Shown piece after piece: positions 1-64,000 of a DNA stretch of 64,000 bases. The first letter of the stretch is position 1. The number at the start of each line of letters is the position of its first letter. Both the position numbers and the translations under genes were made by a program. Origin of the DNA: Bacteroidia bacterium (GTDB lineage: Bacteria; Bacteroidota; Bacteroidia; J057); contig JAUIKF010000033.1 in assembly GCA_030430575.1 (NCBI GenBank), positions 1-64,000 on the forward strand. The letters run 5' to 3'. The notes beneath the pieces were generated by a model that saw only the letters and a list, made by a program, of their open reading frames with translations, did not search any database and was not told where the DNA came from.

Positions 1-81
1 CTAGCTTTCTCCATGGCGTGGGTGGCTCATAAGCCTCCCAAGCAATATCTTATTCCATCTTTCAAAGAACCAGAGGTTTAA
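1..81 (+). other. Open frame running in from the left edge (possible 3' end of a gene)
   Basis: The frame starting at base 1 stays open for 26 codons and ends with TAA at 79-81, translating to a tail ending in SFKEPEV. It could be the 3' end of a gene that begins outside the window, but it is too short to recognise and may be chance. A TAGAACC word, repeated elsewhere in the window, follows at about 101. Confidence 0.15.
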
Positions 82-109
82 TCCCTCATTTTCAGTACCT
101 TAGAACCTA

Positions 110-1489
110 ATGCAAAAGTCGAGTGATAAGTCAGAATTTATTGCAATTTATGGCCGTAGGAGAGTCGGAAAGACTTTTTTGGTCAAGCATTTATTTGGGG
201 ACCAGTATGCTTTTCAGGTAACTGGCCTTTCTAATGTTAACACCAAACGTCAGTTGAGCAATTTTTTCCTGGCATTGAATCGATTTGACAATGAATTGGA
301 AGATGAAGAGATGCCAAATAATTGGTTTGATGCCTTTCAATTATTGATCAAAATTTTAGAACGGAATACACAAAAACGAAAAGTGGTTTTTATCGATGAA
401 TTGCCATGGTTGGATACCCGCCAGTCTGGATTCATTTCTGCTTTGGAGCACTTCTGGAATAGCTGGGCTTTTCATCGTGAGGATATTTTTCTGGTGGTTT
501 GCGGGTCTGCAACTTCTTGGATCATCAATAATCTGATTAACAATCGAGGAGGACTACATAACCGAGTTACTAGTAGGGTCCATTTGCACCCTTTCACCCT
601 AAAAGAAACAGATCAGTACTTGAAGTCAAGAGGAATAATTTATGATCCTCATCAAACGATACAGCTATATATGGCCATGGGAGGTATTCCTTTTTATTTA
701 GAACAACTCGTAAAAGGCCAAAGTGTAGCGCAAAGTATCGATGATTTATTTTTTAGCGAGAGTGGATTATTAAGAACGGAGTTTGGCAACTTGTACAGTT
801 CTTTGTTCAAAGGACATGAAAGACATGTTTCCATTATCCGTTCTTTGGCCCAGAAAGGCAAAGGGTTGACCAGGGCTGAGATAGCCAAAAAGGCAAAGGT
901 TTCTCCCGGAGGAACGATGACAAGGATTTTGCAGGAATTGGAACAGTGTGGATTCATCAAACAATACTTGCCATTTGGTAAAAAATATAGAAACAGCCTT
1001 TACCAATTGGTAGACTTTTACTCCTTGTTTTACCTGAAATTTGTTGAAGGTACAAGAGCGAGTGGAAAAGGAGCATGGTTGGCGCAAGTAGATCATCCTA
1101 AATGGAGGGCTTGGAGCGGGTATGCGTTTGAAAATATATGTCTATATCATATTGATGAGATCAAGCAGGGATTAGGAATCAGTGGGGTGTATACAGAAAT
1201 ATCTTCTTGGAGAAGTAACCAATCCGCTTCTGGAGCACAGGTGGATTTAGTGATAGATCGACGTGATCGCGTGATACACCTGTGCGAAATTAAATTTTCA
1301 GAGAAAGTATATTCAATAACTAAAAGCTACGGTGAAACCTTGAAGCAAAAGATAACTTCCTTCCGAGAAGAGACAAAAACAAGCAAAAGCATTTTTCTCA
1401 CCTTCGTAACCCTCTACGGGCTAAAAGAGAATCCACATAGCATCAATTTGGTGCAAAATGAGCTAAGGGCGGATAGCCTATTTTTCTGA
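110..1489 (+). CDS. ATP-binding protein of the DUF234 / archaeal-type ATPase family
   Basis: A P-loop ATPase joined to a restriction-like domain. Walker A is GRRRVGKT (residues 15-22) and Walker B is KVVFIDELPW (about 91-100). A winged-helix segment lies around residues 250-280. The C-terminal part (about 340-459) has a PD-(D/E)XK-like pattern, with an FEN helix, GAQVDLVID and then CEIKFS. Family members are usually lone, horizontally mobile genes of unknown substrate. Relatives normally begin 12-15 residues earlier with a GRxxE segment. Here an in-frame TAG at 101-103 blocks extension, so the protein is either short at the N-terminus or 5'-damaged. The start at 110 is simply the first ATG after that stop. 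It ends 99 bp before the caspase gene, whose leader touches its stop codon. Confidence 0.8.
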   Translation: MQKSSDKSEFIAIYGRRRVGKTFLVKHLFGDQYAFQVTGLSNVNTKRQLSNFFLALNRFDNELEDEEMPNNWFDAFQLLIKILERNTQKRKVVFIDELPWLDTRQSGFISALEHFWNSWAFHREDIFLVVCGSATSWIINNLINNRGGLHNRVTSRVHLHPFTLKETDQYLKSRGIIYDPHQTIQLYMAMGGIPFYLEQLVKGQSVAQSIDDLFFSESGLLRTEFGNLYSSLFKGHERHVSIIRSLAQKGKGLTRAEIAKKAKVSPGGTMTRILQELEQCGFIKQYLPFGKKYRNSLYQLVDFYSLFYLKFVEGTRASGKGAWLAQVDHPKWRAWSGYAFENICLYHIDEIKQGLGISGVYTEISSWRSNQSASGAQVDLVIDRRDRVIHLCEIKFSEKVYSITKSYGETLKQKITSFREETKTSKSIFLTFVTLYGLKENPHSINLVQNELRADSLFF

Positions 1490-1490
1490 A

Positions 1491-1545
1491 GAAGCTTCTT
1501 GAATTTTGCGAAATTAGTGTCAAATATGCTATATCCTGTTAATCA
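1491..1545 (+). promoter_or_regulatory. Duplicated leader/promoter region of the first caspase-FGE gene
   Basis: About 55 bp starting GAAGCTTCTTGAATTTTGCG is nearly the same as the segment upstream of the second caspase gene (12809-12862). Both contain TTGAATTTTGCGAAATT, then TCAAATnTGCTATATCCT. The matching block ends before the two upstream regions diverge, which suggests a kept regulatory region. A CAAATnTG box loosely resembles the Bacteroidota -7 element TAnnTTTG. The promoter role is inferred. The similarity itself is seen directly. Confidence 0.45.
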
Positions 1546-1588
1546 TGCGAATTAATAATCAGTCAATCAATTAATTCATAATTCATCC

Positions 1589-3082
1589 ATGGCCCAAGAT
1601 TCCCAACGAGGACTCAAGTTCAACAAAAAAGGAAAGGAACAACCGCCTAGTGGCCGCAATTATCTATTGGTCATTGGGATCAATGCCTATGAGCATTTTG
1701 CCAAGCTCAATAACGCCGTAGGGGACGCGAAAGCGATTAAAGAATTGCTGGTAGACCGGTACCAGTTTCAAGAAGAAGATGTTAGAGAGTTGTATGATGA
1801 GCAGGCGACTAGGGCAAATATTCTGGAGAGGTTGGAGGGATTGGAAAGCCAAATCACGCAAAATGATAACCTGATTCTGTTCTTTGCTGGTCACGGTACC
1901 ATGAATGCCCGGAAGACTAAAGGCTTTTGGATACCAGTTGATGCAGAGAAGCGTCAGCATGAATATATTGCCAACTCCCGCATCAAGGATCACCTTGACG
2001 AGATAGACGCGCATCATATCTACCTGATCGTAGATTCGTGTTTTTCAGGAAGTATCATCAGTAGGTCTACCGCGTTTTCTGAACGGGTAGAGACCTTGCC
2101 TTCTCGTCGTGTGCTGACCTCAGGTAGGAATGAAGTTGTTTCTGATGGAAAGGTAGGTTCGCACAGCCCTTTTGCCAATTGCTTGATTACTTATTTGAAA
2201 ACACACTCCAGCAGCCTGCCTGCTTCTGAATTGGAGCTTCATGTAAAAAAGCATACCCCTAGGTCTGCCGCTCAGACGCCTTACAGCGCCTATATTCATG
2301 GCCTTGGCGACCAAGGGGGCGAATTTGTGTTTCATCCTAAACAAGCTGAGGAAAGTGACCCAAAGGGAAAAGCCCCACATATTATCATTCCCCAACAAAC
2401 ACTCCTCAAAGGCCCCATCGAGATGTTATTGGTGGAAGGCGGGACGTTTATCATGGGAAGCCCTGAGGCGGAAGGGGGAAGATCGAAAAATGAGCGTCCG
2501 CATGAAGTGACGGTCAGTACTTTTGGAATAGGGAAATACCCGGTTACGCAAAAAGAGTGGGAAGAAGTAATGGGTAACAATCCCAGTCACTTTAAGGGCA
2601 GTGCTGGTCGTCCGGTAGAGCGCGTATCATGGCATGATATTCAGCAATATATCCAGAACCTAAACACACAATCAGGCCTGAATTATCGCCTACCTACAGA
2701 GGCAGAATGGGAATTTGCGGCACGTGGGGGAAATATGAGCAAAGGATATAGGTATCCAGGCAGCAATCGACTGGAAGAGATAGCTTGGTATCAAGAAAAT
2801 GCAGACGACCAAACACATGCTGTAGGCCAGAAACTTCCCAACGAATTGGGGATTTACGATATGATCGGCAATGTATGGGAGTGGTGTGAAGACTGGCATG
2901 CTGATTATCCCAAGGAAAAAATGCATGATCCCAAGGGCCCAAATACAGGTTCTAACCGCGTTATTCGTGGAGGCAGTTGGCGTGCTGATTGGGAGAGATG
3001 TACCCTCTCTCTTCGTAACTACAATCCGCCAGGCTACTATTACCGCGATCTTGGTTTTCGCCTAGCGATGACTCTTAGTTAG
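1589..3082 (+). CDS. Caspase-family (C14) peptidase fused to FGE-sulfatase/SUMF1 domain
   Basis: 497 residues. An N-terminal caspase (metacaspase/orthocaspase-like) domain spans about residues 22-250, with the catalytic dyad His102 in FAGHG and Cys151 in VDSCFSG. A short linker leads to a C-lectin-fold FGE-sulfatase domain (about 276-497) with GGTFIMGS, YPVTQKEW, LPTEAEWEFAARGG, GNVWEWCEDW and a final LGFRLAM. No signal peptide, so it is probably cytoplasmic. Bacterial caspase-FGE fusions are known mainly from large-genome bacteria and are linked to regulated proteolysis, programmed death or conflict systems. The substrate is unknown. The first 250 residues are about 80% identical to the protein at 12891, but the last 35 residues differ strongly. 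Unlike that paralogue it lacks the helical middle region. Confidence 0.88.
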   Translation: MAQDSQRGLKFNKKGKEQPPSGRNYLLVIGINAYEHFAKLNNAVGDAKAIKELLVDRYQFQEEDVRELYDEQATRANILERLEGLESQITQNDNLILFFAGHGTMNARKTKGFWIPVDAEKRQHEYIANSRIKDHLDEIDAHHIYLIVDSCFSGSIISRSTAFSERVETLPSRRVLTSGRNEVVSDGKVGSHSPFANCLITYLKTHSSSLPASELELHVKKHTPRSAAQTPYSAYIHGLGDQGGEFVFHPKQAEESDPKGKAPHIIIPQQTLLKGPIEMLLVEGGTFIMGSPEAEGGRSKNERPHEVTVSTFGIGKYPVTQKEWEEVMGNNPSHFKGSAGRPVERVSWHDIQQYIQNLNTQSGLNYRLPTEAEWEFAARGGNMSKGYRYPGSNRLEEIAWYQENADDQTHAVGQKLPNELGIYDMIGNVWEWCEDWHADYPKEKMHDPKGPNTGSNRVIRGGSWRADWERCTLSLRNYNPPGYYYRDLGFRLAMTLS

Positions 3083-3172
3083 GGGCAGACTGTCTGATTT
3101 TCCTGTGAACTAGTAGCCCAGAAGTGTAGGCGTTCTGAAACTCACCCCGCTCAGCCTTCGGCCTTCGCTGCC

Positions 3173-3217
3173 CCCCTCTTGGCCGCGCTTATGCCTACGC
3201 TAAGAGAGGGGCTTTTT
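3173..3217 (+). terminator. Probable terminator after the first caspase gene
   Basis: CCCCTCT (3173-3179) pairs with AGAGGGG (3205-3211), followed at once by a T-rich run (CTTTTTG). The loop is long, about 25 nt. The site is 90 bp after the stop codon. Confidence 0.45.
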
Positions 3218-3235
3218 GAGAAATCATGATTTCTC
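3218..3235. repeat. 18-bp perfect palindrome
   Basis: GAGAAATCATGATTTCTC reads the same on both strands with no loop. It lies directly after the terminator-like hairpin, between convergent genes. It could be a dimeric operator or a cruciform-prone spacer. Nothing ties it to a function. Confidence 0.5.
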
Positions 3236-3267
3236 TGTGGCTCGTCAGGCCCTCTCGTAGCCTAAGG

Positions 3268-3289
3268 CCCCTGAGCTTGTCGAAGGGGG
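3268..3289 (+). repeat. Dispersed CCTGAGCTTGTCGAAGG element, copy 1
   Basis: The 17-bp core CCTGAGCTTGTCGAAGG lies between C and G runs that can pair. Relatives occur at 15030-15046, 44532-44548 (opposite orientation) and 56957-56973, with a worn copy near 21849. All are intergenic. The same core is familiar from intergenic DNA of many bacterial genomes. Confidence 0.6.
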
Positions 3290-3333
3290 CGAAGGCGAAG
3301 GGAGGGCCGATAGACGAAAGGGTGGGTTCAGCC

Positions 3334-4998
3334 TCACTCCACCGCCTCCGGCGGCTGAAACTCCGCATACAACAATGTCTTGTACATGCCATTGCCAGGG
3401 TAGAGCTGGAAGCCTATCTGGGGAAAGGCCAACAAGTACTCCTTGTTCTTGGCGAGATCGGCGCGGTAAGACGCGTCCATCGAGGAGAGGAGGTAATTAT
3501 AGAGGTTGATGTTGTTGATGTAGGCAAAAACATTAGACTTGGATTCAAAATTGTCCTCGAAGTCCTTATAAACAAGGTCTCTATCCAGCGTCATCGGCGG
3601 ATTGGAGATGTTGGCGTCGATCAGGTATTGTAAGGAAACGGTATCGTTGCTGAAGACCACATAGTCGCCTACAAAGGCATAGTGAGGTTTCTCGATGTTA
3701 GCGAACATCTTCTTCAGGAAAATCTTAAAAAAGCCCTTCAACTCTAAATAGCGGATGGGCACGCCTTTATACTCCACCTCTAAAAACTTGGCTGGGGAAC
3801 GCTTTCGGATGCGCTCAGCGAAGAAATCCATCTTTTCTTTTGCCAAATCATAATCATCAAAGTGGAACATGCCAAAATAGGCATACTTTGACTTTGCTTC
3901 ATCGATTGGTACCACGGCCGTCACCACTTCCTCCGTCATCCATTTGAAAAAATCTTCTTCAAAATCAAATTTCAGGAAGCCTTCAATCTTGTTCTTATTT
4001 TTGGCAAAATCGGCGTATTCCTCTGGTGTTTGTTCCTCATAAAACGCCTCGAATTTTTTGAACAAATCATCAAAGTCGTCAAATCCCAGGCTGGAATAGA
4101 AGGCGGTACTGGCTGGGAGGACTTCTTTGGCGAGCATCTTGCCGCGCCCTACTTCTTTGAAGACATTTAGAAAAGAGGGGACCGTGTCGACCTGTTTGGT
4201 AAAGCCCTTGAGAAAGGTGTGATCGTCGCCGAGGTTTAGGTCAAAAGAAGAAAAGGAGAGAATCTCATTGATGCCATTCAGGGATTCAGGTAGCTCATCC
4301 GTGTAGATGGCCATGTATTTTTCCAGTAGATTGTAGTTGAGGAAAATGGAGTAAATGTCATTTTTCCCCAAATCATCATGCACCTTCGCGAAGTCTGAGT
4401 TGCTGAGGATGGGAGATTTTTCCGTTTGGTTGATGGCGCTCTTGAGCAGGCTCTTGTCATAGGAGACAACCAAGACATTGGAAAGCTGGCTGATGGAGAT
4501 GACATCACCTGTGGTAGGGTCCTTCAGGTCCCAGACGGTATGGCCGAAGTAGTCGTCTTGGGATACTTCGTATTCTAAACTTTGGAAAAAGGCATTGAGA
4601 CCTGCGCCGACCTTGGAAAGTTTGCTTAGACCTTTCATGTCTACCAGAATGACAAACTCATATTCGGAGCTTCCGATCATATGAGCTGAGATAACAAGGT
4701 CCCCCAATTTGATGAACTTCGTAAACAGTTCATTTTCTAGGAGCATGGTATCCAACATATTGGTAGAAGATGCAATGTCTCCGAAAAACTCATTGGTCTT
4801 GAGAAATTTCCATACCTCGCTTCGACTGAGGTCCTTCCAGTCGTCGACCGGGCGATCGGACTCGATGACATAGATGAAGTCATCGGGGATGAACGTGTAG
4901 ATATCGCGATTTTCCTCTTCCCCCAAAAACAGATACCCCGCAAATGCTGCGATAGCTAAGATGATCAGAAACAGGAGGATTTTGAGAATTCGTTTCAT
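3334..4998 (-). CDS. Membrane-anchored protein of unknown function
   Basis: 554 residues. The N-terminus MKRILKILLFLIILAIAAFA is a hydrophobic signal anchor without a lipobox or clear cleavage site, so the rest probably lies in the periplasm, tethered to the inner membrane. The body is rich in Asp, Phe and Lys, with repeated blocks of the type FYSSLGFDDFDDLF and SKYAYFGMFHFDDYDLAKEKM. These suggest a repeated alpha/beta module, perhaps of the DUF3352 kind, though I cannot assign a family with confidence. It runs opposite to the caspase gene and is followed on the same strand by no close partner. The start at 4998 is the only one that keeps the signal anchor. Function unknown. Confidence 0.8.
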   Translation of the reverse strand: MKRILKILLFLIILAIAAFAGYLFLGEEENRDIYTFIPDDFIYVIESDRPVDDWKDLSRSEVWKFLKTNEFFGDIASSTNMLDTMLLENELFTKFIKLGDLVISAHMIGSSEYEFVILVDMKGLSKLSKVGAGLNAFFQSLEYEVSQDDYFGHTVWDLKDPTTGDVISISQLSNVLVVSYDKSLLKSAINQTEKSPILSNSDFAKVHDDLGKNDIYSIFLNYNLLEKYMAIYTDELPESLNGINEILSFSSFDLNLGDDHTFLKGFTKQVDTVPSFLNVFKEVGRGKMLAKEVLPASTAFYSSLGFDDFDDLFKKFEAFYEEQTPEEYADFAKNKNKIEGFLKFDFEEDFFKWMTEEVVTAVVPIDEAKSKYAYFGMFHFDDYDLAKEKMDFFAERIRKRSPAKFLEVEYKGVPIRYLELKGFFKIFLKKMFANIEKPHYAFVGDYVVFSNDTVSLQYLIDANISNPPMTLDRDLVYKDFEDNFESKSNVFAYINNINLYNYLLSSMDASYRADLAKNKEYLLAFPQIGFQLYPGNGMYKTLLYAEFQPPEAVE

Positions 4999-5112
4999 AA
5001 GAGGTGAGTGTGTGATGAAAATGGTGAATTGTCAATGGTGAAAATTAGGGAAAAATTGCCAACCTTCATAGATAATTTGCGCTTGAGAAGCGCAATATGC
5101 TTACAGCCTTGC

Positions 5113-5278
5113 TGTCATTTCGACGAGGCCTGAGGCTTTGCGAAGGACCGAGGAGAAATCTAACCCTCCTGGTCTAGTTGGCTATTCGAAGCCAGTGTAT
5201 CCGAGTATGTAAATCCATGGCAAAAGGCGTTGTTGGATTTCTCCTCCTTCCGCAAAGCCTCCAGTCGTCGAAATGACC
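5113..5278. repeat. Large imperfect inverted repeat of the GTCATTTCGACGA type
   Basis: The left arm (5113-5162: GTCATTTCGACGA, then GGCTTTGCG, then GGAGAAATC) matches the reverse complement of the right arm (5233-5278) along nearly its whole length, with a few small gaps. About 70 bp separate the arms. It sits between two same-strand genes (5293 and 3334). Elements with the same outer core are common in Bacteroidota intergenic DNA. This one could form a very large hairpin or be a non-autonomous mobile repeat. Confidence 0.7.
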
Positions 5279-5292
5279 CTTAAATCCCCTCC

Positions 5293-6060
5293 CTAAAACT
5301 CCAGTTTCTTCCCACCCTTCAAATTGAAAATGCGGGACTTCACAATGCCTAGTTTATTGAGCGGAAAAAGCATAGAGACGCGCAATACGCCGAGGCCGTA
5401 TTTGACACTTCTGCTAAAGTTGATGGAAGAAGCTTCCTCAAAATACTTGGTGGGGCAAGTGACCTCACCGATGATATGGCCTGCATAGGCGATCTGGCCC
5501 AGCATTTCATTGTCGAAGACAAAGTCGTCGCTGTTCTCTTCCAGCGGAAGAGACGTAAGCGTCGCCCGCGAAAAAGCGCGATAGCCCGTGTGATATTCCG
5601 CCAATTTCTGGCCCATCATGAGGTTTTGAAAAAATGTCAGCAGGCGGTTGGCAATGTACTTGTAGATGGGCATGCCGCCCTTCAAAGCACCTGTGCCAAG
5701 GATACGCGATCCGAGCATGACATGAAAAAGCCCATTGGCGATCGGGTAGGCCATGGCTTCGATGAGCATGGGCGTATACTGGTAGTCGGGATGCAGCATG
5801 ATGACGACATCGCCTCCAGCACGTAAGGCTTCTTGGTAACAAGTCTTTTGATTGCCGCCGTAGCCACGGTTCTTGGGGTGCTTGATCACTCGGTTGATGC
5901 CCAGCTCTTTGGCCTTGGCCACGGTGTCATCACTACTGACATCATCTACCAGGATGACTTCATCTACAATGTCGAAAGGGATTTCTTTATAAGTCGCTTC
6001 AAGGGTTTTTTCCGCATTATAAGCAGGCATAACCACAATGATCTTCTTGTCTTTGATCAC
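5293..6060 (-). CDS. Family 2 glycosyltransferase (dolichol-phosphate-mannose-synthase-like)
   Basis: 255 residues with a GT-A fold: IIVVMPAYNAEKTLEATYKE at the N-terminus, VDEVILVDDVSSDD, NRGYGGNQKTC and LHPDYQYTP (the metal-binding DxD-like position is HPD). This pattern matches the DPM1/DPG-synthase-like GT2 group, which transfers a sugar from a nucleotide donor to a polyprenyl phosphate or other membrane acceptor. There is no membrane segment, so it acts at the cytoplasmic face. The start is GTG at 6060. No ATG lies upstream before the AT-rich repeat-word region. Donor and acceptor are unknown and the gene is not clustered with other glycan genes. Confidence 0.85.
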   Translation of the reverse strand: MIKDKKIIVVMPAYNAEKTLEATYKEIPFDIVDEVILVDDVSSDDTVAKAKELGINRVIKHPKNRGYGGNQKTCYQEALRAGGDVVIMLHPDYQYTPMLIEAMAYPIANGLFHVMLGSRILGTGALKGGMPIYKYIANRLLTFFQNLMMGQKLAEYHTGYRAFSRATLTSLPLEENSDDFVFDNEMLGQIAYAGHIIGEVTCPTKYFEEASSINFSRSVKYGLGVLRVSMLFPLNKLGIVKSRIFNLKGGKKLEF

Positions 6061-6084
6061 GGTTGGGGAGATTATTAATTATAA

Positions 6085-6158
6085 ATTGATTGATTAATGA
6101 ATAGAAAATTAGACTACTTGTTGATTATCAATTGGTTATGTCAAATTAATCAATCAAT
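6085..6158. repeat. Inverted AATCAATCAAT word repeat
   Basis: ATTGATTGATTAAT (6085-6098) and ATTAATCAATCAAT (6145-6158) form perfect 14-bp arms about 46 bp apart, upstream of the glycosyltransferase. The same AT-rich words recur at about 1549-1583, 41380-41440 and 49848-49930, always between genes. Confidence 0.6.
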
Positions 6159-6229
6159 AATCTATCAATCAATAATTTTAAAGATGATGGCGTCCTTGGC
6201 AGAGCAAAGAAAAAACTAATTGGGGGGAA

Positions 6230-6937
6230 TTACAATTTAAGTTCTTTTTCGCTGAATTGGTCACAGCTGGCATTTCTATACCGAACCAGATAGACATCTT
6301 CTCGCTTCTCATAGATGGTGTCGATTGCCATCACAGGAACAGTTGTTTTGGGGCAAATGTCAAGCTGTACATTATGCTTTATCCCTGTATCAAAGTTCTC
6401 TATAATCCAACTGTCAGAATCGAAAGTAGTATCTGGATAAATGACCACATTGTCTTCCCTGTTTTCATAGACAAAAAAATTATAGGATTTCACTGATCCC
6501 TCCTCTTTCAACGGCAACACTTCTCCCCACCAACAAGGAGATCCACACCCGTGAAATACAAAAATGTAATCTTCACTGTCCCAACGGATATAAGCATGCG
6601 CCGCTCCATACCAGTCGTCCTTTTCTGCTATCTGAAACTTCTTTTTTAGGCCCTTTTTTGTGGTGACAGTAATCCGATAAAGATCCCTTGATTGGCTTCC
6701 CTCTAGTCGAATGTGGTGCCCATAGGCGGATGTATATTCGCGAATAAGCAGGGTATCATACCCAAAGAAAGCTTCTGCTTCCTCGTCATGCGTTGTGTCT
6801 GGAATACTGGTGGAATAGGGTTTTGTGAAGGTTGGGGGATCAATGGATTGCTCAGTCGATGGGGTAGGGGTTTGGTTGCAACTGATTAGTAGGAATAAAG
6901 GAAGTAGCGATAATAAGGGCTTTCGAAAGGGGTTCAT
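6230..6937 (-). CDS. Lipoprotein of unknown function
   Basis: 235 residues. The N-terminus has a type II signal peptide, with a hydrophobic run ending in the lipobox LLISC, so Cys near residue 20 is probably lipidated and the protein sits in the periplasm or outer membrane. A Pro/Thr-rich linker follows. The rest is a beta-rich domain with FGYDTLLIREYTSAYGHH, YIFVFHGCGSPCWWGE and a final SCDQFSEKELKL. No family recognised. It starts 22 bp after the small protein at 6960-7178, so the two may be cotranscribed. Confidence 0.75.
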   Translation of the reverse strand: MNPFRKPLLSLLPLFLLISCNQTPTPSTEQSIDPPTFTKPYSTSIPDTTHDEEAEAFFGYDTLLIREYTSAYGHHIRLEGSQSRDLYRITVTTKKGLKKKFQIAEKDDWYGAAHAYIRWDSEDYIFVFHGCGSPCWWGEVLPLKEEGSVKSYNFFVYENREDNVVIYPDTTFDSDSWIIENFDTGIKHNVQLDICPKTTVPVMAIDTIYEKREDVYLVRYRNASCDQFSEKELKL

Positions 6938-6959
6938 AATATAACCGATATGTTTATTT

Positions 6960-7178
6960 TCATTGCCAATCTATTTGTTCACAATCTTCTAATGCCGATG
7001 AAAAATCCTTTCTATCTTGCTCATCAAATATACCAGCGAACTGAAGAATGGCTTTAGGGTGAGCGGTTTGTTGAAAAGCAAGCATTGAATTAATGAACTC
7101 CAGCAGTTTTAATTGTTGGATCATTGGTAGTTTTTCTAATGCTTGAATGACATGTTGTCTAATATCTAATTGGGTCAT
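6960..7178 (-). CDS. Small acidic protein, antitoxin-like
   Basis: 72 residues from the ATG at 7178 (MTQLDIRQHV). The frame stays open 22 codons further upstream, but that part is not protein-like. A helical N-terminal part (LEKLPMIQQLKLLEFINSML) is followed by a short FAGIFDEQD segment and a tail with DCEQIDW. The layout of a 'QQ..LLEFI' helix, then 'FAG', then an acidic tail ending in ID-W, matches small antitoxin-like proteins common in Bacteroidota and Cyanobacteria. I am not sure of the family, and no toxin is adjacent. It precedes the lipoprotein gene by 22 bp. Confidence 0.6.
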   Translation of the reverse strand: MTQLDIRQHVIQALEKLPMIQQLKLLEFINSMLAFQQTAHPKAILQFAGIFDEQDRKDFSSALEDCEQIDWQ

Positions 7179-7352
7179 GTTCAATAGTATGGTTTTCCCT
7201 AAATGGATTTCTACCCCAAAATACACAAAAATCACCACTATCATGGGCTTTTTGTTAATTTATCCCCTCAATCGCTTCATCGCCTCTTTCCGTCAGTTCA
7301 GTGCACACATGCCCAATCCTTCATTCAAAATTCTCCATTCAAAATTCTCTTC

Positions 7353-8024
7353 ATGATCTCCCTCATCCCCACGCCTATCGGCAACCTCGAAGACATCACG
7401 CTGCGCGCTTTGCGCCTACTCCGCGAGGCGGACCTCATCGCTGCGGAGGACACTCGTACCTCGGGGATCTTGCTGAAGCACCACGAGATCAGCACCAAGC
7501 AGACCTCGCTGCACCAGCACAATGAGCATAAGCGCGTCCACAGCCTGCTGGACCAGGTAGAGCAAGAAGGCTTGAAACTGGCCGTGATCTCAGATGCAGG
7601 GACGCCTGGAATCTCTGATCCAGGTTTTTTGCTGGTGAGGGAAGCGGTGAAGCGTGGGATCAAAGTGGAAACTTTGCCAGGGGCAACTGCTTTTGTGCCA
7701 GCCCTAGTAAGCAGTGGATTGCCTTGTGACCGCTTTATTTTTGAAGGATTTTTACCCATAAAAAAAGGCAGGCAGACGCGGTTGAAGGAATTGACTGAGG
7801 AAAAAAGGACGATGGTTTTTTACGAATCTCCCCACAGGCTGCTCAGGACATTAAAAGATTTTATTGCTACCTTTGGTCCTGACCGAGGGGTATGTCTGAG
7901 TAGAGAAATCAGCAAACTGCATGAGGAGCATCATCGAGGGAGTTTGGAAGATCTATTGAATGAATTTGAACATGGCAAAAAAGTCAAAGGAGAATTGGTC
8001 CTTATACTGGCTGGCCAGGACTAA
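7353..8024 (+). CDS. rsmI: 16S rRNA (cytidine-1402-2'-O)-methyltransferase
   Basis: 223 residues from ATG 7353. The family's usual N-terminus, MISLIPTPIGNLEDITLRAL, begins there, while the in-frame sequence further upstream is not protein-like. Other hallmarks are LIAAEDTRTSGILLKHH, LAVISDAGTPGISDPGFLLV, VETLPGATAFVPALVSSGLP and VFYESPHRL. RsmI methylates the 2'-O of C1402 in the 30S decoding centre, using SAM. Its 3' end overlaps the lnt reading frame by about 53 bases, implying coupled translation. Upstream lies a CATTCAAAATTCT word repeat, similar to words in front of other genes here. Confidence 0.94.
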   Translation: MISLIPTPIGNLEDITLRALRLLREADLIAAEDTRTSGILLKHHEISTKQTSLHQHNEHKRVHSLLDQVEQEGLKLAVISDAGTPGISDPGFLLVREAVKRGIKVETLPGATAFVPALVSSGLPCDRFIFEGFLPIKKGRQTRLKELTEEKRTMVFYESPHRLLRTLKDFIATFGPDRGVCLSREISKLHEEHHRGSLEDLLNEFEHGKKVKGELVLILAGQD

Positions 8025-9825
8025 GCCCTATCCCATGGTCATCCTGTCTGGGGTGATGCTGGTGTTGTCCTTTCCTCCCTTTCCCTTTTCATTTCTCGCA
8101 TACTTCGCATTTGTGCCATTGCTACTCGTGATGGACCATACGCCCGAGCGTGTATTTGAAGACCGATTTTGGGGGTTTTTCAAGGCAGGCCTGATCAATT
8201 TTTGGCGTATTCTGACGCTACAGATTTTGTGGCGATTTCGGGGTAAAAATTGGCTGTACAAACGGCGGACGATCACGCGTTATGAGCAGATATTTCGCTA
8301 TGCCTATACGGCCTTTATCATCTGGAACCTCGGTTGCTGCTATTGGATGATGCTGACGGCATTGGGGGTGAGCACCACTTCTGAGGCCATTGAGGCCCTC
8401 ACCGCCGCCATCCTTGCCAACACGCTCAACCCCTTCCTGATGGCCATCCCCATCTACCTCTTTGCGCGGCTGCGCAGTACCTCGCGCTCCTTCCTTATGA
8501 GCTTGAGTTTTATGGTCTTCTGGCTGGCCTTTGAGTGGATGCACTTCCACTGGGAGCTATCCTGGTCCTGGCTGACCCTGGGCCATAGCCAGACCTTCTA
8601 TCCCGACTGGATACAGTACACCGAATACACAGGCACCTTGGGCATTTCCGCCCATATTTTGCTCGTCAATATCCTCATTTATCAAGGCGTACGCGCCTTG
8701 GTGGCAAAACATAGGCCCTTGATTGTCCTTTGTTTTGGAGGAATGGCTGCTTTGCTTATTGCTCCTTTTGCCCTCAACACAGTTATCCTTAACCCTGAAC
8801 GACCTGTCTTTCAAGCCTCAGGGACGTTGAATGTCCGTCTGCTCCAGCCCAATATCGATCCTTATGACAAATTTGGGGGGATGACGGCCAAAGAGCAGGT
8901 CTCCCGTTTTGTGGAGTTGCTGGAAAGCCCTGGGCTGGACAGCATTGACTTGGCGATGTTGCCCGAAACGGCGATTCCAAGAGCTATCTGGAACCATGAA
9001 TTGCGGAGTGATGCGCTCTTGCAGCCGCTGTGGGCGGTCTTGCTGAGGGAAGAGAAATTGTCCCTGCTGACGGGCCTTACGGAGGTGCAGCGATTGGACC
9101 CTGCCACGGACAAAATCCCTAATTCCGCGCGTTTCAACCAGCGGTATGGCTTCTACTATGATTATTATAATGCAGCAGCCTTGCTGCGCAATGGAGCCGA
9201 ACCCCAAACCTTCCAAAAAGGCAAACTGGTCCCCCTCGTAGAGCGCATGCCTTACCTCGAATACCTCGCCTTCCTCAAAAATTTCTCCATCGACCTCGGC
9301 GGCAGCTTCGGCAACTACGGCAAACCCCCAACCATGCATCCGATGGAGGTGAAGGAAGGCGCTGATATCGCGTCCCTCGTCTGTTATGAAAGCGAATACG
9401 GGGATTACATCCGCCCACTCATACAAAAAGGTGCCGACCTCATCACCGTCGTCACCAACGACGGCTGGTGGAACTTCAGCAATAAGGAAGGCCAGCGTTC
9501 CGGCTCCTCCGGCCACATCCAGCACGCCCACCTCTCCGTCCTCCGCGCCATCGAGACCCGCCGCGAAGTCGCCCGCTCCGCCAACACCGGCATCTCCCTC
9601 TTCATCGATAACCGAGGCCACATCCTCCAACCCACCGAATACTGGGTGCCTACCTTCACCGACCGTACCTGTAAGCTTTACTCCACCGAGACGTTCTACG
9701 TCCGCCATGGCGATTATCTGGGCTGGATCAGTGTGATTTTGAGTTTGGTGGTGATGGGGTATGTGTGGGGCAGGAAGCGTCTGAATGTCCGAAAGGCTGA
9801 GCGTTCAGCCCCTAAAAATACCTAA
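7972..9825 (+). CDS. lnt: Apolipoprotein N-acyltransferase
   Basis: 617 residues from ATG 7972 (an ATG at 7960 is also possible). Several hydrophobic N-terminal helices (LSGVMLVLSFPPFPFSFLAY and following) precede a nitrilase-like periplasmic domain with the catalytic triad Glu332 (MLPETAIPR), Lys418 (QKGKLVPL) and Cys471 (SLVCYESEYGDY). A final helix near 590-610 closes the protein. Lnt adds the third acyl chain to the N-terminal Cys of lipoproteins in the inner membrane. That fits a window with several lipoproteins. At 617 residues it is longer than the roughly 510-residue enterobacterial enzyme, mainly through a stretch between the first helices (about 55-110). It overlaps rsmI at its 5' end. 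Its stop codon lies inside a small hairpin. Confidence 0.92.
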   Translation: MAKKSKENWSLYWLARTKPYPMVILSGVMLVLSFPPFPFSFLAYFAFVPLLLVMDHTPERVFEDRFWGFFKAGLINFWRILTLQILWRFRGKNWLYKRRTITRYEQIFRYAYTAFIIWNLGCCYWMMLTALGVSTTSEAIEALTAAILANTLNPFLMAIPIYLFARLRSTSRSFLMSLSFMVFWLAFEWMHFHWELSWSWLTLGHSQTFYPDWIQYTEYTGTLGISAHILLVNILIYQGVRALVAKHRPLIVLCFGGMAALLIAPFALNTVILNPERPVFQASGTLNVRLLQPNIDPYDKFGGMTAKEQVSRFVELLESPGLDSIDLAMLPETAIPRAIWNHELRSDALLQPLWAVLLREEKLSLLTGLTEVQRLDPATDKIPNSARFNQRYGFYYDYYNAAALLRNGAEPQTFQKGKLVPLVERMPYLEYLAFLKNFSIDLGGSFGNYGKPPTMHPMEVKEGADIASLVCYESEYGDYIRPLIQKGADLITVVTNDGWWNFSNKEGQRSGSSGHIQHAHLSVLRAIETRREVARSANTGISLFIDNRGHILQPTEYWVPTFTDRTCKLYSTETFYVRHGDYLGWISVILSLVVMGYVWGRKRLNVRKAERSAPKNT

Positions 9826-9847
9826 CAGAGTTGACTCAATCTGTTAG
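9822..9847. terminator. Hairpin over the lnt stop codon
   Basis: CTAACAGA (9822-9829) pairs perfectly with TCTGTTAG (9840-9847), with a 10-nt loop. The TAA stop of lnt is in the left arm. No clear T-run follows. Confidence 0.4.
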
Positions 9848-9906
9848 ATATTTATCCGCTACAACCTCCTGATCATCAGTCTTTTACCCAAATTTACGCA
9901 CGCATA

Positions 9907-9942
9907 GAGACGCAACAGATTGAAGAAAATCTGTTGCGTCTC
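9907..9942. terminator. Bidirectional terminator-like hairpin between convergent genes
   Basis: GAGACGCAACAGAT (9907-9920) and ATCTGTTGCGTCTC (9929-9942) are perfect 14-bp arms with an 8-nt loop. The site lies between the lnt end and the stop of the minus-strand gene at 9957. The strong stem and the convergent setting suggest shared termination, though no long T-run follows. Confidence 0.6.
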
Positions 9943-9956
9943 GTAGGCTTTATTGC

Positions 9957-10466
9957 TTATTCCAAATCCGCCTTGAGCGCCTTCGCGCGCGCCTCATACG
10001 CCCCATGAATCTTCTCCAGGGCCTCAAGCGCTGCTAGCCGCTCATTGTGCTGGACGTAGCTCAAGGCACGATACCAGGCGGCGGGCGCAGCTAGTGGATG
10101 GTCATAGGTCATGACTCGCTCAAACGCCTCCCGTGCAGGTGGGCCTTGCTTGAGGTAAAGGAGGCACAGCCCCTCATAAAAATGGATGGCGGGCACCTGA
10201 GGAGCGGCCGCTTTAGCGGACCTTACCTCAACGAGTGCCGCCTCATAGGCACTGTCGACATAGCGTTGCCCTGCCCGCATGAGGGTGGCTTTCACTGCCG
10301 CGTTGCGATCAGCCGCTGCAAATAGGCTGTCCACAGGGAATGCCTGCCCGTAGTGTTTGTGGTAAAAGGTGGCGGTAGTATAAGCAGGTCCCGAGAGAGA
10401 CACAAGGAGATAAGCTAGACCCAAGGAGGCTATTACGATGAGGAGGTATTTGGGAAAAGCATTCAT
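9957..10466 (-). CDS. Small membrane-anchored TPR-like protein
   Basis: 169 residues from the ATG at 10466 (MNAFPKYLLIVIASLGLAYL). The frame continues upstream through the repeat array, but that part is repeat-encoded and not a real protein. One N-terminal membrane helix (about 6-26) is followed by helical pairs typical of tetratricopeptide repeats, for example AIHFYEGLCLLYLKQGPPAR and APAAWYRALSYVQHNERLAA. It is probably periplasmic and membrane-tethered, acting in protein contacts. A GAGATCGTTCG repeat begins 3 bp upstream of the ATG, leaving no ordinary promoter spacing. The gene may therefore be read together with the secreted-protein gene upstream (10768-12729). Confidence 0.7.
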   Translation of the reverse strand: MNAFPKYLLIVIASLGLAYLLVSLSGPAYTTATFYHKHYGQAFPVDSLFAAADRNAAVKATLMRAGQRYVDSAYEAALVEVRSAKAAAPQVPAIHFYEGLCLLYLKQGPPAREAFERVMTYDHPLAAPAAWYRALSYVQHNERLAALEALEKIHGAYEARAKALKADLE

Positions 10467-10767
10467 AAGAGATCGTTCGCTGGCGCTCACTGCGAGACCG
10501 TTCGTCGCGGAGCTCCTCACTGCGAGATCGTTCGTCGCGGAGCTCCTCACTGCGAGATCGCTCGTCGCGGAGCTCCTCACTGCGAGATCGCTCGCTGACG
10601 CTCGCTGCGAGACTAAAGACAAAGACTTCTCTCTTGTCTCGGAGCGAGGCGAGTCTTCGAGCCGAGCGGTCTCGCAGTGAGTGCCGCAGGCGCGAACGGT
10701 CTCGCAGGGAGCCCAAAGGGCGACCGGTCTCACAGCGAGGGCTGAGTCTGCGAAGCCCGAGCGGTCT
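10467..10767. repeat. Array of GAGAYCGYTCG/CTGCGAG repeats with mini-palindromic spacers
   Basis: The whole 301-bp gap is repeat. On the left, GAGAYCGYTCG starts at 10469, 10494, 10524, 10554 and 10584, with a last partial unit at 10609. Three near-identical 30-bp units share the spacer TCGCGGAGCTCCTCACTGC. After about 10636 the orientation flips and CGAGCGGTCTCGCAGTGAG-type units alternate with spacers such as TGCCGCAGGCG, CCCAAAGGGCG and GGCTGAGTCTGCGAAGCC. Most spacers are small palindromes. The array runs from the stop codon of one minus-strand gene to 3 bp before the ATG of the next. Related copies lie at 36221-36343, 36438 onward and 42081-42352. Confidence 0.85.
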
Positions 10768-12729
10768 CTACTTCCGAGGCACAGTAGCCAGATTGAACAG
10801 CGGAATATCCACTGAAGCGAAAATCCCCCATCGCCAGCCGCTAAGGGCTTCCACACCTAGCGTCGTGCTGGTCACCTTCCGCAGTTCGGGCCCGTGCTGG
10901 ACGCCTGCGCCGATGGCGACAGGTAGGTTGGGCACGCCGTAGACGAGGTAGCCGCCAGGGGCAATAATATTACGCAAACTGATCTGAGGCAAATTTTTGG
11001 TGGAATCATCCTGAAAACGGAAGGCCGTGACGGCACCGATGTCGACGATCGAGCCAAAGAGGCTGATGGACCCTGCTTTCCCCAGCCCCCAACTGACAGA
11101 GATGCCGATCGGGGCGGAGACGGCAAAGATATTGTGGACCGTGTCCCGATGGCTATTGTTTCCGACAGGATAGAAAAGGGTCTCCCGCCCAAAAGTGCCT
11201 CCTAGGTAGGCTTGAAATGCGATGTTGAAGGCGCTGTTTTTCTTCACGGCAGAACTCCCTACGGGCAATGCCGCAGACTGCAAGGCTGCCTTGACTTCTG
11301 AGGCGCTATCGGCGGTGGCGACATTGGCCATGAACGTGCCGTACTTGAGGATTTCTGGACCAAAGGTGAATTTGGGACCCATCAAGGTGTCTAGCAAGGC
11401 GGTAAGGGTGACTACTCCCTGGGCGTATTGCGATTGACGAATGTCCAGGTTGATGCTGTTGAGCATGGAAAGACTGGATAGGAACTTGCTTTCGGAAGAA
11501 AGGGCTTCGCCTCCTGTCAGGGTTTTCAACTCACTGATCATGGAATAACCGCTTCGCATCATATGCAAGAGGTTGTTGGTGACTTGGTAGAACTCATTGG
11601 CGGTGATGGTATCTCCATGTGCATAGCCCTGTAGCAAAAAATCAATCTGATTGGCACGTAAAATCAACCCACGTAGGGTCTTGGAAATCAAAGCGACTTT
11701 TTCCGCATAATTCTCTGCCGTATGTAACATCGTCCCAAAAGTCACCGTGTCGCCTTTGGCACCTACAAAAGGGATATTCTGAGCCTTTTGGTACACCAAC
11801 CCCAAAAAAAGTTTAAATGTCACCGTATCTGCAAAAATGTCTCGTGATTCGAGGGAGGTCACCCAGTAGTTTACCTGGCTGGAATCTGCACGCAGGGCAT
11901 TGGAAATCACATCGGTGACCTGCATGCTAGAAAGGAAATTTTGCAAGACATGATGCTTTTTCAGCAGGCTGTCGGGAAACTGGGCCTTTTGTCCCCAGAA
12001 GTCCAAAATCTGGCCTGGGTGGTCACCGTTCATGGTCATATTCGCTGAAATGAGGAGGTCAGGCAAAAGGACTTTAAGCACATCATTTTTGATCCAGGCA
12101 TTATAGGTAGGGTCTTCCAGTAGATTGGCGAGGTGCATGGGCAGACTCTTGAGGTCTCGCTGGAAACTCCCTTGCAAAGCACTGATAAACTGCTGATAGC
12201 GGTAAATATTGGTGCCGATGGTGGACAGGGTTTGCGCGGTTTGGGGGAACAGTTTCTTGAAAGCGGGGTGTTTATCGAGCTGGTTTTGAAATTTGGAGAA
12301 GAAGGCAATGTTGAGCTCTTGCTCAGCTCGCTCCACCAAAAACTGGGCGGTTCCGTCTACGATATTGGTGACATTGAGGCTCAAGATGCCTGAAGAACTG
12401 GCGATGGCGGGCGCCACACTGAAGGGGACAGATCGTTCATTTTTGGGCGGGAGTTGAATGGCTCCTTGGAGGGAATCTCCCCCCAGGAAAGGGTTTTCGT
12501 CATACCCTTGATGGATTTGATGGTCATCGGTTTGGTTGCCGACCGGGGTATACTTGCCCAGAATTCCATAGACCGAGTTTATGGCGTCGGGGTTGAACTC
12601 GTAGGCCCCAGTGGGTCCCTTGATCATCATGCTTCGGAGGGTCAATGCATCCTGGACAGCCAGCTGGGCATTACTAGCAAGAGGCAAAGTGAATAGCCAT
12701 ATAGTTAGAAAAGCGTAGTGTTTCTTCAT
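10768..12729 (-). CDS. Secreted protein of unknown function with possible C-terminal barrel
   Basis: 653 residues. A Sec signal peptide (MKKHYAFLTIWLFTLPLASN, then AQ) directs export. The long middle part is mainly helical (for example FISALQGSFQRDLKSLPMHL and MLHTAENYAEKVALISKTLR). The last 150 residues alternate hydrophobic and polar residues (GISVSWGLGKAGSISLFGSI, PNLPVAIGAGVQHGPELRK, WRWGIFASVDIPLFN), like outer-membrane strands. No family recognised. The TAG stop overlaps the edge of the repeat array (TAGAGACCGCTCGG on the coding strand). The gene is divergent from the second caspase gene, with about 160 bp between the starts. Confidence 0.75.
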   Translation of the reverse strand: MKKHYAFLTIWLFTLPLASNAQLAVQDALTLRSMMIKGPTGAYEFNPDAINSVYGILGKYTPVGNQTDDHQIHQGYDENPFLGGDSLQGAIQLPPKNERSVPFSVAPAIASSSGILSLNVTNIVDGTAQFLVERAEQELNIAFFSKFQNQLDKHPAFKKLFPQTAQTLSTIGTNIYRYQQFISALQGSFQRDLKSLPMHLANLLEDPTYNAWIKNDVLKVLLPDLLISANMTMNGDHPGQILDFWGQKAQFPDSLLKKHHVLQNFLSSMQVTDVISNALRADSSQVNYWVTSLESRDIFADTVTFKLFLGLVYQKAQNIPFVGAKGDTVTFGTMLHTAENYAEKVALISKTLRGLILRANQIDFLLQGYAHGDTITANEFYQVTNNLLHMMRSGYSMISELKTLTGGEALSSESKFLSSLSMLNSINLDIRQSQYAQGVVTLTALLDTLMGPKFTFGPEILKYGTFMANVATADSASEVKAALQSAALPVGSSAVKKNSAFNIAFQAYLGGTFGRETLFYPVGNNSHRDTVHNIFAVSAPIGISVSWGLGKAGSISLFGSIVDIGAVTAFRFQDDSTKNLPQISLRNIIAPGGYLVYGVPNLPVAIGAGVQHGPELRKVTSTTLGVEALSGWRWGIFASVDIPLFNLATVPRK

Positions 12730-12808
12730 GAGGAGGTGAGGTTTGGATGAATGGTATTATTATTCCCTTTGCCGAAGTAAAATAGGCAAAAGTCAACTGC
12801 TTTTTCAA

Positions 12809-12862
12809 GAAGCCTCTTGAATTTTGCGAAATTTGTATCAAATTTGCTATATCCTATTCATC
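12809..12862 (+). promoter_or_regulatory. Duplicated leader/promoter region of the second caspase-FGE gene
   Basis: The segment GAAGCCTCTTGAATTTTGCG and what follows matches 1491-1545 with only a few changes (ATTTGTATCAAATTTGCTAT here). It lies 30-80 bp upstream of the start codon and in the divergent gap with the gene at 12729. The kept sequence implies a shared regulator or promoter for the two caspase genes. Confidence 0.45.
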
Positions 12863-12890
12863 CTGAAAATCATGTAACGCCTATCAATCC

Positions 12891-14798
12891 ATGGCCCAAG
12901 AATCCAAACGCGGACTCAAAATCCCCCAAAAACCAGCAAAGAAGGCCCCCAAAGGCCGCAATTACCTAATGGTCATTGGCATCAATGCCTATCAGCATTT
13001 CACTCCGCTCAACAATGCCGTAGGTGACGCAAAAGCTATTAAGGAATTGCTGGTAGCGCGATATCAGTTTCAGGAAGAAGATGTCATGGAGCTGTATGAT
13101 CAGCAAGCAACCAGAAAGAATATTCTGCGCGGACTGAGGAGCTTAGAAGATCAGATTACGACAGAAGATAATTTGATCGTCTATTTTGCGGGCCATGGGA
13201 CCATGAATAAACGCAAGACCAAAGGCTTTTGGATACCTGTGGATGCTGAATCGCACCAGGATGAGTATATCGCCAACTCTCGTATCAAAGATCATCTTGA
13301 CGAGGTAGAAGCGCATCATATCTACCTGATCGTAGATTCATGTTTTTCAGGGAGTATCGTTAACAGGTCTTCAGCGTTTTCAGAACGGGTAGAGACGTTG
13401 CCTTCTCGCCGCGTGTTGACCTCTGGTAGAAATGAAGTCGTTTCCGATGGAAAACCAGGAAAGCATAGCCCTTTTGCAAATTGCTTGATTACCTATTTGA
13501 GAACGCACCAAGGCAGTCTTCCTGCTTCTGAACTTGAACTTCACGTAAAAAAGAATACCTCTAGATCTGCCTCCCAGTCACCTGACAGCGCTTATATCTA
13601 TGGTCTAGGCGATCAAGGAGGCGAATTTGTATTTCATCCTAAACAGGATGAAGAAAACGAATGGCAGATGGCCGAAGTGATAGGAACCTTTGATGGCGTA
13701 GAACAATACCCAAAAGCTGATCCTGAAGGAAGAGATGCTGCCTTAGCTGAGGAGAAACTTGCCATTCTAAAAGACGAAACGGCATGGCAACAGGCGCAAA
13801 AAACAAATAACCTCACTGCATATCGGGTTTATCTCCGCGATTTTCCAGAAGGAATCCACCATGAGGAAGCACACCAGCAAATGCTGACGATCGAAGAGAC
13901 CGCTGATTGGTGGAAGGCTAAGCAGAGAGATAATGTGACGACCTATAAGGAGTTTTTAGTAGACTACCCAGAGAGCGGCTATGTTGTGGAGGCTGAGGCT
14001 CGGATAAGGGTATTACTTGCCAGTGAAAAGGCATCTGCTGTCGCAAAGTCTCAAGCAAAAACCCAACAGGCGTCACCTCCCAAGGTAGTTCTTGCAAAAA
14101 AAATCACTGAAGGTCCCATCGAGATGGTATGGATAGAGGGAGGGACATTTATGATGGGAAGCCCAGAGGGAGAAGAGGGGAGATATAATATCGAGATACA
14201 GCATGAAGTGACTGTCAGCTCATTTGCAATAGGAAAATATCCTGTTACGCAAAAAGAGTGGAATGAGGTAATGGGGGAAAACCCTAGTTATTTTAAGGGG
14301 GGAGATGATTGGCCTGTTGAGCAAGTTTCTTGGTATGACGTCCAGGAATTTATCCTAAAATTAAATCAACAAACAGGAAAGGTCTATCGCATGCCCACAG
14401 AGGCAGAATGGGAGTTTGCTGCACGTGGAGGAAATTTGAGCAAAGGATATATTTATGCGGGAAGCAACCTACTGGAGGATGTAGGATGGTTTAAGGGAAA
14501 TGCAGGCAAAAAAACACACCCTGTAGGCCAAAAGGCTGCCAATGAATTAGGCCTGTATGATATGAGTGGGAATGTACGGGAGTGGTGTGAGGATTGGTTC
14601 GCTTTTTATTCTACCGAAAAACTAACTGATCCCAAGGTGTCAAACACAGGCGGTGAAACAGTTATTCGTGGCGGTGGCTGGAACAATCTTCCTCAGGACT
14701 GCCGTTCTTCAAATCGTGATTTTGGACCACCATATGACCCCATTGAAGACCTTGGCTTTCGCCTAGCCTTGTCCCCCAGTCAGGAGGTCGTCCAATAG
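12891..14798 (+). CDS. Caspase-family (C14) peptidase with helical repeats and FGE-sulfatase domain
   Basis: 635 residues. The caspase domain (about 22-250) has His102 (FAGHG) and Cys151 (VDSCFSG), in the same positions as the paralogue at 1589. A middle region absent from that paralogue carries two helical repeats of about 33 residues (starting WQQAQKTNNLTAYRVYLRDF at 299 and WWKAKQRDNVTTYKEFLVDY at 340), each of the W-A-Y-FL-YPEG pattern seen in other bacterial caspase proteins. An Ala/Lys/Gln linker leads to the FGE-sulfatase domain (about 409-628): GGTFMMGS, MPTEAEWEFAARGG, GNVREWCEDW, LGFRLAL. No signal peptide. The tail GGGWNNLPQDCRSSNRDFGP has little in common with the paralogue although the flanks match. 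Likely role: regulated proteolysis or a death/defence effector. The partner or trigger is unknown. Confidence 0.88.
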   Translation: MAQESKRGLKIPQKPAKKAPKGRNYLMVIGINAYQHFTPLNNAVGDAKAIKELLVARYQFQEEDVMELYDQQATRKNILRGLRSLEDQITTEDNLIVYFAGHGTMNKRKTKGFWIPVDAESHQDEYIANSRIKDHLDEVEAHHIYLIVDSCFSGSIVNRSSAFSERVETLPSRRVLTSGRNEVVSDGKPGKHSPFANCLITYLRTHQGSLPASELELHVKKNTSRSASQSPDSAYIYGLGDQGGEFVFHPKQDEENEWQMAEVIGTFDGVEQYPKADPEGRDAALAEEKLAILKDETAWQQAQKTNNLTAYRVYLRDFPEGIHHEEAHQQMLTIEETADWWKAKQRDNVTTYKEFLVDYPESGYVVEAEARIRVLLASEKASAVAKSQAKTQQASPPKVVLAKKITEGPIEMVWIEGGTFMMGSPEGEEGRYNIEIQHEVTVSSFAIGKYPVTQKEWNEVMGENPSYFKGGDDWPVEQVSWYDVQEFILKLNQQTGKVYRMPTEAEWEFAARGGNLSKGYIYAGSNLLEDVGWFKGNAGKKTHPVGQKAANELGLYDMSGNVREWCEDWFAFYSTEKLTDPKVSNTGGETVIRGGGWNNLPQDCRSSNRDFGPPYDPIEDLGFRLALSPSQEVVQ

Positions 14799-14943
14799 GC
14801 TTTTCTGTGAGCTGAACTCACCCCGAATTTGCGAAGCCAATCTGCTCCGCTCTTGGCAGGAGCAGGTATGGAAGGAATCAGGATGATTCTCTGACAAATT
14901 CTGTGGTAAGCTTGTCGCTTTCGATAAAAATATCTTCGCTCGC

Positions 14944-15046
14944 ATCCCGATGAATCGGGATAACCTCTTAAAAGAGGTTGTCGCGCATCCGGGAGGCTTG
15001 TGGGAAGTCCTCTTTGAAGAGGAGCCTGTCCTGAGCTTGCCGAAGG
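14944..15046. repeat. Cluster of three tight hairpins plus a CCTGAGCTTGCCGAAGG element
   Basis: The 331-bp gap between convergent genes holds three perfect stems with 2-nt loops: ATCCCGAT/ATCGGGAT (14944-14961), AACCTCTT/AAGAGGTT (14962-14979) and CCTCTT/AAGAGG (15009-15022). CCTGAGCTTGCCGAAGG follows at 15030-15046. The first two stems are back to back. This may serve as the terminator zone for the caspase gene and the barrel gene at 15130. No gene is visible here. Confidence 0.6.
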
Positions 15047-15129
15047 AGGGCCTGCGGGGTTCAGGAGATGTGTAAGGCCAAAGTGGGCACTCCACTAAAA
15101 GTCTCCGTAAACCAATTCTCCCATTCCCC

Positions 15130-18100
15130 TCAAAACGCCCTTCCAACCCCCACAACCCACCGAAACTGCACATAGTCCTGCGACGCAGGCGGCTTGGAAA
15201 GCACCAGCGGAAAGTCCACCCGTAAGACAAGGGGCTTGTCTTGGGGGAAGAAGTAGCCATCGCGCACTTCCAGCGCCAGGCCCGCTCCCAAGTCCTGACG
15301 CAAGGTCTGGAACTGCGGCTCAAAGGTGAGGCCGCGTCGGGTACGACCGATGATGCCTGCATCATAGAACAGATATGTCCGCAACTTCAAGTAGCGGTGA
15401 AGAAAAGGAGGCTTTACATGAACCAATCCGTCCAACTCTAGTTCCGCATTTACCCCAAATCCCGTATCGCCAAACCAGGCATCTGATCCATCAGGCCATT
15501 GGGCTAAGTACCCTGAATAACCACGCAGGTTAAGGCCACCCCCTTGATGGACATTGTGAGGCTCCCGGCCCCGACGATTTTCAAATAAAGGGTCTGGGAA
15601 AAATCCGCGCGCGCGGTAAAAGTCAAGCTCAAATGCTTCTTCTGGGCTGCCTCCAGCAATATATAGCTTGCTTTCCAGGGGCGTATCTCCCAGTCCATAC
15701 CGCGCAGTTGCCCGCCACTTCAGCTTCAGCTTTCGCCAAAGCTCATGGGTTTCTGTTAACTCCATCTGAAGGTAGCCGTAGTCATTGGCTGAGCCTAAAA
15801 AACTGGTCCGGGCTTCCAGGGTCAGTTGACCGTGACTGGTGGAACCTACATGGACATTTTGGTACCCCAAAATAAGGCTTGCATTGGCCTCGTCTACCTC
15901 CCATTGCTCAGGCGTGATCAGGTAATCTCGCCAAGCAAATTCTTTGCGATAGAGGTATTTGTAGGTGGTATAAAAATGGTGTTTGGTTTGTCCTTTTTGC
16001 GCCAAATGACGGCGAAAAGACACCTCATGTCGGTGTAGCCCGTCTTGGAAGGCGGATCGGATCGCCAGGCGATAGGCAGGCCCCCAAAACGCCAAAGGCG
16101 TTTCATAATCGGCGCGATAAGACCAGCGATGGTATTCTCCCGCAAAGGAGCGAAGATAGGGCGTAGGGGAGGAGGTCACTCCCCAGCCAGTGCTGTACCA
16201 GATCCCAGCAGAGAAATGATTGCCCAATCCCAGGTAACTGCCTTCCATGCGTAAGCCTGTTTGCAGACCTGAATACCCATTCCACCACAGATGAGGGCGC
16301 AAGTGTAATTCGTACTTCTCCCAGGAAGGCACTTGCGGTTTTTTGGGCAAAAAGGAAAGCGTCAGCTTGACAGGACGAAGGCCTGACTGATTGTTGAGGA
16401 GGTTAATATCTGCTAATTGGTGCGAGGGGTCTATGACGACCTTCTTGGCACGGGCTGGCAGGTCTATGGTGGCGGAATAATGGAGCTGCTTATCCCCCGT
16501 ACTGTTCCAGGTTGGCAGCACCGTCAGACCAAAATCGCGTTTGGCATAATCGCCATTTGGAATGGTGTAGCGAAGGCTATCGCCGTCTTGGGTGATGACG
16601 GAGAGGTCTACAGGCATGTGCATGCTGCCTTTGCGGACGAGGCTCAGCCGTATTTGCTTTCCCCCTTTTTTTCGCTTGACCCCTTTGACTGCGTAATCGA
16701 TGTGTTTATTGCCAAATGCCCATTGATCAAAAAACCACCCTAAATCTACGGCGAGGCACTCCAAAGCTGCTTGGCGGAAATCTCGCTCGGTGGGCTGCAT
16801 CAGTTGCCATTTCCCTGTATAAAAGCGCAATAAGCGCTTGAAGTTCTGGTTGCCCAGCGTATAGCGTAGGTTGAAAAGCATCGTGACGAGATAGGGCTGG
16901 GAGATAGGGTCGCCTGCCCCTAAGCGATGCTGAAGGAGATAGGGAAAATAATATTCTTTCCACCGCTGATGGTAGGCCCCTTGATAGGCGGCATCGCGTA
17001 AGGGAGCCGAGCGTGCCATGGCCTCTGCTGCAAATATTTCCCCAAATGCCTTGTCCAGTGCGACTCCCGTTGAGGGATACCAATTGCCAGAGAGGTTTTT
17101 GGCCAAGGCTGTGCGGTAATCAGTAGAAGTCCCGTGTGCCAAAAACAGCATGGAATAAGCCCCGTCGTTGGGCATGTCAGCCAGGATAAGCTTTTGGTAG
17201 GGGTAATTGCCGATGGCGTCTTCGTATTGACGGAGCAAGCGCATGCTGTAGGTGGCTGCTCCTTGCCAACGCGCAGCGTGGCGTGCACGGACCATCGCCA
17301 CGCAGGCGATTTTGTTGTCTGTCACGGCGATACCCCGCCGAAAGGTAGGCCCAGCGACAAAGGCGAAGTCCCTCACGTTAAGGGCTTGAAAGACCCACGT
17401 TTTGAACTGGGAACTAGGTGGAATGATTTCCTTGGCGACTGATTCCCAGGGTTTGCTTGCAAACCGTTTCAGGGAAATGGCCTCTTGGAGGTTTGTGGGC
17501 AAGACTTCGGCTTCATTGACCAATAACCCTGTCCCTTCTGCAATATAATGTGCGGGAAATCCTATGCGGACGTCAAAGGAACCATAGTCTCCTTGGTACG
17601 CTTGCTGAGCCCCTGGCTCAATCTGCCAAGTTCGCTGCCTGCTATACACGGCTATGCGCGGATACCAGCGTACGCCAGCATAATGGGCGGCTTCGTAGAT
17701 GGAGTCTTTGTCTGTTTTGATGGATTCAAAATGGATAGCAGCCAATCCCTCTGCCATGCCTTCTGCAAAGCTGGTCACAAAATCGATGTCGAAAGTAGCA
17801 TGATAGCCTGGGGCCAAAGGTTTATTCAGGTAGACCTTCATGAGGTCATCAGTTATTTCATAGCGTGCTGCGGTTCCATTGTGGATCAGCGCTTCAATGG
17901 TGGTGCCATGACTGACGAGTCGCTGACCTTTATCGAGCTGTTGAGAGGCTCTGCCACCATTTTTAAAGGTATTTTGGTAGAGAAAAAAATAGACAACTCT
18001 GAGGGTATCGGGCGAATTGTTGCGGTAGGTGAGGTGGGATTTGGCGTGTAAGGCATGGCCTTTGGAGTCCATCACTGCATTGATCTGATAGTGGACATCC

Positions 18101-18315
18101 TGCTGCCAATACCCTTCAAAAGGGAGCCTATTTTGCCAATAATAAGGATTTTCAATAGAACTATACGCCAGTAAGGAAAGCTCGGGAATATCAGTCGCCT
18201 TGCGAGGGGGAGGAGCTTCTCCCTCGCGGTCAAAATGCGCCTGATCCTCCCTGAGTTGGGAGAAAGCAGGGGTAGCAGCGAGAAAGATGAGAAACAACCA
18301 TAAAGTCTTCTGCAT
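15130..18315 (-). CDS. M1-aminopeptidase-like protein lacking its zinc site, with C-terminal outer-membrane barrel
   Basis: 1061 residues. A Sec signal peptide (ending AFSQ) is followed by an M1-type N-terminal beta domain and catalytic-fold region. Where active enzymes have GxMEN, this protein has ADMPNDG (379-385). Where they have HExxHxW, it has KNLSGNW (406-412). The downstream NEG glutamate is also not kept (DKAFGEIFAAEA). No zinc can be bound in the usual way, so it is probably a non-catalytic binder. From about residue 660 the sequence is Tyr/Trp-rich beta strands ending in a terminal aromatic (WVVGVGRAF), typical of an outer-membrane barrel. It likely displays or receives a peptide or protein ligand at the surface. 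It is divergent from dprA, 63 bp between starts. Confidence 0.75.
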   Translation of the reverse strand: MQKTLWLFLIFLAATPAFSQLREDQAHFDREGEAPPPRKATDIPELSLLAYSSIENPYYWQNRLPFEGYWQQDVHYQINAVMDSKGHALHAKSHLTYRNNSPDTLRVVYFFLYQNTFKNGGRASQQLDKGQRLVSHGTTIEALIHNGTAARYEITDDLMKVYLNKPLAPGYHATFDIDFVTSFAEGMAEGLAAIHFESIKTDKDSIYEAAHYAGVRWYPRIAVYSRQRTWQIEPGAQQAYQGDYGSFDVRIGFPAHYIAEGTGLLVNEAEVLPTNLQEAISLKRFASKPWESVAKEIIPPSSQFKTWVFQALNVRDFAFVAGPTFRRGIAVTDNKIACVAMVRARHAARWQGAATYSMRLLRQYEDAIGNYPYQKLILADMPNDGAYSMLFLAHGTSTDYRTALAKNLSGNWYPSTGVALDKAFGEIFAAEAMARSAPLRDAAYQGAYHQRWKEYYFPYLLQHRLGAGDPISQPYLVTMLFNLRYTLGNQNFKRLLRFYTGKWQLMQPTERDFRQAALECLAVDLGWFFDQWAFGNKHIDYAVKGVKRKKGGKQIRLSLVRKGSMHMPVDLSVITQDGDSLRYTIPNGDYAKRDFGLTVLPTWNSTGDKQLHYSATIDLPARAKKVVIDPSHQLADINLLNNQSGLRPVKLTLSFLPKKPQVPSWEKYELHLRPHLWWNGYSGLQTGLRMEGSYLGLGNHFSAGIWYSTGWGVTSSPTPYLRSFAGEYHRWSYRADYETPLAFWGPAYRLAIRSAFQDGLHRHEVSFRRHLAQKGQTKHHFYTTYKYLYRKEFAWRDYLITPEQWEVDEANASLILGYQNVHVGSTSHGQLTLEARTSFLGSANDYGYLQMELTETHELWRKLKLKWRATARYGLGDTPLESKLYIAGGSPEEAFELDFYRARGFFPDPLFENRRGREPHNVHQGGGLNLRGYSGYLAQWPDGSDAWFGDTGFGVNAELELDGLVHVKPPFLHRYLKLRTYLFYDAGIIGRTRRGLTFEPQFQTLRQDLGAGLALEVRDGYFFPQDKPLVLRVDFPLVLSKPPASQDYVQFRWVVGVGRAF

Positions 18316-18354
18316 GTGGAGGCGTTATACGAGCTAAAAGTTCTCTAAAATACC

Positions 18355-18362
18355 TAAATTTG
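18355..18362 (+). promoter_or_regulatory. Candidate -7 box upstream of dprA
   Basis: TAAATTTG matches the Bacteroidota -7 consensus TAnnTTTG and lies 16 bp before the dprA ATG. No clear TTTG -33 element is seen at the expected distance, so this is a weak call. Confidence 0.3.
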
Positions 18363-18378
18363 TTAGAAATTCAATTGG

Positions 18379-19488
18379 ATGAACGACCAAACCCTGCCAT
18401 TGTTAGCACTTGCGATGATTCCCAAGTTGGGACCTGTGAGTGCCCGAAGTCTGATCACCTACTGTGGGAGTCCCCAAGGCGTATTTGATAGCCCCAAGCA
18501 TAAGTTGGTCCGTGTGCCAGGCATCGGCCCTAAAATTGCATCTTCTATTCTTGCCAGAGAAAGCCTTTTGGCCGCCGAACAAGAACTAGCCTATTGCGAA
18601 GCTAATGGCATCCAGGCAGTTTCCTATCTTGACCCAGCTTATCCGCAAGCCCTCGCTTATATCCATGACAGCCCCTTGGTTTTGTTCCAAAAAGGCCCAC
18701 TGGACCTCAATGCACAACTGGGAATCGCCATTGTAGGGACCCGAAAGGCAACCGCATACGGCAAGGCCCAAGCAACAGAATTTGCTACTTTTTTTGCTTC
18801 TAAAGGTATCAACGTCATTAGCGGCTTGGCCTATGGGATTGATATCGCCGCCCACAAGGCTGCCCTCAAGGCGGGTGGGCCCACCACGGCGGTCTTAGGC
18901 CATGGCCTCGACCAGCTCTATCCTGCGCACCACCGCAGCAAAGCCGCCGAAATCGCCCAAACAGGTGCCTTGTTGACCGAATACCCTAGCGGCACTGCCA
19001 TAGATCCGGGCAATTTCCCTGCGCGGAACCGCATCGTGTCGGGCCTTTGCAAGGCGGTCATTGTCATAGAAGCAGCAGCTAGCGGAGGCGCACTGATCAC
19101 AGCGCGCTTTGCCTTTGACCAAAACAGAGAGGTTTTTGCCTTGCCGGGTAGGGTAGGGGACGCTTATTCAGCAGGCTGCAATCGCCTGATTCGCGACCAA
19201 GTCGCCCGTTTGATCACAGATCCTCAGGAAGTACTAGATGAGCTAGACATCGAGTGGATCACCGAAGCTGATGGAAAGCAATTGGAAATTGCTGATCAAG
19301 CGCCTATGCCTGCCCTCACAGAGAATGAAGAAAAGGTCTTGACCTTTTTGCAACGAGGCGATGCTCAGATCGATAGCATCGCTATGATGACTGGCCTAGC
19401 CATGCCTTTACTCAATCCCCTCCTCCTCACCATGGAGTTTCGTGGGCTTATTCAGCAATTGCCAGGGAAGAAGTTTCGGAAATTGTAA
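18379..19488 (+). CDS. dprA: DNA-processing protein DprA/Smf
   Basis: 369 residues. A helix-hairpin-helix segment (LVRVPGIGPKIASSI, about 40-60) precedes the Rossmann-like core, with IVGTRKATAYGKAQA, GLAYGIDIAAHKAAL, GNFPARNRIVSGLC, EAAASGGALITARFA and REVFALPGR. A winged-helix tail (about 310-369) ends the protein. DprA binds incoming single-stranded DNA and loads RecA during natural transformation, so the cell may be competent. No other competence gene is in the window. The start ATG follows a TAAATTTG box by 16 bp. Length is normal for the family. Confidence 0.93.
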   Translation: MNDQTLPLLALAMIPKLGPVSARSLITYCGSPQGVFDSPKHKLVRVPGIGPKIASSILARESLLAAEQELAYCEANGIQAVSYLDPAYPQALAYIHDSPLVLFQKGPLDLNAQLGIAIVGTRKATAYGKAQATEFATFFASKGINVISGLAYGIDIAAHKAALKAGGPTTAVLGHGLDQLYPAHHRSKAAEIAQTGALLTEYPSGTAIDPGNFPARNRIVSGLCKAVIVIEAAASGGALITARFAFDQNREVFALPGRVGDAYSAGCNRLIRDQVARLITDPQEVLDELDIEWITEADGKQLEIADQAPMPALTENEEKVLTFLQRGDAQIDSIAMMTGLAMPLLNPLLLTMEFRGLIQQLPGKKFRKL

Positions 19489-19498
19489 TCCACGAATG

Positions 19499-20162
19499 TC
19501 AGGTATCTGTTCCTTCAAATTGCTCATCAGCATCTTTTAACTCTCGCTCTAGCTCTTCAATAGTAGGAAGTTCAGATTTGAATTCTTGGGGAATAGCTTT
19601 TGTGAGGTTAAAGGAAGATATAGGGGTCTTTCATCATCTGCTGTGCCATATCTGATTGGGCGGAAGGTAGTTTTTCTTGGAAATTGGTAATAGCCTTACC
19701 TGATCTTTCATAGAGACTCGTCTCGATTTGCATAACCATTACATTCCTTGACCAACCATGTTCAAGGGCTTTATTAGCATACCAAAGACGCTCTTCTTTA
19801 TTTGAGCATTTGTCTAAGAGCCTTATATTATGAGACCAGCTAATTTGTGCAACCACCTGTTGCACAATTAGAAGATCAGGATATTCTGCTGCAAATTTCC
19901 GCATATACAGAAGATTTCTCCTAGAGAACCCTTGCATATCAGGAAATGTCTTTTTCAAATCAATCGCCAATTGTTCTAACACTTTTGATCCCCAAGCATG
20001 CTGTTCTTGGCGTTCAAGGATCAGCTTTCCTATTTCCCAATACATTATCAATAGGTGCTGATTGACTGTCACCAACGCTTTCACTTGTGCCTTTCTCACT
20101 TTCTCTTTAACATCTTTCAATAACTCCTTATAGGAGACTTCAATAGAAATATTCGGCATCAC
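19499..20162 (-). pseudogene. DUF1016 (YhcG-type) nuclease gene with internal deletion
   Basis: The N-terminal 184 codons (20162 down to the TAA at 19608) encode a normal DUF1016 N-terminal domain: VKALVTVNQHLLIMYWEIGK, QGFSRRNLLYMRKFAAEYPD, AQISWSHNIRLLDK and SDMAQQMMKDPYIF. At that point relatives continue into a PD-(D/E)XK nuclease domain of about 150 residues. Here the frame stops, and one base out of register the family's final segment follows: FNLTKAIPQEFKSELPTIEE, ending EGTDT before TGA at 19499-19501. The nuclease core has been cut out, leaving head and tail joined out of frame. The remaining head could still be made as a 184-residue protein. The gene is convergent with dprA. Confidence 0.8.
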
Positions 20163-20272
20163 TTATTAAATTAGAAAGTGAAGATAGGTAGCATTATTGA
20201 GAGTATGCTATAAATTGCAAGGATTAGATGCCGCTATTAGGCCCAATGACCATTAATAACTTTCCCCATCTT

Positions 20273-21808
20273 ATGCGCTTCCCTACGTTTCTGTTCCTAT
20301 TTACCTTACTTTACTTTTCTCTTCCTGCCCAAGATCTCGCTCCCAAGCGTGAAATGCGTGCGGCATGGATAGCCACCGTCAAGAACATCGACTGGCCATC
20401 CAGCCCCAATTTGAGCACTGCCCAGCAGCAAGCAGAACTGCTTGAGATGCTCGACACCTTCAAGGCCAATGGCCTCAATGCTGTTGTATTCCAAGTCCGT
20501 CCAGCAGGAGATGCCTTTTATGATTCGCCCATCGAACCCTGGTCGGAATGGCTGACGGGCAAGCAGGGGAAAGCACCTGCTCCTTATTACGATCCGCTAG
20601 CGTTTATTATAGAAGCGTGTCATGACCGCGCCATGGAGTTGCATGCATGGTTCAATCCGTTTCGGGCTGCACTGGTAAGAACAAGCCAAATCCCACAGGA
20701 TTATAAGCATGCGAGTACTAATCATCCCGAGTGGATGAGGGAATATGGGGACCGAACGTATTTTGACCCTGGAATCCCTGAGGTTCAGGAGTTTGTCACG
20801 CAAGTGATCCTCGATGTGGTGCGGCGTTACGACATAGATGCGGTGCATTTTGACGATTATTTTTATCCCTATCGCATCCCCAATGAAGTGTTTCCCGATA
20901 GCCTCAGCTATTACAATTATGGGGGTCTGTTGCCACGTGATGTCTGGCGACGGAGCAATGTAGACCAGTTTGTGGAGCGTATGCATCGGGAAATCAAGGT
21001 GGTGAAACCATGGGTGAAGTTTGGGATCAGTCCGTTTGGGGTGTGGCGAAACTTTGACAAAGATATGACAGGTTCTGCGACGCAGGCGGGACAGACGTCC
21101 TACGACGACTTATTTGCGGATGTCCGCAAATGGGCTGCCGAAGGCTGGATGGACTACCTGGCACCGCAGGCTTACTTCAGCATCGGCTTTGGGCCAGTGG
21201 ACTACCAGGAACTGGTGGATTGGTGGAGCAGAAATAGCTACGGTCGACACCTGTACTTTGGGCATTCTTTATACAAAATTGACAACAACCGCGATCCCAA
21301 CTGGGCAGATCCCAACCAGATTCCCTATCAGATTTCCCTCAACCGCCAATATCGTGAGATCAGAGGCAGTATGTTTTTTAGTGGGAAATGGTTCAAGATG
21401 AATCCCTTGGGGGTGAGTGATTCCCTCCAAAAAGGCGCGTACCGCCACCTTGCCTTCCCCCCTCAGATGCGCTGGCTGGACAGGGAGCCGCCTGAAAGAC
21501 CTATTCGCCCCAAAGTCAAATCGTCTAAACAAGGGCTAATCGTCCGATGGGATACCGCGGCCCTCAGCGAAGATGCCGCCTACATTGCTATCTACAAATT
21601 TCCAAAAAAAGAAGTTGGTTCCCGGGAGAACCCCGCCAATATGATCGCCGTGGTAGGCAAAAACCAAGGAGAGATCATTGACCCTGATACGCGGTTTTTG
21701 AAGCGGTATTCCTATGTTTTTACGACGCTAGACCGCTTGTATAATGAAAGTGACGCTGCAAAGACGGTGACGAAACGCAGGTGGAGTTGGGGGAAGAGGA
21801 AGAAATGA
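20273..21808 (+). CDS. GHL10/DUF187-type secreted glycoside-hydrolase-like protein
   Basis: About 511 residues from ATG 20273, chosen because it gives a clean signal peptide (MRFPTFLFLFTLLYFSLPAQ). ATGs at 20228 and 20246 add residues without export features. The TIM-barrel domain has EMRAAWIATVKNIDWPSSP, AVVFQVRPAGDAFY, ELHAWFNPFRA, DIDAVHFDDYFYPYRIP and GISPFGVW, all hallmarks of the GHL10 (YddW-like) family, thought to act on peptidoglycan- or glycan-like polymers. An FN3-like domain and a basic tail (WSWGKRKK) follow. The TGA stop lies in an AAATGATAGAATGAG repeat word. Exact substrate unknown. Confidence 0.85.
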   Translation: MRFPTFLFLFTLLYFSLPAQDLAPKREMRAAWIATVKNIDWPSSPNLSTAQQQAELLEMLDTFKANGLNAVVFQVRPAGDAFYDSPIEPWSEWLTGKQGKAPAPYYDPLAFIIEACHDRAMELHAWFNPFRAALVRTSQIPQDYKHASTNHPEWMREYGDRTYFDPGIPEVQEFVTQVILDVVRRYDIDAVHFDDYFYPYRIPNEVFPDSLSYYNYGGLLPRDVWRRSNVDQFVERMHREIKVVKPWVKFGISPFGVWRNFDKDMTGSATQAGQTSYDDLFADVRKWAAEGWMDYLAPQAYFSIGFGPVDYQELVDWWSRNSYGRHLYFGHSLYKIDNNRDPNWADPNQIPYQISLNRQYREIRGSMFFSGKWFKMNPLGVSDSLQKGAYRHLAFPPQMRWLDREPPERPIRPKVKSSKQGLIVRWDTAALSEDAAYIAIYKFPKKEVGSRENPANMIAVVGKNQGEIIDPDTRFLKRYSYVFTTLDRLYNESDAAKTVTKRRWSWGKRKK

Positions 21809-21948
21809 TAGAATGAGAATTGAAAATGGATTGAATTGAAAATGAATGCCCTTAACCTGTCGAAGGGGAAAATGGAGCAAGCGGTGGGAGCGTTGAGAAC
21901 AAACTCATAAACCATAGCCTTTTAGCCATTTCTCCTTATCTTAGCCTT

Positions 21949-23505
21949 ATGAAAAAATTCCCTATTGGCATACAGGACTTTCGAGAATTGAGAAACGGAG
22001 GGTTTCATTACATAGACAAAACAGAGTCTATTTATAAGCTTTCTCAGTTAGGGAAATATTATTTCCTATCCCGTCCGCGCCGATTTGGGAAGTCGTTGCT
22101 ATTGTCTACGCTGAAGTATTTTTTTCAGGGGAAAAAGGAACTTTTTGAAGGGTTGTGGGTGGAGCAGGTGGGGCATAATTGGGAGGAATATCCCGTGGTG
22201 CATCTGTCTTTTAGCAGTATGGACTATAAAGGAAAAGGCTTACTCGTGGCATTAGACCATGAGGTTCAGCACGCTGCAAAAAACCATCAGATCGAGTTGG
22301 AAGCTACTAGTATGGCCTCTCGCTTCCGCGAGTTGATCCACCGCTTAGGCGAGGGGCCTCGGAAGCTTGTCTTGCTGATCGATGAATACGACAAGCCCCT
22401 GATCGATTATATCGATCAGTATGAGCAGGCAGAGACCAATCGAGGCATTCTGAAAAACTTCTTTTCAGTCATCAAAGACAGCGACCCCTTCCTACAGTTT
22501 TTCCTGATCACGGGTGTTTCCAAATTCAGCAAAGTATCTCTTTTCTCTGATCTTAATCACCTACTTGACATTACCCTAGATGAGCGATTTGGTACGATGA
22601 CAGGGATCACGCAGAGAGAATTGGATGCGCATTTTGATGAAGAGCTGGAAGCCTTGGCTGTCAAATACGACACGGGCAAGGAAGCCATGCGCGACCAAGT
22701 CAAAGCTTGGTACAATGGGTACTTTTGGGGGATCGAAAAGGTCTATAACCCTTTTTCCTTGCTGAGTTTCTTGGCGACTAGCCGATTTGCCAATTTTTGG
22801 TGGGAAAGTGGTACACCTACTTTCTTGATGAAGCTGCTGCGCAAGGACTTTCAATATGACATCAGCGCGATGCGCGGAGGTTCAGCTACCTTCGAGAGCT
22901 ACACCCTCGACAACCTCGACTGGCTGCCGTTGCTCTTCCAGACAGGCTACCTGACTATTCACCATTATAAGCAAAAATACCGCGTCTACACCTTGGGATA
23001 CCCCAATTTGGAAGTAAAAGAGGCATTTCTCCAACACCTACTGGCCGCCTATCGGGAGACAGGCCCCTCACAAAGCTACACGCTATTTGTACAGCTTGTA
23101 GAAGCACTGGAGGCAGGAGATACAAAAGCTTTTATCGAAGTGGTAAACGTCCTTTTTTCCACCATTCCCTACCAGATTTTCATCTCCAATAAGGAAGCCT
23201 TCTTCCACGCGATTCTCCATCTGAGCTTCTCAGGCCTTGGCCTCCTTACCCAATCAGAAGTAAGCACCGCCCACGGCAGGGTGGACACCATCGTCCATAC
23301 TGAAGAGCGGATTTATGTCATGGAGTTTAAACTAGACGAGTCATCAGAAACTGCTTTGGCACAGATTCGGGAAAAAAGATATGGAAGCCCCTATTTGTCC
23401 CAAGAAAAGGAAATCGTCGCTTTGGGTATCAGTTTCTCTTCTGAGACGAAGTCTGTAGCTGAATGGCAGGAGATGCCTTATCGGGAGTTGTTGGCGGAGG
23501 GGTGA
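21949..23505 (+). CDS. AAA ATPase with C-terminal PD-(D/E)XK nuclease domain (DUF1703-like)
   Basis: 518 residues. The N-terminal AAA-ATPase-like domain has IGIQDFRELRNGGFHYIDKT, the P-loop RPRRFGKSLLLSTL and Walker B KLVLLIDEYDKPLID. The C-terminal nuclease-like domain (about 435-518) has GRVDTIVHTEERIYVMEFKL and AQIREKRYGSPY, the D-ExK and Q-Y parts of the PD-(D/E)XK core. Both halves look intact. Such proteins often occur in many scattered copies per genome in Bacteroidota. Their role is unknown, with mobile-element, defence or selfish behaviour suggested. It stands alone between two unrelated genes. Confidence 0.9.
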   Translation: MKKFPIGIQDFRELRNGGFHYIDKTESIYKLSQLGKYYFLSRPRRFGKSLLLSTLKYFFQGKKELFEGLWVEQVGHNWEEYPVVHLSFSSMDYKGKGLLVALDHEVQHAAKNHQIELEATSMASRFRELIHRLGEGPRKLVLLIDEYDKPLIDYIDQYEQAETNRGILKNFFSVIKDSDPFLQFFLITGVSKFSKVSLFSDLNHLLDITLDERFGTMTGITQRELDAHFDEELEALAVKYDTGKEAMRDQVKAWYNGYFWGIEKVYNPFSLLSFLATSRFANFWWESGTPTFLMKLLRKDFQYDISAMRGGSATFESYTLDNLDWLPLLFQTGYLTIHHYKQKYRVYTLGYPNLEVKEAFLQHLLAAYRETGPSQSYTLFVQLVEALEAGDTKAFIEVVNVLFSTIPYQIFISNKEAFFHAILHLSFSGLGLLTQSEVSTAHGRVDTIVHTEERIYVMEFKLDESSETALAQIREKRYGSPYLSQEKEIVALGISFSSETKSVAEWQEMPYRELLAEG

Positions 23506-23582
23506 GGGAATTAGGATAATAAATTTAAATTGGAGTTTGGATCAAATCGAAAAGAGAATATTGATTGAAGGTAGAAGGCTTT

Positions 23583-23849
23583 TTACTTCTGCAACTTTTC
23601 TTCCGATTTCAATTCAATCTTCCGCCCCTCTGGGTCCTTAACGACAGCTACATGGCCGGAATCTGTCAATTTGTAGAGCGGATGACGATCAGGTTGAGTT
23701 TCATAATGATTGGGTAAAAGTACAAAAGCTTCCCTTTTCTCAACTATCCCGTTAGAGGGAAAAGACCACCATTCAACATTACAGGTAAAATGGCGGCCAT
23801 CTAAGCAGGTTTTTTGCTGCTTTTGGCCATGGAAATGGTATGCTTTTTT
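23583..23849 (-). pseudogene. Start-less open frame that looks protein-coding
   Basis: The minus-strand frame from 23849 to the TAA at 23583 holds 88 sense codons with no ATG, GTG or TTG near its start. It opens right after an in-frame TGA. The product has balanced composition: CLDGRHFTCNVEWWSFPSNG, then EAFVLLPNHYETQPDRHPLY, then GHVAVVKDPEGRKIELKSEE. It reads like the C-terminal part of a real protein of unknown family. The 366-bp gap 23506-23871 holds nothing else I can support. Confidence 0.35.
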
Positions 23850-23871
23850 TCACAATTAATCCTAAGCCATT

Positions 23872-25353
23872 ATGAAAAATTTCTCCTCTTTCGCCTTCCT
23901 ATTCATGCTATTGAGCACCGCCTTCGCCCAGAATTGGGCCCCGCTTCCAAATGGGCATAAAGCGCATTTTCGGATAGACACTTCGAGCCTGATCACCCAT
24001 ACCTTGTGGGTGGACTCCACAGATGTAGTGAATGGAAATTCAGTCTCTTACCTGAACCGTACGGTGGGACCTTGTGATACCTGCTCCTTGAATTCAACGC
24101 ATTGCACAGATCCCAACTATCCTGCTCCCTGTATTTATCTTCCCCAAAAACACATGTTTCTCCAGCAAAAAATGACCCTGCGGGCGGACGGTTCGTGGTT
24201 GTTTGAAAGGCCTGGTACACTGGTGCTTCGCCCTACTGCTGGCCTTAACCAAAGCTGGTTATTTGACTCGGTAAACAATGTCACGGCCACCGTCACGGCT
24301 GTCCAGGCGAAAATGGTTTTTCAGGTGATGGACTCTGTCAAGACGATTAGCCTTAGCAATGGCCAGCAGATTGAATTGTCCCAAAACCACGGGCTTTTGA
24401 GCTTCCCGAATAGAGGCAGCGTAGGGAAATATGTCCTCGATGGCCTGGAAGGGACCAATTCTGCAGGAACACAAGTGCCTTCGTTTTGGGAGATTTATGA
24501 CTTTGAGGTGGGGGATGTGTTTCAGCATTGGAGTCATAAACATGCAGGACTATTTGTAGATGAATTGGTTTTTGAAAAAACGGAAATTTTGGCCAAAAGA
24601 CGGCATGGAGATACCCTAGAATATGACTGTTACAGGTTTCGAAGAGAAGAATCTCATGGCTCAGGTTCCCCGCCAGTATTACTCAGTTTCGATCAAGGAG
24701 CTATTACTTGGAGATTTATTTTTGACGATGGACTTCCTGAGAATAGCTATCCAGGAGAACTCATTATGCGAAATCAGCATCATATTGTGATTCATGTCCT
24801 ACGCTTGGAAGAGGACTCTCTTTGGGGAATTGGAAAGACTTACGGAAGGGGAAAGGATTTTTGGACCAAAAATATTCAAGAAAGAACCCTGCTAGAAGAG
24901 CTTGTTGGCGAACCCGGTTTTTATTACCCGCTTGGTTTTGGAGATGATACGCAGACATTCCACCCCCATCTGGGCAGGACTCATTTTCGTTTTATTGTAT
25001 TTGAGGAAAATTTTGAAGGAGGATTGATGGGGCATGTTAGAAATGGAGACACTCTGGGGACAATTGATCCAGATGCCTTCTTCTCCACCACGATTGATCC
25101 TGAACTCAATCGATTGCCCTTTCAGGTAGCACCCAACCCCAGTGATGGTATTTTTCAACTCAATTGGGAAATGGTACCTACGAATGCGACCATCACCGTC
25201 CATAATGCCCTCGGTCAGCGCCTCTTCGAGCAGTCGCTCGTCGGTCAGCAGGAGTTCATCCTGGACCTCAGCGGCCATCCCAAAGGCCTGTACTGGGTGC
25301 GGCTCCAGATAGGGGAGAGAAGTGCAGTGAAGCGAATAACAATGATAGAATGA
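23872..25353 (+). CDS. T9SS cargo protein of unknown function
   Basis: 493 residues. A Sec signal peptide (MKNFSSFAFLFMLLSTAFAQ) is followed by a Cys-containing beta-rich body (GPCDTCSLNSTHCTDPNYPA) of no recognised family. The C-terminal 80 residues are a type A T9SS sorting domain: FQVAPNPSDGIFQLNW, ITVHNALGQRLFEQSL, LDLSGHPKGLYWVRLQ. The protein is therefore exported by Sec, moved across the outer membrane by the type IX system, and released or anchored at the surface. The last codons and TGA stop (ATGATAGAATGAG) are a copy of the TCATTCTATCATT intergenic word. The gene is convergent with the subtilase gene. Confidence 0.85.
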   Translation: MKNFSSFAFLFMLLSTAFAQNWAPLPNGHKAHFRIDTSSLITHTLWVDSTDVVNGNSVSYLNRTVGPCDTCSLNSTHCTDPNYPAPCIYLPQKHMFLQQKMTLRADGSWLFERPGTLVLRPTAGLNQSWLFDSVNNVTATVTAVQAKMVFQVMDSVKTISLSNGQQIELSQNHGLLSFPNRGSVGKYVLDGLEGTNSAGTQVPSFWEIYDFEVGDVFQHWSHKHAGLFVDELVFEKTEILAKRRHGDTLEYDCYRFRREESHGSGSPPVLLSFDQGAITWRFIFDDGLPENSYPGELIMRNQHHIVIHVLRLEEDSLWGIGKTYGRGKDFWTKNIQERTLLEELVGEPGFYYPLGFGDDTQTFHPHLGRTHFRFIVFEENFEGGLMGHVRNGDTLGTIDPDAFFSTTIDPELNRLPFQVAPNPSDGIFQLNWEMVPTNATITVHNALGQRLFEQSLVGQQEFILDLSGHPKGLYWVRLQIGERSAVKRITMIE

Positions 25354-25417
25354 GTGCATGAGTGAATGGAAGGAAGCTCAAGGCATTCTATCATTCCCTC
25401 ATCCTATCATTCTCTCA
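25342..25417. repeat. TCATTCTATCATT word hairpin joining the ends of two convergent genes
   Basis: ATGATAGAATG (25342-25352) and CATTCTATCAT (25384-25394) are perfect 11-bp arms. The left copy supplies the final codons and stop of the gene at 23872. The word continues to 25417 and includes the TGA of the subtilase gene. It may act as a shared terminator. Related words lie at about 21804-21815, 28279-28314, 29525-29570, 36361-36560, 38353-38390, 44560-44605, 45335-45367 and 55045-55085. Confidence 0.7.
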
Positions 25418-28054
25418 TTTCTCCCTCAGTACGACTCGTCTTGTTACCTTACCTTCAGCTAATTGAAGGCTGATAAGATACATCCCTCTTGGCAATGTCG
25501 TGACATCAAGCTGAAAGTCAGTGCCTTGTATTTTTTCTCCAAGAATTAATTTTCCCATAACATCATACAACTGGATTTGCTGAATAGGGCGATCCGAACG
25601 GCCATACAGGACAGTTTGGGCGGGGTTGGGGTAAAGAGAGAGTGAGGTTGAGTGTGAGTGGGAGGAATTAAGAGAACGGGTACCTATGATATTGACACAA
25701 TAGTCTTCCACCTCACCAAAAAGGAAGTTCTCACAAGGTGACGGCCCTATGCTAAAGCGCATGCTGATGCGCATGCGGGTAGGGCCTGAGTTGATCGTGT
25801 CAGGAACGGTGAATGTCCCCTCCAGTGGCGTAGCCTGGGTCATGCCTGGGTCTATGACCAATTCATTGGCATCTTCAAAGTCGCCATCGCGATTGTAGTC
25901 GATCCATACTCGCCAATATTCCCCAAAAGGCATATTGAGAAAGCCTGGAACCAAGCGATATGGATAGGATTGACCCGGATCTAGGTCTACTGAGAAAGTG
26001 GTGTAATCGCCATAGCCTCCGTCCTTGCCTGTACCGTTGGTTAGGCCAGCGATCGAAACGGTATCTATCCAGTCTTCTGTCGCATCTTGAGAGATGGACG
26101 CGCAGAAAGTACCTTCTACACAGAATCCGCATCCTTTGGTTGTGAACCGCCAAATAGTCGAAATGGGGCTAGCCCCTGTATCACATAATACTTCTATGAA
26201 AAAGCCATGCACGGTGCAGGACTGCAGGTTGCCCACAGCAAAGCTTGTGGTAGTCACCGTATCCCTGATCCACACCGCCGTTCCAATCTCTTGGAAATTC
26301 ACCACATAACCGCCTAGAGCCGCATATACAGCATCCCATGTCAAGACAGCAGAGCTATCCGTCACCATGATGGCTTGGCCATTGGCAGGCGGACGGCAGC
26401 AGCCTTCCGAGGCAAAAGCAAAAATCGCCGACCAGTCGCTCGTGTCCATTCCACAGATACTGGCCACTTGGTATTCATAAGCTCGGCATGCGGACAACCC
26501 TCTGATTGTCAGGCTCATATTGTTGGAAGGTATATGCTGCCAAGCGCTTTGGCCTTGTTGTCGATAGCGTAAGAAGTAGGATTGGGAATTGCTTAAGGCA
26601 TTCCATGTTGCAAGAACAGAAGTGTCTGTGACTTGATCCACAGTAAGGTCATAAGGCGGGCTACAAGGGGCCAAGTTTGACGAATAGGCGCGCAGGTGCA
26701 GCAGGCTTTGGTACAAATTTAACCGCCCAGCAGAAGCGGTACTATCGAGGGTAGGCAAAGAATCGACTGACTGAAGGATACAACTTTTGATGACCGCAGC
26801 CATGCTATCGGGGTAGTTTTTGAAGCGGGCCGCAAAGGTGTTGCTGGCATCGGCGTGCATGAGGGCAATGGCGCCAGCTACTAGCGGCGTGGCCATGGAG
26901 GTGCCACTTTGGATGGAGTATTTGTTGTCGGGGATGGTGCTGGTGATCCAGGTGCCTGGTGCGCCCAGGTCTACATGGGTAGGGCCGTAGGCTGCGCCGT
27001 TGTTGCGGGCATCTTGGTCATTGGTATTGGTGACAACGATGAGAAACTCGGAAGCACAGGTCGAAGGCATGTCGCCGACACGGTCTACATTGACCCCGCT
27101 ATTGGCGGTGGAGGCGGCATTGAGGATGCCATAGGCACCAAGTGAGTCGTACATGGCGCACCAGATGGGGAAGTCCGCGACATCTCCATTGTCTACGCCA
27201 AAGGACGAATTGGTGGCGATGACATAAGCGCCTTCGGCGCCTTTCGTCAACTCGTAGCGCTTGCGCTGCGCCCAGACATAGCCGTAGGCTTCTATGACTG
27301 TGGCTTCGCTGGTGCTGGAGCCCGCGATGTTCATGACTTGCAAGTTCCAATTCACGCCTGTGATGCCGGTCGTATTGTTGCCACGACCCGCGGCGATGCC
27401 TGCGACATGGGTCGCGTGGCGGGCTGCGGGCAGAGTGCCTGTTCCCGTATAGGCATTCCACCCCTCATAGTCATCTACATAGCCGTTTTGGTCGTCATCT
27501 ATCCCATTTCCCGCAATTTCCTGATGATTTTTCCAAAAATACAGATCCTCATGTGTCAGGTCTGCCCCTTCATCTATTACTGCCAAGACTAGGGTATCGC
27601 CCAATGGCCCCATACCTCCCGTAGCGAGGTCCCAAGCTTCTGGGGCGTCGATGTCGGCATCCACTACGCCAGTCCCTTGGCCTGTATTGTGCAGGTGCCA
27701 TTGCGCCCCAAAGCTAGGGTCATCTGGGAAAGTCGCTTGCGACTTTCTGAGCGTAAGTTGGTGGTCGTACTGCACTACTTGTACCGTTGGTTGGCCTTTT
27801 GCCCATTCCAACATGACTTCGGCCCCTATCTCTGATTCCTCAAAATGCAGCAAGTGAATATTCATGCCCGGAACGAGCGTTCGCTGATATTGCAGGAGTT
27901 GATTCGGGCTGTTTCGGAGAAATGACTCCACTGACGCCGTAGGCGCTAGCTGGACGATGAGCGAGCCTGGATTGCGCTGGGCGTGAAGAGAGAGGCTCAG
28001 GGGAATAAGGAGGGCTAAGAAGAGGGATAATGTATGGAGTCGTCTCATGATCAA
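25415..28054 (-). CDS. Secreted subtilisin-like serine peptidase with FN3, GEVED and T9SS sorting domains
   Basis: 879 residues. The order is: signal peptide (ending SLHAQ), a short propeptide-like region, an S8 domain with Asp161 (LAVIDEGAD), His203 (RHATHVAG), oxyanion Asn272 and Ser376 (GTSMATP), two fibronectin type III domains (about 460-640), a GEVED domain (about 660-780, with RVWIDYNRDGDFEDANEL and FGEVEDYC) and a T9SS type A sorting domain (about 800-879, LYPNPAQTVLYGRSDRP to LPRGMYLISLQLAEG). All catalytic residues are present, so it is probably an active surface or secreted protease. The TGA stop is within a TCATTCTATCATT word. The start at 28054 could also be the ATG two codons later. 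Confidence 0.92.
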   Translation of the reverse strand: MIMRRLHTLSLFLALLIPLSLSLHAQRNPGSLIVQLAPTASVESFLRNSPNQLLQYQRTLVPGMNIHLLHFEESEIGAEVMLEWAKGQPTVQVVQYDHQLTLRKSQATFPDDPSFGAQWHLHNTGQGTGVVDADIDAPEAWDLATGGMGPLGDTLVLAVIDEGADLTHEDLYFWKNHQEIAGNGIDDDQNGYVDDYEGWNAYTGTGTLPAARHATHVAGIAAGRGNNTTGITGVNWNLQVMNIAGSSTSEATVIEAYGYVWAQRKRYELTKGAEGAYVIATNSSFGVDNGDVADFPIWCAMYDSLGAYGILNAASTANSGVNVDRVGDMPSTCASEFLIVVTNTNDQDARNNGAAYGPTHVDLGAPGTWITSTIPDNKYSIQSGTSMATPLVAGAIALMHADASNTFAARFKNYPDSMAAVIKSCILQSVDSLPTLDSTASAGRLNLYQSLLHLRAYSSNLAPCSPPYDLTVDQVTDTSVLATWNALSNSQSYFLRYRQQGQSAWQHIPSNNMSLTIRGLSACRAYEYQVASICGMDTSDWSAIFAFASEGCCRPPANGQAIMVTDSSAVLTWDAVYAALGGYVVNFQEIGTAVWIRDTVTTTSFAVGNLQSCTVHGFFIEVLCDTGASPISTIWRFTTKGCGFCVEGTFCASISQDATEDWIDTVSIAGLTNGTGKDGGYGDYTTFSVDLDPGQSYPYRLVPGFLNMPFGEYWRVWIDYNRDGDFEDANELVIDPGMTQATPLEGTFTVPDTINSGPTRMRISMRFSIGPSPCENFLFGEVEDYCVNIIGTRSLNSSHSHSTSLSLYPNPAQTVLYGRSDRPIQQIQLYDVMGKLILGEKIQGTDFQLDVTTLPRGMYLISLQLAEGKVTRRVVLREK

Positions 28055-28370
28055 AATAATAAGCTATCAGGTTTGAATAATCAAAGTGAAAAGGTAGGGT
28101 TTTTATGGAGTTGATTCGATAGACAAATAGGTGAATGCGTTACAAGGGGAAGAAAGGGAAAACTCAAATTCAAGCGCAAATTCAAGTGTCAAGTTCAAGT
28201 TTCCTTCAGACTAAAGGGCATTTTTTGAACCATATAAGGCATTTAAGGGCATATAAGATCAAAAAAAGTGCTCTTGCCATTCTATCATTTTCTCATCCTA
28301 TCATTCTATCATTTCCTAGAGAGATCGGTCTCACATATATTCTTATATTTGGCACAAAATATGGCTCAGC
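28055..28370. repeat. Gap built of several repeat words, with promoter-like box
   Basis: The 316-bp divergent gap holds CAAATTCAAGCGCAAATTCA words (about 28163-28200), a 32-bp segment with AACCATATAAGGCATTTAAG (28226-28257) that recurs at 35724-35755 with one change, and TCATTCTATCATT words (28279-28314). GAGATCGGTCTCACA near 28320-28335 resembles an end of the GAGACCGCTCG repeat. A TAnnTTTG box (TATATTTG, 28344-28351) 20 bp before the next gene may be its promoter. No gene is visible. Confidence 0.6.
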
Positions 28371-29471
28371 ATGCAAAGTGCGATTATTCTTCTAGGAGCG
28401 TGTGCCTTTTCGTACATCCTCAACATTATATTACTCAAGTTCTCCAAAAATTTTGGGGTGCACAGTCGCCAATCTCAGAATATCATTCGCTGGGCGAGTA
28501 CTTCTAAGCCAACCACTGGGGGGATTTCCTTTTACATCACCTTCTTGTTGGGGGCCATCTTCGTAATGGTCACACGACCGGAACTCCTCACCTCGGGCAA
28601 TCATTACCTGGCGCTGCTGCTGAGCGCAACGCTCGCTTTCCTCATCGGCTTTGCCGACGATGCCTTCAGCACCAATCCAACGCTCAAGTTTGGGGGCCAA
28701 GTTGTCTGTGGCCTGATTCTCGTGGCGTTTGACATCCACATCCACTTCTTCGATATATGGGCATTGGATGCCCTCCTTACCGTCTTCTGGGTCGTAGGGC
28801 TGATGAATAGCCTCAACATGCTCGATAATATGGATGCCGTGACCTGTACCATCGCCATCACGATCCTCGCTGTAGTCATGGCACAAGCCATCCTGGCCGA
28901 AGGCGTGAGCAATATGTTCTACATGCTCACAGTCATCGTGGGAGGATTTGTAGGCTTCTTGTTTATGAATTGGAACCCTGCCAAAGTCTATATGGGCGAC
29001 ACTGGCAGCATGTTCATCGGCCTGACTGCCGCCTTTATGGGCATCGAATACTTTTGGAACATTGAGACATCTCCTGACAACATCTCCTACCTCCGCCGTG
29101 GCATCATTCCCGTCATGGTTTTTATCGTGCCGATCATGGATACGACTTTCGTGACCTATGCCCGACTCGCACGGGGATCTTCGCCTTTTGTAGGGGGAAA
29201 AGACCATCTGACCCATCACCTGACCCACATCGGAATTCCCGAAAGCCTCATCCCCGTGACTTTGGGGATGGTTTCCGTCATCTCTGGCGGTATGGCGATC
29301 TATGCTTTCTTGCTGATTCCGGAATGGAGTCCTGTATACAATATCATATTTGGAACCTATCTGCTAGGCCTTGTCTTGGCCTTTTTTATCCTATACAAAA
29401 GAGGAGAACGCATCGGCAAAATGAAGGACTTATTGGCTAAACGAGAAGAAATGGCGGCTGGAAGGCAGTAA
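28371..29471 (+). CDS. WecA/MraY-family polyprenyl-phosphate sugar-1-phosphate transferase
   Basis: 366 residues and about ten membrane helices. Family motifs are present: KPTTGGISFY (loop), the Asp pair in IGFADDAFSTN, NSLNMLDNMDAV, NPAKVYMGDTGSMFIG and the His-rich cytoplasmic loop GKDHLTHHLTH. These enzymes move a HexNAc-1-phosphate from a UDP sugar to undecaprenyl phosphate, starting surface polysaccharide or O-antigen synthesis. The H/D pattern fits the WecA/TagO branch better than MraY. The cluster continues with a GT4 and a GT2 enzyme on the same strand, consistent with glycan assembly. Sugar specificity cannot be told. Confidence 0.88.
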   Translation: MQSAIILLGACAFSYILNIILLKFSKNFGVHSRQSQNIIRWASTSKPTTGGISFYITFLLGAIFVMVTRPELLTSGNHYLALLLSATLAFLIGFADDAFSTNPTLKFGGQVVCGLILVAFDIHIHFFDIWALDALLTVFWVVGLMNSLNMLDNMDAVTCTIAITILAVVMAQAILAEGVSNMFYMLTVIVGGFVGFLFMNWNPAKVYMGDTGSMFIGLTAAFMGIEYFWNIETSPDNISYLRRGIIPVMVFIVPIMDTTFVTYARLARGSSPFVGGKDHLTHHLTHIGIPESLIPVTLGMVSVISGGMAIYAFLLIPEWSPVYNIIFGTYLLGLVLAFFILYKRGERIGKMKDLLAKREEMAAGRQ

Positions 29472-29472
29472 A

Positions 29473-29568
29473 GGCAAGTTCAAATACAAATTCAAGCGCA
29501 AACTCAAGGTACTTCCTGCCATTTAATCATTCCCCCTTCTCCCATTCTATCATTCACTCATTCTATCA
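29473..29568. repeat. CAAGTTCAA and TCATTCTATCATT words before the GT4 gene
   Basis: CAAGTTCAAATACAAATTCA lies at about 29475, then TCATTCACTCATTCTATCAT at about 29551-29568. The TTG start of the GT4 gene directly continues this word. No separate promoter is recognised. Confidence 0.55.
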
Positions 29569-30729
29569 TTGACCAGTCTCCTCCTCATCTCGGCCTTTGA
29601 TCCATTACCTTCCGATGGCGTAGAGGTCATCCGATATCCTTATTTGGCAAAAGCCTTGACTGATGCAGGGGTTAAGGTAACCTACCTGACCGCAGATTTT
29701 TTTCATTATACCAAACGCTACCGTGAACCTGATCTGGAAGGGGAAATTGATGCCTGGGGCATGGATGTACACTACTTGCCCTGTCCGCCCTATAGGCGAA
29801 ATATTGGCTTTTTTCGTCTGTACCACCACTACCGATTTGGGCGAGAAGTGCTTCGTTTTTTGCGGGAAAATGGGGCAAATTATGACTTGATCCTCAGCGC
29901 TTTTCCGCCTATTCACGTGAATTATTTATTGGCAAAATGGGCTAAAAGGAATGGAATTCCCTATTTCGTGGACATACAAGACTTGTGGCCGGATGCTTTT
30001 GTAAAAAAAGGCTTGCCTCGGTGGCTCCTCCGCTCCTTCTTTCGCAAGCGTCGCTACGCTCTGCAATATGCGCGCGGCGTCATAGCCGTGTCTTGGGACT
30101 ATCTTGTGGCCCTCGAAAGTGAAATCACCTCGGACCTCCAGCGATCTTTCCCTCTCGGTCTGAGCCCGACAGTTGACGAAATGGAGCAAAACTCCGCGCC
30201 TAGTGAATTCTTTACCTTAGTATTTCTTGGTGCTTCCTCCCAAATTCCCTTTCTCGAAGAGTTGATTCGAAGGTGGGATGAACTGCCGAAGCATTATCGG
30301 CTGGTACTGGTCGGGCGTTCGCCCTTATTTAAAGGAAAACCATCGGAGCCAGATCGGCGGATCTTTTATCACTATGAGGTGGAAGAAGGGGAAAAACAAG
30401 CGTTGCTCGCCCAAGCAGATGTGGGGCTATTGATCACTGATCCGACCTTGCAAAGTCGCTTTCCCAACAAAGCCTTTAGCTACATGCGTGCAGGCCTTTC
30501 CCTAATCACGAATATTCGGGGAGGAGAATTGGAAGCTTTGTTGCTAACTAATAAGTTGGGCGGAGTATGTGCGGATTGGGAAGATTTTTTGGGTAAATTA
30601 GCGGAAGTAGAAGCTAATAGAACTGATGAAACACGACATCGGATCAAAGAATTTGCGGTGAAGCAATTTTCAAAAGAAGCTATTTATACAGCTTATGCGA
30701 CCTTCATCCTAGATCAAGATTTATCCTAA
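29569..30729 (+). CDS. Glycosyltransferase, family 4 (WbuB-like)
   Basis: 386 residues. The N-terminal GT-B domain opens with SLLLISAFDPLPSDGVEVIR and has YFVDIQDLWPDAFVKKGLP, a motif typical of WbuB-like GT4 enzymes of surface glycan clusters. The C-terminal domain carries FTLVFLGASSQIPFLEELIR and the donor-site region RFPNKAFSYMRAGLSLI. The open frame has no ATG upstream or near the start. TTG at 29569, inside a repeat word, is the best start. It lies 97 bp after the WecA-like gene and 50 bp before the DinB gene. Likely acts at the cytoplasmic membrane on lipid-linked sugars. Donor unknown. Confidence 0.88.
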   Translation: MTSLLLISAFDPLPSDGVEVIRYPYLAKALTDAGVKVTYLTADFFHYTKRYREPDLEGEIDAWGMDVHYLPCPPYRRNIGFFRLYHHYRFGREVLRFLRENGANYDLILSAFPPIHVNYLLAKWAKRNGIPYFVDIQDLWPDAFVKKGLPRWLLRSFFRKRRYALQYARGVIAVSWDYLVALESEITSDLQRSFPLGLSPTVDEMEQNSAPSEFFTLVFLGASSQIPFLEELIRRWDELPKHYRLVLVGRSPLFKGKPSEPDRRIFYHYEVEEGEKQALLAQADVGLLITDPTLQSRFPNKAFSYMRAGLSLITNIRGGELEALLLTNKLGGVCADWEDFLGKLAEVEANRTDETRHRIKEFAVKQFSKEAIYTAYATFILDQDLS

Positions 30730-30779
30730 TTTTCCATCCTCCATTTTCCATTCTCAATTTTTCATTATTCATTCCCTCC

Positions 30780-31292
30780 ATGGATTCCGCTTATTTTATC
30801 CAACAACTCCAAGCCAATCAGAAAACCTTTCTTCACTTATTTGAAGGGCTGACCGCAGCAGAACGCCTTTGGAAGGCGTCCCCTGATCACTGGTGCCCGT
30901 TGGAAGTCCTTTGCCATTTACATGATGAAGAAGTCGAAGACTTCCGTATACGCCTAAAACTGGTGCTGGAGTCTCCTACCCAAGATCCACCTCCCATCGA
31001 TCCGCCTGCTTGGGTAAAGGATCGCAATTATATCGGTCAGGATTTTGAAGAAATGCTGTCAAAATGGATGAAAGAACGAACAGCCTCCCTCGAATGGCTC
31101 CAATCCTTGAAACATCCACAGTGGGACAATGCCTATCAGCATGCCACACGTGGTCCGCTCTCCGGCCATTTTTACCTCACCAACTGGGTCGCACATGACT
31201 ACCTCCACATCCGTCAACTAATACGGATCAAGTATGATTATGCCAGTGCCATTTCTGGGCAGGATGTGGCGTATGCAGGGACGTGGAAATAG
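30780..31292 (+). CDS. DinB-like metal-binding four-helix protein
   Basis: 170 residues. The DinB/YfiT four-helix fold is suggested by the metal-ligand histidines: WCPLEVLCHLHDEEVEDF in helix 2 (about residue 45-62) and NWVAHDYLHIRQLIRIKYDY in the last helices. Such proteins are thiol-dependent or metal-dependent transferases of mostly unknown substrate. The name DinB here is unrelated to DNA polymerase IV. It lies between two glycosyltransferase genes on the same strand, 50 bp after the GT4 gene, but may be unrelated to glycan synthesis. Confidence 0.82.
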   Translation: MDSAYFIQQLQANQKTFLHLFEGLTAAERLWKASPDHWCPLEVLCHLHDEEVEDFRIRLKLVLESPTQDPPPIDPPAWVKDRNYIGQDFEEMLSKWMKERTASLEWLQSLKHPQWDNAYQHATRGPLSGHFYLTNWVAHDYLHIRQLIRIKYDYASAISGQDVAYAGTWK

Positions 31293-31310
31293 GGGGGAGG
31301 AGGAAGTTTT

Positions 31311-31411
31311 ATGTTCTAGGCTCTAAGTTCTAGGCAGAAAAACGACATAGAACATAGAACATAGAACATAGAACATAAAACTTAGAACCTAGAACCTAGA
31401 ACCTAGAACAT
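31311..31411. repeat. TAGAACC-word inverted repeat
   Basis: The left arm 31311-31334 (ATGTTCTAGGCTCTAAGTTC) and right arm 31388-31411 (AGAACCTAGAACCTAGAACA) match as reverse complements at 22 of 24 bases. Between them ACATAGA is tandemly repeated. It lies directly before the GT2 start at 31417. A sister element is at 43459-43539. Confidence 0.7.
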
Positions 31412-31416
31412 TCTTC

Positions 31417-32166
31417 ATGATTTCAGCACTGATCATTGCGAAAAACGAAGCCAGCCACATCGAGCGATGTGTCGCTTCTTTGGTAGGCGTCGCAGATGAA
31501 ATTTTGCTTCTGGATACAGGAAGTGAAGATGAAACGGTAGTGTTGGGGCAAAAAGCAGGGGCTACTGTCCACCGCACCGCTTGGCAAGGCTATGCCGCCA
31601 CCAAAAACTACGGCCACACCCTCGTCCAGCATCCCTATGTCCTCTCCATCGATGCGGATGAAGCCTTATCTGAAACGTTACGGACAGCGATTCTTTCCCA
31701 AAAACCTCACCTTACAGGGGCCTATCAGATGGCGCGAAAGAATTACTATTGTGGAAAGTGGATTCGCTTTTGTGGTTGGTACCCTGATCTCAAAGTCCGC
31801 TTATATCCCAAAGAAAAGGCTAACTGGGAAGGGGCTTATGTCCACGAGCAGTTGGTATTGGACAAGGAGGTGACTGTTCATCGCTTGCTGGGCGATTTGC
31901 TTCATGACTCCATTGCTTCGCAAGCGGATCACGTGGCCCGCGCCCAGACCTACGCGGCCCTGGCGGCCGAAGGCATGCATGCCCGCGGCAAGCGATTTTC
32001 TTACCTTAAGCTTTGGCTGAGTCCCTTAGCGCGCTTTATTCGCATGTATATCCTACAGTTGGGCGTCCTGGACGGCATCGCCGGATGGCGGGTGTGTCTG
32101 GTCTCTGCCAAGGCAGTAGCCTGGCGGTATAGGGCGCTCCAAGGGAGCCGTTCAAAGGTTCAATAA
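31417..32166 (+). CDS. Family 2 glycosyltransferase of the WaaE/KdtX type
   Basis: 249 residues. GT-A motifs: ISALIIAKNEASHIERCVAS, ADEILLLDTGSEDETV and YVLSIDADEALSETL (the DxD is DAD). The WYPDLKVRLYPKEKANW and HEQLVL segments are typical of the WaaE/KdtX-like group, which adds glucose to the LPS inner core. A C-terminal hydrophobic segment (about 205-235) suggests membrane association. It ends 154 bp before the secA stop, and the intervening gap holds a long hairpin. Acceptor not certain. Confidence 0.88.
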   Translation: MISALIIAKNEASHIERCVASLVGVADEILLLDTGSEDETVVLGQKAGATVHRTAWQGYAATKNYGHTLVQHPYVLSIDADEALSETLRTAILSQKPHLTGAYQMARKNYYCGKWIRFCGWYPDLKVRLYPKEKANWEGAYVHEQLVLDKEVTVHRLLGDLLHDSIASQADHVARAQTYAALAAEGMHARGKRFSYLKLWLSPLARFIRMYILQLGVLDGIAGWRVCLVSAKAVAWRYRALQGSRSKVQ

Positions 32167-32195
32167 GGTTCAAATCGTTCAATATTTACTATTTC

Positions 32196-32261
32196 GGCAT
32201 CCTTCATTCCTGACAAAAGTGGTTGACACTCCTCAAGTGTTAACTACTTATGAAGGATGCC
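32196..32261. terminator. Long nested hairpin between GT2 and secA
   Basis: GGCATCCTTCAT (32196-32207) and ATGAAGGATGCC (32250-32261) are perfect 12-bp arms. Inside, AGTGGTTGACACT can pair with AGTGTTAACTACT except for two wobble-type mismatches. The 66-nt element lies between convergent genes and probably ends both transcripts. It is also palindromic enough to be a protein-binding or mobile element. Confidence 0.55.
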
Positions 32262-32320
32262 GCTATTTCTTAGGAAATTCCTTGAACGCCTTGAACTTTG
32301 AACCACTTGAACCTTCTTCC

Positions 32321-35300
32321 TTACCTCCTTGGGAAAGTCCGTTTCTTTCCGCCTTTGCGCGCTTGGGCGCGACGCTCAGCACGGCTGAGTTGCCGCTCTG
32401 GCTGCTCGCTGGCACCAGCCATGACACGACGCTCCTTGTCCATCTGCTGGCGGCGCTGCTTCTCTATTTGGTCATGTCGCGTATTGAACTTGCTGAAGTC
32501 GTCGCGACGCGCCTGGGTATTGTCCTGCTGGGCACGCCCCTCAATTTGCAAGTCTGCCTTGTAGATAGTAGAAAGAACCTCAATATTGATGGTATTGAGC
32601 ATTTGTTGGAACAGCTCAAAGGATTCAAATTTGTAGATCAATATAGGGTCTTTCTGCTCAAAGACGGCATTTTGGACCGATTGGCGCAGTTCATCCATCT
32701 CCCGCAAGTGACGTCTCCACTTCTCATCGATGATCTGAAGCGTGATCACCTTTTCCAATTCATTGATGATCGCTCTGCCTTCTGATTCGAGGGCATCTTC
32801 GACATTTACAATGATCTTGACGTCGTGTTTGCCATCGGAAAATGGAATCAAGATGCGATTGACCTGTGGGCTATTGCGCTTGATATTGGTGATGCCTCTA
32901 TGAAGCTCAACTGCCAATACGCGCGTTTTTTGGGCGTAATATGCCTTGGCCGCATCGTATACGCGGTTTGTCAACTGCTCCTTCGTCTCATCGTTGAGGT
33001 TTTGTTCGGATATTTTGGGGTCGATAGACAAAAAGCGAATACAGTCCATCCGCAAGCCTTCGGCATCGGTGAAGTCTATGTGGCGCTTGATCAGGTTCTC
33101 TGACAAGTCATAGAGCATATTGTCGAGGTCGATCTTGATCCGATCTCCGTAAAGCGCATTGCGGCGACGTCGGTAGACGACTTCGCGCTGGTTGTTCATG
33201 ACATCGTCATATTCCAAGAGACGCTTCCGCATGGCAAAGTGGTTTTCTTCCACTTTCTTTTGCGCATTTCCTATAGACTTGGAGATAAGCGAATGTTGAA
33301 TGACTTCCCCTTCTTTTAGGCCCATGCGGTCCATCACTTTGGCGATCCGTTCAGACCCAAAAAGGCGCATCAGGTTGTCTTCTAGTGACACATAGAACTG
33401 TGAACTACCAGGGTCTCCCTGACGACCTGCACGTCCGCGCAACTGACGGTCGATCCGCCGTGACTCGTGGCGTTCCGTACCGATAATGGCCAAGCCACCA
33501 GCTTCTATGACCCCTGGGCCTAGCTTAATGTCCGTACCCCGTCCCGCCATGTTGGTGGCGACGGTGACAGCCCCTGGCTGGCCAGCCTTGGCGACGATAT
33601 CCGCCTCTCGCTGGTGCTGTTTGGCGTTGAGGACATCATGGTCGATCTTCCGCGCTCGCATGGTGCGACTCAGGCGTTCAGAGACATCTACAGAGGTTGT
33701 ACCTACCAAAACAGGCCTGCCAGCCTCCTGCAATTCTTCTATCTCATCGATGACCGCATGGAACTTTTCCTTCTCAGTCTTGAAGACCAAATCTTCTCTG
33801 TCGTCTCGTGCAATCGGACGATTGGTAGGAATCACTACCACATCCAGTTTGTAAATTTCAAAAAATTCACCTTCCTCCGTCTCTGCCGTACCGGTCATGC
33901 CTGAAAGCTTGTGGTACATTCGGAAGAAGTTCTGCAAAGTCACTGTAGCGTGCGTCTGGGTAGCTGCTTCTACCTTCACATTTTCCTTGGCCTCGATTGC
34001 CTGGTGTAGGCCATCTGAATACCGTCTTCCGGCCAATACACGCCCCGTTTGCTCATCGACAATCATGACTTTCTTGGTGCCATCCTTATCATCGATGATG
34101 TATTCAATATCTAGGTCAAATAGGGTATAAGCTTTCAACAACTGATTGATGGCGTGGAGCAATTCAGACTTTTGTTCATACTCTTTTGCCAACAACTCTT
34201 TTTGCTTCACCTTATCCTCTTCTGACAGTTCTTCTGATTTCTCAATCTCTCCAAACCGCGTCGCTACATCTGGCAAGACAAATAGGTCAGAATCTTCTCC
34301 TGCACGGGTGATCAATTCACGGCCTTTGTCGGTGAGTTCTACCTGGTTATTTTTTTGGTCAATGGTGAAAAACAGCGGCTCATCAGCCTGCCACATATTT
34401 TTTGCATTGTCTTGTAGGTAAAATGCTTCCGTCCGACGCATGGTCGTGGTAGTTCCTTGCTCAGACAAGTATTCAATCAGCTTATTGTCTTTGGGCAATC
34501 CGCGAAAAGCACGGAAGAGATTAAGCCCTACTTCGTCGCGCTTTCCTTCCACACCAAAGTATTTTTTGGCTTCTATCAGGTAGCCATTCACGAGCTTCTT
34601 CTGCTCGTTGACCAGGCGTGAGATACGTGGCTTCAGCTCATAATACAGCTTGCTGTCTTGCTCATCGTCGCGGTCCGTCGGCCCTGAGATGATCAGCGGC
34701 GTACGCGCCTCATCGATCAAGACAGAGTCGATCTCATCAATAATGGCATAGAAATGCTCCTGTTGCACGAGAAACTCTGGATGCGTGGTCATATTGTCCC
34801 GCAAGTAGTCAAAGCCAAACTCATTATTGGTGCCGTAGGTAATGTCAGCGTTGTAAGCTTTGCGACGCTCTTCAGAGTTTGGCTGGTGGAGATCGATGCA
34901 ATCGACGACCAATCCGTGAAACTGGAAGATCGGCGCATTCCACTCGGCGTCACGACGGGCGAGGTAGTTGTTGACTGTCACGACGTGGACACCCATGCCT
35001 GCGAGGGCATTGAGATAAACGGGGAATGTTGCCACCAGCGTTTTTCCTTCCCCGGTCGCCATCTCCGCGATCCGGCCAGAATGAAGTACAAACCCTCCCA
35101 TGATCTGGACATCATAGTGGATCATACTCCATTTGATCTTAGCACCAGCAGCTTCCCATTCGTTTTTGTAAAAAGCGGAATGGCCATCTATTTGGATGTG
35201 CGGCTTGGTTTCTGCCAATTCGCGGTCATAATCATTGGCGACGACCCTCAATCCTCCATTCTCGGTAAGGCGGCGGGCTGTCTCTTTGATCACTGCAAAT

Positions 35301-35626
35301 GCTTCAGGAGCAAGGTCCCGCATAATCTCATCAAGCTGCTCAAAGTGCTGCTTTTTGAGCTTATCCAGCTCGATATAGAGCTGATCTTTAGCATCTATAT
35401 CGGTGGTCGTCTCAGCTTCTTTTTTGATATTCTCAATTTCTGTCCGAATATCGGTGGTATAGATCTTGATTTGCTCTTTGAACTCAGCAGTTTTGCCGCG
35501 AAGCTCATCATCTGAGAGGTCATGAAATCGCTCATAGGCCTCGTTCACGGCATCTACAATGGGCTGCAAGTCTTTTATATCCTTGTCCTTTTTTGAAGGA
35601 AAAATTTTCTTGATAATATTTAGCAT
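32321..35626 (-). CDS. secA: Preprotein translocase ATPase SecA
   Basis: About 1101 residues from the ATG at 35626 (MLNIIKKIFPSKKDKDIKDL). An in-frame ATG 16 codons upstream adds non-conserved residues. Hallmarks: MATGEGKTLVATFPVYLNAL (Walker A), YAIIDEIDSVLIDEARTP (Walker B), MTGTAETEEGEFFEIYKLDV, NMAGRGTDIKLGPGV and QLRGRAGRQGDPGSSQFY. SecA drives export of unfolded proteins through SecYEG, which must feed the many secreted and T9SS proteins here. The C-terminus ends in a basic Arg/Lys tail (AQARKGGKKRTFPRR). It has no CxCxnCH zinc-binding motif, which many other SecA proteins carry. Confidence 0.97.
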   Translation of the reverse strand: MLNIIKKIFPSKKDKDIKDLQPIVDAVNEAYERFHDLSDDELRGKTAEFKEQIKIYTTDIRTEIENIKKEAETTTDIDAKDQLYIELDKLKKQHFEQLDEIMRDLAPEAFAVIKETARRLTENGGLRVVANDYDRELAETKPHIQIDGHSAFYKNEWEAAGAKIKWSMIHYDVQIMGGFVLHSGRIAEMATGEGKTLVATFPVYLNALAGMGVHVVTVNNYLARRDAEWNAPIFQFHGLVVDCIDLHQPNSEERRKAYNADITYGTNNEFGFDYLRDNMTTHPEFLVQQEHFYAIIDEIDSVLIDEARTPLIISGPTDRDDEQDSKLYYELKPRISRLVNEQKKLVNGYLIEAKKYFGVEGKRDEVGLNLFRAFRGLPKDNKLIEYLSEQGTTTTMRRTEAFYLQDNAKNMWQADEPLFFTIDQKNNQVELTDKGRELITRAGEDSDLFVLPDVATRFGEIEKSEELSEEDKVKQKELLAKEYEQKSELLHAINQLLKAYTLFDLDIEYIIDDKDGTKKVMIVDEQTGRVLAGRRYSDGLHQAIEAKENVKVEAATQTHATVTLQNFFRMYHKLSGMTGTAETEEGEFFEIYKLDVVVIPTNRPIARDDREDLVFKTEKEKFHAVIDEIEELQEAGRPVLVGTTSVDVSERLSRTMRARKIDHDVLNAKQHQREADIVAKAGQPGAVTVATNMAGRGTDIKLGPGVIEAGGLAIIGTERHESRRIDRQLRGRAGRQGDPGSSQFYVSLEDNLMRLFGSERIAKVMDRMGLKEGEVIQHSLISKSIGNAQKKVEENHFAMRKRLLEYDDVMNNQREVVYRRRRNALYGDRIKIDLDNMLYDLSENLIKRHIDFTDAEGLRMDCIRFLSIDPKISEQNLNDETKEQLTNRVYDAAKAYYAQKTRVLAVELHRGITNIKRNSPQVNRILIPFSDGKHDVKIIVNVEDALESEGRAIINELEKVITLQIIDEKWRRHLREMDELRQSVQNAVFEQKDPILIYKFESFELFQQMLNTINIEVLSTIYKADLQIEGRAQQDNTQARRDDFSKFNTRHDQIEKQRRQQMDKERRVMAGASEQPERQLSRAERRAQARKGGKKRTFPRR

Positions 35627-35723
35627 GGTCTTTTTTTCTGAATCTCTATAGATAAATAATGGAAATTGAGGCAATTATTCTTATTACCTGATGGGTTGTC
35701 TATGTAGACCAAGCGGTATTTCA

Positions 35724-35803
35724 TGAACCATATAAGACATTTAAGGGCATATAAGGGGTTAAAAGTCTATTTTCTTATATGTTCTTATATTCCTTATATG
35801 GTT
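35724..35803. repeat. CATATAAGG-word repeat and inverted copy
   Basis: A 32-bp segment at 35724-35755 (with AACCATATAAGACATTTAAG) differs at one base from 28226-28257. A diverged inverted copy at 35774-35803 matches at about 25 of 30 bases, so the pair can fold into a hairpin upstream of secA. The rest of the 277-bp gap 35627-35903 holds no gene I can support. Confidence 0.65.
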
Positions 35804-35903
35804 TAATTAACACGGCTTTTTCGCCCATTAAAAAGAATAATACATTTCGAAACCTATGATTGCCGAAAATGCGAGGCAAATTTAGGGAAAAAATGGGTGG
35901 GAT

Positions 35904-36218
35904 TTAATTCAAAAAGGCAGGACCTGCTCTAGGGACAATTTGTGGAGGGAGGGGATGGGGGACAAATGGTGCTTCTAATAGGCGAGAGTAGCCTTTTGTA
36001 AAGCTTGTCGTGAGGGCTATAGGGCTGTAGAAGTCAAAGGGAAACGCGAGCCGAAAGTCTATGGCATCTTCTTGAGTCTGGACGATCTGCTGGCTAGAGA
36101 TCAACTGAATGGCGCGGTGAAAGCGCATATGGGAAGCCCAGTCCGTCTGCGGTGCGCCAGGCTGGAGCATCAGCACCCACGGAATAGAAAGTCCCCATAC
36201 AATTGCTTTAGTTACCAT
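35904..36218 (-). CDS. Small protein of unknown function
   Basis: 104 residues from the ATG at 36218 (MVTKAIVWGLSIPWVLML). The frame runs further upstream through a GAGACCG repeat, but that part is repeat-encoded. A hydrophobic N-terminus could be a signal or membrane anchor. The rest (AIQLISSQQIVQTQEDAIDF, then SPIALTTSFTKGY) shows no known family. As with the gene at 9957, a GACCGTTCG repeat begins 3 bp before its ATG, so it may lack a normal promoter. It might be a damaged remnant. Confidence 0.45.
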   Translation of the reverse strand: MVTKAIVWGLSIPWVLMLQPGAPQTDWASHMRFHRAIQLISSQQIVQTQEDAIDFRLAFPFDFYSPIALTTSFTKGYSRLLEAPFVPHPLPPQIVPRAGPAFLN

Positions 36219-36220
36219 AA

Positions 36221-36343
36221 TAGACCGTTCGTCGCTATCGCTCCTCACTGCGAGACCGCTCGCCCTTCGGGCTCGCTGCGAGATCGTTCGCTGGCGCTCA
36301 CTGTCAGACCGCTCGGCTCGAAGACTCGCCTCGCTGTGAGACA
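36221..36343. repeat. GAGAYCGYTCG/CTGCGAG repeat array, second locus
   Basis: Units GACCGTTCG, GAGACCGCTCG, GAGATCGTTCG and CAGACCGCTCG alternate with spacers TCGCTATCGCTCCTCACTGC, CCCTTCGGGCTCGCTGC, CTGGCGCTCACTGT and GCTCGAAGACTCGCCTCGCT. It begins 3 bp upstream of the ATG of the gene at 35904. CCCTTCGGG is a small palindrome. Spacers of the same type occur in the array at 10467. Confidence 0.8.
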
Positions 36344-36526
36344 AGAGACTTACAAATTATTTTATCATTTACTCATCTAATCATTTACTCATTTTCTCCC
36401 CCCCTTCTCTCCTTCCCTCATTCTATCATTTCTCCGCCAGACCGCTCGGCTCGAAGACTCGCCTCGCTGTGAGACAAGAGACTTACAAATTATTTTATCA
36501 TTTACTCATCTAATCATTTACTCATT
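36305..36526. repeat. 89-bp perfect direct duplication containing repeat end and TCATT words
   Basis: 36305-36393 and 36438-36526 are identical by eye over 89 bp. Each copy holds a CAGACCGCTCG repeat unit, the ACAAGAGACTTACAAATT segment and a run of TTTACTCATCTAATCATT words. The offset is 133 bp. The duplicate shows that the repeat and its flanking words move or copy as one block. No gene is seen in 36219-36542. Confidence 0.85.
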
Positions 36527-36542
36527 CCATTCCCTCATTCCC

Positions 36543-37349
36543 TCATCCTATCATTCTCTCATTCGCCTTTATTACCTCCTCCAAATCCTCCTGTATATGA
36601 CCATTGCTGGCGATGATTTGTTTACCAAATAAATAATCATTTCCTCCTTTGAAATCACTCACTATGCCCCCTGCCTCTTGAACAATAAGCGCGCCTGCGG
36701 CGACATCCCAGGGGTTGAGCCCCCACTCAAAAAAGCCTTCTAGTCGTCCACAGGCTACATATACCAAATCTATGGCGGCACTGCCCATGCGTCTTATGCC
36801 GTGAGAAGCCGCTAACATATAGGCTACTAGCTTGAGGTATTCGTCCAGGGAGCTAAGGCCCTTTTTGGGGAAACCTGTGCCTATCAGGGATTCAGCGAGA
36901 ACCTTGCATTCACTTACCTGAATGGCTTCGCCATTCAAGGTCGCACCGCCTCCTTTATATGCTGCGAACAACTCGTCGCCGATGACTTCATACACAATTC
37001 CTAAAACAACTTCCGTCCCTTGTCGAAGGGCTACACTGATCGCAAACATGGGGATCCCGTGGACAAAATTGGTGGTCCCATCGATGGGATCTACGATCCA
37101 GGTATAGTCATTGATGGCCTGGGCATCTGCCGTCTCTTCCCCAATAAACCCCGCTCCAGGAAGCAGCGTCCCTAATTTCTCTTTCAATAATTGCTCCGTC
37201 TGGACATCTACATAGGAAAATAAATCATTTTTCCCCTTATACTCCACCTGCTGACGCGAAAAATTCTGAAAGGCGTTCCGCGCAAATTCACCCGCTTCCT
37301 TTACAGCTAATTCTGTCTGATTGAGTAATGTGGGGAGAGAAATGGTCAT
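36543..37349 (-). CDS. suhB: Inositol-monophosphatase-family phosphatase
   Basis: 268 residues. The metal-dependent phosphatase motifs are intact: GEETADAQ, WIVDPIDGTTNFVHGIPMF and NPWDVAAGALIVQEAGGI. SuhB-type enzymes hydrolyse myo-inositol 1-phosphate or related sugar phosphates in the cytosol. Some have an added role in rRNA transcription. The C-terminal residues (ANERMIG) and TGA are encoded by a copy of the TCATTCTATCATT word (36543-36563), so the gene end has been taken over by, or evolved into, the repeat. Start ATG at 37349 is the natural family start. Confidence 0.9.
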   Translation of the reverse strand: MTISLPTLLNQTELAVKEAGEFARNAFQNFSRQQVEYKGKNDLFSYVDVQTEQLLKEKLGTLLPGAGFIGEETADAQAINDYTWIVDPIDGTTNFVHGIPMFAISVALRQGTEVVLGIVYEVIGDELFAAYKGGGATLNGEAIQVSECKVLAESLIGTGFPKKGLSSLDEYLKLVAYMLAASHGIRRMGSAAIDLVYVACGRLEGFFEWGLNPWDVAAGALIVQEAGGIVSDFKGGNDYLFGKQIIASNGHIQEDLEEVIKANERMIG

Positions 37350-37481
37350 CTAGAGAAATATATGGGGTAAGAAATTATTGCCTAGGGTGCGCAAGGGCTG
37401 TTCCATTAAAGTCTTTTCAGCCAAAAAGGGTAATTCCCATCCGTGCTCTGCCAGAATGGCAGATATAAGAAAAGCTCAATC

Positions 37482-37545
37482 TCAAGTGCAAGTATCAAGT
37501 TCAATGTTTTTTCCTTTTTGAATTTGAACTTGAGTTTGCACTTGA
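37482..37545. repeat. CAAGTTCAA-word inverted repeat
   Basis: TCAAGTGCAAGTATCAAGTT (37482 on) and TTGAACTTGAGTTTGCACTT (37524 on) are near-perfect inverted arms (about 22 bp, two or three differences). Similar words occur at 28163-28200, 29475-29505, 32285-32315 and 58031-58110. The 324-bp gap 37350-37673 otherwise holds only the promoter below. Confidence 0.65.
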
Positions 37546-37571
37546 ACTTATCCTGTGAAATTGTCCTTCCG

Positions 37572-37603
37572 TTTGCTCCCAAATATCGCGATCTCTATAT
37601 TTG
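37572..37603 (+). promoter_or_regulatory. Promoter of the DUF4956-CotH-VTC operon
   Basis: TTTG (37572-37575), a 20-bp spacer and TATATTTG (37596-37603) match the Bacteroidota housekeeping consensus TTTG-N19..21-TAnnTTTG almost exactly. The start codon of the first gene is about 70 bp downstream. No -33/-7 pair as good was found elsewhere in the window. Confidence 0.7.
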
Positions 37604-37673
37604 CCAGATTATTACGCAAAGGTGTCCTTATCATAAAGCCAATATTAAGCTTTAAGGACCAAAAAAGAAGCAT

Positions 37674-38348
37674 ATGAATTTTGAAGCATACTTAGAGCAG
37701 TTTACCCTAGCAGTCAAGCTGGATGAGTTTTTGATTGGCTTGGCCGTCGGTGCCCCGCTGCTGATTCTGCTGCGCCTGTTTTATGTCAAATATGGAAATG
37801 CCGTTTCCAATCGCAGTCGTTTTGCCAGTAATTTTTTGCCGTTGGGACTTACGACCATGCTCATCATCACGATCGTAAAGTCTTCTTTTGCCCTGTCCCT
37901 CGGACTAGTTGGGGCGCTTTCTATCGTTCGCTATCGCGCTGCGATCAAGGATCCTGAAGAGTTGACCTACCTCTTTTTTGTGATTGCCATTGGCTTGGCG
38001 ACAGGTGCCAATCAGCCTTTGATGGCTGTGATCGCCTTTGTGACCATCCTAGGGCTGGTCTTGCTCAACAATCGCCTGGGCGATGTACGGTCCTTCAAGA
38101 AGCAGGACAATATGTACCTCAATATCCGAACTGACATTCAGAATCTACAGCAAGTGACGGACCTAATTTCCCCGCATTTCTCTCATATCGAGCTGAAACG
38201 TATGGACCAGGCCGCAGATAGTCTGGACCTGTCCTATGTTGTCAAAGCTGACTCCGTAGCGAAATTGGAAGATGTACGACAAGCGCTTTCTGCACTATCA
38301 TCGAATACAACGCTCTCCCTGATTGATCAACCCGACCTAGGGGTGTAG
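37674..38348 (+). CDS. DUF4956 membrane protein
   Basis: 224 residues. Membrane helices at about 20-40, 58-85 and 100-130 surround the family's signature LVGALSIVRYRAAIKDPEEL. The C-terminal third (about 140-224) is a soluble domain, probably cytoplasmic (LNIRTDIQNLQQVTDLISPH). DUF4956 proteins are known chiefly from neighbourhoods with VTC-domain and CotH-kinase genes, as here. Their function is unknown, with a channel or transport role for a phosphate polymer sometimes suggested. It is the first gene of a likely three-gene operon, 63 bp before the CotH gene. Confidence 0.85.
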   Translation: MNFEAYLEQFTLAVKLDEFLIGLAVGAPLLILLRLFYVKYGNAVSNRSRFASNFLPLGLTTMLIITIVKSSFALSLGLVGALSIVRYRAAIKDPEELTYLFFVIAIGLATGANQPLMAVIAFVTILGLVLLNNRLGDVRSFKKQDNMYLNIRTDIQNLQQVTDLISPHFSHIELKRMDQAADSLDLSYVVKADSVAKLEDVRQALSALSSNTTLSLIDQPDLGV

Positions 38349-38411
38349 GAGGAAATGATAGCATGAGTAGATGATAGAATGATAGAATGAAGAGGTAAAA
38401 CAGTCTCTGTT

Positions 38412-41357
38412 ATGTTAATCAAACAAGCTACATCTGGACCTGCATTGCGTCCCAATAGCAAGAGCACCTTGGTGGTGGTTGGACTGCTGGTAGTCGCTGC
38501 TATCGCTTTGGGGGTGAAATATTTTGTACCCCTGGGGTTGGGAGGCACTTCATCAGAAGTGGTGACCTGTGACTTGGAAGACATAAAGATCGTCGACGGG
38601 AAAACCTTTTTTTATAGCGATGGGCGGATGTTTGAAAATGGGGATCTCAGAAGCGCCAAAGATGCTCGTTCAGGTAGCTATTCCTGTAGGTTGGATGGCG
38701 ACCAGAAGTATGGTCTACTTTATGATTTTACGGAAGAAGCTCAACCCAATACCGTCTACCGCGCCTCTGTCTGGCGGCGAGGCAATAAATTGAATTATAG
38801 CTACCTCGTAGCTAGTGGTAAGGGCGAGACTTCTTTTTACAAAGATGCCAAGGACCCATCTGTGGTTGAAAGAGACGATTGGGAGCAATTAGAAATATTC
38901 TTCAAAGTGCCCTACGGTGCCACAGAAGTCAAGGTCTATGTCCATAAATCTAGTGGAGGTGAAGTCTTTTTTGACGATTTTAAAATAGAAAAAGTCTCCA
39001 ATCAGGGGATGATGAATCGTGCGGGGCAGGCGGATAGTTTCCCGACCCTTGACCTACAGTTGGGCGCCAAGCAACTCGCCAAGATCAAGGATAAGCGACA
39101 AGAAGCCTTTAAGCGAGGGGTTTTGTTTTCGGAGGATGATGATTGGGTAAAAGGAGACCTGGTGGCAGATGGTGAAGTATTGCCTGTCAAAGCGCGCCTC
39201 AAAGGGGACTGGATGGATCATCTTTCAGGAAAAAAATGGTCATTTCGGATCTCTACGCGCAAGGCGACGAGTTGGAATCGAATGATCACCTTTTCGGTGC
39301 AGAACCCTCAAGTACGTCATTACCTCAGCGAATGGGTGTATCACCGCCTCTGCGAGCGGGAGGACATCCTCACCAATCGCTACGACTTTATCCGTTTCAA
39401 ACTCAACGGCGAATCCAGGGGCATCTATGTCTATGAGGAGCATTTTGAGAAGCAATTAGTAGAATATAAGGAGCGCCGCGAAGGGCCGATCATTCGCTTC
39501 AGCGAAGATGGCGTATGGAATGCGCGCAAGCGAGAGTTGGATTTTGATAACAAAAAAATCCGTATAGAAACGAAGTTCAACACCTTCGAGTCAGCAGAAA
39601 TCACGCCTTTCAAAGAAGGACGTACAGCCAAGGATTCTGTGCTGAGTCAGCAGTTTGTGTTGGCGCGAACCCTGCTCCAGCAGTTTCGTTTTGGCCAGAA
39701 GGCCGTTTCGGAAGTATTTGATGTAGACAAATTGGCGAAGTTCTACGCCATTGCTGACCTGTGCAAGGCACGCCATGGCCTGGTATGGCACAACATGCGC
39801 TTTTACTATAACCCTGTTATCAGCCGCTTGGAACCCATCGCTTATGATGGCTTCACGATGTCAGGAGTATTTGAACCGCACCGCAAGCTCTTGAGAGGAT
39901 CTAAGGTCAATCGGCTTACGGGGATATATGACCTGGACCGAGATAGAACTCCCTTTCTCGACAAGGAAGTGATGGAGAAATATATATATTACCTCCAGAA
40001 ATATAGCAGCAAGGCCTTTATAGAGACCTTTAACCTGGAAATCGCGGAAGACCTCAAATTGCGTGAGGCTTTTATCCAAGAAGAGGAGCCCAATTATGTC
40101 TATGAAGATCAGTTGGTGAAAAATGCGAATGATATCTTCACCATCCTCTATCCCCTCAACGATAATTCCATTCGCGCTCATCGGCAAGAAGGGCGAGGCG
40201 ACAGTGTACTCCTCAAAATCGCCAATTTCCATATGTTGCCCTTGGAAGTAGTTGGGTTTGGGAAAACCACGGAGAAGGTAGATATGCCCCTGGATCATTC
40301 TCACCATTTACTGGCTTATCACCACGATTTCCTCCCTGATTATCAAGACCTGGTAGCCCCCACAGCGGCGAAGGTGATTTTTTGTAAAATGCCTGGCATT
40401 GATTCATTATTTTATTCCAATATCTCCAACTGGCCACTCGCCCTTCCAAGTGTTCCGGCTCAAGAGATGTTTGCTGGCGTGATACCGCATAGCAATCCCC
40501 TGTACGATGTCACAGGAAAGCGCATCACTTTTATGCCTGGGCAATATGTCGTAGATACCGCCATTGTCATCTCAGCAGGGTATGAGGTGCAATTTGAGCC
40601 AGGCGTGGAGATTGATTTTGTAAAAAAAGCTTTCTTCCTGAGCCGATCTCCTGTCAAAATGCTGGGTAACCCCCAGCAATTGATTCGCCTCTTTTCTTCA
40701 GACCATACAGCCCGTGGCTTCACCGTGCTTCAGGCCGACGGCCCTTCGGAGATGCAGCATGTACGGGTGGAACACTTCAATACCTTGATCGAAAAAGGCT
40801 GGCGCCTGACAGGGGCTGTTACCTTCTATGAGTCGCCACTCAATATGAGTCACTGTGTCCTTATCGACAACCATTGCGAAGATGCATTAAACACCATCCG
40901 AACAGACTTTTCAGTGGAGAAAACCCTGATCAGCAATACCTTTTCGGACGGCTTTGACGCCGACTTCTGTAAAGGAACCGTGAAAGAATGTCGGTTTGTA
41001 GAGACTGGAAATGACTGCATTGATTTCTCGGGTAGCCGCATTACGATCATTGATTGTGAGATCGTATCGCCTGGGGACAAGGGCATCAGTGTGGGGGAAG
41101 AGAGCTTTGTGACGGTGAAATCGGCATCCATTGAGGGCGGCGTCTTGGGCGTGGCTTCCAAGGATTTATCGAAGCTCACCATAGAGCAAATCTCCATGAA
41201 GAACTGCCAAACAGCCTTTGCTGCCTACCAGAAAAAGCCTGAATACGGCGGAGCTACCATTGTGGTCAAGAATTATGAGGCCGAAGGTATCCAGACCATG
41301 CATAAGATAGAATTAGGGTCTAAGCTTTGGTTAAAAGGGGTAGAAATATCGGAGTAA
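38412..41357 (+). CDS. CotH-kinase-family protein with jelly-roll and beta-helix domains
   Basis: 981 residues. One N-terminal membrane helix (about 20-39) anchors it. Residues about 60-195 look like a carbohydrate-binding-type beta sandwich (PNTVYRASVWRRGN, GEVFFDDFKIEKV). A CotH kinase domain (about 210-500) follows, with LNGESRGIYVYEEHFEKQLV, DLCKARHGLVWHNMRFYYNP and LEPIAYDG, which contain the family's His, Asn and metal-binding Asp. The last 280 residues are a right-handed parallel beta-helix (repeats such as GNDCIDFSGSRITIIDCEIV). CotH enzymes are secreted or surface kinases. In this operon a role in modifying or phosphorylating a surface polymer is a reasonable inference. ATG 38412 is the start, next to TGATAGAATGA words. 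Confidence 0.85.
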   Translation: MLIKQATSGPALRPNSKSTLVVVGLLVVAAIALGVKYFVPLGLGGTSSEVVTCDLEDIKIVDGKTFFYSDGRMFENGDLRSAKDARSGSYSCRLDGDQKYGLLYDFTEEAQPNTVYRASVWRRGNKLNYSYLVASGKGETSFYKDAKDPSVVERDDWEQLEIFFKVPYGATEVKVYVHKSSGGEVFFDDFKIEKVSNQGMMNRAGQADSFPTLDLQLGAKQLAKIKDKRQEAFKRGVLFSEDDDWVKGDLVADGEVLPVKARLKGDWMDHLSGKKWSFRISTRKATSWNRMITFSVQNPQVRHYLSEWVYHRLCEREDILTNRYDFIRFKLNGESRGIYVYEEHFEKQLVEYKERREGPIIRFSEDGVWNARKRELDFDNKKIRIETKFNTFESAEITPFKEGRTAKDSVLSQQFVLARTLLQQFRFGQKAVSEVFDVDKLAKFYAIADLCKARHGLVWHNMRFYYNPVISRLEPIAYDGFTMSGVFEPHRKLLRGSKVNRLTGIYDLDRDRTPFLDKEVMEKYIYYLQKYSSKAFIETFNLEIAEDLKLREAFIQEEEPNYVYEDQLVKNANDIFTILYPLNDNSIRAHRQEGRGDSVLLKIANFHMLPLEVVGFGKTTEKVDMPLDHSHHLLAYHHDFLPDYQDLVAPTAAKVIFCKMPGIDSLFYSNISNWPLALPSVPAQEMFAGVIPHSNPLYDVTGKRITFMPGQYVVDTAIVISAGYEVQFEPGVEIDFVKKAFFLSRSPVKMLGNPQQLIRLFSSDHTARGFTVLQADGPSEMQHVRVEHFNTLIEKGWRLTGAVTFYESPLNMSHCVLIDNHCEDALNTIRTDFSVEKTLISNTFSDGFDADFCKGTVKECRFVETGNDCIDFSGSRITIIDCEIVSPGDKGISVGEESFVTVKSASIEGGVLGVASKDLSKLTIEQISMKNCQTAFAAYQKKPEYGGATIVVKNYEAEGIQTMHKIELGSKLWLKGVEISE

Positions 41358-41373
41358 AAAAAGATTGTTTATT

Positions 41374-41447
41374 ACTAATTGATAGATTGTTGATTGGGTA
41401 ATGCGAAGAATCAATAATTAATAATCAGTCAATCAATAATTCTTCAC
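41374..41447. repeat. AATCAATCAATAATT words between CotH and VTC genes
   Basis: ATTGATAGATTGTTGATT near 41380, then AATAATTAATAATCAGTC and AATCAATAATTCTTC up to 41447. The segment AATTAATAATCAGTCAATCA near 41417 is the same as in front of the caspase gene at 1589. It could form an AT-rich hairpin. Confidence 0.6.
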
Positions 41448-42083
41448 ATGCGATTTGAGCGAAAATACAAAGTCGAAGGCTTCTCGCTGGCAGAAGTAAA
41501 GCAATTGTTGCGGTTCCATCCCGCATCGTTCAGGACGCTGTACCCCGACCGTCAGGTCAACAATATCTACTTCGATACGCCTGCCATGCAGGCCTTTAAT
41601 CAGAATGGCTTCGGTATCAACCAGCGCAAGAAATACCGCGTCCGCTGGTATGGCGACGACGTCAGGAAGGTGCAAGCCCCCCAACTCGAAGTCAAGATCA
41701 AGCACAATGAACTAGGTCGTAAAGAAATCCAAAACCTAACGCCTTTTTCCCTACAAGACCTCGCTCCGCTCACTCAAGCAGTCAATAACCATAATAAGCA
41801 TTACATCGCCCTCAGGCCTGTTTTGCTCAATTCCTATAAGCGCAGCTATTACATCTCCATGGATGGCAACTTTCGCCTGACGATCGACCATCACTTGCGC
41901 TATCATTCCCTTATCATGGGCCCTTCCTTCCGCCAATATATGGTGCAGGACCCCAGTATTATCATTGAGATCAAGTATGAGCAGGACTGGGACGAAGAAG
42001 CCAATCACATCACCCAGCGCCTTCCACTGCGTCAGGTCAAGTACTCCAAGTATGTGACAGGGGTGCAGTTGACGAATAAGTGA
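41448..42083 (+). CDS. VTC-domain protein (polyphosphate-polymerase-like)
   Basis: 211 residues, a complete TTM-fold VTC domain. Strand motifs: MRFERKYKV (ExK), VNNIYFDTPAMQAF, KKYRVRWYG, LEVKIKHN, RPVLLNSYKRSYY, FRLTIDHHLRY, SIIIEIKYEQD and QVKYSKYVTG. Yeast Vtc4 uses this tunnel of basic residues and a metal to polymerise ATP gamma-phosphate into polyphosphate. The bacterial version with DUF4956 and CotH has no proven activity. It is the last gene of the likely operon, 90 bp after CotH. The TGA stop overlaps the start of a GAGACCGCTCG repeat (TGAGACCGCTCGAG). Confidence 0.85.
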   Translation: MRFERKYKVEGFSLAEVKQLLRFHPASFRTLYPDRQVNNIYFDTPAMQAFNQNGFGINQRKKYRVRWYGDDVRKVQAPQLEVKIKHNELGRKEIQNLTPFSLQDLAPLTQAVNNHNKHYIALRPVLLNSYKRSYYISMDGNFRLTIDHHLRYHSLIMGPSFRQYMVQDPSIIIEIKYEQDWDEEANHITQRLPLRQVKYSKYVTGVQLTNK

Positions 42084-42352
42084 GACCGCTCGAGGGCCTG
42101 GAGAAGTAAAAATAACTAACAAGGAACAAGGAAGTAAAAAGGGTTAAAAGTCGAAGATTTCTCTTCCTTTTCACTTTTAAAATTCTTGTTCAATGTTTTT
42201 ACTTTCATTTGCTTTAGTCTCACAGCGAGGGCTGAGTCTTCGAAGCCCGAGCGATCTCACAGTGAGTGTCGAAGACGCGAACGGTCCCAAAAGGAGGAGC
42301 GGAGCGACGACCGATCTCGCAGCGAGGGCCGTCTTCGGCCCGAGCGATCTCA
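42081..42352. repeat. GAGAYCGYTCG repeat locus reaching into the stop codons of both flanking genes
   Basis: TGAGACCGCTCGAG at 42081-42094 contains the VTC-gene stop. A run of inverted units at 42217-42352 (TCTCACAGCGAG, CGAGCGATCTCACAGTGAG, CGAACGGTC, GACCGATCTCGCAGCGAG and CGAGCGATCTCA) contains the TGA of the minus-strand gene at 42350. Spacers are GGCTGAGTCTTCGAAGCC, TGTCGAAGACG, GAGCGGAGCGAC and GGCCGTCTTCGGCC, the last a palindrome. The 120 bp between are AT-rich with AAGTAAAAA words. Confidence 0.8.
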
Positions 42353-43399
42353 CTTACAATCATCCGGCAGTGTTCTCGACCCATTTAGGCGCAGAAGGGC
42401 CCTGGCGCATTCGGTCAGTGCTACAGGGGTGTCGTCTTCTGTGATAGCGCCAAAGACGCCAAAGACCTTGTCCGTACCAGTGAAGTTGGTGACTTCAGGT
42501 TGGACGGTATTGAAATTGCGAAAATTCGGAATGGTACTGAGCATGTAGCGGCCCAGGGCGGAGTCCATGGCTGTAACGGATATGCGTACTTCTTTGCTCA
42601 CAAAAAACGGCGCATCAGCACAGCTTGGAGAGGCGAGATAGGTATAATACTGAGTCGAATCAACGAAATGACTGCGCATAGAATTCATGACAACTCCATT
42701 GTTCAGGAGATAACAAATCGCGTCGGGATGATTTGCGCTACAGCCACGGTTACTATCAAAAATTCGGGTAGGGCCGTATTGGTATTGCTTTGATACGCCA
42801 TTTTCCTGATAGTCAAATGCGACACGCAATTCATAAAACATCGCCTCATTGGACAAAGGGCCTTGTTTTCGCTTGCGGAATACGACTTCGACGCTATCTT
42901 CAAACCGTGCCGTAGGCAGACAATAATGGTTAAACCGTCCTTGGACGATGGGGCGAGAAATGCTGGGAATAGGCGGAATGCGCGTATACGCTGCTAGTTT
43001 GAATCCTTCTAAGCTGTCAGCCGTGACCGTGATATCGTATCGCTGGTCGGGCAAGAGTCGTTGAGTACCTCGGGTAGAAAAACGATATACCGTCATCGAT
43101 TCGGGGAAAAGTCCCTCCTCTCGATCAAAATCATCAGTAGCGATGCCCTGATAGACTTGCCCATTGCCTGTAATCGTAACATTGAGGCCGCTTAGGGTGG
43201 GGTCATGTTGTGCCGCAAATTCAAGCGCATTTTCTTCTGGCAAAAAAGCTTTTGAAACCCGGACATACTGGACGGTATCAGCTGGATCGAGTATCCCATA
43301 TACGACCCAAATATCCTGATAAGGCGCATTGAGGTGAATTTGCTCATCACATGCCAATAGGAAAAGAAGCGACAATAACCAGAGGTAACAGTTTCTCAT
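42350..43399 (-). CDS. DUF4249-like lipoprotein
   Basis: 349 residues. The signal peptide ends in the lipobox LLAC (Cys near residue 17), so it is a lipoprotein. The beta-rich body (VVYGILDPADTVQYVRVSKA, LNVTITGNGQVYQG, YDITVTADSLEGFKLAAYTR) matches DUF4249, a Bacteroidota family of cell-surface or periplasmic proteins often next to TonB-dependent receptors. No receptor is adjacent here. The TGA stop lies in a GAGACCG repeat. Start ATG at 43399, with purQ downstream on the same strand's far side. Confidence 0.75.
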   Translation of the reverse strand: MRNCYLWLLSLLFLLACDEQIHLNAPYQDIWVVYGILDPADTVQYVRVSKAFLPEENALEFAAQHDPTLSGLNVTITGNGQVYQGIATDDFDREEGLFPESMTVYRFSTRGTQRLLPDQRYDITVTADSLEGFKLAAYTRIPPIPSISRPIVQGRFNHYCLPTARFEDSVEVVFRKRKQGPLSNEAMFYELRVAFDYQENGVSKQYQYGPTRIFDSNRGCSANHPDAICYLLNNGVVMNSMRSHFVDSTQYYTYLASPSCADAPFFVSKEVRISVTAMDSALGRYMLSTIPNFRNFNTVQPEVTNFTGTDKVFGVFGAITEDDTPVALTECARALLRLNGSRTLPDDCK

Positions 43400-43458
43400 G
43401 CCCTTTTTTATGGCATAAGATCGGCAAATGTTGGCATAAAGACAAGTTGTATAAAGAC

Positions 43459-43539
43459 AAGTTCTAGGTTTTAGGTTCTAGGTTCTATGTTGTCTCTTTT
43501 GATCTCCACCCAGAACCTAGAACCCCGAACCTAGAACTT
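43459..43539. repeat. TAGAACC-word inverted repeat, second copy
   Basis: AAGTTCTAGGTTTTAGGTTC onward (43459-43486) and 43512-43539 match as reverse complements at 25 of 28 bases, forming a strong hairpin between purQ and the DUF4249 gene. Sister of 31311-31411. Confidence 0.7.
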
Positions 43540-43559
43540 AGAACTTTTTCTTCTTCCCC

Positions 43560-44234
43560 CTACACCAATTGCGATAGGATCTTTTTCCCATCCAGATTCC
43601 CTAGCATGGAATCGGCTGCGCGTTCTGGATGCGGCATCATCCCAAATACATTCTTGGCGATATTGGTGACACCGGCAATATTATCGAAGCTGCCATTGGG
43701 GTTGGCTTCGTCTGTGATGCGGCCATTGGCATCACAGTAGCGGAAGAGGACCTGGTCGTTGTCTTGCAGCTTTTTGAATGCATCATCGCTACAGAAATAA
43801 TTGCCTTCTGCGTGCGCTATCGGCACTTTTAGGGGCTTACGGCGCATATCCTGGGTGAGGATGGCGCTGCCACATTCTGGGCGGATATAGACATTTTTAC
43901 AGACGAATTTAGTAGAAGCATTGTGGAGTAAAGCGCCTTCCAACAGACCAGCTTCACATAACATCTGGAAGCCATTGCAGATGCCCATGACGTAGCCACC
44001 TTTTTTCGCGTGAGCGATCACGGCATCCATGATCGGAGAAAAGCGCGCAATCGCACCAGCGCGCAAGTAGTCTCCATAGGAAAATCCGCCCGGCAAGAAG
44101 ACGAAATCACACCCATGAAGATCGGTATCTTTATGCCACAAATGGACGACGTCTTGACCAAGATTATGTGTTAGACTATAAATGAGGTCTTGATCGCAAT
44201 TGCTACCTGGAAAAGTAATGACGCCGAATTTCAT
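43560..44234 (-). CDS. purQ: Phosphoribosylformylglycinamidine synthase, glutaminase subunit
   Basis: 224 residues, a class I glutamine amidotransferase with Cys86 (MGICNGFQM), His202 and Glu204 (MPHPERAAD). Other motifs: [32 protein letters not shown] and IAHAEGNYF. PurQ hydrolyses glutamine and passes ammonia to PurL for the fourth step of purine synthesis. Normal length, and no purS or purL nearby. The upstream sequence TATCTTTG (44305-44312 on the complement) fits a -7 box about 70 bp before the ATG. Confidence 0.96.
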
Positions 44235-44614
44235 GGGAAAATGTTGAATGGAGAATGAAAAATTAAGAATGAACTAGAAAAATTTCATTTTATCTTCGAA
44301 AGCGCAAAGATAAGGGGAAATGGAGAATTAAAAATTAAAAATGGGCATCCTTTATGGAATGAATAAAAATTAAAATGAAAGTTAAAATCAAAGTATGAAT
44401 TGATTTTCAGTGAGTTATAAATGAATAACTGAAAAGTTATTTTTTCTTCATTCCTATATGAACTAAAGTTGTTAGCAGCTTTTTTATCGAAAGATGTGTT
44501 TTTACCTATTTTATCATTTATTCATCTACTCCCTTCGATAAACTCAGGACAAGCATTTTCTCATTCCATTCTATCATTCTGTCATTCTATCATCCTATCA
44601 TTCATCCTCTCCCC
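44235..44614. repeat. AT-rich gap with AAAATTAAAAATG and TCATTCTATCATT words
   Basis: The 380-bp divergent gap between purQ and the acetyltransferase contains AATTAAAAATTAAAAATGGG and related A-rich words (about 44255-44400), a CCTTCGATAAACTCAGG element (44532-44548, complement of the CCTGAGCTTGTCGAAGG core) and TTCTATCATTCTGTCATTCT words (about 44570-44600). No gene is visible. Confidence 0.6.
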
Positions 44615-45247
44615 ATGTACACTGAACTGAACCTCGCCACCTGGCATCGAAAAGAATTGTACGACCTCTTTCGTACCTATGATGATCCGTTTTTTAATCT
44701 GGTGGGATATGTGGATGTAACGGACCTACGGAGCCACTGCAAGGCCACAGGCGAGTCCTTTTTGCTCCATACCCTTTTTATTTCCACTAAAATCTGCAAT
44801 GAAATACAAGCCTTTCGCTTGCGCATGAAAGAGGAGAAGGTTCTCATCTTCGATACCATCCATACAGGATCTACGATCCTTCTGGATGACGAAAGCTTTC
44901 GCTTTTGCTATATAGAATACTCGCCCGACCGGGCGGCATTTTTGGAAAATGGCAGGACTGCCTTTGAAGCGGTCAAACAAGGTGCGCCACTCGATCCTGG
45001 CCTCAACCAGATGAATGTCATTCATCACTCCTCCATCCCTTGGGTCTCCTTCTCCAGCTTCAAGCATGCCCGCAAATATGGCAACAACGACTCTGTGCCT
45101 AAGATCACTTTTGGGAAGTATTTTGAGGAAAATGGGCGGTATAAAATGCCCTTGTCAGTAGAGGTGCACCACGCCCTCATGGATGGGCTGCATGTGGGGC
45201 GGTTCTTTGAGCGATATCAGGAAGAGTTGGATGATGTGGGGCAATGA
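44615..45247 (+). CDS. Chloramphenicol-acetyltransferase-like (CatA-family) protein
   Basis: 210 residues. The family's active-site block is present: VEVHHALMDGLHVGRFF, with catalytic His186 and structural Asp190. The N-terminal WHRKELYDLFRTYDDPFFNL and the SFSSFKHARK-like segment also match. CatA-type enzymes transfer acetyl from acetyl-CoA to chloramphenicol. Chromosomal relatives of this divergence often have other or unknown acceptors, so resistance should not be assumed. It stands alone, preceded by repeat words. The best hit to a true resistance enzyme cannot be judged here. Confidence 0.8.
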   Translation: MYTELNLATWHRKELYDLFRTYDDPFFNLVGYVDVTDLRSHCKATGESFLLHTLFISTKICNEIQAFRLRMKEEKVLIFDTIHTGSTILLDDESFRFCYIEYSPDRAAFLENGRTAFEAVKQGAPLDPGLNQMNVIHHSSIPWVSFSSFKHARKYGNNDSVPKITFGKYFEENGRYKMPLSVEVHHALMDGLHVGRFFERYQEELDDVGQ

Positions 45248-45364
45248 AGCTTTAGTGATGCAAGAGGAAACCACGGATTACACAGATTATCACCGATTTT
45301 CCCTCTTCTTTGAACTTGAACTTTCCTCCTCCTCATTTTATCATTTATTCATTTTCTCATCTCC

Positions 45365-48300
45365 TCATTTCAACTTCACCTCCACCACCTGCAATGGCCC
45401 ATCATTGCAAGCTGCCACCAACAGCGCCCCTGTAGGCATCTGGATCAGGCGTAATGCCTTGACATCATAAGGCAAGCGCAGTCCGCTTTCCATAGGCGAA
45501 ATCGCCTCAAAATGGCCTTTGCCATCTCCTTTGAGCCAACAGCCCATGCCCGCGTCGTTGCGAGGCGTTTCTACCTCAGCCGGGAAGAGGTTTCCTGCCA
45601 GAATGAGGTCGAGGTGACCATCCTGGTCGACATCGGTAGAGACGATGCCATTTATGCTGGAAAGCTGCGCTTCCAGCGGCAGATCATGCCGCGCAAAACG
45701 GCCTTCACCGAGGTTCTCGAACCAGGCTGAGGCAAACGTAGTTGCCTCATAATGAAGGGCTTGCTTGAGGCTTTTGATGCCGTAGACATCGGCGAGATTG
45801 GCGCTGGCGAAGCCATCGTAGGTGGGGAACTTTTCTTTGAGGTCTGGTACCTGCTGGGAGGAGCAGGAGCGCCCGCGCAAGGGGTATTGCTCCCCGAAGT
45901 TATAATAACTCAAGACGATGTCTCGTGACCCATTGTCGTCGAAGTCGTCATAATGCACGCTGAAAGGCTCTTTGGACGAAGCTTTGTATTTATAGTTAAG
46001 TCCCAAATTCCCCGCTACCAGGTCTTGGTCGCCATCTCCATCGATGTCGACAGCATGTAAACTGTACCACCAGCCCGTGTGATCATCGAGGCCTTCGGTA
46101 GTCATAGGTTCCAGGCTTTGACCATTATTGAGGAATATTTTTACATCCATCCACTCCCCAGTAAGCGCCAAGTCAGGCTTTTTGTCCCCATCCACATCTG
46201 TCCAAACAGCACTCGTCACCATGCCTATTTCATGCAAAAAAGCTGCTTTTTCTGCTGTCACATCTACAAATTTTCCTTCCTCATTTTCCAGTAAATAACT
46301 GCTGACAGGCTCTGGATACGCCCAAGGCTTTAACCTTCCCCCTACAAACACGTCCATGTCCCCATCTCCATCATAATCACACGGCACCACACAGCCGCCG
46401 CTGCTTTTGATGTCTGGTAGGACAAAGTCTGATTTAAAGAAATTGCCGCCGCCGAGGTTGAGGTACATGCGGTCCTGGTAATACTTATACCCTGGCTCAA
46501 ACTCGTAACCTCCACTCACCACATAGAGGTCCAGGTCTCCATCTCCTTCCAAGTCGAAGAATGCCGCAGCTACATCGTCACAATACTTGTCCTTGGCCCA
46601 GGGAGCTGTTTTTGCAGGTTCGAATGTGCCTTCAGTGGTCTGAAGAAAGAGTTGGCCTATTTGCCCAATTGCCCCCCCTACAAAGACATCTTCCAGGCCG
46701 TCGCCATTGACATCGGCCGTCGCTAGGGCTGGACCAAACTGGGATTGCTTATGGGGCAGGAGGACCTGCTTTTCATAATCGTCGAAGGCGTTTTCGAGGT
46801 GAGTAAAGTTGATGGCGTTTTTTTTATTTGAAAAAGTGCCATCAAATCTAGTGGGGAGAATTGGAGCTGCGGATGGGAGGGATGATTCCCAATTAAGGGT
46901 CAGCAATTGATTGACAGCAATTTGCGACATTTCTTGCTGGCGGCCATCTGGCCACGTCAGTGCGATATCCACTTTTGAGACATTTCCCAAACCGATGTGG
47001 AAGACTGCTTCGCTCGTCGAATACATCCCCCGCACATTGGTCAGTTCATGGTATTGTACCTGATCGCCATATTTTACCTTCAATTTCGTTCCCAAAACCG
47101 CTTTGGGCGATTCGAGCTTCACACGCAGCCAGTTGTTGTCGAGGCGTTCGGCAGCGTGATTTTGGTAAATAAATGCAGGCGCGTTGATATTGTTGACGAT
47201 GAGGTCGAGGTCGCCGTCGAGGTCGAGGTCGGCGTAAGCTGAGCCATTGGAAAAGCCTTTGTCGTCGAGCCCCCATTCTTTGCCGATTTTTTCAAATTGA
47301 AGGCCGTTTTTGTTGCGAAATGCATAATTGGGTAAAGGAACGGAGGGAATCAGGGCCAATGCCTCATCGAGGTCTAGAATGTCCCAGATGCTCACGTCGC
47401 CTGCATTGGGATGGGCTTCGACATATTCTGTGATGGTCTTGTGGATGTATTTGGGGAAAGTCTTGGCAGCGTCTGTATTGCGGATGTCGCGCAAGAGGCC
47501 GTTGGTGACGTAGGCGTCTTGCCAGCCGTCGTTGTCGAGATCTACGAGCAGGTTGCTCCAGCTCCAGTCTGTGCTGGGCATGCCTGAGAGTTGAGAAATC
47601 TCACTGAATTGAGGGGTCCCATTTTCATTGATCCCCTGGTTCAAATGCAGGGCATTGAACATGTATTGATAGTGCTCGCCCTTGTCTACGAGCTTCCAGA
47701 AGCTCTGGGGATTCATTCCGCTCATATTCGCCTTGAGGCGATAATTGTCTTCTGCGACCATGTCGAGCACCATGAGGTCTTGCCAACCATCGTGGTTAAG
47801 GTCGGCGGCGTCTACGCCCATGCTGTAGAAGGAGATGTGGCGCATAGCGGAATCAATGACATTGGTGAAGGTGCCGTCCTGATTGTTGAGCCAGAGGCGG
47901 TCGGCTGCGTCAAAGTCATTGGCGACGTAGAGGTCGGTCCAGCCATCGCGGTTGAGGTCTACGGCGACGACGCTATTGGCAAACCCCGGGCGCACGAGGC
48001 CCGCAGGGCCCGTTACGTCAACGAATGGGCCGTCTGGGCCATTGTTTTGGTAAAGTCTTGGGGTAAAGGTAGAATCGAAGAGATTAGAGCCGAGCAATGG
48101 GGAATAATTGCCGGGGTTGGGCGGTTGGTTGAGGACAAAAAGGTCCAAATCGCCGTCTCGGTCGTAGTCGAGGAAGGTGGCATGGCGCGTGCGATGGGTG
48201 TCTCCCAAGCCGTATTCATTGGCCATTTCCATAAAGGCAGGGCCCCCTTCGGCAGCACTTTTCCCTTTATTGATATACAACAAATTCCTTCTCAGTTCAG

Positions 48301-48718
48301 GGGCATCATCGTATAGCTCCCGTGTGACATATATGTCTTGCCAGCCATCATTGTTCACATCTGCGACTACTACGCTGGTAGACCAGCCGCCGTCTTGGCG
48401 AAGGCCTACTTTCTCCGAGAGATCTTCAAATTTCATCTCGCCGAGGTTGCGGTAGAGGCGATCAGGAACTTGATTCCCCGCAAAATAGAGGTCGGGCAGG
48501 CCGTCTTTATCAAAGTCCCCCACGCCTACGCCTGCGCCTCCATAGAAATTGGAGTAGATGAGGATATTGGCGGATTGCTGGTCGACAAGGGTATTTTCAA
48601 AATCGACGCCTGTCTGGGAAGGAGAGAGGAGGGAGAATAGGGGGTTGGTTTTCTTCTGAGCTTGAATACATATTGTAGAGAGCAGAAGGAACCCACATAA
48701 AGTGGCGATGTGTTTCAT
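45365..48718 (-). CDS. VCBS/FG-GAP repeat protein with ASPIC/UnbV domain (CRTAC1-like)
   Basis: 1117 residues. The signal peptide ends CIQAQ. Many FG-GAP/VCBS repeats with Asp-rich calcium-binding loops fold as propellers: VGDFDKDGLPDLYFAGNQ, ADVNNDGWQDIYVT, DYDRDGDLDLFVLNQ, DLDLDGDLDLIVNN, DIDGDGDQDLVAGN. An ASPIC/UnbV domain lies mid-protein (about 540-620: NNWLRVKLESPKAVLGTKLK, SEAVFHIGLGNVSKV). There is no T9SS sorting domain. Such proteins often neighbour SusC/SusD pairs in Bacteroidota and may bind glycans or other ligands. Here the SusCD pair is upstream, separated only by the PD-(D/E)XK gene. The TGA stop lies in a TCATTT word. Confidence 0.88.
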   Translation of the reverse strand: MKHIATLCGFLLLSTICIQAQKKTNPLFSLLSPSQTGVDFENTLVDQQSANILIYSNFYGGAGVGVGDFDKDGLPDLYFAGNQVPDRLYRNLGEMKFEDLSEKVGLRQDGGWSTSVVVADVNNDGWQDIYVTRELYDDAPELRRNLLYINKGKSAAEGGPAFMEMANEYGLGDTHRTRHATFLDYDRDGDLDLFVLNQPPNPGNYSPLLGSNLFDSTFTPRLYQNNGPDGPFVDVTGPAGLVRPGFANSVVAVDLNRDGWTDLYVANDFDAADRLWLNNQDGTFTNVIDSAMRHISFYSMGVDAADLNHDGWQDLMVLDMVAEDNYRLKANMSGMNPQSFWKLVDKGEHYQYMFNALHLNQGINENGTPQFSEISQLSGMPSTDWSWSNLLVDLDNDGWQDAYVTNGLLRDIRNTDAAKTFPKYIHKTITEYVEAHPNAGDVSIWDILDLDEALALIPSVPLPNYAFRNKNGLQFEKIGKEWGLDDKGFSNGSAYADLDLDGDLDLIVNNINAPAFIYQNHAAERLDNNWLRVKLESPKAVLGTKLKVKYGDQVQYHELTNVRGMYSTSEAVFHIGLGNVSKVDIALTWPDGRQQEMSQIAVNQLLTLNWESSLPSAAPILPTRFDGTFSNKKNAINFTHLENAFDDYEKQVLLPHKQSQFGPALATADVNGDGLEDVFVGGAIGQIGQLFLQTTEGTFEPAKTAPWAKDKYCDDVAAAFFDLEGDGDLDLYVVSGGYEFEPGYKYYQDRMYLNLGGGNFFKSDFVLPDIKSSGGCVVPCDYDGDGDMDVFVGGRLKPWAYPEPVSSYLLENEEGKFVDVTAEKAAFLHEIGMVTSAVWTDVDGDKKPDLALTGEWMDVKIFLNNGQSLEPMTTEGLDDHTGWWYSLHAVDIDGDGDQDLVAGNLGLNYKYKASSKEPFSVHYDDFDDNGSRDIVLSYYNFGEQYPLRGRSCSSQQVPDLKEKFPTYDGFASANLADVYGIKSLKQALHYEATTFASAWFENLGEGRFARHDLPLEAQLSSINGIVSTDVDQDGHLDLILAGNLFPAEVETPRNDAGMGCWLKGDGKGHFEAISPMESGLRLPYDVKALRLIQMPTGALLVAACNDGPLQVVEVKLK

Positions 48719-48734
48719 TTTTTTAGTTTACCGC

Positions 48735-49754
48735 TTAGTTATCCTCTTTTTTGTCAATTCCCTTTTTGAGTTCTTCAATCATTTTTTTCATCTCTGATAA
48801 TTCATCTTCCAACTGGTTGTTCTTTTCAGCTAATTGGTCCTTCTCTTGGGTTATCTGATCCTTCTCCTCAGCTAATTGGTCCTTCTCTTGGGTTATCTGA
48901 TCCTTCTCCTCAGCTAATTGGTCCTTCTCTTGGGTTATCTGATCCTTCTCCTCAGCTAATTGGTTTCTTTCTTGTTCCAATTTGTTTTTGGCTTCAACTA
49001 GGATCTGCTTTTCCCTGATATGGGCGTCCAGCATCTGCTCCACTTCCTCTTCTAGCTCCACTTTGGCCAACAGTTCCTCCTCTGTGGCAGCCTTCCGGAG
49101 TCGATTTGCCATTAGCTCCAACAACTCATCTCCAGTCAATTCTGACTCTTTGATCTCCAGTATTTTGGAATCATCCGAAATGTACATTTGGTTAAATACC
49201 TTCAATAACCGCTCTAATTCTGTTCGGTCTTCCTTACCTAAGCGTGATATTTGTATAATAAAGCTATCGTGCGTCAGTTTCTCGACGAATTCCTCCTTTG
49301 ACTCAATGGTCTTTCCCGTGATCAAGTCATGATAAACTCGATTTACCTTCATTACGGTGGTAGGAATATTTATTAACGGAAATCCTAAAAAGTAAATAGT
49401 AGTAATAGGAAGGGAAGATTTGCTCACCTCATTGCCTTGTTGAATGGAATCTTCTTTTCGATAATTATCTCCCAAATACTTTCGGAATCGCAGTATATCA
49501 CCAGGCTGCTTGCCTTTTTGTAATTCAATCAAGATTTTTTTCAGGCTACCATCGGCTGTCTTTATCGTGGCTTTGAAGTCTAGACGGAGGATAATAATTT
49601 CAAACCTGTCTGAACGGGTAATGTTCTCAAGGGGTTGAAAGGTCAATTCGATGATTTCTTCTCCGATGATCTTAGAGAGAAAGCGGCGGGCAATCTCAAT
49701 GTCTTCGAGCAGGTATTTGAAAACTACATCGTAGATAGGGTTAGCTATTCTCAT
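48735..49754 (-). CDS. Rpn/PDDEXK_2-type nuclease-like protein with tandem coiled coil
   Basis: 339 residues. The N-terminal part (about 1-150) is the PDDEXK_2 / Rpn-like nuclease fold: NPIYDVVFKYLLEDIEIARR, ILRLDFKATIKT (Asp) and KKILIELQKGKQ (the E-Q core). A long coiled coil (about 225-335) contains three perfect 14-residue repeats of the QLAEEKDQITQEKD type, encoded by identical 42-bp units at 48828-48953. Such proteins are recombination-promoting or transposase-related nucleases. It interrupts the SusD-to-VCBS neighbourhood and has its own terminator upstream, so it looks like an inserted single gene. Confidence 0.82.
   Translation of the reverse strand: MRIANPIYDVVFKYLLEDIEIARRFLSKIIGEEIIELTFQPLENITRSDRFEIIILRLDFKATIKTADGSLKKILIELQKGKQPGDILRFRKYLGDNYRKEDSIQQGNEVSKSSLPITTIYFLGFPLINIPTTVMKVNRVYHDLITGKTIESKEEFVEKLTHDSFIIQISRLGKEDRTELERLLKVFNQMYISDDSKILEIKESELTGDELLELMANRLRKAATEEELLAKVELEEEVEQMLDAHIREKQILVEAKNKLEQERNQLAEEKDQITQEKDQLAEEKDQITQEKDQLAEEKDQITQEKDQLAEKNNQLEDELSEMKKMIEELKKGIDKKEDN
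48828..48963. repeat. 42-bp tandem repeat within the coiled-coil coding region
   Basis: Three identical 42-bp units begin at 48828, 48870 and 48912 (each starting AGCTAATTGGTCCTTCTCTT) with a partial fourth from 48954. Perfect identity implies recent expansion or slippage. Each unit adds 14 residues, keeping the heptad register. Confidence 0.9.
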
Positions 49755-49814
49755 GGGCTTATTTTTTCCTCAAATTAACACTTTTTGCCATTAATTGCTT
49801 ACCAAAAATACAAA

Positions 49815-49844
49815 AAACGGAGCAGGTATACACCCGCTCCGTTT
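49815..49844 (-). terminator. Rho-independent terminator after the SusC/SusD operon
   Basis: AAACGGAGC (49815-49823) and GCTCCGTTT (49836-49844) pair perfectly. On the minus strand the stem is followed by TTTTTTGTATTTTTGG. It lies about 90 bp after the SusD stop and before the PD-(D/E)XK gene, which is therefore a separate unit. The interval 49848-49930 holds AATCAATCAAT words. Confidence 0.8.
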
Positions 49845-49932
49845 AAAATTATTGATTGACTGATTAATGATTATTGATTGAATCACTCATTTCTTAACCA
49901 GTTAATAATCAATCAACTAGTAATCGATCATT

Positions 49933-51423
49933 TTAATTCGCATCCCACCAGATACGGGTAGTGAAGGCATCAGGACCTTGGGCTGAAAGCACGGCATTGT
50001 AATTGTCGGCATTTACCCCAGCTTCGCCTGTTGGGTAGATCAAGCGGCGAGGAATCTGGCTATTAGACTCATTGCCAGGATAGTCAGTAGGCGTAAGGGC
50101 AGGATATCCTGTCCGGCGGTAGTTGGCGTAAGCCTCGTACTCGTTCAGGAAGGTAGCAGCCCAGTATTGTTCACCAATCTGCTCCATAGCATTGGCGGCA
50201 TCATATGGATTGGCTGCCAAGTAGGCATCAATTGCCGCATCATCAACATCAAGAGAAGCATCATAGATAGCTCCCCAAGCTTTAATGGCTGCGCGAACAC
50301 CCTCTTTGTAGTGTGCAGGAGCATCGTTGGCACCCCAACCACGCTCAGCAGCTTCTGCTAGCAGAAGCTCTACTTCGCCGTAGGTTTGGAAAACCATAGG
50401 AGATGCTACATTTACGATCGCTGCATTGACAGCACTATAGTTATCAAGGGTATCTCCACCAGGAAGATTGGCAGCAGCCATCTGTGCATCGTTACCGTTT
50501 GGCAAGCCATTGTGGACACCGTGCTGGTTGACTGTACTGAGGATATCGAGGCGAGGATCGCCGTGGTCAGCCATCCAGTTGATGAAAGTAGCACTCATGC
50601 GCTGGTTAGCATCCGCCTGGAATACTTCACCGATACCGTTGCGGTTGATTCCTTGATCATCAATATGTTGAATATAAGCTGCGTCAGCAACGTCAGTCAT
50701 AACGCCACCGGCGATCGCTTTTTGTACCCATGCCTGCGCACCAGCAGCGTCTACTTTAGACAGACGCATACCGAGGCGGAGCATCATAGAGTAGCCAAAC
50801 TTCTTCCACTGGGCGATATCGCCCCCATAGATGAGGTCACCTCCGACAGCGTCACCACCTGCATTAAGCGCAGCACAAGCCGCTTCTAGCTCAGCGAGCA
50901 TGTCTGCATAGATAGCAGACTGGGCGTCATACTTAGGAGCAGTGATGCCACCTAAGTAGCCCTGGCCAGCCTCAGAATATGGAATGTCTCCATAGAGGTC
51001 AGTTATGCGGTGGAAAGCAACTACTTTCCATATTCTCGCTACGGCATTCATGTTCGCTTGAGCTGGGTCACCCGCCGTGCGTGTGGTTAAGTCAACCAGG
51101 TCTCTGATGTAATTGCGATAAGCGCGATCCCAGAGAGAAGAAGAGTAGCCTGCGTTGTACAGGTACTTATCACCTGACCAGTAAGTGGCCATGGCAGAGA
51201 GGTGCTGAATCATCGTAGAAGAGTAGATCAGCGCAGCGCGCCAGTTTTCGTAGCGCTCTCCAGAAGTCTGGAGTTGGACATAAGTCAATTGGAATGCTGG
51301 GTCAATGGTGGTAGCTGCATTGGGGTTGGTGTTGATTTCGCTGAAATCCTTGTCACAGGAAGTCAAAGAAATCAGGGTCAATGCTACCAACAGAACCAAG
51401 CCTTTATGAAATAATGTTTTCAT
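49933..51423 (-). CDS. SusD/RagB-family outer-membrane lipoprotein
   Basis: 496 residues. A signal peptide with lipobox (LTSC, about residue 23) leads to the SusD-like TPR-type alpha fold: NPNAATTIDPAFQLTYVQLQ, ATYWSGDKYLYNAGYSSSLW, DIPYSEAGQGYLGGITAPKY, and a C-terminal region with YANYRRTGYPALTPTDYPGN. It belongs to the SusD/RagB group (SusD-like 2). As the surface lid of the SusC transporter it captures a glycan or peptide ligand. It is 37 bp downstream of the SusC gene on the same strand. No sugar-degrading enzyme lies nearby, so the ligand is unknown. Confidence 0.93.
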   Translation of the reverse strand: MKTLFHKGLVLLVALTLISLTSCDKDFSEINTNPNAATTIDPAFQLTYVQLQTSGERYENWRAALIYSSTMIQHLSAMATYWSGDKYLYNAGYSSSLWDRAYRNYIRDLVDLTTRTAGDPAQANMNAVARIWKVVAFHRITDLYGDIPYSEAGQGYLGGITAPKYDAQSAIYADMLAELEAACAALNAGGDAVGGDLIYGGDIAQWKKFGYSMMLRLGMRLSKVDAAGAQAWVQKAIAGGVMTDVADAAYIQHIDDQGINRNGIGEVFQADANQRMSATFINWMADHGDPRLDILSTVNQHGVHNGLPNGNDAQMAAANLPGGDTLDNYSAVNAAIVNVASPMVFQTYGEVELLLAEAAERGWGANDAPAHYKEGVRAAIKAWGAIYDASLDVDDAAIDAYLAANPYDAANAMEQIGEQYWAATFLNEYEAYANYRRTGYPALTPTDYPGNESNSQIPRRLIYPTGEAGVNADNYNAVLSAQGPDAFTTRIWWDAN

Positions 51424-51460
51424 TGATTTTTTCTGTTAAGACTAAATGAAGTAAAAAGAA

Positions 51461-54400
51461 TTAAAACTTCAGGTTGACGTTGAAGCCAAGTGTGCGTGTT
51501 GCAGGTACACCAAACATTTCAAGACCTTGGCCATTACCGTTGGTATAGGTAGACTCAGGATCGATATTGGTGGTTGTCGTATACAGGGTCATCAGGTTAC
51601 GTCCAACAATAGAAACTGTCGCTTGGCTGATGAAGGTATTTTGCAATACACTACTTGGGATAGAATAACCAAATGTCAATTGACGTAGTTTAGAGAAATC
51701 TGCCTCTTCGACAAATTCTTCAGTGATACGGTTGTACATATAGCCATAGAAGTCATCTACTTCGTCTAGTGGTACGTTTACCCCATCAGCTACATTACCG
51801 TCAGCACGGCCTACGAGGGTGTTTTGGTGGAGTCCACGGAGGTAACCAAAGGCATTGGTAGAGTTGTAGATATACGCACCCATTTTCAGGTCAATCAAGA
51901 AACTCAACGTGAAGTTCTTGTAGCGGAAGTTATTATTAAGACCAATAGTCGTAGGGTGTACACCTGTTCCGAGGGCACCAAATTCGCCTTGTACGGGACG
52001 TCCATCCACATAAACAATATTACCAGCATCATCACGCTCATACATGTTACCAGAGACCTGGCTGTAAGGCATGCCAGAGAAGTGGTGAATGTAACCGTTA
52101 CGCGTACGGGCTTCTTCTACGCGGATATCAGATAATCCAGGAGCCAAGCTATCAACGGTGTTTTTGTTGTTCGCTAAGTTGAGGGAGAAGTTCCACGCAA
52201 AGTCACGCTTGCGAACGGCACCCACATTGATCAATAATTCAATCCCTGTATTGGTCATTTGTCCTACTTTTGTGAAGGAGCTTGCGTAACCAGAAGCTTC
52301 AGAGATAGAAGCACTCAAGAGGTCACCTTTGGTTTGCTTATTGTACCAGGTGAAGTCTACGCCAAGACGATTGTTGAAGAAGCGTAAGTCAGCACCTACT
52401 TCAATTTCAGTCACTTCAGGGGGAGAAGCATTTACAGGAGGGATGGTATTGGTACTGATACGACCAATAGAATTTCCATCATGTCCATTTCCAGTAAGGG
52501 CATAAGCAGGCTCAATCGCATAAGGGCCAATGGCACCTTCGTTTGCAGCCTGGCCATAAGAAGCTCTCAGCTTCGCAAAGGTCCAGAAATCAGGAAGATC
52601 CACCACATCAGAAAGGATGACACCCAAACCAGCAGAGGTATACAGTGCAGAGTTCTCAGACTCTAGGTCTGGATCAGAAAGGGTAAGGACTGTAAAGTAG
52701 TCATTACGTGCAGTAAAGGTTAAATAAACCCAATTATCATAAGAAACTTCAGCAGAACCAAAGAGAGAGTTGATACCACGCTGCCAGTAGTCATACCCTG
52801 CGCTTACATTTTCAGCAAGGTTGACACTATTGGCAAATGGTACACTCATTCTGCTACCATTTACACGAACTTCACTATACTCACGACGCATCTGGTTACC
52901 TCCGACAAAGGCATTTACCCCAATCTTATCAAAGGTTTTGTTAAAGCCAATAAACAAGTCAGCATTGCGCTCACGTAGGTTACGGCTAGACTCTTCTACA
53001 CTTCCTAGCGGAGAATAAGCTGTACCGTAAGGCGTGTTAGAAGTACGACGACGATTGTATGTATCAAGACCATAACGACCTTGGATGTACAAGTAGTCAG
53101 TGATGTCATAACGCAGAGATGCAGAACCCAAAATACGGTTCTTTACATCATCTACCTGGAACTGGTTGGCAGCCCAGTAAGGGTTGGTTACAAAGACATT
53201 ATCATTGAACTGAAGCTCAGTGCCAGCATCTCCTAGCCCATCGACCATGGCAAGTGCCTCGGTCACAGCACCAGGCTTATCAGGATCGCCTAGAAGGCTT
53301 TCAACATCGACGTTTGGAGGCAGAGAACCTACGGTATAGTTCGCATTACCTGGCGAGTCAGAAAGACGTGGACGGCCATTTACATCTTCATTGATGTAGC
53401 TTCCGCTCACACGTGCAGTGAATTTTCCAAATTTACCAGTTGTATTGGTCGTAAGGGTTCTACGATCGAGGGTATTACCAGGTAGTACGCCTTCATTGTC
53501 AAGGTTGGTAGCACCGACACGGAAATTGAATTGCTCATTTCCACCAGTGAAAGCCAAGCTATTGGTGAAGGTAGTAGCGTTTTGGTAAAAACGAGAAAGG
53601 TTGTCGTCAATGGCTGAGTAAGGACGTGCTACGCCGTCAAACTGCACGACATTAGAACCGTCGAGTTGCCCTCCCCAAGAATAAAGGCCAGCATCTTTGG
53701 CTTCTGTTTGGGAAGTTGGGGCCATTCCGTTACGGCCAGATCCGTACTGATTCTGCCAGTCATAGGTATCCATGACATTGGCAAAAACCAAGTTAGAGTT
53801 AAACTCAACGCCTACACCTTTACGGGTAGCACCTGTCTTAGTAGTGATGAGGATCACCCCATTGGCACCACGTGAACCATAGAGTGCAGAAGCTGCACTA
53901 CCTTTCAATACACTGACTTTGTCAATGTCATCCGGGTTGAGGCTGGAGATACCATCACCGCCGTCACTACCACCCCACATACCTGCAGAGCCTAAGTTAG
54001 AGTTGTCGATGGGAATACCATCTACTACAAAGAGGGGCTGGTTGTCACCAGAGAGGAAGCTGTTTCCGCGAATGATGATACGCGTAGAACCAGCAGCACC
54101 TGTAGCTGGGCTACTCACGTTCACACCTGCTACTTTGCCAGCGAGGGAGTTACCCACGTTGATTTCACGTGCTTCGGTGAAGTCGCCACCATCTACTTCT
54201 GTGACGGAATAGGCCAGAGCCTTCTTGTCACGAGAGATACCGAGGGCGGTGATCACCTGCTCTTCGACTTCAAGGCCGCCGATACTCATGGTGACATCGA
54301 TGTTGGAGCGACCGTTGATGGGTTCAACTACGTCTTCAAATCCAACAAAAGAAAAAACGAGGGTTGCATTAGGGTTCCCTGCGTCAATGGTGTAAGAACC

Positions 54401-54604
54401 ATTGTCGCCAGTGATGACCCCAATATTGGTTCCTTGTACTTGAACGGTAGCACCTGCGAGGGTCTCCCCATCTTCAGAGGTGACTTTACCGCTTACAGAT
54501 TGTGCATGTAGACTAGTACCTAACAACACCAGGAAGGTAAAAGCCAGCAGTTGTGCCTTAGGAATACACCAAGACATCAGTCCGCAAAGTTTACGGTGTT
54601 TCAT
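51461..54604 (-). CDS. SusC/RagA-family TonB-linked outer-membrane receptor
   Basis: 1047 residues. Signal peptide (ending LHAQS), then a carboxypeptidase-regulatory-like beta domain (VSGKVTSEDGETLAGATVQV), a TonB plug (GNSLAGKVAGVNVSSPATGA, LFVVDGIPIDNSN, VSVLKGSAASALYGSRGANG) and a 22-stranded barrel ending in LGFNVNLKF. It imports a ligand with energy from TonB-ExbBD and pairs with the SusD lipoprotein just downstream. A TTG-N16-TAAATTTG promoter (54666-54692 on the complement) lies about 60 bp upstream of the ATG. No regulator (anti-sigma or AraC-type) is next to it. Confidence 0.95.
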   Translation of the reverse strand: MKHRKLCGLMSWCIPKAQLLAFTFLVLLGTSLHAQSVSGKVTSEDGETLAGATVQVQGTNIGVITGDNGSYTIDAGNPNATLVFSFVGFEDVVEPINGRSNIDVTMSIGGLEVEEQVITALGISRDKKALAYSVTEVDGGDFTEAREINVGNSLAGKVAGVNVSSPATGAAGSTRIIIRGNSFLSGDNQPLFVVDGIPIDNSNLGSAGMWGGSDGGDGISSLNPDDIDKVSVLKGSAASALYGSRGANGVILITTKTGATRKGVGVEFNSNLVFANVMDTYDWQNQYGSGRNGMAPTSQTEAKDAGLYSWGGQLDGSNVVQFDGVARPYSAIDDNLSRFYQNATTFTNSLAFTGGNEQFNFRVGATNLDNEGVLPGNTLDRRTLTTNTTGKFGKFTARVSGSYINEDVNGRPRLSDSPGNANYTVGSLPPNVDVESLLGDPDKPGAVTEALAMVDGLGDAGTELQFNDNVFVTNPYWAANQFQVDDVKNRILGSASLRYDITDYLYIQGRYGLDTYNRRRTSNTPYGTAYSPLGSVEESSRNLRERNADLFIGFNKTFDKIGVNAFVGGNQMRREYSEVRVNGSRMSVPFANSVNLAENVSAGYDYWQRGINSLFGSAEVSYDNWVYLTFTARNDYFTVLTLSDPDLESENSALYTSAGLGVILSDVVDLPDFWTFAKLRASYGQAANEGAIGPYAIEPAYALTGNGHDGNSIGRISTNTIPPVNASPPEVTEIEVGADLRFFNNRLGVDFTWYNKQTKGDLLSASISEASGYASSFTKVGQMTNTGIELLINVGAVRKRDFAWNFSLNLANNKNTVDSLAPGLSDIRVEEARTRNGYIHHFSGMPYSQVSGNMYERDDAGNIVYVDGRPVQGEFGALGTGVHPTTIGLNNNFRYKNFTLSFLIDLKMGAYIYNSTNAFGYLRGLHQNTLVGRADGNVADGVNVPLDEVDDFYGYMYNRITEEFVEEADFSKLRQLTFGYSIPSSVLQNTFISQATVSIVGRNLMTLYTTTTNIDPESTYTNGNGQGLEMFGVPATRTLGFNVNLKF

Positions 54605-54665
54605 AATTGTTACAAATTAGGTTTGATTGGTTTAGACAGAAAATTCGTGGTATAAATTAGTAGTG

Positions 54666-54692
54666 CAAATTTATCCCTGAATTAAAAAACAA
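54666..54692 (-). promoter_or_regulatory. Promoter of the susCD operon
   Basis: On the minus strand TTG (54692-54690) and TAAATTTG (54673-54666) are 16 bp apart, close to the Bacteroidota consensus, and the SusC start codon is 62 bp downstream. Confidence 0.6.
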
Positions 54693-54814
54693 GTTGGTAG
54701 GACAATCCCGTGGCTAATGGTAAAAGTAAGCAAGTTTTTCTAAAAAAACGTACAAATCGACCAACTAAATCGATATAGCAGTAACATGAAGGTAAGGAAA
54801 AGTAGCGATAGAAC

Positions 54815-54861
54815 AAAAAGATGTCTCCAAAATCCTTGGTTATCAAGGGGTTGGAGACATC
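54815..54861 (-). terminator. Terminator downstream of nuoG
   Basis: GATGTCTCCAA (54820-54830) pairs with TTGGAGACATC (54851-54861), with an inner CCTTG/CAAGG stem. On the minus strand the stem is followed by TTTTTGTTC. The site is about 350 bp after the nuoG stop. The interval 54862-55207 is AT-rich with ATGATAAAATGA words and no convincing gene. A short plus-strand frame there (54786-55052) is not protein-like. Confidence 0.65.
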
Positions 54862-55207
54862 AATATCAGTTGATTTTTTTGAAAGAAAAAGGTAGCCCCC
54901 TTTTCTCCGTAATTACCCTTAAAAATAGGATGAAAGCCCCATTTACAGTCTCCCTGTCACTCAGGGGAGATTGCCTAGAATATCTTGTCGTTGCATGTGG
55001 CGATAAGTATGGCGAAAGGCGGATTCGCAGCAGGACCATACTTCATGAGTGAATGGTAGAAGGAAATGATAAGATGATAAAATGAATAGAGGAGAAAATG
55101 AAGAAGTTTCCTGATGGGCTTTGGCCACATTTTCTTATTTAGTCATATCCTCCTTTAATCATTTCTTTTTTGAAGGGGAACTAGCAATCGTTTTCCCCGT
55201 GTATCAG

Positions 55208-56929
55208 CTACCAGCTCGTCGCAAAGTCCAGTTGCGTCGCTTTGAAAGCTGCCTTCGGCGGCTTATAGGAGACGGTGATGTCACCGAGGAGATCGGGGAA
55301 AGCACTTTTGAGCGCTGTAAAAATTTCTTTATGCGTGGTATAACCCGCGCCCAGCCCAGCAGCACTGGCCACACGAGAGAGCAACTCCCAGGACGGCAAG
55401 GCATCAAAGACATTGTCAATGTCGCGCCAGTTGTCTTTGACCACTGCCCCTTTGTCGAGGCGGCTCTTGGGGAGACGCATCCACATCTCAGGCGTCATCT
55501 GCGCCACTTGCTTGGCGAGCTGACTGACCTGAGCCATATTTTTGTGATTGATGAAGGTACCTTCCCCTTCGATGGCCGTAGCAGCAGGGAGGAGGACATC
55601 TACTTGATCAAATCCATTTTGGTACTGGACTGCATGGGCGATCACTTGAACGCCGTCCATTGCGCCTTCCATGGAAGCCAAGGCACGATCATTCTCCAAT
55701 GTATACAACAGGGAAATACCCTCTCCTGAAAGCTTGTCTTTCAGCTCATCGATAGTCAATGCCTTGAATCCCAGCAACTCACAGGCTGCTGCGTTGGGCG
55801 TACGGTCATCTTGGATGAGCCATCCGTCACCAAAGCCTTCTTCTACATGTGGGAGGTAGTATACCTCCTTCACTCCACTTTCTGCAGCTACCTGCTGAAG
55901 CATATAATTGCTTTCGAGGGAGGCGTAGGCGGAGCCTACAAACAAGGTCTTCCCATTTGCCTCAGCCAATAATTTGCCTGCTTTTTCTATTCCTTTCGCA
56001 AAATCAACAGGGATATCTCCTTTAGTTTTTATCCCTGACACTCGATTTTCATTATAATAATCGATATTCAATCGGTGGGCATCTGGCATCCAGTAATCGT
56101 TGATCCCTTCCTTGTGTCTTGGGGTGATGCGCATGACTTTGTTGTCACGCAACCATACGCTGATGTTGGTACCCGTACTATCGTTCATGTCGATGGCTGG
56201 GGCATGCGCCATTTCCCATACACGCGCTTGGAAGCGATGCTGACGACTGGTCAAGGCACCTACCGGACACAGGTCGATGGTATTCATCGAGTAGGGATCG
56301 TCAAAGACTTCGCCAGGAGCGGTAGACGGCAGGTTCTTATCACCGCGATTGATGATCGTAAGTTGGTGAGATTTCGATACTTCGCGGGTGAAACGCGTAC
56401 AGCGGGTGCAGTTGATGCAGCGCTCGCCGTCGAGGACGACATTGGGTCCCAAGTCGATACGCTTGGCTTTATGGGTCTTTTCGACCTCGAAGCGTGAGCC
56501 TTCGGGGCCGTATTTATAGGTCCAGATTTGTAGCGGACACTCTCCTGCCTGATCGCAGATCGGGCAGTCAAGCGGGTGGTTGGCGAGCATATATTCCAGC
56601 ACGCCTTGCTGGGCTGTCTTGATCTGTGGAGAGCTACGGTGGGTTTTGACAAACATGCCAGGCCCCAGCGTGGTATTGCAGGAAGTGGCAGGCTTGCGGC
56701 CCCAGTTGATGACGGGTTTACCTTCTGGGTCGAATTGAAATTCGCCTGTTGCGCGGTCTCTGCCATGAAACCCCAGGTCAATGAGACACATCCGACAATT
56801 CGTAGGGGAACTCATCGCAGGGTGGTAGCAGAAATAAGGGATTTCAATCCCGTTTTCAAGGCAGAATTGCAGCAAGCCTGGGCGGCCTTCAAATTCGTAA
56901 TCTTTACCGTCTATATTTACCGTAGGCAT
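55208..56929 (-). CDS. nuoG: NADH-quinone oxidoreductase subunit G
   Basis: 573 residues. All iron-sulfur motifs of the NuoG N-terminus are present: a 2Fe-2S ferredoxin-like domain (FCYHPAMSSPTNCRMCLIDL, ATSCNTT), HPLDCPICDQAGECPLQ (His and three Cys of N5) and CINCTRCTRF with DLCPVGALTS. The molybdopterin-like C-terminal part is short and lacks a cofactor site, as in many Bacteroidota. It passes electrons within complex I at the membrane. No other nuo gene lies nearby, which is unusual because the subunits are normally contiguous. It ends at 55208 with a normal stop. The complete length is at the short end of the family. Confidence 0.92.
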   Translation of the reverse strand: MPTVNIDGKDYEFEGRPGLLQFCLENGIEIPYFCYHPAMSSPTNCRMCLIDLGFHGRDRATGEFQFDPEGKPVINWGRKPATSCNTTLGPGMFVKTHRSSPQIKTAQQGVLEYMLANHPLDCPICDQAGECPLQIWTYKYGPEGSRFEVEKTHKAKRIDLGPNVVLDGERCINCTRCTRFTREVSKSHQLTIINRGDKNLPSTAPGEVFDDPYSMNTIDLCPVGALTSRQHRFQARVWEMAHAPAIDMNDSTGTNISVWLRDNKVMRITPRHKEGINDYWMPDAHRLNIDYYNENRVSGIKTKGDIPVDFAKGIEKAGKLLAEANGKTLFVGSAYASLESNYMLQQVAAESGVKEVYYLPHVEEGFGDGWLIQDDRTPNAAACELLGFKALTIDELKDKLSGEGISLLYTLENDRALASMEGAMDGVQVIAHAVQYQNGFDQVDVLLPAATAIEGEGTFINHKNMAQVSQLAKQVAQMTPEMWMRLPKSRLDKGAVVKDNWRDIDNVFDALPSWELLSRVASAAGLGAGYTTHKEIFTALKSAFPDLLGDITVSYKPPKAAFKATQLDFATSW

Positions 56930-56956
56930 AGCAGGAGAATGAAAATTAAAACTTGC

Positions 56957-56973
56957 CCTGAGTCTATCGAAGG
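56957..56973 (+). repeat. CCTGAGTCTATCGAAGG element
   Basis: A diverged copy of the 17-bp core at 3273, 28 bp upstream of the nuoG start. Confidence 0.55.
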
Positions 56974-57085
56974 GTCAAAGTGAAAATCAAAATAGAGAAG
57001 AGGCTTGATTTTCGTGGGCAAAAGTAAGGATAAATCCTTACTTCTTCAATCATCAATCCTTGTTCATCAATCATCAATCCTCTTC

Positions 57086-57886
57086 TCACTCACTCAGCTC
57101 CCTCGCCCGCTCAAAAGCGGCCGTCAGGCCTGCTTCCAGCGCCGGCACAAATGCCTCTTGTTTAAACGCCTTTAACGCAGCCTCGGTAGTTCCTCCTTTT
57201 GACGATACCCGTTTCACCCAATCCTCACAGTCTAGCTCGTCCTGATTGAGTAAATCGATGGAGCCGTGAAAGGTCTGACGGACCAATAACTGGGCCTCAG
57301 CGTCCGAGAAGCCCATTTGACGGGCGGTCTCGATCATGCTGTTCATGAAAAAGAAGACATATGCCGGTCCACTTCCGGAAATGGCGGTGGCTGCGTCTAT
57401 CATCATTTCATTGTCGGTATACAGGGTCTTCCCAGTAGTGTTCAACAGATTGTGAACTGACAGGAGTTCGGAACGACTGACCTTTTTAGTAGTTGTAAAC
57501 ACCGTCATGCCTTGGCCTACCTGGGCAGGCAAATTGGGCATGGCACGGATGACCTTGGGCGTGCCCAGGGCTTGCTGAAGGCCTTCAATGGAGATCCCCG
57601 CCATGATCGAAAGCACAAGCTGCTCCTTTCGGGTAAACTGACTGAGGCGCTCTGCCAGGTCCGGAAAGTCCTGGGGCTTCACAGCCAGGACGATGAGGTC
57701 CATTTTGGAGATAAAGCTATCTGCACGCTCAAATAGCGGGTGTGCAGACAAGTGGTGCATCTCTGCCTCTCTTCGCTGTCCTCGATCTACAAAGTATAGG
57801 TCGCTCCTTCGAATGATATTGGCGTTGATGAAGCTATGGGCGTAGGTAAGGCCCATATTGCCTCCGCCGATGATGACGATTTTCAT
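57086..57886 (-). CDS. proC: Pyrroline-5-carboxylate reductase
   Basis: 266 residues. The NAD(P)-binding motif is IVIIGGGNMGLTYAHSF (about residues 3-19). The P5CR core follows: DLIVLAVKPQDFPDLAERL, VIRAMPNLPAQVGQGMTVF, DAATAISGSGPAYVFFFMNS and KRVSSKGGTTEAALKAFKQE. ProC makes proline from P5C in the cytosol. It is on the same strand as nuoG, 156 bp upstream, but probably not linked in function. AATCATCAATCCTTGTTCATC words fill the gap (about 57040-57085). Confidence 0.95.
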   Translation of the reverse strand: MKIVIIGGGNMGLTYAHSFINANIIRRSDLYFVDRGQRREAEMHHLSAHPLFERADSFISKMDLIVLAVKPQDFPDLAERLSQFTRKEQLVLSIMAGISIEGLQQALGTPKVIRAMPNLPAQVGQGMTVFTTTKKVSRSELLSVHNLLNTTGKTLYTDNEMMIDAATAISGSGPAYVFFFMNSMIETARQMGFSDAEAQLLVRQTFHGSIDLLNQDELDCEDWVKRVSSKGGTTEAALKAFKQEAFVPALEAGLTAAFERARELSE

Positions 57887-58030
57887 GGCCGCGAAATTAG
57901 GGAGGAAGGGGAGAAATGAAAATGAAAATTGAAATTAAAATGAAAAGCATGGGAAGACAGTTCTATTTACCTCTTTCTTCTTTGTATCTTGCCCACGAGC
58001 TGACAACTGAATTTCGTTAATGGCTCTATG

Positions 58031-58110
58031 CAAGTTCAAACACAAACTCAAGCGCAAACTCAATAGGCAAGTATGCTTGAACTTGAATTTGAACTTGAAT
58101 TTGAACTTTT
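58031..58110. repeat. CAAGTTCAAA-word inverted repeat before the NYN gene
   Basis: CAAGTTCAAACACAAACTCA (58031 on) and CTTGAACTTGAATTTGAACT (58075 on) are inverted copies of the CAAGTTCAA word. The gap holds no other feature before the NYN gene at 58124. Confidence 0.6.
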
Positions 58111-58123
58111 CTTATAATCACCC

Positions 58124-58897
58124 ATGAATACCAACTCCCCCATAGACCTCCGCTTCGCCGTCTTGATAGACGCTGACAATATCCCTTATGCCAATGTATC
58201 TGGCATGATGGAAGAAATCGCCAAATATGGCACACCAACCTTTAAGCGCATCTACGGCGACTGGACCAAGCCCAATCTGGGCGGCTGGAAGAACGTTTTG
58301 CTCGAAAATGCGATCACGCCCATCCAACAGTATGGCTACACCCGCGGCAAAAACGCCACGGACTCTGCCATGATCATCGATGCCATGGACATCTTGTATT
58401 CGGGCAAAGTCGACGGCTTCTGTCTGGTGTCCAGCGACAGCGACTTTACGCGTTTGGCTACGCGCTTGCGCGAGGCGGGTATGCGCGTGATCGGCATTGG
58501 GGAGAAAAAGACGCCTATGCCCTTTATCGTGGCGTGTGACAAATTTATTTACCTCGAAATCCTCGCGCCTCCTGCCACGGCTGAGCCAGAGGCCGAAACC
58601 GCTGCGACGCCTGCTAAGAAAGGCAAAAAGGCTGCCTCCAAACCACGCAAACCGCGTATTCCTGCTAAAGTGATTCGCTTGATTGCGACTTCCATCTCCG
58701 ATGCCTCAGGAGACGATGAATGGGCATTCCTAGGCGATGTCGGTAGCCTTTTGATCAAAAAGCAACCAGACTTCGATCCTCGAAACTACGGCTTCCAGAA
58801 GCTCACCCCCTTGATCAAATCCATCTCCAAATTCCAAATCGATCAACGCCCCACGGACAATCCCGCGATCAAGCATATTTATGTAAGGACGAAGTAG
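58124..58897 (+). CDS. NYN-domain ribonuclease-like protein with LOTUS (OST-HTH) tail
   Basis: 257 residues. The NYN (PIN-like) domain (about 1-150) has FAVLIDADNIPYANVSGM, DSAMIIDAMDILYSGKVDGF and LVSSDSDFTRLATRLREAG, with its conserved acidic residues for metal-dependent RNA cleavage. After an Ala/Lys-rich linker (about 155-180) a LOTUS/OST-HTH domain (about 185-255, WAFLGDVGSLLIKKQPDFDP) probably binds RNA or a partner. This pairing is the LabA/DUF88-type layout known from eukaryotic RNA granule proteins and many bacteria. A strong bidirectional terminator follows. Target RNA unknown. Confidence 0.9.
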   Translation: MNTNSPIDLRFAVLIDADNIPYANVSGMMEEIAKYGTPTFKRIYGDWTKPNLGGWKNVLLENAITPIQQYGYTRGKNATDSAMIIDAMDILYSGKVDGFCLVSSDSDFTRLATRLREAGMRVIGIGEKKTPMPFIVACDKFIYLEILAPPATAEPEAETAATPAKKGKKAASKPRKPRIPAKVIRLIATSISDASGDDEWAFLGDVGSLLIKKQPDFDPRNYGFQKLTPLIKSISKFQIDQRPTDNPAIKHIYVRTK

Positions 58898-58907
58898 GGG
58901 GAGAAAG

Positions 58908-58956
58908 AAGACCTCGGAGGATTAACCAGAACTGTGGCTAAATCCTCCGAGGTCTT
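58908..58956. terminator. Bidirectional terminator between the NYN gene and the GldM-like gene
   Basis: AAGACCTCGGAGGATT (58908-58923) and AATCCTCCGAGGTCTT (58941-58956) are perfect 16-bp arms with a 17-nt loop, followed by GAATTTTTT. It lies between convergent stops at 58897 and 58971. Confidence 0.8.
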
Positions 58957-58970
58957 GAATTTTTTCCCCT

Positions 58971-60533
58971 TTACCGTATCGCCACCCCGAGCGTCCGCTC
59001 CATCTCCGAGAAGCGCTTGTCAGGCTTCTTCTGATTGCGGTAATTCAATCGATAGACTTCATTGACGCGAAGGTAGACTTTGACACTGCCAGTCGCATTT
59101 CTGACTTCAGATGATAGGTCTATGGCGATCCCTTGTTCTGCCCTACCGCCTTCGATCGTTCCAACATGTCTTGGCCGCGAACTGCCATCATCCTGGATCA
59201 AGACATCCACCGTGGAGATGCCATAGCGCGCATCATTGGGCAAGGCTGCCCTAAATTCTTCATCGGGGACAATCCGAACCAGGACGCGACTGGTCTTAGG
59301 GATAGGCGTAGAGCCATCGTATACGCGTCCATTGACGAGCACTTCTATGTTCGGTTTGGGCGGTTCGATGACTTTGTATTTGACGGCGCCGATATTGACA
59401 GATTGGCCATTTGTGACGGAACTTACCGTGACATAGCAACTCCTGCCTTCTGGCGCGATCATCCATTTCTTGATGCTATTCTTGCTTTGCTGAACGCTTC
59501 CACTAGAGACTTTTACATCGGGGTTATAGTAATCTCCCAAGGCTGGTACGTCGATATTGACGGTATTACCACAAGCACGATACAGATTCTGAACAGCTGC
59601 GGATGTAATGAGAATCTCGGGTTTTCGGACGGTGAATGTGCCTTCGACGGGATATTTTTCTACTGTTCCTGAAAGGGTTTTTAGCCCAATAGTAGCTGAA
59701 TAACGCTGGTAGCCTTCATTTTTACCTTTGGGAATGACCGTTCCGCTAGCTGGAAGTGTGAGCTCGGCGAATTCGCCTGAAGGATCTATTTCTACCCCAT
59801 TTCCAGAGAAAATAGGTTCAAGGTCGCTAGAAGAAGTGGTAAGGTAAAGCCGAGCCTTAAATTGAAGACCTGCTGGGACAATTTTTGATTCGGGTATGAC
59901 TAAAGGTGTAAGTTTATCCCGACTAAAAAATGAAATGTCCCCGCTAATGTTCATAAAATCCTTCAAAAGCTGACGTTCCACATTTAGGACATGTGTTTTG
60001 AGGCCTTCAAGCGTCGCGATAAAACTGATAACTGGACGGCGCTGATCAAATTGTTTCCAATAGTCTTCTGGAAGCGGGAGGGGTGGATGCCCATCAATAT
60101 CTATTGCTATAGCTTTCATGCTTTCTTCAAAATAGTTGTAAGTAGTCAGCAATCTATAAATACCTCCATCCTTCCAATAGTTGGAGGTTTGTCGTTCTTC
60201 TCCTTTGTTGCCAAAAGTACCCGTTTGCATATCGTACTCAGCAAATTCTCTGAGTTCATCTTGATGCTTATTTATGGCTTGAAATATGGGTTTAAGGTCC
60301 TCTTGAAATGCATCAAAAGTTCTTCCTAAAGGGTGGCCTTCAGAAGAAACATCACTATATAATTGGCTTGCTATATTACCACTCAGCGCAATATTCACCT
60401 CTTTCAAGGAGGGATTCACACGTGTCGTCTGTCGGTAATTTTGCTCAAAAGCATCCAGGAGGGTAGAGCCGCCACCGAGGTCACAACTGGTGAGCAGGGC
60501 TAGCAGAAAGAGGCAGGCAAAAGATTTTTGCAT
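58971..60533 (-). CDS. GldM-like lipoprotein (T9SS/gliding motor paralogue)
   Basis: About 520 residues from the ATG at 60533. An upstream in-frame ATG at 60602 adds residues ahead of the signal. The N-terminus MQKSFACLFLLALLTSC is a lipoprotein signal, so Cys17 is probably lipidated. True GldM is instead an inner-membrane protein with one helix that binds GldL. The rest resembles the GldM periplasmic part: an N-terminal helical domain, then beta domains with FTVRKPEILITSAAVQNLYR, NTVNIDVPALGDYY and IEVLVNGRVYDGSTPIPKTS. GldM spans the periplasm to power T9SS secretion and gliding. No gldK, gldL or gldN is beside it, so this is an orphan paralogue. Confidence 0.75.
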   Translation of the reverse strand: MQKSFACLFLLALLTSCDLGGGSTLLDAFEQNYRQTTRVNPSLKEVNIALSGNIASQLYSDVSSEGHPLGRTFDAFQEDLKPIFQAINKHQDELREFAEYDMQTGTFGNKGEERQTSNYWKDGGIYRLLTTYNYFEESMKAIAIDIDGHPPLPLPEDYWKQFDQRRPVISFIATLEGLKTHVLNVERQLLKDFMNISGDISFFSRDKLTPLVIPESKIVPAGLQFKARLYLTTSSSDLEPIFSGNGVEIDPSGEFAELTLPASGTVIPKGKNEGYQRYSATIGLKTLSGTVEKYPVEGTFTVRKPEILITSAAVQNLYRACGNTVNIDVPALGDYYNPDVKVSSGSVQQSKNSIKKWMIAPEGRSCYVTVSSVTNGQSVNIGAVKYKVIEPPKPNIEVLVNGRVYDGSTPIPKTSRVLVRIVPDEEFRAALPNDARYGISTVDVLIQDDGSSRPRHVGTIEGGRAEQGIAIDLSSEVRNATGSVKVYLRVNEVYRLNYRNQKKPDKRFSEMERTLGVAIR

Positions 60534-60806
60534 AAGGGAGGGGATTGGGGTTGGGTAAAAAATGTGTTGTACTGGAAATAACGAGATACAACGAACATAC
60601 ATTTTTTTTTACGAAAACGCCGTTAAGTGAAAAGAGAAGATTCGGCAAAAGGGGATGCTTTATAGACCAATAGCGGAAGTTTCTTTCCAAACAGTCTTTT
60701 GGGTTCATGGCTGACATTTTTTGAGCCTAAACATGCTTAGCCCAATAAGCTAATAATATTTGCATGCCTCTTTTTTTGTTAGTATATTTAAACATAAAAT
60801 TCGGTC

Positions 60807-61481
60807 ATGGTAATTCAAGGAAACAAAATACTAACTCCCTCTCAGGAAATCGTTTATCCTGAGTCAGATGGTAAACCTATGGCTGAAAATACGCTCCAAG
60901 CTCGATGGATTATTATGCTATATAATAATCTTCATGGCCTTTTTCGAGACCAAGATGTCTTTATAGCAGCAGATTTATTTTGGTATCCTGTAGAAGGTGA
61001 CCCCAATACCAAAGTGGCCCCAGATGTCATGGTTGCCTTTGATCGTCCTACTGGAGATCGAGGATCATATAAGCAGTGGGAAGAAGAAGGAATTGCTCCT
61101 CAGGTTGTATTTGAAGTAATATCTCCTTCAAATACAGTGGTGGAAATGCTCGACAAGCTTAAATTTTATTCTGAGTATGGCGTTTCTGAATTTATCCTTT
61201 TAGACCCCAAGAAGAATGAATTCAAAGCTTTTATAGCAAAAGACCATAAGCTAATTCACGCCAATCAGTCCAGTCAGGCTTGGCATAGCCCCAAGCTGGG
61301 CATTGGCTTTCAAGTCATAGAAGGAGTGCTTACTGCACTTTATGCTGACGGTACGCCCATGAAGACATTTGACCAAATCATGGCAGAGAAAGCAGCTGCT
61401 GAGGAAGCTGAAAAAATAGCCCTCGCTGAAGTAGAACGCCTTAAGGCCAAGCTTCGCGAATTGGGAGAAAACCCTGGTTGA
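60807..61481 (+). CDS. Uma2-family endonuclease-like protein
   Basis: 224 residues with the Uma2 PD-(D/E)XK layout: VAPDVMVAFDRP (Asp), PQVVFEVISPSNT (Glu), then KFYSEYGVSEFILLDPKKNE. The C-terminal 35 residues form a Glu/Lys/Ala-rich helix (AEEAEKIALAEVERLKAKLR), common in Bacteroidota and Cyanobacteria members. Uma2 proteins occur in many copies per genome with unknown targets. This one stands alone. A hairpin of AATCCTTGTTC words follows the gene. Confidence 0.9.
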   Translation: MVIQGNKILTPSQEIVYPESDGKPMAENTLQARWIIMLYNNLHGLFRDQDVFIAADLFWYPVEGDPNTKVAPDVMVAFDRPTGDRGSYKQWEEEGIAPQVVFEVISPSNTVVEMLDKLKFYSEYGVSEFILLDPKKNEFKAFIAKDHKLIHANQSSQAWHSPKLGIGFQVIEGVLTALYADGTPMKTFDQIMAEKAAAEEAEKIALAEVERLKAKLRELGENPG

Positions 61482-61503
61482 GGGGAAATGATTGCAGATT
61501 GAT

Positions 61504-61581
61504 GATTGATGAACAAGGATTGGAGAAATAGAAGAGGTTTTACTTCACAGATTTTCAATCCTTGTTCAATATTCATCAATC
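61504..61581. repeat. AACAAGGATTG-word inverted repeat
   Basis: GATTGATGAACAAGGATTG (61504-61522) and CAATCCTTGTTC (61556-61567), followed by CATCAATC to 61581, match as reverse complements apart from a 7-nt insertion. The words recur at about 57040-57085. The interval 61582-61635 has CATTCACTCATTCAAAATT words. Confidence 0.6.
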
Positions 61582-61635
61582 AGAAGAGGTCTTCCCATTC
61601 AAAATTCACTCATTCACTCATTCAAAATTACCTCT

Positions 61636-62367
61636 CTACCCCGAGATCAAATGCTCCAGCACATCTCCCACATAATACGCCACGAACGCCGCTATCGCGC
61701 CCAAAACCAAGGTCTCTAAGATCCCTTTGCCAATATGTGTCTGCGTCACATAAGCTTTCAGTCCACCAATAATGGTGAACCCCAGTCCCGTGAGCACAGA
61801 AGCCCAGACAAATAGGTCTCCTGAAACGGCGCTCACCATATCCCACACATAGGTCAAGAGCGGAATCAAGCCGATCAGCAAAAAAGACACAAAGGTCACC
61901 AATCCTATCAAAAAAGGCGACTTTGGATCTTCATGCATCTCCAATTCCTCCTTCATCATCATATCTACCCATTTGTCCTTATCGGAGGTGATCACCGCTA
62001 CAATTTGCTCCAACAATTCGCCCTTGAAGCCTTTTTCTCGGAAAATCACGCGGATTTCTTCCGTCTCAGCTTCTGGCATATGTTCCACCTCCCAGTACTC
62101 CTTTTTCTTATGTTTTTGGTAATTGGCCTTTTCGGATTTGGAGGATAAATAGGCTCCTATGGACATGGAGAGCCCATCTGCAAAGAGATTGGCGAAGCCT
62201 AGGATGATGATGATAGAGCTGTCTAGCCCCGCCCCAACAGCGCCCGCCACGACCGCAAATGTCGTCACGCAGCCGTCTATACCGCCATAGACAAATTCTC
62301 CTAGATAATCTTCAAACTTGTTAAATCGTGAGTTTTTTTGATGAATGGTTTTTTCAGCGTGTTCCAT
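61636..62367 (-). CDS. VIT1/CCC1-family iron/manganese transporter-like protein
   Basis: 243 residues. The N-terminal half has the VIT1 signature [20 protein letters not shown] and [20 protein letters not shown], and three C-terminal helices (ending [18 protein letters not shown]) follow a cytoplasmic linker rich in Glu and Met ([15 protein letters not shown]), the metal-binding part in family members. It likely moves Fe(II) or Mn(II) out of the cytosol. Its start codon is only 10 bp from the start of the divergent gene at 62378. No metal-sensing regulator is visible. Confidence 0.9.
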
Positions 62368-62377
62368 TCCTTAAATT

Positions 62378-63376
62378 ATGCCTTTTTCCCATAAGCCTCC
62401 AAATATGTTTCGTACCAAAATCAACGCTTTCTTCAACCCCGAGCAATTTCAAGGCTGGGGAAAAACCCGCAACTATTTTGAAGGGTGGTACTTTAAGGTA
62501 TTGAATGCCGACGCCTCCAGGGCATTTGCCTTCATCCCAGGCATCGCCATGGATGAGGCAGGTAAGTGCCACGCTTTCATCCAACTGCTGGACGGTAAGC
62601 AGCGGACCTCACAGTACCACACATTTGAAGCAAAGGCTTTTCAGCCTAAGCCAGGTGCTTTTTCCGTGGCGATTCACCAGAATCATTTCTCCGAATCCTC
62701 GATACGCCTTGACCTGCCCGATGCCAAGGGGGAACTGCAATTCACTGGGAATATCCCGTGGCCCAAGCCTTGGTACAGCCCAGGCATCATGGGACCATTT
62801 GCCTTTGTGCCGTTTATGGAGTGCTATCACGGCATCGTGAGCATGGACCATGACCTGACAGGGAAGTTGGAGATAGGGGGCGAAATGATCGATTTTGCAG
62901 GGGGAAAAGGCTATATCGAGAAGGATTGGGGGCGCTCCTTTCCCAGCGCCTATGTCTGGATGCAGAGCAATCATTTCTCTGAACCAGGAATCTCGCTCAA
63001 GGCGTCTGTCGCCAATATTCCGTGGGTGCGCAGCAGTTTTGTGGGGTTCATCTCAGGCGTATGGCTGCACGATCGTCTGATTCGCTTTACTACCTACAAC
63101 CAGACTCACTTGAGGAAATGTGCTATCACAACGGACATGGTGGAAGTCGTGATGGAAAACAGGGCGCACCGCTTGTCGCTTTCGGTGAAGCGCGATGCCG
63201 CGACGGAACTCGCTTCGCCCATCCAAGGCGCCATGCAAGGCAAGATCGAGGAAAGCATGACCTCTGAGGTAGAAGCGGAGCTATATGATAAGCGCAATAA
63301 GACGATGCTGCTCCACGATACAGGCAGGCACGCAGGGCTGGAAGTGGCAGGCAAGATCGAGGAGATTTTGGTGTAA
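62378..63376 (+). CDS. Tocopherol-cyclase-family protein
   Basis: 332 residues (an internal ATG at 62405 is an equally good start). Family motifs: FEGWYFKVLNADASRAFAFI, WYSPGIMGPFAFVPFMECYH, GYIEKDWGRSFPSAYVWMQS. The plant enzyme closes the chromanol ring of vitamin E. Bacterial homologues act on unknown lipids or quinones, and bacteria of this group are not known to make tocopherol. The 5' part is within 10 bp of the divergent VIT1-like gene, so the promoters must overlap coding DNA unless the second start is used. No partner genes nearby. Confidence 0.8.
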   Translation: MPFSHKPPNMFRTKINAFFNPEQFQGWGKTRNYFEGWYFKVLNADASRAFAFIPGIAMDEAGKCHAFIQLLDGKQRTSQYHTFEAKAFQPKPGAFSVAIHQNHFSESSIRLDLPDAKGELQFTGNIPWPKPWYSPGIMGPFAFVPFMECYHGIVSMDHDLTGKLEIGGEMIDFAGGKGYIEKDWGRSFPSAYVWMQSNHFSEPGISLKASVANIPWVRSSFVGFISGVWLHDRLIRFTTYNQTHLRKCAITTDMVEVVMENRAHRLSLSVKRDAATELASPIQGAMQGKIEESMTSEVEAELYDKRNKTMLLHDTGRHAGLEVAGKIEEILV

Positions 63377-63438
63377 AAAGAACATTTTGGGTAAAAGGCC
63401 AGTTTGCATGCAGTTCTGAACTTTTTATCTCAAATTTT

Positions 63439-63930
63439 ATGAAATCCCTTTTCCTTTTTCTATTGGCCCTTTCCTGCTCATTCATCGCCCTCAGCCAAAA
63501 AACTACGACATCTCCTGAAGACTTCTCCGCCTTAGCGGGAGACGACTGGAAGGGGAAATTGACCTACCTGGACTATACTTCCGAAAAGCGTTCAACCATT
63601 GATGTAAACCTTGCCGTCACAAAGAAGAAGGACAGGGTATTTACCTTATTTTATTCCTATCCCTTTGAACCCAATGCGAATAGTAAGGGCAAAATCACCA
63701 TCGGTAAAGACTACCAAACCATTAACAAAAAGCCCATCATTTCCCGAACCAAAAAACAGGATGGAACCATCGAGATCGTCTGTACAGGGAAGGGAAAAGA
63801 CAATGGGAAAAAGGCTTCGTTTAAATACATTTACACCATCAATGCCAATCGCCTCACAATCACCAAAGAGGTCAAGTACGAAGATGGAGATTCCTATTTT
63901 TTTAGGAATGGCTATGTCTTTACGCGTTGA
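63439..63930 (+). CDS. Small secreted protein of unknown function
   Basis: 163 residues. A Sec signal peptide (MKSLFLFLLALSCSFIALSQ) leads to a beta-rich domain (GDDWKGKLTYLDYTSEKRST, GTIEIVCTGKGKDNGKKASF, YTINANRLTITKEVKYEDGD). The length and composition suggest a lipocalin- or barrel-like fold, but no family is recognised. It lies 62 bp after the tocopherol-cyclase-like gene on the same strand and may be cotranscribed. The rest of the window, 63931-64000, shows no feature. Confidence 0.75.
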   Translation: MKSLFLFLLALSCSFIALSQKTTTSPEDFSALAGDDWKGKLTYLDYTSEKRSTIDVNLAVTKKKDRVFTLFYSYPFEPNANSKGKITIGKDYQTINKKPIISRTKKQDGTIEIVCTGKGKDNGKKASFKYIYTINANRLTITKEVKYEDGDSYFFRNGYVFTR

Positions 63931-64000
63931 TGTGGCCTAACGGAACGGTGTGTTTCACTGCATGCTACTAGTAGGGACTTTGTCTCCAAAAGGGAGAGAA

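Follow-up and report, generated by a model that had tools for sequence, protein, structure and literature searches.

Dispersed arrays of hairpin units positioned at gene 3' ends in the genome of a Bacteroidia bacterium

The genome of a Bacteroidia bacterium (GenBank assembly GCA_030430575.1) carries a dispersed family of arrays built from short hairpin units, and the strongest finding of this analysis is the position of these arrays relative to genes. Indeed, with genes predicted by an uncurated, hexamer-based caller, in which 3' ends follow the chosen frame and 5' ends are approximate, 100 of the 139 element ends facing a gene 3' end lie within -3 to +5 bp of the stop codon, versus 0/29, 0/28, 0/34, 15/120, 8/56 and 21/71 (0-30%) for six control repeats from this genome. 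At the commonest joint, T·GAGACC (the dot marks the junction), the GA of the element completes a TGA stop codon; TA·GAGACC, TAG·, TAA·, TAGACC and TAAGACC are also encountered. The stop codons at elements comprise 50 TGA, 32 TAG and 9 TAA, and those elsewhere 434, 320 and 548, respectively. Base counts at the element flanks revealed no target motif beyond the stop codon, and a sequence-specific target TRR is disfavoured by the lack of any motif at the gene-5'-facing ends.

A preliminary description of this DNA had located the element between cotranscribed genes, which proved too narrow: 67 of the 118 elements sampled are found in tandem gaps, but 31 are in convergent and 14 in divergent gaps (6 undetermined). 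One element starts 3 bp past a tRNA-Gln gene and one directly follows a terminator-like T-tract, single cases which suggest that the gene end, rather than the stop codon, is what matters. On the opposite side, about 24 of 87 gene-5'-facing ends are at most 20 bp from a start codon, the element described below (2 bp) included; transcription therefore passes through these elements unless a promoter lies inside them, which argues against a plain terminator.

The window, i.e. the whole stretch of 64,000 nucleotides that was analysed (contig JAUIKF010000033.1, positions 1 to 64,000), includes a complete two-armed element and two further members of the family (Table 1). The array reported in the preliminary description is present and is not a product of chance, the tag pattern with at most one mismatch having 20 matches in the window versus 2.8 +/- 1.8 in shuffled sequences. 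Its three almost identical 30-bp units were recovered by TRF (10486-10594, 97% match), and its orientation does flip midway, by an inversion around the core. It also fills an intergenic gap, as had been proposed, but this gap has to be read in the minus-strand direction, starting at the stop codon of the 653-aa gene and ending 2 bp before the ATG of the 169-aa gene, so that a promoter of the latter has no room outside the element. When both strands were folded, z-scores against shuffles were -7.6 (RNA, minus strand), -8.2 (RNA, plus strand) and -7.4 (DNA, minus strand), and in the predicted fold the arms pair with each other as one long stem, from which some of the spacers branch off as side hairpins. 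Open reading frames run through the array; a coding function is nevertheless disfavoured, because the units are located between genes and their spacers vary in length. Elsewhere in the window, a 42-bp tandem repeat (48826-48964; 3.3 copies, 100% identical) and a protein appearing by eye to have a caspase-like domain and, after it, a formylglycine-generating-enzyme-like one (12891-14798) were observed.

Table 1. Members of the element family and adjoining genes in the window
Feature	Coordinates	Strand	Remarks
Complete element with hairpin units in two inverted arms and a short core	10469..10768	.	Fills the gap between two minus-strand genes
Left arm	10469..10608	+	Five units, X-base order B-B-B-A-A (TTC, TTC, TTC, CTC, CTC); tags start at 10469, 10494, 10524, 10554, 10584
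Core, GAGAC-TAAAGACAAAGACTTCTCTCTT-GTCTCG	10609..10640	.	Site of the orientation inversion
Right arm, reverse complement	10641..10768	-	Tags start at 10663, 10693, 10721 (one mismatch), 10758
Upstream neighbour gene, 653 aa	10768..12729	-	TAG stop completed by the element's terminal G (TA·GAGACC)
Downstream neighbour gene, 169 aa	9957..10466	-	TM-like N terminus; ATG 2 bp from the element
Second family element, single arm	36221..36448	+	Last unit repeated inside a 133-bp tandem duplication (36305-36563)
Third family element, between convergent genes	42082..42351	.	Both ends form the TGA stops of the neighbours (T·GAGACC, T·GAGATC)

Each unit is a hairpin of the form GAYCG-X-TC-palindrome-TC-X'-CTG. 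The tag GAGAYCGYTCG had been presented as constant, which holds for GAYCGYTC; its final G belongs to the spacer and pairs with the last base of the spacer, this next pair inward of X-X' being G-C in 495 units and A-T in 48. Similarly, the spacers are palindromic as described, with the qualification that in some the stem has a TC/TC internal loop within it: 161 of 181 distinct spacers close into a stem whose loop is 7 or less, versus a mean of 26 after shuffling, and the palindromes are hypervariable. A symmetric TC/TC loop (GA/GA on the opposite strand) separates X-X' from the palindrome, and the same motif recurs inside many spacers (GGC-TC-GaagaC-TC-GCC, GTC-GCggaGC-TCC). The bases X and X' form Watson-Crick pairs in 556 of 584 units (C-G 312, T-A 224, G-C 20; others 28), with a Fisher p of 4e-129 on C/T versus G/A that is no formal probability, since the copies are related. 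Units with X=C (A) and X=T (B) alternate in 268 of 322 neighbouring pairs. Full elements of the host genome mostly consist of two inverted arms of such largely alternating units around a core, the commonest order being A-B-A·A-B-A, from which the window element departs. The description of a structured element is thus supported by covariation.

The family is dispersed, as had also been surmised. In the whole host assembly, an 8.16-Mb draft in 127 contigs, exact GAGAYCGYTCG was found 343 + 364 = 707 times versus 7 + 5 = 12 times for the reversed pattern, and a fuller unit pattern 387 + 411 = 798 times versus 0 + 3 = 3 for its control. A 2-Mb sample, partly picked for elements and so of no use for density, contains 118 elements and 584 units, about five units per element, and this ratio suggests a whole-genome total of roughly 160 elements. 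The one same-genus genome compared (G001) contains no unit, and the strict unit pattern was absent from all 394 other Bacteroidota sampled; the family is amplified in this species and absent from that relative. However diverged in sequence, the design recurs in at least two other Bacteroidota lineages. Among the listed matches of a public-genome scan, a Saprospiraceae MAG (JAHDDD01, MAG-15) has 52 units versus 0 for the control, in arrays that are mostly one-directional and have minimal 2-bp palindromes (e.g. GCGTTGC); X-X' pairs in 48 of its 53 cases. A wider pattern detected a third lineage, represented by two genomes from a different family of the class. For one of these (G499), 294 kb were analysed, partly picked for matches; with a control count of 0, X-X' pairs in 17 of 18 units (G-C 8, C-G 6, T-A 3; one exception). 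Selection on the hairpin is best supported by this compensation, which runs through three pair types across diverged lineages, although the counts refer to copies rather than independent events. The tendency to adjoin stop codons is also found in these lineages: MAG-15 arrays with a clear gene are 1, 1, 3 and 7 bp from the upstream stop and others 20 bp or more, while in G499 all three arrays for which an upstream gene was assigned abut its stop (d = -3, -2, +1), and in both genomes array orientation is mostly fixed relative to the upstream gene.

The family matched none of the described ones with which it was compared, consistent with the preliminary description, which knew of none. A BLAST comparison of the element with phage and plasmid records gave no match, no match in an Rfam 15 scan of the window reached the family gathering score, and a literature search by the tag letters returned no relevant match. 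By the criteria of PMC2817692, PMC3733652 and PMC3116915, REP/BIME are short extragenic palindromes in hundreds of copies, organised in mosaic arrays in which complementary stem changes are kept. The present family shares these features, its palindromic copies between genes exceeding 100 in the genome. It differs in that (i) the constant GAYCGYTC and TCRCTG contain no GTAG/GYAG/GTGG or CGTC head at the hairpin foot, (ii) units are co-oriented within an arm, with a single inversion at the core, whereas BIME units alternate in orientation, (iii) its gene-3'-facing ends mostly lie at stop codons, as reported above, and (iv) no unit adjoins a RAYT (Y1 transposase) in the flanks read. It thus neither is confined to the window nor agrees with REP/BIME in head, flanking RAYT or unit orientation, the two outcomes that had been named as refuting the earlier interpretation. 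As in REPINs, a single long hairpin, or alternatively a cloverleaf-like form, arises from the inverted arms, with compensatory spacer changes (PMC3116915); unlike REPINs, each arm holds about two to five units that have a palindrome each, the ends are not REP sequences and no cognate RAYT was found. Indeed, three Y1_Tnp matches are present in the host draft, where an unassembled locus is possible given its 127 contigs, and neither their flanks nor those of the MAG-15 Y1 transposases, as far as read, contain a unit, so that RAYT was rejected as the mobiliser.

Other repeats were also noted. A Y1-type transposase gene of the host (L032, G000:C77, 1-830) is flanked by different palindromes with ATTGCGACGGGTTTAAACCCGTCGCAAT, apparently a REP-like family of its own. 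REP-like CTTCGACAAGCTCAG palindromes, one of the control families, are found in the host genome (L039 5825-5989, L236 1774, L251 812) and also inside some spacers, with the same TC/TC loop. Further intergenic repeat families of the host (e.g. 28278-28313 and 44567-44603 in the window) include CATTCTATCATT, CATTCAAAATTC, GTTCTAGGTTTTAG, TGTCATTTCGACG and GTTAGATTTCTCC, of which CATTCAAAATTC is also often near stop codons (21/71).

Orthologous gaps in G001, with genes named by sequence resemblance, lack the element and comprise tandem gaps of 18 bp (hydroxyacyl-CoA dehydrogenase-like), 44 bp (SurE-like) and 65 bp (rlmN-adk), and a convergent gap of 5 bp next to a miaA-like gene; the lengths of the tandem gaps speak for read-through. 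The SurE-like and thymidylate synthase-like proteins are among several whose C-termini coincide in the two genomes, and those genes are therefore not truncated. In the rlmN-adk gap of the host, about 68 bp remain past the element and look, by eye, homologous to the 65-bp spacer of G001; the element therefore appears to have been inserted at the stop codon, and pure replacement of the spacer, an idea drawn from the gap lengths, is disfavoured by this gap. The G001 empty sites are too diverged to define exact joints. After two G001 stop codons (L297, L301), low-complexity repeats GAGAAACGAGAAACGAAAAACG and CGGGTTTCGGGTTTTGGG also start near the stop.

The reading to which we lean, as something close to an even call, is that of a REP/BIME-like, non-coding, dispersed hairpin-array family, not itself REP/BIME, that is specialised for gene 3' ends and would combine spread as non-autonomous DNA with a role at mRNA 3' ends. 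The element could have spread as non-autonomous mobile DNA by means of an enzyme recognising the hairpins in trans, and would have been established or kept at gene 3' ends. Read-through by transcription would be frequent, and the structured RNA that follows directly on the stop codon may keep exonucleases away from the upstream message at its 3' end, by analogy with REPs, which protect mRNA 3' ends in enterobacterial operons. Against this reading, no transposition event or cognate transposase was found, the Y1 transposases of the host and MAG-15 having no unit in the flanks read, and the elements between divergent genes (14/118) adjoin no gene 3' end. Furthermore, the sense-strand TC/TC loop is weaker than the GA/GA loop of the opposite strand and, among distinct spacers, many of which share one ancestor, A-C/C-A mismatches on the sense strand outnumber G-T/T-G (24 vs 5), an asymmetry which hints that the folded strand is not that of the mRNA of the upstream gene.

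The elements could alternatively be bidirectional transcription terminators, the paired arms at convergent gene ends stopping transcription from both sides and the family spreading by supplying terminators. This is unlikely in our estimation, although about 26% of the elements are in convergent gaps, a class that makes up 17% of all gaps, convergent gaps with an element contain little else (median 248 bp, vs 101 bp without an element), the predicted folds are very stable and, in the nrdB-nrdA gap, a terminator-like hairpin of G001 was not seen by eye in the host. Indeed, no match to an intrinsic terminator (GC-rich stem-loop and T run) was found within 10469-10768, element ends are GAGACC/GGTCTC with no T run, one element follows an existing terminator-like hairpin, and the gene-5'-facing ends close to start codons imply read-through or an internal promoter.

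A MITE with terminal inverted repeats GAGACCGCTC...GAGCGGTCTC, inserted at gene 3' ends by a cut-and-paste transposase, seems rather improbable. Inverted ends are present in most elements, and the surviving far-side spacer of the rlmN-adk gap would agree with insertion at the stop codon. Similarly, the Porphyromonas gingivalis MITE (PMC4596501) combines terminal inverted repeats with internal repeat units in a member of the Bacteroidota; in the present family, by contrast, no target motif was seen and single-arm forms are common. Terminal inverted repeats are a feature of most two-arm elements, the many one-arm elements having no second end; moreover, arm length and unit content vary freely, and the MAG-15 arrays are directional and not inverted. 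In the roughly 2 Mb read of the 8.2 Mb, no autonomous transposon with the ends of the element was noticed.

Single-strand DNA recombination or transposition sites, in which the GA/GA strand would fold and become the substrate of an HUH or tyrosine enzyme in a manner analogous to REP or attC, are a similarly doubtful candidate. Integron attC sites follow stop codons and have conserved flanks, a hypervariable palindromic tip and one strand that folds better. The elements resemble them in each of these respects, the better-folding strand being suggested by the asymmetry of loop and mismatches, and the largely fixed orientation in MAG-15 and G499 would also be consistent with such sites. Unlike attC, however, they follow ordinary chromosomal genes (thymidylate synthase-like, SurE-like) and not cassettes, and are arrays of several units; attC core motifs, RYYYAAC and GTTRRRY, were not seen by eye, and no enzyme was identified. 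Selfish spacer DNA, flush merely through neutral loss of the sequence between stop codon and element, is very improbable: although convergent element gaps contain almost nothing else and most 5' sides retain 13-130 bp, the room that promoters and ribosome sites would need, other host repeats are much less flush, element ends are intact, the spacer of the relative seems fully kept in the rlmN-adk gap, and flushness recurs in other lineages.

In summary, beyond the preferred REP/BIME-like reading, these arrays may represent, as a tentative and somewhat doubtful proposal, an undescribed family of stop-codon-flush 3'-end hairpin arrays of several Bacteroidota lineages, whose design of X-X' pair, TC/TC loop and hypervariable palindrome is kept more than the sequence, and which would act in mRNA 3'-end processing or stability and have a mode of dispersal that recognises gene 3' ends. 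To our knowledge, the position of intergenic repeats in bacteria is only loosely tied to genes. Ends that fall within a few bases of the stop codon, as they also tend to do in two other lineages, call for either strong selection on the structure directly downstream of the stop or an insertion machinery able to locate gene 3' ends. Either cause, if true, would connect mobile DNA with the biology of mRNA 3' ends in Bacteroidota in a testable way, and the X-X' covariation offers ready point-mutation tests.
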